DNA of 33,618 nt from Schlesneria paludicola DSM 18645 (lineage in GTDB: Bacteria > Planctomycetota > Planctomycetia > Planctomycetales > Planctomycetaceae), in assembly GCA_945862235.1 (NCBI GenBank), contig CAMAYU010000048.1:1-33618 (forward strand), read 5' to 3'. The notes beneath the pieces are model-generated. The model did not search any database. It had not been told where the DNA came from and was given only the letters and a program-made list of their open reading frames with translations. A program made the translations under genes and the position numbers. Of the stretch, positions 1 to 33,618 are shown piece after piece (within the stretch, counting starts at the first letter, position 1; each line of letters opens with the position of its first letter).

Positions 1-182
1 GCCGCACGACGACACAGATCCGTTCGCGAGTGATCGATCACAATGATCGAGTTTGCGGAGCCGTACCGCAGTGAGGCGAGCGGCCAGAGCTGAGTCGTTT
101 AGCCGCGTGGTTCAGGATGAGACTCTGAGTGGCTATCCGATAAGTCGTATCGCCGTTAGCAACGAGCGGGCCCTGAGTTGGA

Positions 183-257
183 TGCCACGATCACGGCTTT
201 GCGTGGCCTGCTTTCGCTACGATCAAAGCACGGCCACGCAAAGCCGTGACCGTGGCA
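183..257. repeat. Long hairpin (26-bp inverted repeat)
   Basis: Two 26-nt arms (183-208 and 232-257) are reverse complements with one mismatch, around a 23-nt spacer. The hairpin lies in the gene-free first 490 bases, where no convincing gene was seen. It resembles the other intergenic palindromes in this window in size and style but does not share their sequence. Confidence 0.8.
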
Positions 258-367
258 CCCTGAAAACAGGTTCATCGGGGAAATGCTTCATCGCCCCCAG
301 TGCGATCAACATTGGTCGCGCAGACTAGCGGAGAGCAAGGGAACACGCTCTCTCTTCCGCCGGATGC

Positions 368-395
368 CACTGGCGAGGGGCTTCGCTCGCCAGTG
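368..395. repeat. Short hairpin, 10-bp perfect arms
   Basis: Arms 368-377 and 386-395 are perfect reverse complements around an 8-nt loop. No T-run follows on either strand, so a terminator role is not supported. It is probably a small dispersed palindrome. Confidence 0.65.
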
Positions 396-426
396 TTCTT
401 TGAATTCACTGGCGGCTCAAAGTGAC

Positions 427-456
427 GTAGGGTGCGTGGAGTCTTCGGAACGCACC
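427..456. repeat. Dispersed repeat 'GTAGGGTGCGTGGAGTC', single arm
   Basis: This 30-nt segment matches both arms of the palindrome at 3569-3646 almost base for base, and its core (GAGTCTTCGGAACGCACC) recurs at about 1723-1742. It ends roughly 35 nt upstream of the serine hydrolase start. It is a half copy of a dispersed palindromic element. Confidence 0.75.
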
Positions 457-492
457 ACACACTAGTCATCGAAAGAAGGGTGGCCGATCGGC

Positions 493-1590
493 ATGCAACG
501 ACGCACATTTCTTCAGGCGGGAGTGGTGGCGACATTCGGGACCCAGTTACTCGCCGCTCTCCGGCAGGAGCGTCTCGATGAGGCGGGAGAGGTGTTGGCG
601 AAGGCGACCGGCAGCGGGCAGGTCGAGTCGGCTGTGATGCACGTGACGCAGCGTGAGGCCACATTCACGCGGCACTTTGGCAAGGCCAAGTCCGACGACG
701 CGATGTTTCTGTTGGGGTCGATCTCGAAGCCGATCTGTATCACGGCGCTGATGACGCTGTTCGATCAGCGGAAGTTTGGGCTCGACGATCCCGTCAAGAA
801 GTTCATTCCGAAGTTCACGGGCGATGGGCGAGACCAGGTGACGATGAAGCATCTGCTGACTCACGTTTCCGGATTGCCCGATCAGTTGGCGGACAACAAC
901 GCGCTGCGGAAGGCTCATGCCGGGTTGAGTGAGTTCGTCGCGGGAGCGATTCGGACTCCGCTTCAGTTTGCCGCCGGGTCAAAGTACCAGTACTCAAGCA
1001 TGGCGATTTTGCTGGCGACTCACGTGGCCGAACTGATCAGCGGAGCAAGCATTCTCGAACAGGTTGATCGCACTGTCTTCCAACCGCTCGGGATGAAGCA
1101 CTCCGCACAGGGGTTGGGACGATTCGTGATCGGCGACATGGTCAATTGTCAGACCGAGTTCGGTGCTCCTGAAGCGGGCGCGGGCGATCCGTCGGCAAAA
1201 GACTGGGATTGGAACAGTGCGTACTGGAGAAAGCTCGGCGCACCGTGGGGCGGGACCCATGCGTCGGCCCCGGATGTGGGGCGCTTTCTGGCGGAGTTCC
1301 TGTTGGAGCAGGGGAAGATCGTCAAACCCGAGACCGCCCGGCTGATGACCAGCAACCACAACGGAGCCGGGCTGACTCCGCGCGGACTTGGGCTGAGCGT
1401 CGGCGCGACGGCGGGGAGTCCGGGCTGCTCGGAGAAGTCGTTCGGTCACACGGGATCGACGGGCACCATTGCCTGGGCCGATCGCGCCACCGAAACCATC
1501 TGTGTCGTGCTGACCTCGCTTCCCGCGCGAGCCGTTCAGCCTCATCCTCGTGACGTGGCCGCCCAGCGCGTCGCCAACGCCGCGAAGTGA
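493..1590 (+). CDS. Exported serine hydrolase, beta-lactamase/class C-like family
   Basis: This 365-residue protein belongs to the serine beta-lactamase-like superfamily (class C lactamases, DD-peptidases, EstB-type esterases). The catalytic SxxK motif is S76-I-S-K79. The second motif reads Y167-S-S where YxN is usual, and the third box is H319-T-G. These give the nucleophile, general base and substrate-binding box. The N-terminus (RRTFLQ followed by a hydrophobic stretch) looks like a Tat signal, so the enzyme probably acts outside the cytoplasm. An AAGG-type ribosome site precedes the ATG. It stands alone on the plus strand, with repeats on both sides. The substrate cannot be told from sequence: esterase or peptidase activity is more likely than true beta-lactamase activity. 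The family call is firm; the function is not. Confidence 0.9.
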   Translation: MQRRTFLQAGVVATFGTQLLAALRQERLDEAGEVLAKATGSGQVESAVMHVTQREATFTRHFGKAKSDDAMFLLGSISKPICITALMTLFDQRKFGLDDPVKKFIPKFTGDGRDQVTMKHLLTHVSGLPDQLADNNALRKAHAGLSEFVAGAIRTPLQFAAGSKYQYSSMAILLATHVAELISGASILEQVDRTVFQPLGMKHSAQGLGRFVIGDMVNCQTEFGAPEAGAGDPSAKDWDWNSAYWRKLGAPWGGTHASAPDVGRFLAEFLLEQGKIVKPETARLMTSNHNGAGLTPRGLGLSVGATAGSPGCSEKSFGHTGSTGTIAWADRATETICVVLTSLPARAVQPHPRDVAAQRVANAAK

Positions 1591-1715
1591 AATGTCCCTC
1601 ACGCGGCCAAGACGAGAGATTGGTGAGCCGCATGTCGGGAGGCTGCGAGTTCTTGCTCGTCGTAGGAAACCCGTGGCCTTACGGCACACGGCTCGCCTCG
1701 AACATCTCATTCGTG

Positions 1716-1771
1716 GCCGTGTGAGGAGTCTTCGGAACGCACCGGAACGAGAGCACAGTCTCTCACACGGC
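1716..1771. repeat. Inverted repeat between convergent genes
   Basis: Perfect 10-nt arms (1716-1725 and 1762-1771) enclose a copy of the GAGTCTTCGGAACGCACC core found at 427-456 and 3569-3646. It lies between the convergent 3' ends of the hydrolase and sulfatase genes, so it could act as a shared transcription barrier. No strong T-tract is visible. Confidence 0.55.
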
Positions 1772-1806
1772 TGTGCGACGAAGCGGTGCTAGGCGCCGAA
1801 GCGGGG

Positions 1807-3162
1807 TCATTGAGCCGCCTTCTTGTTCTTCTTGTTTGTGTTCGCCTTCTTCGCGCCGGCGCGCTGTGCGCCCCACGTCGGTTCGACCAATTCTCCGTTC
1901 CACTTCTTCCAAGCCGATTCGAGTTCCGCGAACTTGTCGGGATGCTGCTTGGCGAGGTCGGTTGTCTCGCCGATGTCCTTGGACAGGTCGTAGAGTTCGG
2001 GGGACTGGGACTGCGCGTGTTTGACGAGCTTCCAGTCCCCCATGCGGATCGCCGTCTGGGGGCCGAAGCGCCAGTAGAGGGCCTCGTGCGGCGCGGCCTG
2101 GTTGTCGCCGGTCAGGTACGGCAGCAGGTTGACTCCGTCGAGCTTCGTGTCGGTCACGGCTGGGGCACCTGCGGCGGCGAGGGCGGTCGGGACGAAGTCG
2201 AGCTGGATGACCGGCTGTTCGTACAGGACGCCAGCGGGAAGCTTCGCCTTCCACTGCACGAAGAAGGGCACGCGGATGCCCCCTTCCAGCGTCTGGGCCT
2301 TGTTGCCGCGCAGCACCCCGTTGTCCGAGCCGTTGACCGGAGGACCGCCGTTGTCCGAGATGTAGAAGATCAGCGTGTTGGCATCGATCTTGGCGTCCTT
2401 GAGCTTGGCCAGCACCGCTCCAATGGCGTCGTCCTTGGCGGAGGTCATCGCGGCATAGGTTCGCCGTCTCTCATTGGCGATGGAGGCAAATCGGTCCAGG
2501 TACTTGGCGGGAGCGTGCATCGGATTGTGGACGGCGTTGAACGGCAGGTAGAGAAAGAACGGACGCTGGTGATGCCGGTCGATGAACGCGACCGCCTCCC
2601 GCGCGAAGTCGTCGGTCAGATACGTGACCTGATCGACCGGTTCGGTCCCGCGCAGCACTGCGTCACGCCCGCTCCCCACCTCGAAGTACGAGTGTGCTCC
2701 GCCCAGGAACCCGAAGTATTCGTCGAAGCCCCGCTGCATCGGATGGAACTTCGGAGCCGAACCGAGATGCCACTTGCCGACCATCCCGGTGGCGTATCCC
2801 GCCCCCTTGAGCCGGTCGGCGAGAGTTTTTTCGTTAAGCGTCAGACCGAGGTCGCCCGACGCACTGGCTCCACCCGGATTGAACTCGTGACCGAACCGCT
2901 GCTGATAACGCCCGGTCAACAGGCCCGCCCGCGTCGGACTGCAATACGGTCCCGAGACGTACCCGTTGGTACACCTCACGCCGTTCTTCGCGATCGAGTC
3001 GATGTTTGGCGTGGGAATGTCCTTCCCGCCCTGAATGCCGAGATCGGCGTAGCCCTGATCGTCGGCCACGATCACCACAATGTTCGGCTTCGAGGACTCC
3101 GCCGCGTGTGCGAGTGAAGCGACACAGAACAACATCAGACAACTGATGCGAAGCATGGGCAT
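1807..3162 (-). CDS. Secreted type I sulfatase (arylsulfatase family)
   Basis: This 451-residue sulfatase hydrolyses sulfate esters, most likely on polysaccharides as is typical of planctomycetes. A signal peptide covers about residues 1-20 and ends AHA. The metal-binding DD pair is D34-D35 (VADDQGYADLG). The formylglycine motif is C74-S-P-T-R78, with Cys to be matured by a formylglycine-generating enzyme not in this window. Length is near the family norm. The C-terminus ends in a lysine/asparagine-rich tail (KKANTNKKNKK) beyond the usual fold. A TGGAG ribosome site precedes the ATG. A 15-nt motif shared with three other exported-protein genes lies 62 nt upstream. The small membrane protein gene at 3277-3453 is upstream on the same strand. 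Substrate specificity cannot be assigned. Confidence 0.95.
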   Translation of the reverse strand: MPMLRISCLMLFCVASLAHAAESSKPNIVVIVADDQGYADLGIQGGKDIPTPNIDSIAKNGVRCTNGYVSGPYCSPTRAGLLTGRYQQRFGHEFNPGGASASGDLGLTLNEKTLADRLKGAGYATGMVGKWHLGSAPKFHPMQRGFDEYFGFLGGAHSYFEVGSGRDAVLRGTEPVDQVTYLTDDFAREAVAFIDRHHQRPFFLYLPFNAVHNPMHAPAKYLDRFASIANERRRTYAAMTSAKDDAIGAVLAKLKDAKIDANTLIFYISDNGGPPVNGSDNGVLRGNKAQTLEGGIRVPFFVQWKAKLPAGVLYEQPVIQLDFVPTALAAAGAPAVTDTKLDGVNLLPYLTGDNQAAPHEALYWRFGPQTAIRMGDWKLVKHAQSQSPELYDLSKDIGETTDLAKQHPDKFAELESAWKKWNGELVEPTWGAQRAGAKKANTNKKNKKAAQ

Positions 3163-3224
3163 TGGAATGACTCCAGAAAAAGGACGTGACGACCGGTGAT
3201 CCGGGGGGACAATGCGGGGCGGTG

Positions 3225-3239
3225 ATACCTCGCGCGGTC
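3225..3239 (-). promoter_or_regulatory. Shared upstream motif GACCGCGCGAGGTAT (sulfatase)
   Basis: Read on the minus strand, this 15-mer points at the sulfatase start, 62 nt away. The same sequence with at most a few changes lies 55-69 nt upstream of the PhoD-like, PQQ/EF-hand and Gfo/Idh genes in the same orientation. A second, inverted and degenerate copy lies at 3255-3269, so this site looks like a minimal version of the element whose ends are seen at 18429 and 18710. The regulatory role is inferred from position only. Confidence 0.5.
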
Positions 3240-3276
3240 GGAACGGACTCGATTCACCGCGTGAGATTTCAACGGC

Positions 3277-3453
3277 TCAGTTGGGCAACTTCGGAGAGGA
3301 CGCCACCAACAGGAAAGTGGCCAAGGGGCCGAACAACAACGACAAAAAAAACCAGATGAATCCACTGCGGTTCTTGCCTTGAGCCAGTCCCGCGTTCACC
3401 AAGGCCAACGTCCCCCAGCCGACAGCGAATGCTTTACGCTCTTCATCTCCCAT
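3277..3453 (-). CDS. Small membrane protein, 58 residues
   Basis: An ATG at 3453 opens a 58-codon frame ending TGA at 3277. The product has a polar N-terminus (MGDEERKAFAVGWG), a basic GKNRSG stretch, one hydrophobic segment at about residues 31-52 (GFIWFFLSLLFGPLATFLLV) and a short polar tail. A GGGAC ribosome-site-like sequence lies just before the ATG. The charge pattern, with basic residues right before the membrane segment, is what a real small inner-membrane protein shows, and the frame ends cleanly before the sulfatase promoter region. It was found by reading the gap between 3163 and 3460. No function is recognised. It could be co-transcribed with the sulfatase, but the motif between them suggests that gene has its own promoter. 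Confidence 0.65.
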   Translation of the reverse strand: MGDEERKAFAVGWGTLALVNAGLAQGKNRSGFIWFFLSLLFGPLATFLLVASSPKLPN

Positions 3454-3568
3454 GTTGTCCCTTTTCGTTTGATTGGCTTGAGTGCGTCGTTACCCAACCG
3501 AGTACATCGGAACCCGATTTCGTTTTCAAGCCAGGGCCTGCGGGGGCCAGTGCCATCGCTTTGTTCCC

Positions 3569-3646
3569 GTAGGGTGTGTGGAGTCTTCGGAACACACCGG
3601 CATTTCACAGGAATCTGGTGCGTTCCGAAGACTCCATGCACCCTAC
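3569..3646. repeat. Palindromic dispersed repeat, 30-bp arms
   Basis: Arms 3569-3598 and 3617-3646 are inverted copies with two to three mismatches around an 18-nt spacer. Single-arm copies occur at 427-456 and in part at 1723-1742. It sits in the 405 bp gap between the small membrane protein gene and bioF, where no other gene was seen. Confidence 0.8.
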
Positions 3647-3858
3647 TGGTTTCGCAGACTCAATCAGGCGATGGCCCTGTGCAGGGGCGATTCGACCGGC
3701 CTTCCCTTCGTCGCCTCACACAATTCCACCGATGAGGCCGGGCCGATGAGGCTACGCAATGGATGTTCCTTCGCTCACTTCGCGCCCGTTGGTCAAAGTC
3801 GCGATACTCGGTTTGTGTGATAATTGGGAGATAGGCGTCTCGACGATGGGCGGACTCG

Positions 3859-5055
3859 ATGTCTGGAATTCTTGGCTGGATCGGTGACGAGTTGCGTGAG
3901 TGGGCAGCGGAGGGACTCCTTCGTCGCCGCCGCTGCGTTCAACCGCGCGGTGACGGTTGGTGTGAGATCGACGGTCGCCGCGTTCTCAACTTTGCCTCGA
4001 ATGATTACCTCAACTTGGCGAGCGATCCGCGCGTGATCGCGGCGGCGGCGGCGGTGCTGTCCGAATGCGGTGTCGGTTCGCGGGCGAGCGCCCTGGTCTG
4101 CGGTCGCAGCCAGTGGCACGAGTTGTTGGAGCAACGTCTGGCAGAATTTGAAGGCCAGCCTGCGGCAATTCTCTTTCCGACGGGAATGGCGGCCAACATG
4201 GGGACCGTGGCCGCATTGGCGGGTCCTGGCGATGTCGTGTTATGCGATCGACTGAACCACGCGAGTCTCGTGGATGGCTGTCGATTGTCCCGCGCGACGT
4301 TGCGCGTCTACCGACACGACGACTTGTCGGTTGTCGCGCGCGAACTTCGTCAGGCCAGTGCCGCCAGACGCCGCTGGATCGTGACCGACTCGGTATTCAG
4401 TATGGACGGCGACTTCGCCCCGCTCCGCGAACTGTGTGACTTGGCTCAACAGTTCGATGCCGCCTTGATTGTGGATGAAGCCCACGGCACCGGAGTCTTC
4501 GGGGCGCGAGGCAGCGGGGCAGCGGAACAGCTTGGTGTTGAGGATCGCATCGCCGTGCGCATCGGCACGCTAAGTAAGGCAGTCGGTGTGCTGGGGGGCT
4601 TCGTCGCCGGATCGCAGGAGTTGATCGATTTTCTGTGGAACCGCGCCCGCCCGCAGGTCTACTCCACCGCATTGCCCCCGGCTCTGTGCGCGGCTTCGCT
4701 CGCCGCGCTCGACATCATTTCCGCAGAGCCGCAACGTCGCGCACGACTTGCCGCCGCCGCATCCACGTTCCGCCAGATGTTGTTCGCTGCGGGGATTGAA
4801 CCGTCACCGAACTCCGTCGGGCCAATCGTGCCCATCCCGTTGAAAGACCCGCAGGCGGCCGTTCGCGTGGCAAACCGATTGGAAGAGCAGGGCTTTCTCG
4901 TCGGAGCCATTCGCCCGCCGACAGTACCGCGTGGAACATCACGGCTGCGCATCGTCGTGACGACCGCTCACAGCGACGAGGATTTGCAGCGATTGGCCAC
5001 CGCAGTATCTGACTCGATATCGCCTGATGCGGTAGCGACGACGACGTCGCACTGA
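3859..5055 (+). CDS. bioF: 8-amino-7-oxononanoate synthase (BioF-like)
   Basis: This 398-residue enzyme is a fold-type I PLP-dependent alpha-oxoamine synthase. BioF condenses pimeloyl-ACP/CoA with L-alanine in biotin synthesis. Visible motifs: FASNDYLNLASDPRV near residues 45-59, NHAS with H134 (stacks on PLP), SVFSMDGD at 178-185, DEAH with D206 and H209, and the PLP lysine in GTLSK (K240). C-terminal PTVPRGTSRLRI is also typical of the family. The ATG at 3859 follows a GGCGGAC stretch. No other biotin gene is nearby, so the close relative Kbl (glycine C-acetyltransferase) and other oxoamine synthases cannot be fully excluded. The long N-terminus and RGTSRLR segment fit BioF best. It converges on the beta-helix protein gene. 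Confidence 0.88.
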   Translation: MSGILGWIGDELREWAAEGLLRRRRCVQPRGDGWCEIDGRRVLNFASNDYLNLASDPRVIAAAAAVLSECGVGSRASALVCGRSQWHELLEQRLAEFEGQPAAILFPTGMAANMGTVAALAGPGDVVLCDRLNHASLVDGCRLSRATLRVYRHDDLSVVARELRQASAARRRWIVTDSVFSMDGDFAPLRELCDLAQQFDAALIVDEAHGTGVFGARGSGAAEQLGVEDRIAVRIGTLSKAVGVLGGFVAGSQELIDFLWNRARPQVYSTALPPALCAASLAALDIISAEPQRRARLAAAASTFRQMLFAAGIEPSPNSVGPIVPIPLKDPQAAVRVANRLEEQGFLVGAIRPPTVPRGTSRLRIVVTTAHSDEDLQRLATAVSDSISPDAVATTTSH

Positions 5056-5102
5056 CCGGCTACTGTGGGTTCTCGTTCTAATATTCTCGCAGCAGAGAAT
5101 GG

Positions 5103-5123
5103 CACCAACCCGAAGCGTGAGCG
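5103..5123. repeat. Dispersed 21-nt repeat, half copy
   Basis: This segment (core ACCAACCCGAAGCGTGAGCG) recurs with one change at 23677-23697, directly after the galU stop. It is related to the arms of the perfect hairpin at 21365-21441. It lies just past the bioF stop, in the convergent gap. Confidence 0.65.
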
Positions 5124-5169
5124 GTAGGTATGAATTGGTTTCGTCAACACGCCTCGCGTTGAGACTGAG

Positions 5170-8100
5170 TTATGGCTGAGGAGTACCATTGATCAAAGTC
5201 GTGCCAAGGATCGTGTTCGGAGCCTCGAAATACGGAATGCCCGTTCCCGTGAAGCCGTAAATGTCGATGATATTGTCTACATTTCCGAACAGCGTGACAG
5301 CCCCCGTTATCGCTTGAATATGGATGCCGCGCTCATCACTCACCAAGTCGGCCCCATCGTCCATCGTGATGGTGTTGCCTTCAATTGTCAGTGCCGAAAT
5401 CCCTTGGACCAACGGGAACAGAATGGCCTCAGACAAGTCGCCATTCATCGTGATTTCGTTGTTGGAAACGGATACTACTGAATTGGCGCCGAGAGTCATC
5501 CGGACGCCACGGGCCCCGGCTCCTGCAAAATTCATGACGTTGTTAGTAACGTCGATGTTTGAAACGCCCGCGCCCTTTGTCACGCCAACTCCAATGCCCG
5601 CAGCACCAGAAACGTTAAACGCGTTGCCTGAGACTCCTACACTCGAAATCGCAGTCGCGGATGGCAGGTTGAACTGAACGCCCGTCGCTGCGCCTCCAAT
5701 GCTGTTAAAGATGTTAGATCTGACTTCGGCACCATGCCTGAACGGTGTGGCTAATATGGATCCGTTCCAGTTCACTAGCAGTCCCGTGTCAGCCGCTCCT
5801 GTCGTCGTGATCGTGTTGTTTACGACCGTGAGGAAGAGATTCCTGCCGATGGCCGGACCCTGATTACTAACTACCACTGCATCGCCTCCGACTTCGGTGA
5901 TCGTCTGTTGATTCGCCGAGAACGGGTCGCCAATAGTAAATGTATAATTTTCAGCTGTAGCGGCAACGAGTTGCACCTCACTCAGGAGATTGGTCTCTAT
6001 CGTATTGCCTAATATCGAGACGAGAGGTGTACTCAATGTCAGTATGCCAAACCCAGCATTCCCAGTGATGGCAGAGTTGACGACAGCCAATGAGGACGTG
6101 GTTGCTTGGATACCGTTGCCCAGATTCCCGTTGATATCGATTCCTGATAGCGAGACTCCGCCGGTATTGGTGAACTGCGCACCGTCGCCGATTGCGCCGG
6201 TGATGATCCCGCCGGTGCCGCTCGCGCCGTTGACTCCAGTGACGGTAAACAAGTCTCCCCCGGCGGGACCAACATTGTTCGCCAGCAGAATTCCCTGCGT
6301 TAGAGAGTCGGCACTGCTGACTGATGTGAACGTGAGATTGATCACCGAATTGCTGACATCGACTGCCGGACTGTCACCCGTCGTTTCAATCGTTCCTCCG
6401 TTGATGAATACGCCGCCAGTGGCGGGTGCCGCGGCAATGGCCCCGGCATTACTGATGAATACTCCGGTTCCCTGATCTGAGAGTACGTTCAATGTCGCCA
6501 CGGAAACCGTCGCTGGGTTGTTGACAACGTTCAGGCCCGCTCCATCGATAAACAGCGGTAGTGGACGTGTCGCGCCGAGGATTGTCAGCGTTTCAAACGA
6601 TGTGCTGCCGTCAGGATTGTTTTGGATATCAACTGCTGGCGCAACGGCGAATTGTTCGTTGTTAATCGTAGTCGTTCTTTGGAACGAGTAGGTTCCGTTA
6701 CTGTTATTGACGTTCACGCCGCGTCCGAAACCGAGTAGCGAACGACTTGAGACCGTCAAGCCATTGAACAACACATTGGAGTCATCGTTGATGATCCGCA
6801 CGCCATCGTTAAAAAAGTTTTCGATGGTTGTGTTACCCGTGACAAATAACTCGCCCGTGTTGTTTGAAATCAAGATGCCGTCACCGTTGCCTCCATTCAG
6901 CGCGAGCGTCTGAAACAGGGCATTGCCGCTGTTGGCCTGAAATTCGACTGCAGGAGATAAACTCGCCCCTCCGCCCGCGATGGACACGTCCCCGAAGAAG
7001 GACACCTGCCCCGCGTTGCTCGTCAGATTGATTCCGCGGGCGCCACGGTTGGTGATGGTCACGTCGTTGGTCACGGCCACTCCCGCAACGGGTGCCGTTC
7101 CGAACGAGATCACGCTGCCCGCCAAAGTGTTGTGGATGTCGATAGCGTCGTCTGCCGGTTGAGCAATGTTGAGTGCACCGCGGAAGTTGATGATGCCGGA
7201 TCCGCCGATGATCTCGACGCCGTTCGTGGAGGAATTGCTGATCGTGGCCGTATCGACCGTAACGATGCCGCCCTGCAAAGACACGCTGTTGTCAATCAGA
7301 ATACCTTGGCCACCGATATCGGTGATCTCGGCCCCCGTCAGATTGACGAAACTTCCCAAGTTCGTGTTCTCAATCCATAGTGCGCGTCCGCCCGTATTGT
7401 CGATCAGCCCCTGCGCTAAGGAAATCGGGTCGTCTCCGAATGTGATACCGCCGACATTGCCCCTCACACGCAGTGCCGTGGCGTCTGCGACGGGTTCGTT
7501 GATTCGAACTCCCAAAAACCGGACTGGACCAGGGTTTTCGACATTCAGCAGATTCTCCAGACGTATTCCGTCGCCATTTGAAAAATTGATGTCGGTCTGA
7601 GTGATCAGAAAGTTCTTCGCGCCATTGCCGTAAATCCCATGCCCCGTCGAGCCGCTAGTGAGAACGGCCTCGTCGCCGATACGGAAGCCGCTGAATTCGG
7701 TGGGCTGGGTTGTTGTGATCGCGGGGAACGATGTCAAAGTCACCCCGTCACCAGGGGAGTTCGCAAAGAGGGGCCGCTCCACACCTGTGGTCGCACGGGG
7801 AACTGGGATCGAACCCAAGGTCGCCACATTGATGCGATGTTGAACGCCATCACCTTCACCTAGCATACGAACGCCCTGCTCCAGGAGTTCCACGCCAGTG
7901 TTGTTAAAGACGCTGTCGGCATGGACGAAGATAATGTCCTGAATGGCCAAGTCTGTTTGGGCATCAGCCACGGTCTGGAACGGATCAGTGACCGTGCCGG
8001 TGAACGCGGGGCCGGTGGCGTAGCTGGCGACGTGTTCGACGAAGTACGGCAGCGCCGTGTTCGGATTGACCGCCACAATTCCGGTGTCTCTCACGGTGGT

Positions 8101-9072
8101 TAGTCCGACAGCGACGTTGTAGTTGCGGCGGACCTGTTCGGTCATGCGGTTGAACTGCGTCCGTGCTTCGCCATCGGGTTGACGGAACCCACCGTAGGTC
8201 CACGTTGCTCCGAAAATGACGTTGGTGTCGAAGAGCGAGTCGCTGGTGATTTCCATCTGCGCCTGAAGATTTGCGATCAGGTTGCCCTGCACGCGAGTCT
8301 TCCAGCCCGTAAACCCAGGAATCTCTTCACCTTTGTAGTGGTACCAGCCGCCCGCCACGCGGACATCGTGCCGTTGCATGACACGCCCAGGGAGCGGAAC
8401 GGCAACTTCCATATCGACGCCGGTCAGAGCGTTGGCAACGAGTCGGTCTTGGCTGTAGGTGATCCGGTTGTCTACGAACGCCTGACTGCCATCGACGAAC
8501 GTCGTCGAGAGCAACTTCTGAGTGGTACTGTTTGGGAAGTACGCGTTGGCTCGCAGGTCCCACAATTTTCCAAGCGTTTCCAAGCCGAAGCCGACATCGC
8601 GAAAGAGCGCGCCGCTGGAGTTGTCGTAGTCGTAGTAAACGTTCGCACCGAAGACGCGATCCAGTCGTTCCGAGTGGTATCGAATCCCTGTTCCCAGACT
8701 TCCGCCCCAGTCGTCCGAGGTCGCACGGAAGCCACGGAAGTCGCTGAAGAACATCCATTTGTCGGCGAAGGCATAAGGCATGAGTTCGACCGGGAAGATC
8801 GACGTTTCGCGTCCGACGGCTGGGCCTGACGAGACCCCCGCGCGAATGAGTGCTCCGAACGCTTCGCCGGATCGCCCGGTATAGCGATCACCGAACAACG
8901 CTCCGTCTTCGACGGCATCGCCAATGTCAGATCGGGCACCTCCGCCCAGCGGTGCATCCTGCCCGACTGCCAGTCGTGAGGAGAGCGCCAGCCCCACACC
9001 TAGGCAGAGCCACAGCAAGCCGCGCATGCTCTTTGAGACGCGAAGCCAAAACGGGTTGGTCGATAAGTACAT
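5170..9072 (-). CDS. Inverse-autotransporter-like outer-membrane protein with beta-helix passenger
   Basis: This 1300-residue protein starts at an ATG at 9072, preceded by AAAGGTGA. The frame stays open further upstream, but this start gives a proper signal peptide (about residues 1-38, ending AVGQ). Residues about 70-296 are rich in alternating aromatic strands and resemble the inverse autotransporter beta-domain of intimin/invasin: FGANVYYDYD near 141-150, GFGLE near 161, WDLRANAYFP at 171-180 and a closing FGATWTYG near 287-294. From about residue 330 to the end, the sequence consists of glycine/asparagine-rich short strands (repeated N-N-G, I-T-N, G-I-x-I patterns), as in a right-handed parallel beta-helix. 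I infer a barrel anchor with an exported C-terminal passenger (type Ve topology). No Ig-like domain, LysM or sorting tail was seen. The ligand is unknown. It is divergent from rhaB. Confidence 0.82.
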   Translation of the reverse strand: MYLSTNPFWLRVSKSMRGLLWLCLGVGLALSSRLAVGQDAPLGGGARSDIGDAVEDGALFGDRYTGRSGEAFGALIRAGVSSGPAVGRETSIFPVELMPYAFADKWMFFSDFRGFRATSDDWGGSLGTGIRYHSERLDRVFGANVYYDYDNSSGALFRDVGFGLETLGKLWDLRANAYFPNSTTQKLLSTTFVDGSQAFVDNRITYSQDRLVANALTGVDMEVAVPLPGRVMQRHDVRVAGGWYHYKGEEIPGFTGWKTRVQGNLIANLQAQMEITSDSLFDTNVIFGATWTYGGFRQPDGEARTQFNRMTEQVRRNYNVAVGLTTVRDTGIVAVNPNTALPYFVEHVASYATGPAFTGTVTDPFQTVADAQTDLAIQDIIFVHADSVFNNTGVELLEQGVRMLGEGDGVQHRINVATLGSIPVPRATTGVERPLFANSPGDGVTLTSFPAITTTQPTEFSGFRIGDEAVLTSGSTGHGIYGNGAKNFLITQTDINFSNGDGIRLENLLNVENPGPVRFLGVRINEPVADATALRVRGNVGGITFGDDPISLAQGLIDNTGGRALWIENTNLGSFVNLTGAEITDIGGQGILIDNSVSLQGGIVTVDTATISNSSTNGVEIIGGSGIINFRGALNIAQPADDAIDIHNTLAGSVISFGTAPVAGVAVTNDVTITNRGARGINLTSNAGQVSFFGDVSIAGGGASLSPAVEFQANSGNALFQTLALNGGNGDGILISNNTGELFVTGNTTIENFFNDGVRIINDDSNVLFNGLTVSSRSLLGFGRGVNVNNSNGTYSFQRTTTINNEQFAVAPAVDIQNNPDGSTSFETLTILGATRPLPLFIDGAGLNVVNNPATVSVATLNVLSDQGTGVFISNAGAIAAAPATGGVFINGGTIETTGDSPAVDVSNSVINLTFTSVSSADSLTQGILLANNVGPAGGDLFTVTGVNGASGTGGIITGAIGDGAQFTNTGGVSLSGIDINGNLGNGIQATTSSLAVVNSAITGNAGFGILTLSTPLVSILGNTIETNLLSEVQLVAATAENYTFTIGDPFSANQQTITEVGGDAVVVSNQGPAIGRNLFLTVVNNTITTTGAADTGLLVNWNGSILATPFRHGAEVRSNIFNSIGGAATGVQFNLPSATAISSVGVSGNAFNVSGAAGIGVGVTKGAGVSNIDVTNNVMNFAGAGARGVRMTLGANSVVSVSNNEITMNGDLSEAILFPLVQGISALTIEGNTITMDDGADLVSDERGIHIQAITGAVTLFGNVDNIIDIYGFTGTGIPYFEAPNTILGTTLINGTPQP

Positions 9073-9713
9073 CGAGTCACCTTTGCGGTTGCGGAAGTAC
9101 GTGGTCTGACCACGCCAGAGAACCGGAGGAGGGCGAGACAGGCTTGCAAAATCAGGTCGTGAAAACGGCGACACGGACTAACGTCGCGGCGCAGTTTCTC
9201 CGCCCAATGAAGCAAGGATCAAAGACAGATGGGATTCGAGAGAAGGGACGGCGGTTTGTAGCGGTGCCTCAAAACGGGATCAATCCGAATCAAGGGCGGC
9301 TCATCGACAAACGCCTCGTTTCGGCCCGTTTTCCCCGAGAAAAATGCCCGGCGCTGCATCACGGCTCCACACTCCGGCACCAACTGCCGCCGAAGTTCAT
9401 TTGGCGTGGCGTGTGAACAGAGTTCCGTGACCAAAACAGACCTGTCGAGGGTTCGCTACCGCTTTATCCGACCAGAGGTATCATGGCCGACTCGCATTCG
9501 ATTCGCTGACGTTTCCCGGCTCTCCACCATTTGCGTTGGATGTCCGACTGAGCGGCACGGCGCTAGACGCCGGTGCCGGCGAAAAAAGACCGGCGGCTAG
9601 TGCCATGCCGCTCACGGGACGCCATTTTCAACAGGAATGCGAAGAGACGTTTTTCCACCCGCAATTGAGTCGTACGGACATCACCAAAGCTGTCCGCACA
9701 AGGAGCATCCGAC
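9073..9713. other. Divergent intergenic region with no gene seen
   Basis: This 641-bp region separates the divergently transcribed beta-helix protein and rhaB, so promoters for both should lie here. An AAGGAG ribosome site sits just before the rhaB ATG. The only clear structure is the palindromic element at 9529-9638. Short open frames here have neither convincing composition nor ribosome sites. Confidence 0.6.
9529..9638. repeat. Palindromic element, family B copy 1
   Basis: The 26-nt inner arms (9549-9574 and 9589-9614) are near-perfect inverted repeats with core GAGCGGCACGGCGCTAG. Outer ends ATTTGCGTTG and its imperfect complement (9629-9638) match the ends of the copy at 20104-20212. Two further copies of the arms are at 18549-18627 and 20124-20188. 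The size and ends fit a MITE-like non-autonomous element. Confidence 0.8.
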
Positions 9714-11210
9714 ATGGCCGAGCAAGTTTACCTAGCGATTGATTTGGGCGCTGAGAGTGGCCGCGTCATGGCGGGTCTGTTCGATGGACAGCAGGTTCGC
9801 CTCGAAGAGTTGCATCGGTTTCCCAACGGCCCCGTCCATGTGGCCGACACGATGCGTTGGGACTTGCTGCGGCTGTGGTCCGAAATTCAGACGGGTCTCG
9901 CCAAGGCGGCCACTCGCTTCGGACAGAGTATCGTGTCCGTCGGTGTCGATACGTGGGGCGTCGATTTCGTCCTGCTGTCGAAAACGGGCGAGATGCTCGG
10001 GCAGGCTTACAACTACCGCGATCCAAGGACGCGCGGCGTGATGGAGCAGACGTTTCAGCGAGTTCCCCGCGCCGAAGTCTTCGCGGAGACGGGCCTCCAG
10101 TTCATGGAGATCAATTCGCTGTACCAGTTCATCGCGATGAACCAAGCCAATCAGGCGCTGGTCGCTCAGGCCGATCGGTTTCTCATGATCCCCGACTTCT
10201 TTCACTGGCTGTTGTCCGGCAGTCGCGTAGTTGAGTTCACAAACGCCACCACGTCGCAGATGTTTCATCCGACGGACCGTACGTGGGCGTTCGATCTGCT
10301 GCGGAAGCTCGATCTCCCCACGCAAATGTTCGGCGACGTTGTTGGCCCCGGAACGAAGCTCGGCCGACTGCGCGAGGATGTCGCGCGGCGAGCTGGCCTG
10401 CCACGGCTGGATGTGGTGACGCCACCGACGCACGACACGGCGGCCGCCGTTGTTGCGGTGCCGACGGAGCGAACCGGTTCCGCGAGTTGGGCCTACATCA
10501 GCTCGGGCACTTGGTCACTGATGGGCCTCGAACTGCCGCACGCCGTCCTGACGCAGCGTGCTCTCGAACTGAACGTCACGAACGAAGGTGGCATCGACGG
10601 CACGTATCGGCTCCTCAAGAACATCATGGGGCTGTGGCTAGTGCAGGAGTGCCGGAAGTCGTTCGAGCGTGACGGCATGGCCTACGATTACGGCTTGTTG
10701 GCGCAGGCGGCTCGTGACGCCAAGCCGTTCCGGGCGTTTGTCGATCCCGACGATCAGGCGTTTCTCGCGCCACCCGACATGCCCGAAGCGATTCGCAGTT
10801 GGTGCCGTCAGACCAATCAAGAGATCCCCGACAGCGAGGGCGGTCTCGTTCGCTGTGCTCTCGAAAGCCTCGCTCTCAAGTACCGCATGGTCCTCGGTTG
10901 GTTGGAAGAGTTGTCCGGCGAACGAACCGAAGTCATTCACATCGTCGGCGGTGGGACTCAGAACGAGTTGTTGAACCAGTTCACGGCCAACGCGACCGGC
11001 CGTCCCGTGGTGACGGGACCGATCGAAGCGACCGCCCTCGGCAACATCCTCGTCCAAGCGCGAACCGCCGGAGCCATCGGTTCGCTCGCCCAGATTCGCG
11101 AGGTCGTGCGAGCCTCGTCCACGCTGAAACGCTATGAGCCTCAGAACACACTCGCGTGGGACGAAGCCTACGGCCGCTTCCTCGAACTAGTGGGCCGGAC
11201 CAAGAAGTAG
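9714..11210 (+). CDS. rhaB: Rhamnulokinase
   Basis: This 498-residue FGGY-family sugar kinase phosphorylates L-rhamnulose to L-rhamnulose 1-phosphate in rhamnose catabolism. The N-terminal phosphate-binding motif is [17 protein letters not shown] (about residues 7-23), where the GAESGR form is typical of RhaB. Further support: [41 protein letters not shown] near residues 283-310 (diagnostic of rhamnulokinases), and the C-terminal ADP-binding [21 protein letters not shown]. Length is normal (about 490). A strong AAGGAG ribosome site lies 9 nt before the ATG. Isomerase (rhaA) and aldolase (rhaD) genes are not in the window, so the rest of the pathway must be elsewhere. No rhamnose regulator is seen nearby. 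Confidence 0.93.
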
Positions 11211-11388
11211 ATGGAGTCGTGGTGGGCAGGGAGTGTTTTTCTCGCCTCTTGATCCCGTCTCCCAAAGAACGCCCACACCGCAAGTCTCGGGTGGTGCGAG
11301 AGACCGGCGGTGCGATGTGGCGTGGTGCTGAGAGAGGGTGAACGGTGAAGAGTGAAGAGTGTTTTTCTCACCACTCGCCACTTCTTCA

Positions 11389-11706
11389 TCAGAACTCGCT
11401 GCTTGGGGCGAGGGGTTGAATGTCGCAGGTGTTGTCGCAGTGGTCGGCGTTGTCCTTGAACTCGGTGCCAGCCGAGTAGCCCTGATGTCCGAGGACACCC
11501 TTCTGGACGAACGTCTGGTTTATCGAGCCGAAGGCGGAGCCGATGTCTTCGAGTTCGTTGTTCACGTTGAGAGCGACTTCCGACAGTCCGACGACCATCG
11601 CCAGGACTCCGACGGTCGCCACGAGGACGAGTTCGGCTGAGACAATGAAACCAGCTTCGTCGTGGATGAGGGTGGTGATGAGCTTGCTGTGGATGAATTT
11701 CGTCAT
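11389..11706 (-). CDS. Prepilin-like small secreted/membrane protein
   Basis: This 105-residue protein has a basic N-terminus (MTKFIHSKLITTLIHDEAG) followed by a hydrophobic helix at about residues 19-44 (GFIVSAELVLVATVGVLAM) and a polar C-terminal region with an NADHCDNTCD cysteine pair. A glycine, then a hydrophobic stretch with an early glutamate (G-F-I-V-S-A-E) resembles the processing site of type IV/Flp/TadE-type prepilins. However, the glutamate is one position later than in the classic pattern. I infer a pilin-like or pseudopilin-like subunit; no prepilin peptidase or Tad assembly gene is nearby. The upstream ribosome site is weak (AAAGAA). Composition and a clean start support a real gene; the function is uncertain. 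Confidence 0.7.
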   Translation of the reverse strand: MTKFIHSKLITTLIHDEAGFIVSAELVLVATVGVLAMVVGLSEVALNVNNELEDIGSAFGSINQTFVQKGVLGHQGYSAGTEFKDNADHCDNTCDIQPLAPSSEF

Positions 11707-12209
11707 GGCGGGTGTTCTTTCTGAGCAGCGGGTGTGAGCGATTCAAGCTGGCGAGCGACTGCGATCTGCGACCGTCTCGTGGAGTTGTCTTGTCTGCTGC
11801 GAGTGACCCACTCGCGTCAGTGTTCGTGAACAAGATGTAAAGCAGCTTGAATGCCGTTCGCGCCGTCATTATTGAAAAGTTGACACTCCTCGCGCCACGA
11901 GGGCCAAATAAGATCAGTCATCCCAACGAGTTAAGCCTGTTTAGAAATCATTGCGCCCGCAACAACATCACGCCCCTCCCGCACCGTCGCACGTTGCCGA
12001 AACGCCTCACGCCAAGGTCCGCCGTTCGCGGCCCCAATGCGTAACCTCAAGCTAAGAAAGACGCTTCGGAGCGCACCCGCCACCACGTTGCCGTCGTGGA
12101 TGAAACGCCACGCTCACGAGGGAGTCACCGGACGCCAGAGAACTGCCACACTCTCCCCGTAAACGGCCAGCCGGACCAGACGGGTACTCGCCCCGCCCGC
12201 CGGAGTGAC
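11707..12209. other. Intergenic region with no gene recognised
   Basis: About 500 bp between the prepilin-like gene start and the 21-bp tandem repeats. It should hold the prepilin-like promoter. It is less G+C-rich in the middle (about 11860-11960) than its surroundings. No convincing coding frame, RNA gene or named regulatory site was found. Confidence 0.5.
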
Positions 12210-12461
12210 CATCCGGAGCGTCTGGAAGACCATCCCGGACATCTGGGGGAGCATCCCGAGCGTCTGAGGGAACATCCCGGTCGTCTGAGGGAACATCCCG
12301 GTCGTCTGAGGGAGCATCCCGGACATCTGAGGGACCATCCCGGTCGTCTAAGGGAGCATCCCGGTCGTCTGAGGGACCATCCCGGTCGTCTGAGGGACCA
12401 TCCCGGACATCTGAGGGAGCATCCCAGTCGTCTAAGGGAGCATCCCGGAGGTCTGAGTGAG
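12210..12461. repeat. Tandem repeat, 12 units of 21 bp
   Basis: Twelve uninterrupted 21-bp units, each beginning CATCC and ending in GAGGGA plus one variable base, with a degenerate thirteenth unit after 12461. There are no spacers, so it is not a CRISPR. Because the unit is a multiple of three, most frames stay open. The plus frame in phase with the unit reads a heptad H-P-G-R-L-R-E. Changes between units fall mostly at sites 9, 15 and 21, the third codon positions of that frame, and are largely silent or conservative (Gly codons, Leu codons, Glu/Asp), apart from a recurrent Arg/His change. That hints at past or present coding, but no good start or protein-like flank was found. It may simply be a variable-number repeat. 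Confidence 0.9.
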
Positions 12462-12532
12462 CATCCGGCGTGTCCGGCCGGGTGCCTGCCACCAATCGGG
12501 GACACAAACTGTTGCCGCAGGCCAAAGAAGCA

Positions 12533-12572
12533 AACAAGCCGCCCGGACTTGTTGTCGTTCGGGCGGCTTGTG
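12533..12572 (-). terminator. Intrinsic terminator of glmS
   Basis: A perfect 11-12 bp G+C-rich stem (12534-12545 with 12560-12571) and a 14-nt loop lie 39 nt past the glmS stop. On the minus strand the stem is followed by a T-rich stretch (TTTGCTTCTTT). This is a good candidate for rho-independent termination of glmS. Confidence 0.75.
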
Positions 12573-12610
12573 CAAGGATCGACGATTTCGCGAGGCAGAG
12601 CAGGCTCGAG

Positions 12611-14473
12611 CTACTCGACGGTCACGCTTTTGGCGAGGTTGCGTGGGCGGTCCACGTTGCAGCCGCGCAGGATTGCGATCTCGTAGGAGAGCAGTTGCAG
12701 CGGGATCGAGGTCACCAGCGGTTGCAGGTATTCATCGACATCGGGGACATAGATCACATCGTCGGCGAGGTCCGCGATTTTGTCGTCCCCTTCACACGCG
12801 ATGGCGATCACGGGACCGCGTCGAGCCTTCACCTCTTGCAGGTTGCTCATCACCTTTGGGTAGATGCCGCAACGCGGAGCGATGAAGACGCTGGGAGTAT
12901 CTTCGTCGATCAGCGCGATCGGACCGTGCTTCATCTCGGCGGCGGGATACCCTTCCGCGTGGATGTAGCTGATTTCCTTGAGTTTCAACGCTCCTTCGAG
13001 CGCGACCGGGAAGTTATAGAGCCGCCCCATGTAGAGGAAGTTCTCGGCGGTGTAGTACTTGCGAGCCACTTCTTTGACGGCGTCGTAGCACTTCAGCGTC
13101 TGGCGAATCTTGTCGGGCATCTCCCGCAGATGGCTGATGATTCGCTTGCCTGCCGGATACGACAGGTTTCGCATCCGCCCCATGAATAGTGCCAGCAGCG
13201 TGAGTACGGTCACTTGAGAAGTGAAGGCTTTCGTGGACGCGACACCAATTTCGGGACCGGCGTGCAGGTAGATGCCGCCGTCTGCCTCGCGGGCGATTGT
13301 CGAGCCGACCGTGTTGCAGATGGCCAGCGTGGGATGGCCCTTCCGTTTGCATTCACGCATGGCGGCGAGCGTGTCGGCCGTTTCACCGCTTTGCGTGATC
13401 GCGAAGACCATCGTGCGGTCTGTCATGGGCGGATTGCGGTAACGCAATTCACTGGCGTACTCGACCTCAACCGGAATGCGGGCGAACTCTTCGATGAGGT
13501 ACTCGCCCACCAGGGCGGAGTGCCAACTGGTTCCGCAGGCGGTCAAGACAATGCGGTCGATGCACCGTAGTTTCTGCGGATCCATGTTTAAGCCACCGAA
13601 GACGGCCGTCGCTTCGTCGTCGTCGAGCCGTCCGCGCAGGGCATTTTCGATTGAGGTGGGCTGCTCGAAGATTTCCTTGAGCATGTAGTGTTCGAATTCA
13701 CCGAGATCGGTATCAACAGCAGCTTGTTCGAGAACCTTGATGTGCTTGGCGTTCGAGCCGCCGTTCTGATGCCGCAGTTGGAACTGATCGGCGGTGATGA
13801 CCGCGATCTCATGGTCGTTGAGATAGACCACTTCCTCGGTGTGACCAACGAGCGGACTGGCATCGCTAGCGAGGTAGTACTCACCCTTGCCGATGCCGAC
13901 GACAAGCGGACTTCCCAAACGAGCGGCCACCAACAGGCCGGGTACGTCACGGAAGAGGATCGCCAGGCCGTAGGTCCCTTTGATCTTCTTGATCGCTTTT
14001 TCGACCGCTTGAATGCAGGTCTCGGCGAGTGTCGGGTCGGACCCGAGTTTCGTTTCTTCTTCGAGCTGATGGGCGATCAAATGGGCCGCGACTTCGGTGT
14101 CGGTGGCCGATCGAAACACGTAGCCGAGCTCGGTCAGTTTGTCTCGCAGTAAGGCATAGTTTTCGATGACCCCGTTGTGGACCAGAACAACTTCACCGTT
14201 GCCGCCAACGTGCGGATGCGAGTTCGCATCGCTCGGTTCACCGTGAGTCGCCCAGCGCGTGTGGCCGATCCCCGCGTTGCCGGTGACGGGCTGAACCTTC
14301 ACCAACTCGGCAAGTTGCGAGACGCGCCCGGTCTTCTTACGAACGTCAATCTGACCGGCCTGCTGCAAGGCGACGCCCGCGCTGTCGTAGCCGCGATACT
14401 CGAGCCGAAACAGCCCTTCGATCAAATAGTCGTAAGCCTGCTTTGGACCGACGTAGCCCACGATTCCACACAT
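12611..14473 (-). CDS. glmS: Glutamine--fructose-6-phosphate aminotransferase (isomerising)
   Basis: This 620-residue enzyme makes glucosamine 6-phosphate from fructose 6-phosphate and glutamine, the first step to UDP-GlcNAc. The N-terminal class II glutaminase domain starts MCGIVGYVG with catalytic Cys2 (after Met removal), followed by RLEYRGYDSAG, HTRWATHGEP and HNGVIENY. Two SIS domains follow (ACGTSWHSALVGEYLIEE, ITQSGETADT; later MGRLYNFPVALEGALKLKE and EGYPAAEMKHGP). The C-terminus ends NLAKSVTVE, the usual family ending. Length matches the family (about 610). An AGGAG ribosome site precedes the ATG, and a terminator-like hairpin follows the stop. No glmS ribozyme was recognised upstream. 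It is the last of three minus-strand genes, after the Tgl-like gene. Confidence 0.97.
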   Translation of the reverse strand: MCGIVGYVGPKQAYDYLIEGLFRLEYRGYDSAGVALQQAGQIDVRKKTGRVSQLAELVKVQPVTGNAGIGHTRWATHGEPSDANSHPHVGGNGEVVLVHNGVIENYALLRDKLTELGYVFRSATDTEVAAHLIAHQLEEETKLGSDPTLAETCIQAVEKAIKKIKGTYGLAILFRDVPGLLVAARLGSPLVVGIGKGEYYLASDASPLVGHTEEVVYLNDHEIAVITADQFQLRHQNGGSNAKHIKVLEQAAVDTDLGEFEHYMLKEIFEQPTSIENALRGRLDDDEATAVFGGLNMDPQKLRCIDRIVLTACGTSWHSALVGEYLIEEFARIPVEVEYASELRYRNPPMTDRTMVFAITQSGETADTLAAMRECKRKGHPTLAICNTVGSTIAREADGGIYLHAGPEIGVASTKAFTSQVTVLTLLALFMGRMRNLSYPAGKRIISHLREMPDKIRQTLKCYDAVKEVARKYYTAENFLYMGRLYNFPVALEGALKLKEISYIHAEGYPAAEMKHGPIALIDEDTPSVFIAPRCGIYPKVMSNLQEVKARRGPVIAIACEGDDKIADLADDVIYVPDVDEYLQPLVTSIPLQLLSYEIAILRGCNVDRPRNLAKSVTVE

Positions 14474-14638
14474 CGTTTCGGACTCCTGCTGAGGAACGGA
14501 ATTGAACGGCCTGCATGAATGTGCGAATGAAATGTTGAGGTGAAAATCAACGTCGCACCCTTCGAGCGAGTGTTCACACAGAATGGAGAACGAACTCGTC
14601 GATCAAGAGCGTGAGGGTGATTTGCGCGGCGGGCTATA

Positions 14639-15853
14639 TCAGAGACACGTCAATTCCGTCAACGCGAAGTTGTCGTGATGCGATCCCACGACATCGGGCA
14701 GAATCAAATCGGTCGTTCCGGGACAGACCCAGCGTGGCGATTCACGCGAGATGTCGATGCAGCCCCCGTCCGCGTAGACACCGGCCGGATCGTAAAGCCG
14801 CTCCATCTGTCCGAGGATCAACGTGACTTCCGATGGGTTTTGCAGCGAGGCATTCACTCGTTCCTCGACGATCGTTTCGTTGATGCGCAGATCGCCCTCT
14901 GCGTCCCGGAACGTGGCATGTCTCCAGTGAAACATTTCGAGGCACTTGGTGGTGAGCGTGAACTCCCGACCGCGTTTCCAGAAGTTGGAGAACCGACAGT
15001 TCCCCAGATAGAACACCCACGAGCCTTCATACCCCGACGCATCGGAAGAATGGCAATCCGGGTTGCGGAACCAAGTGCGGTCCCCGGGAACGAAGTAGCG
15101 GAGCGGCAGTGGCTCCGTTCTTGAACCGTGTTCGCGACAGAAGACGCGATGGAACTCACCCGATCGAACTGCTCGGTGTTCCGCTTGGCGTTGAAGCTGG
15201 GCGAGCAACTCCGGGTTGCCTGCTTCTGCTTCTTCAGCGATCGCCAACGCGATGACGTACTCTGTCGCGCGGTAACACGAAAACGAATACAACGTGCCGC
15301 TGCTGTCGGGTTGAGTCGCCTTTCGAAGCGCATCGATCAGTAGTCTGTCGGGACGAATGAGGAACCCACCGCGGTCTTCGTCGTAGTCCCAGTCCTCGAC
15401 TGGCCGCTCCGCAGAACTCGTCGCAAACGACAATGCCGTTTTGCGAGCCGCTGCGACGATCCGCTGCCGCATTCGCACTGCGGCCATCAGCTCCGCGTCG
15501 CTTGGAAACTCGAACGGGATCGGACTGACAAGCATCGCCAGCAGAATTTCTCGCTCCAAGTCTGCCGAGTTGTTCACCGTGTCGAGCTGCAACCGCTCAC
15601 AGAGCTGAGTCGTGTCGCCGCCGGGTGCCCATTCATGGGCGAACTCTTCCCGCAATCGGAACTCGACGCATGGCTGCGAGCCTGTTGATCGAATCGAAGT
15701 CTCGACGCAGCCATCCAGTTTCAGTTTCCCCAGTCGATTCAAGAAACTCCGTTGCGATGCCTCACACTCCTCGACTGTTCTTCCATAAACGCAAATCCCT
15801 TCGATGCAAACCACATTGACACAAAGACATGAGCCGTTTGCGGCATGATTCAT
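14639..15853 (-). CDS. Tgl-like protein-glutamine gamma-glutamyltransferase homologue
   Basis: I chose the ATG at 15853 (404 residues), which has AGAGGA 9 nt upstream; the frame is open further but that part is not protein-like. Residues about 110-310 resemble Bacillus Tgl transglutaminase, recalled from memory: SPIPFEFPSDAELMAAVRMR, RIVAAARKTALSFAT, GGFLIRP, then the catalytic-cysteine segment LYSFSCYRATEYVIALAIA (C193), YFVPGDRTWFRNPDC and GSWVFYLGN. Bacillus Tgl has Glu right before the cysteine and another Glu in its GENVI segment; here both positions look like Ser (S192, S278), so catalysis may differ or be lost. The N-terminal ~100 residues (C9, C11, C16, C21, C30) and the last ~90 residues are extra to the ~245-residue Bacillus enzyme. 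Upstream is an acyltransferase, downstream glmS. The role is unknown; spore-coat cross-linking is not expected here. Confidence 0.72.
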   Translation of the reverse strand: MNHAANGSCLCVNVVCIEGICVYGRTVEECEASQRSFLNRLGKLKLDGCVETSIRSTGSQPCVEFRLREEFAHEWAPGGDTTQLCERLQLDTVNNSADLEREILLAMLVSPIPFEFPSDAELMAAVRMRQRIVAAARKTALSFATSSAERPVEDWDYDEDRGGFLIRPDRLLIDALRKATQPDSSGTLYSFSCYRATEYVIALAIAEEAEAGNPELLAQLQRQAEHRAVRSGEFHRVFCREHGSRTEPLPLRYFVPGDRTWFRNPDCHSSDASGYEGSWVFYLGNCRFSNFWKRGREFTLTTKCLEMFHWRHATFRDAEGDLRINETIVEERVNASLQNPSEVTLILGQMERLYDPAGVYADGGCIDISRESPRWVCPGTTDLILPDVVGSHHDNFALTELTCL

Positions 15854-16020
15854 CAGGTTGATTCCTCTTCTGTCGTCACTCATGCAAGAAGCCGTCTCGG
15901 CCCAACACAACAACCAGAGCTTATGCCGGGAGGCGGGGATTTCCAACACAAGTTTCGACGAATGCGAGGTATGTTCGCGCGGCCGCTCGCGACGACACCT
16001 GTCGCACCGGCTGGCTTCAT

Positions 16021-17178
16021 TCAGTTTGAAGGACGCCGCTTCATTCGCGCCGCCCACGTCATGCTGGGGGCTTCAACCCACACGTAGAGCACGTGTGCAG
16101 CGAGCAGGCTCGCTGCACACGATGCTCCGAACAGCGCGACCGCTTGCACCGGTGTTGGTCCGCCGTGGCACGCGCGCCAACCGGCCGTCGTCAGTAGATG
16201 ACAGACGGGGAAATGAATCAGGTACAGGCTGTACGAGATTCGGCTGAGATGCTGCAACCATGGCCAATTCAACCAGACGTGCAGTCGTTCTCGGCGCCCC
16301 GCGATGAAAATCGCGATGGCCGTTGTGATGGCAATCGCATTCGCGGACGGGATTTCAAACTCCCATTCAAACAGTGTGTCCAACGTGAGCTCAAAGACCA
16401 GATGCCCCACCGCGATGGTCACGACGGAGACAAAGACCCACAGCGGAACTTTTCGATCGAGCGTCCACCAAGTGACCATGCCGAGAAAGAACTTCCACAG
16501 ATAGTGCGTGACCCACGGCTCGGTACTTTCCAGCCGCTGCCAATAACACAGCGAGACCAACGCCGGGGTTGCGAACACCGCGAGTAACGCGGCTACCCTT
16601 GGCTGAGGATGACCAATATCGGAGCGAGTTGTCAGCCGCTGACTGAGTCCCCATCCGAGAATCGCCACGACGTAAAACTGCATCTCAATGCAGACGGTCC
16701 ACAATCCCGCGCTGAGCGAACTGAACCCTAGCACATCCTGCAGGAACACCAAATGAGCCGCCACGCGCGGCAGCGAGGGGGGGGCGTCGCATGGAGACGG
16801 CAGTTTGAACACCGTCCTGCACAGCAGATCCACGAGCAGCGCGAACCCGATCGCCACCCAATACGCGGGGACCAGTCGCACGACGCGGCGGGCCAGAAAC
16901 GAAAGTACTTCGCGCGGCGTCACCCATGTTTTGCGGAGCGTGTACGCGATCACGAAGCCGCTGATGACGAGCAGCACTTGAACGCCACCGCGCGTCCGCA
17001 GCAACGCCGTCTGTGTCAGCCAATTCACGGATTCCCCGAGAGGAAACGGCGCGGGTTCGTACCACCACAGATGAAAGACGACGATCGCCAGTGCGGACAA
17101 TCCGCGCAGACCGTCCACGAACGCGAACCGCACTGCCGGAACATCCGTATCAACGCTTAGGACCGGGGCCGCAATCAC
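16021..17178 (-). CDS. Acyltransferase 3 family membrane protein (OafA/YrhL-like)
   Basis: This 385-residue multi-pass membrane protein is of the acyltransferase 3 family, which moves acyl groups (often acetyl) onto cell-surface sugars. The N-terminal motif is FVDGLRGLSALAIVVFHLWWY (about residues 19-39), with the family histidine in VVFH. Also visible are LWTVCIEMQFYVVAILGW near residues 160-177 and RISYSLYLIHFPVCHLL near 310-326, both diagnostic. Around nine to ten hydrophobic helices are visible. The start is a GTG at 17178 with GGAACGAAAA just upstream; no better ATG precedes the conserved domain. It lies 167 nt upstream of the Tgl-like gene on the same strand, so co-transcription is possible. 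The acceptor substrate is unknown. Confidence 0.9.
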   Translation of the reverse strand: MIAAPVLSVDTDVPAVRFAFVDGLRGLSALAIVVFHLWWYEPAPFPLGESVNWLTQTALLRTRGGVQVLLVISGFVIAYTLRKTWVTPREVLSFLARRVVRLVPAYWVAIGFALLVDLLCRTVFKLPSPCDAPPSLPRVAAHLVFLQDVLGFSSLSAGLWTVCIEMQFYVVAILGWGLSQRLTTRSDIGHPQPRVAALLAVFATPALVSLCYWQRLESTEPWVTHYLWKFFLGMVTWWTLDRKVPLWVFVSVVTIAVGHLVFELTLDTLFEWEFEIPSANAIAITTAIAIFIAGRRERLHVWLNWPWLQHLSRISYSLYLIHFPVCHLLTTAGWRACHGGPTPVQAVALFGASCAASLLAAHVLYVWVEAPSMTWAARMKRRPSN

Positions 17179-17198
17179 TTTTCGTTCCAGTTCTGTTT

Positions 17199-17284
17199 CC
17201 CTCCCCTCGGCGACGAGGGTTAGGGAGGTGGGGCGAGTGGCAAATCGACTTGACCATCCTCCCCGCTCCCCGCCGAGGGGAGGG
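17199..17284. repeat. Inverted repeat, 14-bp perfect G+C-rich arms
   Basis: Arms 17199-17212 and 17271-17284 (CCCTCCCCTCGGCG and its complement) are perfect, around a 58-nt spacer with further weak complementarity. It lies between the PhoD-like stop and the acyltransferase start (both minus), so it could separate the two transcription units. It looks like a REP-type dispersed palindrome. Confidence 0.7.
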
Positions 17285-17326
17285 AGGAAAGGCTCGGAAA
17301 CCGAGAAGTTATTTTGAGCCAGTTCC

Positions 17327-18373
17327 TTAGCGTCTGCTCAGTTCGCTCAAACGAACCTTCTGCGATTCGAGCGTCTTCCCTTGGACATCGCGCAGCTCCA
17401 GCGCGAGGACAGGATCGGGGAGCGACCAGTCGATGGAGACGACTCCAAAATTGACCTCGCCATGGAGGCCACCGACACGATCGCGGTTCGGCTCTTCTTT
17501 GGGTTGGGCGGGCGCGTTGAGGCTGCTCGATGTGATTTCAAACAGTGGATAGCCGACCAATCGCTCGTTGCGGCTGATCTCGGCCGAGTGCCGATCACCG
17601 CTGAGCAGGATCACGCCGTTGGCTTTGGTATCGCGGATGGCCTGCATGAAGCGAACTCGATCCGCTGGGAAAAGACCCCACTTTTCCCAGTAGTGCTGGT
17701 TCGGCAGGACTTGGATGCTGGAGGCGACGATCCGCACTTGAGCCGGCCTGCGCAGTTGCTCTTCAAACCACGTCCACTGATCTTCACCAAGGACCGTTGC
17801 ACCGGGATCGCCATTCTTGGTGTAGGGACCGAGGAATCCGGGATCGCCCTTCTTGCGACCGCTCTTCTTGAGCGGACTGCGGTGAAACCGTGTGTCGAGC
17901 AGGATGACTTGCACGCGGCGTTCCACCGGCCCGTATTCGTAACTCGCGTGAATCCCTTCTTGTTTGCGACGGGGCGAATCGGCCGGCTCATCGAAGAAGT
18001 CGAGGAACAGTTGCTGAGACTCGCGCTTCATCGGGAAGTCGGCTCCGGCGTCGTCGGCTCCGTAATCGTGATCGTCCCAGGTGGCCAACACGCGGCAGGT
18101 CTGCTTCAACTTTTGATAGCCCGGCTGTGCGCCGAGCAAATCCCACTTGGCCTTCAACAACGCCATGTCCTGCGTATCACCGTAGATGTTGTCGCCGATC
18201 ATGAGGAACAACTCGGGCCGCTCGGCAACGATGGCCTCCCAGATCGGAGCGGGCTTGTCCTGCTTGCAGCACGAACCGAAGACAATCCGCGATGGAGCGA
18301 CATGCGGTTCCTCGGCACCAAACAGCGTGAACGGGCAAGCGAGCAGAGCCAGCAGGGAGATGAGTCGTGTCAT
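17327..18373 (-). CDS. Exported PhoD-like alkaline phosphatase/phosphodiesterase
   Basis: This 348-residue PhoD-like metallophosphatase probably removes phosphate from extracellular phosphomonoesters or diesters. The signal peptide is about residues 1-20 (MTRLISLLALLACPFTLFGA). Motifs in order: FGSCCKQD at 32-39, with the family cysteine; MIGDNIYGD around D61; ATWDDHDYG at 97-105 (D100, D101, H102); and LSGDRHSAEI with D260 and H262 as late metal ligands. There is no extra N-terminal beta-sandwich domain as in Bacillus PhoD, so this is the short type common in planctomycetes. A 15-nt motif shared with three other exported-protein genes lies 55 nt upstream, at the end of the palindromic element at 18429-18710. 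Substrate is not known; phosphate-starvation control cannot be shown. Confidence 0.92.
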   Translation of the reverse strand: MTRLISLLALLACPFTLFGAEEPHVAPSRIVFGSCCKQDKPAPIWEAIVAERPELFLMIGDNIYGDTQDMALLKAKWDLLGAQPGYQKLKQTCRVLATWDDHDYGADDAGADFPMKRESQQLFLDFFDEPADSPRRKQEGIHASYEYGPVERRVQVILLDTRFHRSPLKKSGRKKGDPGFLGPYTKNGDPGATVLGEDQWTWFEEQLRRPAQVRIVASSIQVLPNQHYWEKWGLFPADRVRFMQAIRDTKANGVILLSGDRHSAEISRNERLVGYPLFEITSSSLNAPAQPKEEPNRDRVGGLHGEVNFGVVSIDWSLPDPVLALELRDVQGKTLESQKVRLSELSRR

Positions 18374-18428
18374 GAGGCGAGTCCCGTGGAAGAAGAGTAT
18401 GAGCGGTGATCTCAGTGTTGCGTTGCTT

Positions 18429-18443
18429 ATACCTCACGCGGTC
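18429..18443 (-). promoter_or_regulatory. Shared upstream motif GACCGCGTGAGGTAT (PhoD-like)
   Basis: Read on the minus strand, the motif points at the PhoD-like start, 55 nt away. It is also the left end of the palindromic element ending at 18710, where an identical inverted copy lies. Similar sites precede the sulfatase, PQQ/EF-hand and Gfo/Idh genes. Confidence 0.5.
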
Positions 18444-18548
18444 TTGAACGAGACGTTTCTGAGATTGGAGTCATGGTGAGCCGGGCGGCGTCAGCCCCCG
18501 GACTCCTGTCGTGAAAAGCCCGGGGGCTGACGCCCAATGGACTCACTT

Positions 18549-18627
18549 TGAGCGGCACGGCGCTAGCCGCCGGTGGATCGAGTTGTGTTTCCAAGCAAAG
18601 AACCGGCGGCTAGCGCCGTGCCGCTCA
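18549..18627. repeat. Palindromic element, family B copy 2 (nested)
   Basis: The 26-nt arms 18549-18574 and 18602-18627 are perfect inverted repeats and match the copies at 9549-9614 and 20124-20188. The outer ATTTGTGTTG ends seen in those copies are missing. It lies inside the family A element. Confidence 0.8.
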
Positions 18628-18720
18628 CGGAGTGAATGACAAAATAAGTGCCATTGGGCTGACGCCGCCCGGCTCACCAGGAATGTCTCATCGAAGACCG
18701 CGTGAGGTATTAACGAGTCG

Positions 18721-19827
18721 TCAAGGCGTTGCGCTCGTCGATTTCGGCTCGGCACTTCGCAGCCAGCCTTTGCGCCAGAAGAAGTAGCCGAAGCCGATGC
18801 CGATGACGGTCATCAACCCCAGCGTCATGAAGTAGCCGTAAGCCCACTTGGTTTCGGGCATGTGTTCAAAATTCATTCCGTAAACCCCGGCGATGAAACT
18901 GAGTAGCATGAACGGAGTGGTGATGACCGTGAGCGTGCGCATGATCTCGTTCGTGCGGTTGCTCAGTTTGGAATAGTGGAAGTCGCGCAGGTCCGCGCAG
19001 GTCTCGCGGTAGATTTCGAGGATGTCGATCAGGTGCGCGGCATGGTCGTAGGTGTCGCGGAGGTAGACCTGCGTATCGTGCGAGATGGAAGAGTGTCCGC
19101 CGCGCAGCAGGCTCAGCGCCGCATCCCGCAGCGGCCAAATGATGCGCCGCAGGAAAAGCAGATCACGACGGAGTGCATGCAGGTCGGCGAGCGTTTGCCC
19201 GATGTTCACAGTCTCCGCCGCTTCATCCAGCTCGTCGAGTCGTTCGCCGTAGCGTTCGAGAACCGGGAAATAGCCATCGATCACGGCATCGAGCAATTCG
19301 TACAGCAGGTAGTCCGGCCCCGCATTTCGCACTCGCCCGCGCTTCTGGCGGATGCGGTCGCGGACGGAGTTCAGCGAGTCCCCCTCTAGATCCTCTTGAA
19401 ACGTCAGCAGGAAATTGCGACCGACGAAGAAACTGATTTGTTCGGTGACGAGCGGCGGTCCCTGCACCATGCGCAGAGCGACGTAGAGCGTGTCGCCGTA
19501 GTCATCGACTTTGGCGCGTTGGTGCGTGTTGACGGTGTCTTCCAGCGCGAGCGGATGCAGATCGAACTGCTTGCCAAGTTGATGCACCACGTCGGCGTTG
19601 CCGAGTCCGTCCACGTTGACCCACGTCACGGGAAATGTGCCGAGGAGCGCAGGCAACTCACGAACGTCACTCAACCGTTGCTCGTGCATGGCGTCGGGAC
19701 CAAACGCGATGACCGTCATCACCGAAGAGGGGGACTGCGGATCGACGTTGACAGTCCCCGGAGCCACGCCCGTTTCAACAGGTCGGCCGAGTGAGTGTTC
19801 GTGACGACTACGTTTGGGATGAGACAC
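18721..19827 (-). CDS. corA: CorA-type magnesium/cobalt channel
   Basis: This CorA-family divalent cation channel of the inner membrane carries Mg2+ (and Co2+/Ni2+) as a homopentamer. The C-terminus has the two family helices: one ending in the signature YGMN-FEHMPE, then a second (YFMTLGLMTVIGIGFGYFF) and a basic tail (RKGWLRS). The cytoplasmic domain includes HPLALEDTVNTHQRAKVDDY and EQISFFVGRNFLLTFQEDLEG, and DYLLYELLDAVIDGYFPVLE. I place the start at a GTG at 19827, so the protein begins with the HSLGRPVETGVAPGTVNVD stretch expected in the Thermotoga-type branch. The frame is open to an ATG at 19911, but those 28 residues look non-coding. The ribosome site is weak. The product is 368 residues. 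Confidence 0.93.
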   Translation of the reverse strand: MSHPKRSRHEHSLGRPVETGVAPGTVNVDPQSPSSVMTVIAFGPDAMHEQRLSDVRELPALLGTFPVTWVNVDGLGNADVVHQLGKQFDLHPLALEDTVNTHQRAKVDDYGDTLYVALRMVQGPPLVTEQISFFVGRNFLLTFQEDLEGDSLNSVRDRIRQKRGRVRNAGPDYLLYELLDAVIDGYFPVLERYGERLDELDEAAETVNIGQTLADLHALRRDLLFLRRIIWPLRDAALSLLRGGHSSISHDTQVYLRDTYDHAAHLIDILEIYRETCADLRDFHYSKLSNRTNEIMRTLTVITTPFMLLSFIAGVYGMNFEHMPETKWAYGYFMTLGLMTVIGIGFGYFFWRKGWLRSAEPKSTSATP

Positions 19828-20002
19828 GAAGGAGTCCAGCAGGAGGAAGCATGACAGGGAGCACGCCGGGCAGAGCGAGAGGAGAATTGACGATGCGGAA
19901 GGGGTTCGCAACCCAGCAGTCCGTTGCAGAGCGTAGGGTCAGCGTCTCGCTTGCCCGACAGCATGTTGAAGAACCGTAGGATGGACGCCTCGTCCGTCCG
20001 TT

Positions 20003-20056
20003 TCCAATCGATCCAATTGATCCAATTGATCCAATTGATCCAATTGATCCAATTGA
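20003..20056. repeat. Tandem repeat, six units of 9 bp
   Basis: Six copies of TCCAATTGA (the first has one change). The block is flanked by an inverted pair containing GGACGCCTCGTCCG and CGGACGAGGCATCC. It falls inside the repeat cluster between corA and the lipoprotein gene. A 9-bp unit is in frame and prone to slippage, so copy number may vary between strains. Confidence 0.9.
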
Positions 20057-20103
20057 GTTTCGCTCGGACGAGGCATCCAAGCTACGTTTTTCGTCTCTCC
20101 GCG

Positions 20104-20212
20104 ATTTGTGTTGGATGCTTGAGTGAGCGGCACGGCGCTAGCCGCCGGTGTAGTCGAAAGCGACCGGCGGCTAGCGCCATGCCGCTCACGGGACACCATT
20201 TTCAACACAAAT
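20104..20212. repeat. Palindromic element, family B copy 3 (complete)
   Basis: This is the best-preserved family B copy. The 10-bp ends (ATTTGTGTTG at 20104-20113, complement at 20203-20212) are perfect, and the 26-nt inner arms (20124-20149, 20163-20188) differ at one position. End similarity extends about 15 nt further out on both sides. It is about 109 bp with no coding potential, as expected for a MITE. Confidence 0.85.
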
Positions 20213-20252
20213 GCCGGAAAGCCCGTTTTTCAACAAGTTGCCAACTTGCAAT

Positions 20253-20280
20253 AAAAAAAGGGCAAGCCGGAGGCTCACCC
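20253..20280 (-). terminator. Intrinsic terminator of the lipoprotein gene
   Basis: On the minus strand, a 9-bp stem (with two G-T pairs) and a 3-nt loop are followed directly by seven T. It lies 40 nt past the stop of the lipoprotein gene at 20321. The stem sequence is itself one arm of a dispersed repeat (GGGTAAGC...GCTTGCCC type). Confidence 0.7.
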
Positions 20281-20320
20281 TATGTTTTTAATCGGCGGCT
20301 GATCGTGTCCGATTACGGCG

Positions 20321-21196
20321 TCACTTCGAGCCAGCATCGGCTACGCGGACGATCAGCACGCGCTGCCTTTGGATGCCGTTGTCATCGCGGCAGAAGAAGA
20401 TGTGGCCCATCGATTCGGGCTGGTCGGGGGCGGCGGTGATGATCGCCATTTCGCCGACGTTCATGGTCAGGCTGAACTGGTGAGCGTGCTTCGCGTCCAC
20501 GTTCTGACGACTGCGATACGCCCAACCCTCGTCGGTGGGAGTATGGCGGACACGGTTCTCGCCGTGATGAATCTCGGGCTGAAAATCGACTCGTACCCAA
20601 CCGTCCTGCAACCGTTCGGACTTCATGCGAAACAGGCTTCGTGCGTGCTGGTATTCGTGCCGCTTGGACTGGTCGCCCTGCACGATCAACAGTTGGCAAG
20701 CCGCGTACTCGTCACCGGTCTGGACTTCGGTATCGACTCCCGGAGGCAGTATTTTGCGATTGCCGACCAACGGCATTATCCCGTTTGCTCCGAGACTGGA
20801 ACTGGATGTGGTCGTCGCCCCCACCAAGCCCAGCAGCGTTTGAACTGTCGGCGGGAGGTTCGAGCCAACATGCCCGACGCGAAAGCCGTTCTGTTGCAAG
20901 AGATCGCGCGTCTCGGCGGGGATGGCGGCGATTTGATCGACCTCGCGCCAGAGCATCGGTCCCAGCAACGGGTCGTCGGCCGGTCTCTCGATGAAGAGCA
21001 CTTCGAGTTGAATGGCTTCGCGAGAAGCTTGGATCGGTGGCAGAGTCGGTCGTCGCGACTCAACTCGGCTGACGGCATCTCCCGCTTGAAAAACGGAGCA
21101 GCCCGCCAGCGTCGAGACCGCGAGCGCGACGGCCACCCAAGGCAGTCTGCGATACGAAACAGCGAGATCGACGTGCAATGACACGCGCGGGTCCAA
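20321..21196 (-). CDS. Putative lipoprotein of unknown function
   Basis: This 291-residue protein has a basic N-terminus and a hydrophobic stretch ending in a lipobox, STLAGC (lipidated C33). It should therefore be exported and anchored by lipid. The mature part begins with a polar linker (RRPTLPPIQASREAI), then LEVLFIERPADDPLLGPMLWREVDQ, a PAETRDLLQQNGFRVG segment, and later a beta-rich C-terminal half (VRVDFQPEIHHGENR, FSLTMNVGEMAIITAAPD). I recognise no named domain and do not assign a function. The ATG at 21196 leaves 19 residues before the hydrophobic core; a start a few codons later is possible. A good terminator follows the stop. The upstream gap holds a strong hairpin. Confidence 0.8.
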   Translation of the reverse strand: MDPRVSLHVDLAVSYRRLPWVAVALAVSTLAGCSVFQAGDAVSRVESRRPTLPPIQASREAIQLEVLFIERPADDPLLGPMLWREVDQIAAIPAETRDLLQQNGFRVGHVGSNLPPTVQTLLGLVGATTTSSSSLGANGIMPLVGNRKILPPGVDTEVQTGDEYAACQLLIVQGDQSKRHEYQHARSLFRMKSERLQDGWVRVDFQPEIHHGENRVRHTPTDEGWAYRSRQNVDAKHAHQFSLTMNVGEMAIITAAPDQPESMGHIFFCRDDNGIQRQRVLIVRVADAGSK

Positions 21197-21364
21197 ACGG
21201 ACGAGGAATGAAACGAAAGAGAGGCGAAGGGAGGGCGGAATCTAGGCGCGTCTCTGAGTTATGTCAATTTGAGATGTTTCAGCGAGGGATGCGACGAGGG
21301 AGACCAGCCACTGTTCATCGCGCGACCACTGTTGAGACATTGGCCGCGAACTGGAGCACATTTC

Positions 21365-21441
21365 AAAACTAGCCCGACGCGCAAGCGAGGGCCTCACCGA
21401 CATCGAATGCTCAGCCCTCGCTTGCGCGTCGGGCTAGTTTT
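21365..21441. repeat. Perfect 28-bp inverted repeat, bidirectional terminator-like
   Basis: Arms 21365-21392 and 21414-21441 are perfect reverse complements with a 21-nt loop, and each strand ends in TTTT after the stem. It lies in the 329-bp gap between the stop of the membrane-anchored gene at 21526 and the lipoprotein gene start at 21196, and could end transcription of the former. Half copies of a related sequence occur at 5103-5123 and 23677-23697. No gene was seen in the gap. Confidence 0.85.
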
Positions 21442-21525
21442 TCGAGGCAAACACGGGTTTTGAAGTGAGCACTATTTGGTCGGCTTCTTGTCACGCCGCG
21501 CGCATTTCGTAGGCCGTGCGTTGCC

Positions 21526-22485
21526 TCACGCATCGTCGGTCTCAGCGGTTTCAACCACCGTCACGCTCGAATACTCGACCGGCGGGAACCTGCTGAAATC
21601 GACTTCGGATTGGACACGAACGCGGCGGACCATCTCACGGCGGTTGGATTGCCACACGGCATAGCCCAGCAGGAAAACGATCAGTCCGACACAGAAGTAC
21701 GTTTCCAAGGCGACGGCCTCCGTCACGTACTTGGGTGAACTCGGTCGCCATTCGACTTCGCCCGCCAGCAAGAGCGGCGCTTTGCGAGTCACGTCCTGCG
21801 CGTCGTAGCCGTACATCTTGAGGAAGTATCCGGTCAGCCGAACCTCTTCGCTCAGGTCTCCGCCGACAGCCAACTTCTGTGGCTTGCTGGTGAAGACCAC
21901 CACCGTGGGATTGCTCTGGCCGTCTTCGGTATAGAGCCAGCCTTCATAGGCTTCGTTGATCCCAAGCGAGTTCTGACCCGGATCGAACTTGGTCAGTTTA
22001 CGCAGAACGCCGCGTAGTGAGACCGGTCGTCCGCGGTACTCGCCCGGGTTCCGGAACAGATCGTCGAACGTGGGGAAGTCCGCCAGCTTGGCCTTCGAGT
22101 AAAGAGGGTCATCCTGCCAGCGTTGCTCACGAAAGTCGGCCGCGAAATCTTCCTGCCTTGCCAACGGAGTTTCATGCCCCAGTTGCAACATTCGAAAGTA
22201 GAGGTCGCGCTCTTCAGCGAGCAGGCCGAGCGTGTTGTCTCTTACGACCGTCAGCAATTCGGGGTTGATTGAAGCACCGCGATCGAGTGACGTGGGGAAA
22301 CGAAGAGCAGGATCGACTCCCCGCCGCCCTCCTCTTCTTTCGTCCTCACGTCGGATTTGAGGGTCTCGATCTTGATCGCGTCCATCACGACCGCGCACAT
22401 CGAAACTAGGACGTTCGTCCTGAGACCACGCCAGTCCCGTCAGCATCACTGTGGCAACGCACACCCATCTGGCAACGGCTTTCAT
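21526..22485 (-). CDS. Exported membrane-anchored protein of unknown function
   Basis: This 319-residue protein starts at the ATG at 22485, which has AAGGATG upstream and gives a signal peptide (MKAVARWVCVATVMLTGLAW). Residues about 27-57 are a charged Arg/Asp-rich stretch. Residues about 135-250 look like a small beta-rich domain (GEYRGRPVSLRGVLRKL, EGWLYTEDGQSNPTVVVF, EEVRLTGYFLKMYGY). A membrane helix at about 263-280 (YFCVGLIVFLLGYAVW) is followed by a basic then acidic cytoplasmic tail. The beta domain has the feel of an OB-fold, but that is a guess. No function is assigned. The upstream gap to galU holds a family C palindrome. Confidence 0.8.
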   Translation of the reverse strand: MKAVARWVCVATVMLTGLAWSQDERPSFDVRGRDGRDQDRDPQIRREDERRGGRRGVDPALRFPTSLDRGASINPELLTVVRDNTLGLLAEERDLYFRMLQLGHETPLARQEDFAADFREQRWQDDPLYSKAKLADFPTFDDLFRNPGEYRGRPVSLRGVLRKLTKFDPGQNSLGINEAYEGWLYTEDGQSNPTVVVFTSKPQKLAVGGDLSEEVRLTGYFLKMYGYDAQDVTRKAPLLLAGEVEWRPSSPKYVTEAVALETYFCVGLIVFLLGYAVWQSNRREMVRRVRVQSEVDFSRFPPVEYSSVTVVETAETDDA

Positions 22486-22505
22486 GCGATCATCCTTAAC
22501 GGCCT

Positions 22506-22592
22506 GTTGAAAAACGTAGGGTAAGCGTCTCGCTTGCCCGTAAATGCAGTTGAAAAAGAGGCAAGCCAAAGGCTTACCCTACGTTTTTCAAC
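22506..22592. repeat. Palindromic element, family C copy
   Basis: Perfect 21-nt arms (22506-22526 and 22572-22592) with core AACGTAGGGTAAGC lie in the gap between the divergent membrane-protein gene and galU. Partial copies occur at 19932-19960, 20259-20285 and 33570-33618. The remainder of the 303-bp gap (22486-22788) shows no gene. Confidence 0.85.
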
Positions 22593-22788
22593 GGGCTGTT
22601 ATCTCTCTCGGGCCGAGCGGGCGGCATTCTGGCGCGAGGGTCTAAGAATGTCGAGAGACGGTTGCGAGACTTCACGTCCTCATCAGGCCTTCAACAAACT
22701 GTTGCCCTGTTGTGTGAATTGCTATCCTCCCGCCCGACTTGCGGCCCTGTTCTCGCGTGCGTGCGACTTCACTTCAGAGACACCTCTC

Positions 22789-23676
22789 ATGCCTATCGAC
22801 ATCGCGGTCGTACCAGTCGCCGGACACGGCACTCGACTCCTTCCGGCCACCAAAAGCCAACCCAAAGAGATGCTGCCCGTCGGTCGCAAGCCGGTCGTGC
22901 AATACATCGTGGATGAACTGTCGCATTCCGGCGTGAAGCGACTGCTGTTTATCACCGGTCCCGGCAAGACCTCAATCGAAAATCACTTCGACCTCAACCC
23001 TGAACTGATCGCGTTGCTGCGTGAGACCGGCAAGGAAGAGCAACTCCAAGAACTTGCCTTCGAGCGGCAGCAGATGGAGTACTTCTACACGCGACAGCGT
23101 CGTCAGTTGGGACTCGGCCACGCGGTGTTGTGTGCGGAACCGTTCGTCGGTTCACAGCCGTTCGTCGTCGCGCTGGGCGATTCGATCCTCGGTGTGAACA
23201 CCAAATCGAACGTCGTCGAACGGATGGTTGCTGAGTTCGAGCGGACCAACGCCGACGTGGTGATCGCGTTTGAAGAGGTTCCGCGTGAGGAGGTCGTTCA
23301 TTACGGCATCGCCCTCCCGCGCGAACCGGTCGGCGACATCTTCGAGTTGCAAGACGTGATCGAGAAGCCGAGCGTCGCTGAAGCGCCGAGCAACCTCGCC
23401 GTGGCGGCGCGTTACGTTTTCTCACCGTCGATCTTCGCGGCCCTCGCCAAGACCGAGCCGGGCAAAGGAGGCGAGATTCAACTGACCGACGCCATCCGCC
23501 GCGTGCTGCGTGAGGGGGGCAAAGGGATCGGCTTCAAGCTGTCTCACGAAGAACGCCGCTTCGATATCGGTAACTTCGAGAGCTACTACCAGTCGTTCGT
23601 CGAGTTCGCGCTGGCCGATCCCGACTACGGCCCAAAGCTCAAACAGTTCGTCCGCGGGCTGCTCGACAACTCGTAA
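22789..23676 (+). CDS. galU: UTP--glucose-1-phosphate uridylyltransferase
   Basis: This 295-residue GalU-family nucleotidyltransferase makes UDP-glucose from UTP and glucose 1-phosphate. The N-terminal nucleotide-binding signature is VVPVAGHGTRLLPATKSQPK followed by EMLPVGRKPVVQYIVDE. Other family motifs are FYTRQRRQLGLGHAVLCA, PFVVALGDSIL, GGEIQLTDAI and RRFDIGNFESYYQSF. I use the ATG at 22789; the open frame extends upstream through repeat sequence that cannot be coding. Length is normal (about 290-300). The next gene on the strand is a glucuronokinase-like GHMP kinase, 263 nt away. This suggests that the enzyme may also accept glucuronate 1-phosphate, but that is inference. Confidence 0.95.
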   Translation: MPIDIAVVPVAGHGTRLLPATKSQPKEMLPVGRKPVVQYIVDELSHSGVKRLLFITGPGKTSIENHFDLNPELIALLRETGKEEQLQELAFERQQMEYFYTRQRRQLGLGHAVLCAEPFVGSQPFVVALGDSILGVNTKSNVVERMVAEFERTNADVVIAFEEVPREEVVHYGIALPREPVGDIFELQDVIEKPSVAEAPSNLAVAARYVFSPSIFAALAKTEPGKGGEIQLTDAIRRVLREGGKGIGFKLSHEERRFDIGNFESYYQSFVEFALADPDYGPKLKQFVRGLLDNS

Positions 23677-23697
23677 CACCAACCCGAAGCGTAAGCG
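23677..23697. repeat. Dispersed 21-nt repeat, half copy
   Basis: This repeat begins with the base right after the galU stop codon and matches 5103-5123 with one change. It may be a remnant of a palindrome like that at 21365-21441. The rest of the gap up to 23939 holds only a small 7-bp hairpin near 23738-23757. Confidence 0.65.
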
Positions 23698-23939
23698 AGG
23701 ACGAGCCGGAGAAACCACTCGGTCGTAAATGCTCCCCACCGGACTTGCCCCGGTGGAAGCCGTGATTGGCAACTACTCCACGAGTGAACAATCATGCGTT
23801 CCACCGAGACAAGCTCGGCGGGAGCGAGCAAGTTTGAATCGTTCCCAATAGTGGCCAATCATCGTTCCATCGACGCGAGGTTGGTGGGGACGTGACTGCT
23901 GCCATGCCTCGACCATCCCGTTTCACTGGATCACCGACC

Positions 23940-24968
23940 ATGCAACTCATTCGTCGTCGAGCTTACGCGCGAGCGGGTCTCGTGGGGAATCCGTCGGACG
24001 GCTACAACGGCCGGACGATCTCGTTCATCGTGCGGAACCTGTGGGCCGAGGTCGTTCTCTACGAGTGGGACGAGATCGAAATCCTCTGGAGCATGGAAGA
24101 CAAGAGCCGCTTCCGTTCGGTCCAAGACCTCGTGCATGACGTGCGACTGCACGGTTACTACGGCGGTGTGAGGCTGGTCAAAGCGACGATCAAGCGGTTC
24201 GTTGAGTACTGCGGCCAACAAGGACTGACGCTGCACGACCGCAACTTTTCGATCCGCTATTCAAGCTGCATCCCGCGCAACGTCGGCCTCGCCGGATCGA
24301 GTGCCATCATCGTGGCGACGCTTCGAGCCCTGATGGACTTCTATGAAGTCTCAATCCCGCTCGAAGTGCTGCCATCGCTAGCACTCAGTGTCGAAACGGG
24401 CGAACTCTCCATCACCGGCGGCCTGCAAGACCGAGTCATCCAGTGCTACGAGGGGCTCGTCTCGATGGACTTCTCGAAGGAGAACATGGTCGAGAAAAAC
24501 GGCTACAAGTGCGGCGTCTACGAGCGACTCGACCCGTCGCTGCTGCCCCCCGTTTACGTCGCGTACTGTTCCGAATTTGGTGAACCAACCGAAGTGCTGC
24601 ACAACAATCTGAGAACACGCTTCGATGCGGGAGACGCCACCGTTCGCCACGCCATGCAAACCTTCGCCGGTCTCGCGCAGCAAGCACGCGGCGCGATCCT
24701 CAATCGCGACACACCACTCCTCGCGAAATTGATCGACACCAACTTCGACACCCGCCGTTCGATCTGCCAACTTCATGCAGGACATATCGAGATGATCGAG
24801 CGGGCACGCGCTACGGGAGCCTCCGCCAAGTTCGCCGGTTCGGGCGGAGCCATCGTCGGCACCTACACCGACGACACCATGTTCACCGCGTTGAAGAACG
24901 CCCTCGCCCCGATTCAATGCGTCGTCTTCAAACCAATCATCGAGCCTGATCCTCCCCGCGTCCCGTGA
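23940..24968 (+). CDS. GHMP kinase, glucuronokinase-like
   Basis: This 342-residue GHMP-superfamily sugar kinase closely resembles plant glucuronokinase as I recall it. Shared segments: [18 protein letters not shown] (substrate/fold motif near residue 12), [12 protein letters not shown], the ATP-binding loop [13 protein letters not shown] (about residues 107-119), [38 protein letters not shown] and the C-terminal [14 protein letters not shown] motif. Plant glucuronokinase makes glucuronate 1-phosphate from glucuronate and ATP. The neighbour galU is a UTP-dependent pyrophosphorylase that could complete a route to UDP-glucuronate. I place the start at the ATG at 23940 (GGA 9 nt upstream), which begins right before the conserved region; ATG 23904 or GTG 23892 are alternatives. 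Other GHMP sugar kinases (heptose, arabinose) remain possible. Confidence 0.88.
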
Positions 24969-24978
24969 TGAGGCATCT

Positions 24979-25087
24979 GAGCGGGGCGGCGTCAGCCCCC
25001 CGGTTCTTGGGCGTAAGCCCTCTTCAAAAGAACCGGGGCTGATGCCGCCCCGCTCGGAAAGGTTTCACTTTGGACCGCGTGAGATAT
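24979..25087. repeat. Palindromic element, family A copy
   Basis: The 21-nt arms (24979-24999 and 25035-25055) are inverted with one mismatch, and carry the GGGGCGGCGTCAGCCCC core. The right end carries the shared 15-mer at 25073-25087. A degenerate left end (GATCCTCCCCGCGTCC) seems to overlap the last codons and stop of the kinase gene. It links the kinase gene to the PQQ/EF-hand gene. Confidence 0.8.
25073..25087 (+). promoter_or_regulatory. Shared upstream motif GACCGCGTGAGATAT (PQQ/EF-hand gene)
   Basis: The motif lies 60 nt upstream of the ATG at 25148 and points at the gene. It forms the right end of a family A palindrome. The same motif precedes three other exported-protein genes at 55-69 nt. 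Whether it is a promoter, an operator or just an element end is not known. Confidence 0.5.
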
Positions 25088-25147
25088 CGCGTTGAAATGC
25101 GTTCTACCCTGAACTCCCGCACAACTTCACCCTCAAGAGACCTCACC

Positions 25148-26593
25148 ATGCCCCGCCCTTTTTCTCGCGCGATGTTGTTCTCAGCGACCATGATGTCGCT
25201 CGCTCTGCTTTCGTTGGAGATGACCTATGCGGGCGATTGGACTCAGTTTCGCGGGTCGCTCGGGACGGGAGTCGCTGCGACTCAGGACAAGCTGCCGGTC
25301 GAGATCGGCCCCGACAAGCATGTCCTCTGGCGAACCGAGTTGGCTCCCGGCCACTCGTCGCCGGTGATCGTGGGCAACCGCATCTTCGCGACGGCGGTGC
25401 GCGACAAGAAACTCTTCACCGTCTGCCTCGACCGAGCGACCGGCAAGCAGCAATGGGAAGCGGAAGCTCCTTACGAGAAACTCGAACCGATCCACCGCAT
25501 CGGCAGCCACGCGCAATCGAGTCCCTGCGCGGACAACGAGCGGATCGTCAGCTTCTTCGGCTCGTGCGGTCTGCACTGCTACGACCACAGCGGCAAGCTG
25601 CTGTGGAAGCGGCCGATGGGGCCGTTCGTCAACGATTTCGGAGCCTCCAGTTCTCCAATCATCGTCGGCAACAAAGTCATTCTCTGCCAAGACCACGATG
25701 TCGGATCGTTCCTGATGGCGTTCGATAAGCAGTCGGGCAAGCCGCTTTGGGAGACGGATCGTTCCGAGTTCCCTCGCAACGCCAGCTCGCCCGTGTTGTG
25801 GCTCAATGAGGGTCGTCCGCAGATCGTCGTGGCCGCCACGTTGCGCGTCGTCGGTTACGACTTGGAGTCAGGTAAAGAGGCGTGGACCGTGCGAGGCGTC
25901 TCTCGCGCGGTGTCGTGTACGCCGTCGGTCGGTGATGACGGGCACCTCTACATCGCAGGCTGGGCGGCCGGTGGCGATGAAAACGAGCCGATCCGCGTCG
26001 AGCCATTCGACGATGTCGCCTCGTTGCGCGATGCCGACAAGAACGGAACGCTCGAAGAGAAGGAACTCGAAAAGGGAGCGGTCCTCCAACGGTACTCGCA
26101 AGTCGATCGCAACAAGGACGGACGTGTCACGAAGGCCGAGTACGAATACTTCCGAGGACTGCTCGACGAAGGAAAGAATCTCATCATCAGCATCAAGCAA
26201 GGTGCGCAGGGTGATGCCACGGAAACGCATCTCCGCTGGAAGCATCCCAAGCTCGTCCCCTTTTGTTCGTCGCCGGTCTATGTCTCCGGCCTGCTCTTCA
26301 CGATTAAAGACGGCGGCATTTTGCAGTGCCTGAACGCCAACACCGGCAAGCCAACGAAGCAGCAACGGCTGGAAGCGAGCGACGATTACTATGCCTCACC
26401 CGTGGCGGGCGACGGCAAAATCTACCTGCTCAACGAACAGGGCCAACTGACGGTCGTCAGTGCCACCGACAAGTGTGAAGTGCTGCACACGGCCGAGTTC
26501 AAAGAAGACGTGTACTCGACCCCCGCGATCCTCGACGGCCGCATCTATGTCCGCACGGCCAAGGCGCTCTACTGCTTTGGCGAGTCGAAGTGA
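25148..26593 (+). CDS. Exported PQQ-like beta-propeller protein with two EF-hands
   Basis: This 481-residue protein has a signal peptide (about residues 1-28, MPRPFSRAMLFSATMMSLAL...TYAG) followed by GDWTQFRGSLGTG, the usual opening of planctomycete PQQ-like propellers. Repeated blade motifs are seen: HVLWRTELAPGHSSPVIVGNRI, DRATGKQQWE, SGKLLWKRPMG, SGKPLWETD, ESGKEAWTVRG and the late AEFKEDVYSTPAILDGRIYVRTAKALYCF. Two calcium-binding EF-hand loops interrupt the propeller: DADKNGTLEEKE from D295 and DRNKDGRVTKAE from D320. Catalytic PQQ residues cannot be assigned, so it is more likely a structural, BamB-like or binding protein than a dehydrogenase. I use the ATG at 25148 (AAGAGA upstream); the upstream frame runs through a repeat. 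The shared 15-mer motif lies 60 nt upstream. Confidence 0.92.
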   Translation: MPRPFSRAMLFSATMMSLALLSLEMTYAGDWTQFRGSLGTGVAATQDKLPVEIGPDKHVLWRTELAPGHSSPVIVGNRIFATAVRDKKLFTVCLDRATGKQQWEAEAPYEKLEPIHRIGSHAQSSPCADNERIVSFFGSCGLHCYDHSGKLLWKRPMGPFVNDFGASSSPIIVGNKVILCQDHDVGSFLMAFDKQSGKPLWETDRSEFPRNASSPVLWLNEGRPQIVVAATLRVVGYDLESGKEAWTVRGVSRAVSCTPSVGDDGHLYIAGWAAGGDENEPIRVEPFDDVASLRDADKNGTLEEKELEKGAVLQRYSQVDRNKDGRVTKAEYEYFRGLLDEGKNLIISIKQGAQGDATETHLRWKHPKLVPFCSSPVYVSGLLFTIKDGGILQCLNANTGKPTKQQRLEASDDYYASPVAGDGKIYLLNEQGQLTVVSATDKCEVLHTAEFKEDVYSTPAILDGRIYVRTAKALYCFGESK

Positions 26594-26734
26594 AGTTGCA
26601 CGACGAATGCCACGTCGTTTAACTGCAAGCCAAAGGCGAGCGCGGAGGCATGAGACGGAGCCTGTTTTGCCATCGAAGCGCGGGGCGTTGCCCACGCGAT
26701 TAAACGAGTCAGTTCCGTCCGAGCGGAGGAGATC

Positions 26735-27262
26735 ATGCTCACCCTTCAACACCACGATGACCGGCAGTTGCGTCTGGCCGCAGACACCGAACACGACACG
26801 CGCGAGTTCGGCGAACGGCTCGCCGCGGTTCTCGCTCCCGGCGCGATCGTGGCGTTGGTCGGAGACCTCGGCGCGGGGAAGACACTGCTCGTCAAAGCGA
26901 TCGCCGCCGCGCTCGGTGTTCCGTCCGATGAGGTCAACAGCCCGACGTTCACACTGATCCAAGAGTACGACGGACGAATCCCGCTGCGTCACTGCGACAC
27001 CTACCGCCTGCGCGATCCGAGTGAGTTCCTCGATCTTGGTCTTGATGAACTGTTCGCTCGCGACGGCATCGCCCTCGTCGAATGGGCCGATCGCGTGCGT
27101 GACTTCCTGCCGCGCGATGTCCTCACGATACAGATCGAGATCACCAGCCCCGAGGCCCGCCTGTTCGCCGTAACAGCGTCGGGACCAGCCTCGCAACAGA
27201 TGCTCGTTCGTCTCACGCAGAACCTCCCTCGCGAGGCCACTCCCCACGCTTCCCGCGACTGA
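26735..27262 (+). CDS. tsaE: tRNA threonylcarbamoyladenosine biosynthesis ATPase TsaE
   Basis: This 175-residue P-loop ATPase works with TsaB and TsaD to make t6A37 in tRNAs that read ANN codons. The Walker A motif is GDLGAGKT at residues 43-50. Other family segments are SPTFTLIQEYDG (69-80), HCDTYRLRDPSEFLDLGLDEL and ALVEWADRV, the usual TsaE order. The ATG at 26735 has a strong GGAGGAG ribosome site. The C-terminal ~25 residues extend past the usual fold. TsaB and TsaD are not in the window. The 141-bp gap upstream includes TTAAACGAGTC, which recurs before the Gfo/Idh gene. Confidence 0.95.
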   Translation: MLTLQHHDDRQLRLAADTEHDTREFGERLAAVLAPGAIVALVGDLGAGKTLLVKAIAAALGVPSDEVNSPTFTLIQEYDGRIPLRHCDTYRLRDPSEFLDLGLDELFARDGIALVEWADRVRDFLPRDVLTIQIEITSPEARLFAVTASGPASQQMLVRLTQNLPREATPHASRD

Positions 27263-27307
27263 GTAGGCGGGCTACCGTGAGCGAGAAGTACGTCAAACGG
27301 CACGAAG

Positions 27308-27405
27308 TGAGACCTCTGAGCGGGGCGGCGTCAGCCCCTTGGCTCTTGGGCGTAAGCCCGCTTTGGAAGAATCGGGGACTGACGCCGCCCCGCTCAGAGG
27401 TCTCA
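27308..27405. repeat. Palindromic element, family A copy
   Basis: The 27-nt arms (27308-27334 and 27379-27405) are perfect reverse complements around a 44-nt centre that includes CTTGGGCGTAAGCCCG, also present in the copy at 24979. The right end continues into the shared motif at 27411-27425. It sits between tsaE and the Gfo/Idh gene. Confidence 0.85.
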
Positions 27406-27410
27406 TCGCT

Positions 27411-27425
27411 GACCGCGCGAGGTGT
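27411..27425 (+). promoter_or_regulatory. Shared upstream motif GACCGCGCGAGGTGT (Gfo/Idh gene)
   Basis: The motif lies 69 nt upstream of the ATG at 27495 in the same orientation as the other three copies. It follows the right arm of a family A palindrome. A second shared sequence, TTAAACGAGTC, lies between it and the start (27453-27463). Confidence 0.5.
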
Positions 27426-27494
27426 AGATTGTGCGCCGCATCGGCCGAGCGGTTAAACGAGTCCCTTTCCTTCCCCTTTCTGGAGACCCGCCTC

Positions 27495-28808
27495 ATGTCA
27501 GACCAGACTTTCTCAGTAGATCGTCGTCAGTTTTTGCAGTCGTCCACGCTGGCGGCGGCCGCCACGTTGGCTCCGGCTCTGTTCAACAATGTCTCGGCTC
27601 AAGAGAGTCCGAGCGAAGTGTTGAACGCGGGCGTGATCGGGACCGGACGCGGGATGGCTCACGCCAACGCGGTCATCAACGGCAAGGGAGTGAAGCTGAA
27701 CTACGTTTGCGATGTCGATCAGAAGCGGCTCGACATCGCCATGAAGACCGTCACGGACAAAGGGGCCAAGGCGCAGGGGATCACCGATTTCCGACGGATG
27801 CTCGACGATCCCAAGCTCGACGTGGTCTTCATCGCCACGTGCAATCACTGGCACGCACCGGCGACGATCTTGGCGTGCTCGGCAGGGAAGCACGTCTATG
27901 TCGAGAAGCCCGGCAGTCACAACGCGCGCGAGGGAGAACTGATGGTCGCGGCGGCTCGCAAACATAAGCGCGTCGTACAAATGGGCAACCAACGCCGGAC
28001 ATGGGCCGGGCTGCGCGAAGGGATCGCGAAGATGAAGGAGGGGCTGATCGGCCACGTCCATTATGCCCGTTGCTGGTACGACGCCAACCGGACCACGATT
28101 GGAACAGGCAAACCCGTTCCCGTCCCCGAGACGCTCGATTACTCGATGTGGCAAGGCCCGGCTCCCGAGCGACCGTACCTCGACAACCTCGTTCACTACA
28201 ACTGGCACTGGCGCTGGCATTGGGGCGGTGGCGAGTTGGCGAACAACGGCATCCATTCGCTCGACGTGGCCCGGTGGGGACTCGGCGTCGAATACCCATC
28301 GCAGGTCAGCTTTCTCGGTGGACGCTATCACTTCACCGACGATCAAGAGACGCCTGACACCGGTGCCGCCGTCTTCCACTTCGCGGGCGAAGGGAACAGC
28401 CCCGGCAAAGGGATCACGTGGGATGTCAGTAGTTGCCATCCACGTCGCGACGAGAAGAACAGCTTCGTCGTGTTCTACGGCGACAACGGTTCGATGCACC
28501 TCGACGGCGGCAGCGGCTACAAGTTCTACGACCTCAAGGGTACCGAGATCGCCAAGGGGGGCGGTGGCCACGGTGGTGAGCAAGACCACATCCAGAACTT
28601 CCTCGACTGCATTAAGAATGGCGAGATACCGAACTCAGAAATTGGCGAAGGTCAGAAGAGTACGCTCCTCTGCCACCTCGGCAACATCTCGTACAAGCTC
28701 GGCCGCATGGTGAAGTTCGATCCCGCCACCAAACAAATCGTCGGCGACAACGACGCGACCGCTCTCTGGGGCCGCGAGTACCGCAAAGGCTGGGAGCCGG
28801 TCGTGTGA
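27495..28808 (+). CDS. Tat-exported Gfo/Idh/MocA family oxidoreductase
   Basis: This 437-residue NAD(P)-dependent oxidoreductase likely acts on sugars or inositols. The ATG at 27495 has GGAGA upstream and gives a twin-arginine signal (DRRQFLQSSTLAAAATLAPALF, about residues 9-30). The Rossmann motif is AGVIGTGRGMAHANA near residues 45-59, followed by YVCDVD at 70-75. The family EKP motif, with its catalytic lysine, is E137-K138-P139. The C-terminal half is typical of secreted planctomycete members (HWRWHWGGGELANNGIHSLD, NSFVVFYGDNGSMHL). The open frame runs upstream through a palindrome and should not be used. A strong terminator follows. The substrate is unknown; the family is hugely expanded in planctomycetes and linked to polysaccharide breakdown. 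Confidence 0.95.
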   Translation: MSDQTFSVDRRQFLQSSTLAAAATLAPALFNNVSAQESPSEVLNAGVIGTGRGMAHANAVINGKGVKLNYVCDVDQKRLDIAMKTVTDKGAKAQGITDFRRMLDDPKLDVVFIATCNHWHAPATILACSAGKHVYVEKPGSHNAREGELMVAAARKHKRVVQMGNQRRTWAGLREGIAKMKEGLIGHVHYARCWYDANRTTIGTGKPVPVPETLDYSMWQGPAPERPYLDNLVHYNWHWRWHWGGGELANNGIHSLDVARWGLGVEYPSQVSFLGGRYHFTDDQETPDTGAAVFHFAGEGNSPGKGITWDVSSCHPRRDEKNSFVVFYGDNGSMHLDGGSGYKFYDLKGTEIAKGGGGHGGEQDHIQNFLDCIKNGEIPNSEIGEGQKSTLLCHLGNISYKLGRMVKFDPATKQIVGDNDATALWGREYRKGWEPVV

Positions 28809-28837
28809 GAGCGTCGGCGTTGCACGGTGCATCAACG

Positions 28838-28880
28838 CAGAAGTCCGGCTTTTCGGAAAGCCGGACTTCTGTGTTTTCTC
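28838..28880 (+). terminator. Intrinsic terminator of the Gfo/Idh gene
   Basis: A perfect 15-bp stem (28838-28852 with 28857-28871) with a 4-nt loop is followed by TGTTTTCTCTT. It lies 30 nt past the stop. This is the clearest rho-independent terminator in the window. Confidence 0.9.
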
Positions 28881-28978
28881 TTCACGCAGACTCCGCTTCG
28901 CAGCGAGTCGCACCAGCAGGACGTTCGGCTAATCAAAGCTAAGCCGAACTTCGGCGTGATCAGCCCCAACGACATCGA

Positions 28979-30583
28979 TCAATTGACGGGCGGCGTAGCT
29001 GGAGGCGTCCCTGCGGGATCAGCAGGCGTTTCGGTGGCGGCGACCTTGGCTTTGACGAGCGTCTTCTTGCCCTGACGCAGGTTCTCGAAGCTCTCGCCGG
29101 AGACCACGTAGTACCAGTCGGCGAAACGGGAGTTCAGTTCTTTGACCAGCTTCTCACCGTCTTTGACCTTCTGCTCGAAGGCCTTGGAATCGGCTTCGTA
29201 CCGCTTTTGATCCGCTTCAAACTTGGCGACGGCCGCATCGTAAACCTTCTTCGGGTCTTCGGCTTTGTTGAGCGGAGCAGCAGCGTCGGCAGAGGCTTCA
29301 GTATCGTCTGCAACGTCAGCCGCGGGATCGGCTGGCGTCTCGGGTTTCACGGGAGCTTCCGGCTTCGTGCCGAGGCCCGCTTCGTCAAAGTGGACCATGA
29401 CGAACAAGTAACGACTCTTCAGCTTGGGCTTGTCGGACTCGGGTTGCTTGTCAGCCTCTTTCGATTCCTCATCCTTCTTCTGTTCTTCGCCGGTCTTCTT
29501 CTCGGCGTCGCCTTCTTTGGCTGCAAAGCCCGCTTCGACTTCCTGTTCGTTGCCGCTGAAGATGTCTCCAAACTTCAGGTCATACGCGACGCCTTGATTG
29601 GTGATGGCAATCATCTGTCCCTCTTTGGGGACCAGCAGCGTGCGATTGGATTTGCGGTCGGTCGCGAGGAAGAAGCCCTTGTCCTGAAGATCGAGCGCCG
29701 AGAACTGGTCGCGTTGCAACTTTCCTTCGCGCAGACCCTGCATGAGTTTCGCGGGCTTCTGTCGGACGCCGACGATCTTCAGATCATCGAGCGACTTGAT
29801 CAGCTTGTTGATCTCGTCCTGATTGACTTCCTCGGCGGCCTCGTCCAATCCAGCGAGCTTCCACGGATCGCTGGAGACTTTGCGAGACAGCTTGCTCGTC
29901 TCCCCTTCGACGACGGCCCCCTGTGACAGATCGACCGAGCTGGTGTCGATCACGATGTCGGACAGTCGCGTGGCATCGAGCTTGAGCAGATCGGGCTCAA
30001 TCCAGTCGGCAAACTTGGTCGAGACTTGGATGTCGAGCTTGGCGAAGTAGGTCGCCTTTTCGTCGGGACGACGAATGTAGAAGTTGCCCGGCCGACCTTT
30101 GACTTCCTTACCGATGATGTAGTCGGCCAGAACTTTCCCGGCCTCGTCCTTCAACGTGATGCGATTGCCGATCCCCTTGAGGTCCGAGTGCGAATCGCCC
30201 TGTGGATCGAGGACGCCGAACTCGGCGTGTTCGTTGTCGCGCGGTCCGGCGAAGCCTTCCCGCTTGATGCCGATCATCGACGTGGCCGTCTTGGCGAGAC
30301 GTTCCTGTCCGTCAGCGGGGTAGTTGTTTCGAGTGGGGATGCGCCACAGACCGTCTTTCCCCTGCACGACACTGAACGGACGAACCTCGGCCGTCTCCGC
30401 GTTGTAGCTGGAGACTTGCAGCGACTTCGCCGCGTCAGCGTCTTTGAAGTCGGGATAAAAGACCTCACCGACACCGGTGATGGCGGCGGTCTGCTTGGGT
30501 GTCGATGGTCCCGCAAAACGGGCGGCCACCACGGAGACGACGGCCACGGCAACAAAGGCGAGAGTACGTTGGAGTTCGTTCAT
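28979..30583 (-). CDS. DUF4340 domain protein, partner of Gld-type ABC transporter
   Basis: This 534-residue protein has one N-terminal membrane helix (TLAFVAVAVVSVVAARFAG, about residues 6-24) and a large extracytoplasmic domain of the DUF4340 type. Supporting segments are GVGEVFYPDFKDADAAKSLQVSSY, GKDGLWRIPTRNNYPADGQERL, LADYIIGKEVKGRPGNFYIRR and the late ADWYYVVSGESFENLR. A lysine/glutamate- then alanine/proline-rich linker (about residues 380-470) interrupts the domain. DUF4340 proteins are usually encoded beside GldF/GldG-like ABC genes, as here. I use the ATG at 30583; a TTG at 30631 is less likely. Its molecular role is not established. It lies 187 nt downstream of the GldF-GldG fusion on the same strand. 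Confidence 0.88.
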   Translation of the reverse strand: MNELQRTLAFVAVAVVSVVAARFAGPSTPKQTAAITGVGEVFYPDFKDADAAKSLQVSSYNAETAEVRPFSVVQGKDGLWRIPTRNNYPADGQERLAKTATSMIGIKREGFAGPRDNEHAEFGVLDPQGDSHSDLKGIGNRITLKDEAGKVLADYIIGKEVKGRPGNFYIRRPDEKATYFAKLDIQVSTKFADWIEPDLLKLDATRLSDIVIDTSSVDLSQGAVVEGETSKLSRKVSSDPWKLAGLDEAAEEVNQDEINKLIKSLDDLKIVGVRQKPAKLMQGLREGKLQRDQFSALDLQDKGFFLATDRKSNRTLLVPKEGQMIAITNQGVAYDLKFGDIFSGNEQEVEAGFAAKEGDAEKKTGEEQKKDEESKEADKQPESDKPKLKSRYLFVMVHFDEAGLGTKPEAPVKPETPADPAADVADDTEASADAAAPLNKAEDPKKVYDAAVAKFEADQKRYEADSKAFEQKVKDGEKLVKELNSRFADWYYVVSGESFENLRQGKKTLVKAKVAATETPADPAGTPPATPPVN

Positions 30584-30730
30584 GACGACGCTTCTGCTGG
30601 AGGAGTCCGATTTCAAATTCAGTCCAAACAACCCGGTCGATCTCAGATCTGTTCGACCGTTTCAGTCCAACTCGAATCAGGCCGACAATAGGCTGAATCA
30701 AGATTCTTAGTGGCAATCGAAAGTCCGGGT

Positions 30731-30752
30731 GCTGACGCCGCCCGGCTCGCCA
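30731..30752. repeat. Single-arm remnant of a family A palindrome
   Basis: This segment (core GCTGACGCCGCCCGGCTCGC) matches the right arm of the family A element at 18656-18679 with one change. No partner arm was found nearby. It lies between the DUF4340 and GldF-GldG genes. Confidence 0.6.
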
Positions 30753-30770
30753 CGACATTCAATGTCCCAA

Positions 30771-33449
30771 TCACTTCGCGACCGGAGCACGCCGCGACGG
30801 CGCGATGTCCTTGTATTCATCTTTCAAACGCAGCACCCAGACGAGCAGTCCGAGCACGATGGCAGGGATCGGCGGGAACAGAAGTGCGGCGGCGTAGTAA
30901 CCCCGTTCGACCGCCCGCACGTTGCGATCCGACTCGATCTTTCCCTTCTCGATGCTCTGTTCTTTCTTCTGGTTGATAGCCGCTTCCGCGACTTCCAGCT
31001 TGCGCGTGGTTTCGGCTTGCGCGATGAGCAGCATTTGCGTACGTGTTGAATCATCGAGCGCGGGATCGTTCTTGATCTTCTCGACCTTCTCGGCGAATTG
31101 CTTCTTGGCGTCTTCCAGTGCGGTCTTTGCCTCTTCGGCCGCCTTCTGGCGCTCCTTGGTCGCGTGTTCGATGAATCGTGCGGTCTGCTCTTCCACGCGA
31201 GCCAAAGTACGGTGCTTCGGGCGACGCTTTCGCAGAGCGATGTATGCCTTGTCGTCGGCCAGTGAATCGACCGCGTTCAACACGAACGTGACGTTGTCGA
31301 GGTTCAAGTGGAACTGCTTTCGTTCGCGAACGAAGAAGAACCAGTCGGAGATGATGTCCGCATCAGCCACGTAGATCACGTTGATCCGATCACCGGTCGC
31401 GTTCTTGGGTGACTCAATCTGAGCCGCGATCACGTGCGCGAACTCATCTTCGATCCGCAGCGGATCGTCGTCGATCTGGATTCCCATGAAGCTGTTCTTC
31501 ACGAGGTCTTTCCATTCGAGCAGTCCGGAATGAACACCCGTTCGTAGCAATGGCGTGAACTCCAGCTTGCTCCCTTCACGCGGTTTGATCGTGCCCGAGA
31601 AGAACAAGAACATCTCCTGCAACCCGCTGGTGACTTCGCTGTCCGGATTGAACGCTTTCGCCAAGCCACTCTTCGGAGTAATGGCGACAATCTCGGGACG
31701 CAACAGTTCGGAGTACTCGGGGTGAACCTGCATTGCCGTGTAGTCGAACACAACCTGGTCGTAGTTCCATTGGATGCCGAGGGCGTTGACGAGCGATGTC
31801 GCCTTGCCGCCATCGGCTTTCTGTTCGGGAGGCTGCCCCATTTGCATCATCGGGTTGCCGCCCCCCGCGCGTGGCTTGGGTTGGCTCGGGGAGAGCTGCG
31901 GATTCGTCGCTGGCAACGGGTCGTCGAAGATCAGAACGGCTTTGCCCTTCTTCACGTAATCGACGAAGTTCTGCATCTCAATCTGACCGAGTGACGACGG
32001 CAACACGGCCACCACCACGTCGTACTTCGTCTCATCAATGGGCCCGGCTGGCGAGACCGCTTCGACTTCGTACTGCTTCTTGAGTTCCGTGACGATTCGC
32101 CATTCGGGCGAGCTGCGGAACGACTGCATGTCGAACCCGCCGGTCAGCTTGGCGTCCGTTTCGAGGATGCCGACCTTGCGACGTTTCTCGGCGGCGACGG
32201 TGTTCACCGTGCGAGTCAGCTCGTATTCCAGCGGCAGTCCTACGTCGAAGAAGGGGATCACGACTTCGTTCGCCCCGCTGTTGATGACCGCGCCGAGATA
32301 GACCTCATCTACTTGCGTCCGGCCCGCTCGTTCCGACTGAACCTTGCGGCCTTCAATTCCAAACTTCTTGGCCTCTTCCGCTTGAGGACTGGCCGGATCG
32401 ACCACGGCCACTCGCACGGTGATGTTCCCGTGGCTGGCCTGTTCGTACTGAGACAGCAGCCCGAGAAGCAGCGTCTTGACCGGAGCGTAATCGCGGGGAA
32501 CTTCCTTGCTGACGAAGGCCTGGATCGTGACGGGGCGATTGGCGTTCAAGTTGCCCAACAGCTTGTTCGTCGTCGGGGCCACCGTGAAGACTTGTTCACC
32601 GGTCATATCCACGGTTTTGCTGCTCCCGGAAAGGAGTGCGTTACCGCTAACGAGAATCAGGGCCAAGGACACTCCGCGTGCGGCGTACTGCCAACCCATG
32701 CTGGCTCCGCGCACGCCACCCTTCCAATGCCGCTGACCAATCAGCACCAGATTCACGTAGAGCATGAACCCGGTAAACGACAGGAAGTACAGGACGCTCT
32801 TGACTTCGATGAGACCGATTCCGAACGGAGCAAACTGCCGAGGCAAGCTCATTTGCTCGAAGAACTGATCGTTCCCGACGAGCATTTGCAGCGGAGCCGG
32901 AATCGGCACTAAGCCCACCACGATTGGCAGCACGCAGATTAGTGACGCCAGCACGAACGCGACCGTGGCACTGTTTGTCAGGTACGAGGCGACCATGCCA
33001 GCACTGAGCAGGGCACAGCCCGCCAACCAGTAGCCAAAGTAATTGGCGAACAGGAGTCCCGCATCAGGCTCACCGATCCATGCCAGCACGACGGCGTGAG
33101 TCAGCGAGAAGAGGAGTGCCACGGTATAGACCGCCACGACGGCGAAGTACTTACCCAACAGGACTTCGAGGTCCGACACCGGCAGCGTGAAGAGCAGCTC
33201 TTCCGTGCCGAGTTTTCGTTCCTCGGACCAGACGCCCATCGTGATGGCGGGGACAATGAACAGCAGCAGTTGCGGGAACCACTCGTTGAGCTGGTCGAGT
33301 GTCGCGAGATTGTTCGTGAAGAACTTCTCTTGGAAGGCGGCAAACGCGCCCACAAACACGAAGGCCACGATGAACAGGTAGCCGATCATTCCGGAGAAGT
33401 AACTCCAGAAGTTCCGTTTGAAAACCGCGAGAACAACATGACTTCGCAT
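30771..33449 (-). CDS. Fused GldF-like ABC permease and GldG-like auxiliary protein
   Basis: This 892-residue protein joins two proteins that are separate in Bacteroidetes gliding systems. Residues about 1-270 are an ABC-2 type permease with six or more membrane helices (RNFWSYFSGMIGYLFIVAFVF; WSEERKLGTEELLFTLPVSDLEVLLGKY is the typical cytoplasmic segment). Residues about 290-700 are a GldG/ABC_transp_aux-like domain (NRPVTIQAFVSKEVPRDYAPVK, LLSQYEQASHGNITVRVAVVDP, GKAVLIFDDPLPAT). A charged, probably coiled-coil region (about 750-850, rich in E/A/K) leads to a last helix (GYYAAALLFPPIPAIVLGLLVWV). I use the ATG at 33449. The ATPase is not in view: upstream of this gene only repeat sequence is seen before the window ends. 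In planctomycetes it likely handles export or envelope work; gliding is unproven. Confidence 0.9.
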   Translation of the reverse strand: MRSHVVLAVFKRNFWSYFSGMIGYLFIVAFVFVGAFAAFQEKFFTNNLATLDQLNEWFPQLLLFIVPAITMGVWSEERKLGTEELLFTLPVSDLEVLLGKYFAVVAVYTVALLFSLTHAVVLAWIGEPDAGLLFANYFGYWLAGCALLSAGMVASYLTNSATVAFVLASLICVLPIVVGLVPIPAPLQMLVGNDQFFEQMSLPRQFAPFGIGLIEVKSVLYFLSFTGFMLYVNLVLIGQRHWKGGVRGASMGWQYAARGVSLALILVSGNALLSGSSKTVDMTGEQVFTVAPTTNKLLGNLNANRPVTIQAFVSKEVPRDYAPVKTLLLGLLSQYEQASHGNITVRVAVVDPASPQAEEAKKFGIEGRKVQSERAGRTQVDEVYLGAVINSGANEVVIPFFDVGLPLEYELTRTVNTVAAEKRRKVGILETDAKLTGGFDMQSFRSSPEWRIVTELKKQYEVEAVSPAGPIDETKYDVVVAVLPSSLGQIEMQNFVDYVKKGKAVLIFDDPLPATNPQLSPSQPKPRAGGGNPMMQMGQPPEQKADGGKATSLVNALGIQWNYDQVVFDYTAMQVHPEYSELLRPEIVAITPKSGLAKAFNPDSEVTSGLQEMFLFFSGTIKPREGSKLEFTPLLRTGVHSGLLEWKDLVKNSFMGIQIDDDPLRIEDEFAHVIAAQIESPKNATGDRINVIYVADADIISDWFFFVRERKQFHLNLDNVTFVLNAVDSLADDKAYIALRKRRPKHRTLARVEEQTARFIEHATKERQKAAEEAKTALEDAKKQFAEKVEKIKNDPALDDSTRTQMLLIAQAETTRKLEVAEAAINQKKEQSIEKGKIESDRNVRAVERGYYAAALLFPPIPAIVLGLLVWVLRLKDEYKDIAPSRRAPVAK

Positions 33450-33569
33450 CGTTGGGAGACCTCGATGAACATCACGGTGGAAGGACTGAAACAACTTACA
33501 CCTGCTCGATCGCACCGTGCGACACAGCAGGGACCCGCTGAAGCCAGCAGGTTGGAAATGAAGTCGGAC

Positions 33570-33618
33570 GTAGGGTCAGCGAATCGCTTGCCCGTGATGA
33601 CCAAGCGGGCAAGCGATT
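33570..33618. repeat. Family C palindrome, cut by the window end
   Basis: It starts GTAGGGTCAGCG, as in the copy at 19932. A perfect 13-bp hairpin (33582-33594 with 33606-33618) ends exactly at the last base, so the element probably continues outside the window. It is upstream of the GldF-GldG gene. Confidence 0.7.

Follow-up and report, generated by a model that had tools for sequence, protein, structure and literature searches.

Among described systems, the closest is RUP of Streptococcus pneumoniae, a 107-bp MITE whose proposed mover is IS630-Spn1. According to the available excerpts of the two sources, RUP occurs in about 100 short intergenic copies, its ends match an IS630-family IS, and its targets contain TA (PMC2229807, PMC3049150). 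ERIC/IRU and Correia/NEMIS are presented in the excerpted text of PMC2229807 as small palindromic repeats with terminal inverted repeats and TA at their termini. REP/REPIN and TIR repeats are tied to RAYT/TIRYT transposases, and the part of PMC3733652 at hand describes multicopy inverted pairs of short palindromes and reports them in Planctomycetes.

We investigated a window of Schlesneria paludicola DSM 18645 (the whole stretch of DNA that was analysed, 33,618 nucleotides). It contains a 15-nt motif, GACCGCGYGAGRTRT. Very probably this is the outer edge of the terminal inverted repeat (TIR) of short non-autonomous MITEs that stem from an IS630-family (Tc1/mariner superfamily) transposon of Planctomycetes and were once moved by its transposase. 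On sequence grounds, the elements are a new family within a known kind, IS630-derived MITEs: they are short and TIR-bounded, have many dispersed and mostly intergenic copies, and share their ends with an autonomous IS630 transposon. Like RUP, as far as the excerpts describe it, they form an abundant short intergenic repeat with IS630-family ends. Unlike RUP, they come from another phylum, have another, GC-rich sequence and carry long REP-like palindromes inside; in addition, no intact IS of the clade was found in the Schlesneria genome, and target duplication is irregular. With ERIC/IRU and Correia/NEMIS, again going by the excerpted text, they have in common that they are small palindromic repeats with terminal inverted repeats. 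However, that text gives no IS of origin for those repeats, RUP being the named exception (PMC2229807), whereas the Schlesneria ends point to an IS630 clade. Inverted short-palindrome pairs in many copies are also a feature of REP/REPIN, as portrayed in the accessible part of its source, but the outer ends of the Schlesneria elements are IS630 ends, and the six Y1 loci of the genome are not flanked by them. No description of the Schlesneria element was recognised in the literature searched, which comprised open-licence papers; a published account may exist elsewhere. For this abundant planctomycete repeat family the analysis supplies the ends and the type of parent transposon, as an aid to annotation.

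The motif has five exact matches in the window and none in 100 dinucleotide shuffles. At up to three mismatches, the count is 13 where 8.75 would be expected, and only the near-exact sites therefore carry information. A sequence-only reading had listed four exact sites, 3225-3239 (-), 18429-18443 (-), 25073-25087 (+) and 27411-27425 (+), and these were found where and on the strands it had placed them, while a fifth, 18696-18710 (+), had escaped it. Its view of the motif as the ends of a repeat element was borne out, in that outward-facing end pairs, mostly 100-150 bp apart, bound palindromic elements. The TIR reads ATACCTCRCGCGGTC-N5-TGAG, with the motif as its outer 15 nt, and comparison of the flanks of 30 sites showed that the inner part, CTCA-N5-GACCGCGYGAGRTAT, is common to many of them.

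Three elements and a probable fourth were found in the window. The motif at 25073-25087 (+) is the outer end of the right TIR of a 139-bp copy (24949-25087), the left end of which has decayed (ATCCTCCCCGCG...GATGAG); this copy folds as single-stranded DNA into one long hairpin (z -8.3). A 138-bp copy (27288-27425) carries the motif at its right end (27411-27425) and likewise forms a hairpin (z -8.5), with its central side-stem flipped. The third copy, of 282 bp (18429-18710), has an exact outward motif at each end (18429-18443, -, and 18696-18710, +) and contains nested REP-like palindromes of two kinds, at 18477-18508/18655-18678 and 18549-18574/18602-18628. The fourth, a 45-bp palindrome at 3225-3269, is probably a minimal copy, with an exact end at 3225-3239 (-), a partner with two mismatches at 3255-3269 (+) and an interior without a REP-like palindrome. 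It is the least certain of the four because it is absent from the profile-based element list described below. Similar 45-bp pairs are found at L099:8589-8633, L102:18385-18429 and L118:988/1018.

Across the genome, a size of 140-141 bp is the commonest, and 35 of 72 candidate elements fall into the 140-149 bp bin; the others range from 30-66 bp, where weak candidates are doubtful, to 286 bp. Judged from length alone, it follows that the elements have no coding capacity. The 140-bp kind can be aligned end to end. Forty candidates measured 130-146 bp, 38 of these matched the query element and 36 were aligned, with a mean column identity of 70%; removal of 11 flipped, rearranged or gapped copies left 25 sequences for the model alignment, with a mean column identity of 85%. 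Nearest neighbours among these 25 are 77-93% identical, so these 140-bp copies did not arise very recently. Each of three copies gave one long hairpin (z -8.3 to -8.9) when folded as single-stranded DNA. In about eight of the 36 aligned elements the central side-stem is reversed relative to the ends, for example in L056:12953-13093, L172:2501-2641 and the window copy at 27288-27425.

In the whole assembly (6.83 Mb, 377 contigs), 106 sites match the motif with at most one mismatch, compared with one site for the reversed pattern. A 40-column end profile was built from motif sites and applied to 2.03 Mb of unselected DNA, namely the window together with the initial 20 kb of each of 100 contigs. 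This gave 108 matches above 11 bits and 96 above 13 bits, against 3 and 0 for the reversed control. Of the end pairs less than 300 bp apart in this DNA, 26 face outward (18 of them at 100-149 bp), one inward and two in tandem. Called coding sequence makes up 79% of it, yet 86 of the 96 strong ends are intergenic. At a lower profile threshold, 72 outward-paired candidate elements were obtained from 170 sequences; since most were chosen by the motif-derived profile, the conserved ends in this list are there partly by construction, whereas the outward pairing and the association of the ends with IS are independent of profile selection. At least 149 matches to the 140-bp model were found in the genome, some of them counting both strands of one place. 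Four outward pairs at 2.4-3.4 kb were within the range of inward and tandem pairs at that spacing and are read as neighbouring elements. Several contigs end inside element palindromes (C148:16060-16127, C285:1-63, C347:1-62, C218:1-55 and C177:1-54); the assembly thus probably breaks there, and the copy number is a lower bound.

The parent transposon was approached by scanning named genomes with CTCANNNNNGACCGCGYGNGGTATA, which yielded 32 stretches, some of them in unrelated phyla and probably due to chance. In three loci of one Isosphaeraceae genome, an end lies directly after a coding sequence resembling the IS630 C terminus. One of these loci, L302, has two overlapping frames of 163 and 221 aa that scored 124 bits (6e-36) and 63 bits (3.8e-17) against NCBIfam transpos_IS630 (cut-off 100), and the second frame matches Pfam DDE_3 (1e-24). 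About 1.19 kb separates the ends of this IS, of which the left has the lower score; the end adjoins the 3' side of the transposase, and the transposase stop codon falls within the motif. A search of 150 family genomes with the 221-aa part returned 20 loci in 14 genomes; in G014 and G112 the frames that matched are free of stop codons. At least one end was present at 18 of the 20 transposase loci (17 of 19 places, since L329 and L332 are one place), compared with one match in a 57,660-nt reversed control; at the other two loci no end was found at the threshold used. Both ends are present in L320, L322 and L324, at 1.16-1.18 kb from each other, and in L328 the end is misplaced relative to an intact IS. 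Twelve clearer IS ends, from L302 and nine of the 20 loci, share 20-24 of 31 positions with the 31-nt MITE end, whereas the highest score among 20,000 random strings was 18.

Within the Schlesneria assembly itself, no intact transposase of this IS630 clade was found. There is a decayed IS630 copy on C210, which starts with TATACCTCGCGCGGC, the same end as that of the MITEs, and has broken frames, so that the clade is represented by a fragment only; the second match to the 221-aa query, on C313, is distant and lacks an end. Of seven DDE_3 loci (Pfam) in this genome, six have no end, and in L340 an end lies about 530 nt from the domain. An intact transposase of the clade may lie in an assembly gap or may have been lost. 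Among family genomes, the median number of motif sites was 5 in the 14 with the transposase and 2 in the 135 without (p 4e-5, uncorrected for relatedness). The site-rich genomes G081 (14 sites), G083 (10) and G139 (9) have no transposase match at 1e-25.

For an empty-site test, the flanks of each element were joined and searched against the available DNA. The element at L060:10695-10946 interrupts a second dispersed repeat at CTAG, the one clear case among the matches listed. Other copies of the second repeat have the uninterrupted site, GGGCTAGTTTT, the best two being 93% identical over 58 nt to the joined L060 flanks. An element in L006 appears to occupy the same CTAG in a diverged copy. The second repeat is also present in the window, at 21365-21441, as a perfect 28-nt inverted repeat around AAAACTAGCCCGACGCGCAAGCGAGGGC; this is part of a repeat dispersed in many copies, at whose CTAG one MITE clearly lies.

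Flanking bases were counted in 51 rows, taken from the 72 candidates with two good ends required and with L129:9496 counted twice with different partners. TA is found at both flanks in 10 of the 51 rows, and one element lies at CTAG in the second repeat, of which intact site copies exist. Just outside the two ends, complementary bases are frequent: 15 of the 51 rows have T/A and 11 have G/C, and a TA duplication does not account for the latter class. No target duplication longer than 2 bp was consistent among the candidate elements. The paired flanks hint at a duplication of AT, but this disagrees with the CTAG empty site. From the copy number, the ends and the one clear nested insertion we infer that the elements have moved. 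An IS630 transposase would have bound and cut the shared ends in trans and would have moved the short elements into intergenic spots; the neighbouring genes would then mark places where insertion was tolerated, the element not having been put there for regulation.

We then compared relatives. With at most one mismatch to GACCGCGYGAGRTAT, the Schlesneria genome has 90 sites, the genus mate G150 has 28 (mostly a variant) and the 13 other genomes of the genus have 0-6; the amplification is species-specific. Twenty of the 28 G150 sites were inspected by eye, and 18 of these show an element of similar length with another interior, typically TTATACTGCTCGCGGTC-N5-TGAGG ... CCTCA-N5-GACCGCGCGTGGTATAA, while L276 and L278 do not. 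The G150 loci L262-L281 represent a MITE family of their own, alike in its ends but not in its interior, that has been amplified in this genus mate. The 140-bp model has matches in 52 of 150 family genomes, the Schlesneria genome included; those elsewhere are weaker, and part of them cover the inner palindrome only. Ends around stems of the GTTTAACCGC kind were seen in L297, L299 and L300 of another planctomycete (LacPavin MAG_56_14) and, in the Schlesneria genome, in L017 and L026.

Because the same ends hold quite different interiors elsewhere, the REP-like palindromes inside many copies are best regarded as passengers or structural filling. A tentative extension, to which we give somewhat less than even credence, is that the ends of one IS630 clade in Planctomycetes act as an open vehicle, with the same TIRs carrying unrelated palindromic cargo: paired REPs in the Schlesneria genome, a different hairpin in G150 and stems of other kinds in additional genomes. 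Palindromic repeats with a different origin would in that event have been taken up between IS630 ends, with amplification proceeding independently from species to species. If this is true, modular MITEs would spread REP pairs without a RAYT. Unrelated palindromes between shared ends in any event offer a testable case of MITE modularity.

We also considered whether the element could be a structured RNA or a bidirectional terminator that is kept for its hairpin, its mobility being past, and judge this improbable. The very stable hairpins of the three folded copies agree with it, as does one stem pair for which 16 of 36 sequences have A-U and 15 have C-G. However, although the consensus RNA folds into a hairpin, the RNAalifold covariation term is about zero (0.08), with two-sided changes in 2 of 17 pairs, and an Rfam search of the window returned no match. 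The sites are not enriched in convergent gaps either: tandem, divergent and convergent gaps hold 44, 24 and 13 sites, compared with 47.5, 21.9 and 11.7 expected from gap lengths (p 0.74). The presence of the same ends around a different interior in G150 also speaks against this reading.

Even less probable is a REP/REPIN identity, in which a RAYT-type Y1 transposase moved the elements and the motif is their outer edge. The interior is indeed an inverted pair of REP-like palindromes, and of 29 such palindromes in the 2.03 Mb, 18 have a strong end no more than 150 nt away. Moreover, the genome has six Y1_Tnp matches, and REP and TIR repeats tied to Y1-type transposases are described in the part of PMC3733652 at hand. 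Yet the other 11 palindromes are away from any strong end, and some Schlesneria copies, as well as the 18 G150 elements, have the ends without REP-like palindromes (by eye). Neither the end motif nor the element palindromes were found at any of the six Y1_Tnp loci (1.5-kb flanks), and the Y1_Tnp gene in L183 is flanked by GTAGGGT sites instead. The ends themselves match IS630 transposons.

The window holds REP-like sequences in their own right. Palindromes headed by GTAGGGT lie at 426-457, 3566-3649 and 22497-22601, and the Y1_Tnp gene in L183 (C195) stands amid several GTAGGGT sites; together these probably represent a RAYT and the REP family that goes with it. Another family of REP-like palindromes (TGAGCGGCACGGCGCTAGCCGCCGGT) forms inverted pairs at 9549-9640, 18549-18653 and 20124-20214, either free or inside the 282-bp MITE.

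Least credible of all is the proposal of the sequence-only reading that the motif is a promoter or regulator site (e.g. for an ECF sigma factor) controlling exported-protein genes, as its rule of direction, distance and exported products, drawn from four sites, fails across the whole genome and the direction, position, product and orthologue tests give it no support. The four sites do lie 62, 55, 60 and 69 nt from start codons, as an independent gene call confirmed; the motif at 25073-25087, for example, is followed after 60 nt by the gene at 25148-26593 (+), labelled PQQ/EF-hand-type in that reading. A simple hydrophobicity rule also scores the N terminus of all four products as signal-like, yet it does the same for 40% of 1280 genes. 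The motif does not always point at a gene, as had been maintained, because the fifth site, 18696-18710 (+), reads toward the 3' end of the called gene at 18721-19719 (-), which lies 10 nt past it.

Genome-wide, 100 of the 106 sites with at most one mismatch entered the analyses of position and direction. A codon-usage script supplied the genes and the hydrophobicity rule the signal peptides; both are crude but were applied alike to test and baseline. Eighty-eight sites are intergenic and 12 lie inside called genes. The 81 sites flanked by two called genes comprise 24 in tandem gaps reading toward the start, 20 in tandem gaps reading away, 24 in divergent and 13 in convergent gaps. The tandem gaps thus show no orientation bias (p 0.65), and the motif faces a 5' end in 59% of the 81 sites, compared with 57% under random intergenic placement. 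Without the window sites, tandem gaps hold 21 toward and 19 away, and profile-selected ends in the unselected 2.03 Mb give 26 toward starts and 23 away.

Sites do crowd toward gene ends. With the window included, 20 of 48 lie within 90 nt of the 5' end they face (23% expected, p 0.005), but 21 of 33 lie within 90 nt of a faced 3' end (28% expected, p 2e-5), a crowding at least as strong. This closeness likely reflects that a 140-bp element takes up much of a short gap. At 40-90 nt, 12 of 48 5'-facing sites were found against 12.6% expected (p 0.015, window included), compared with 8 of 33 3'-facing sites against 15.5% (p 0.15). This enrichment at 5' ends rests on the window's own sites: when they are left out, 5'-facing and 3'-facing sites do not differ, with 8 of 44 and 8 of 32 (p 0.57).

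An excess of signal-like products among genes faced within 90 nt appears with the window (13 of 20, p 0.037) but not without it (9 of 16, p 0.21), the baseline being 40%. Within 150 nt, products are signal-like for 14 of 26 genes faced from the 5' side (p 0.16) and for 12 of 23 faced from the 3' side, against the same baseline. For the one gene examined in relatives, the PQQ-type gene, the motif at up to three mismatches was absent from about 400 nt upstream of the orthologue in all 13 genus relatives, where the best matches are 65-72% identical in 12 and 51% identical in one; the 14th relative, G150, was left out as it has a distant match only. The motif sites themselves form outward pairs that bound one element. 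Nothing outside the window supports a regulatory role, although single copies may have acquired one. The tempting but wrong reading as an exported-protein regulon thus gives way to that of an ordinary mobile element, which suggests that, in repeat-rich genomes, upstream motifs should be checked for a partner end before promoters are called.

Two tandem arrays were also noted in the window: one of 21-nt units at 12150-12487, detected in 11 overlapping registers, and one of 9-nt units (TCCAATTGA) at 19994-20056.
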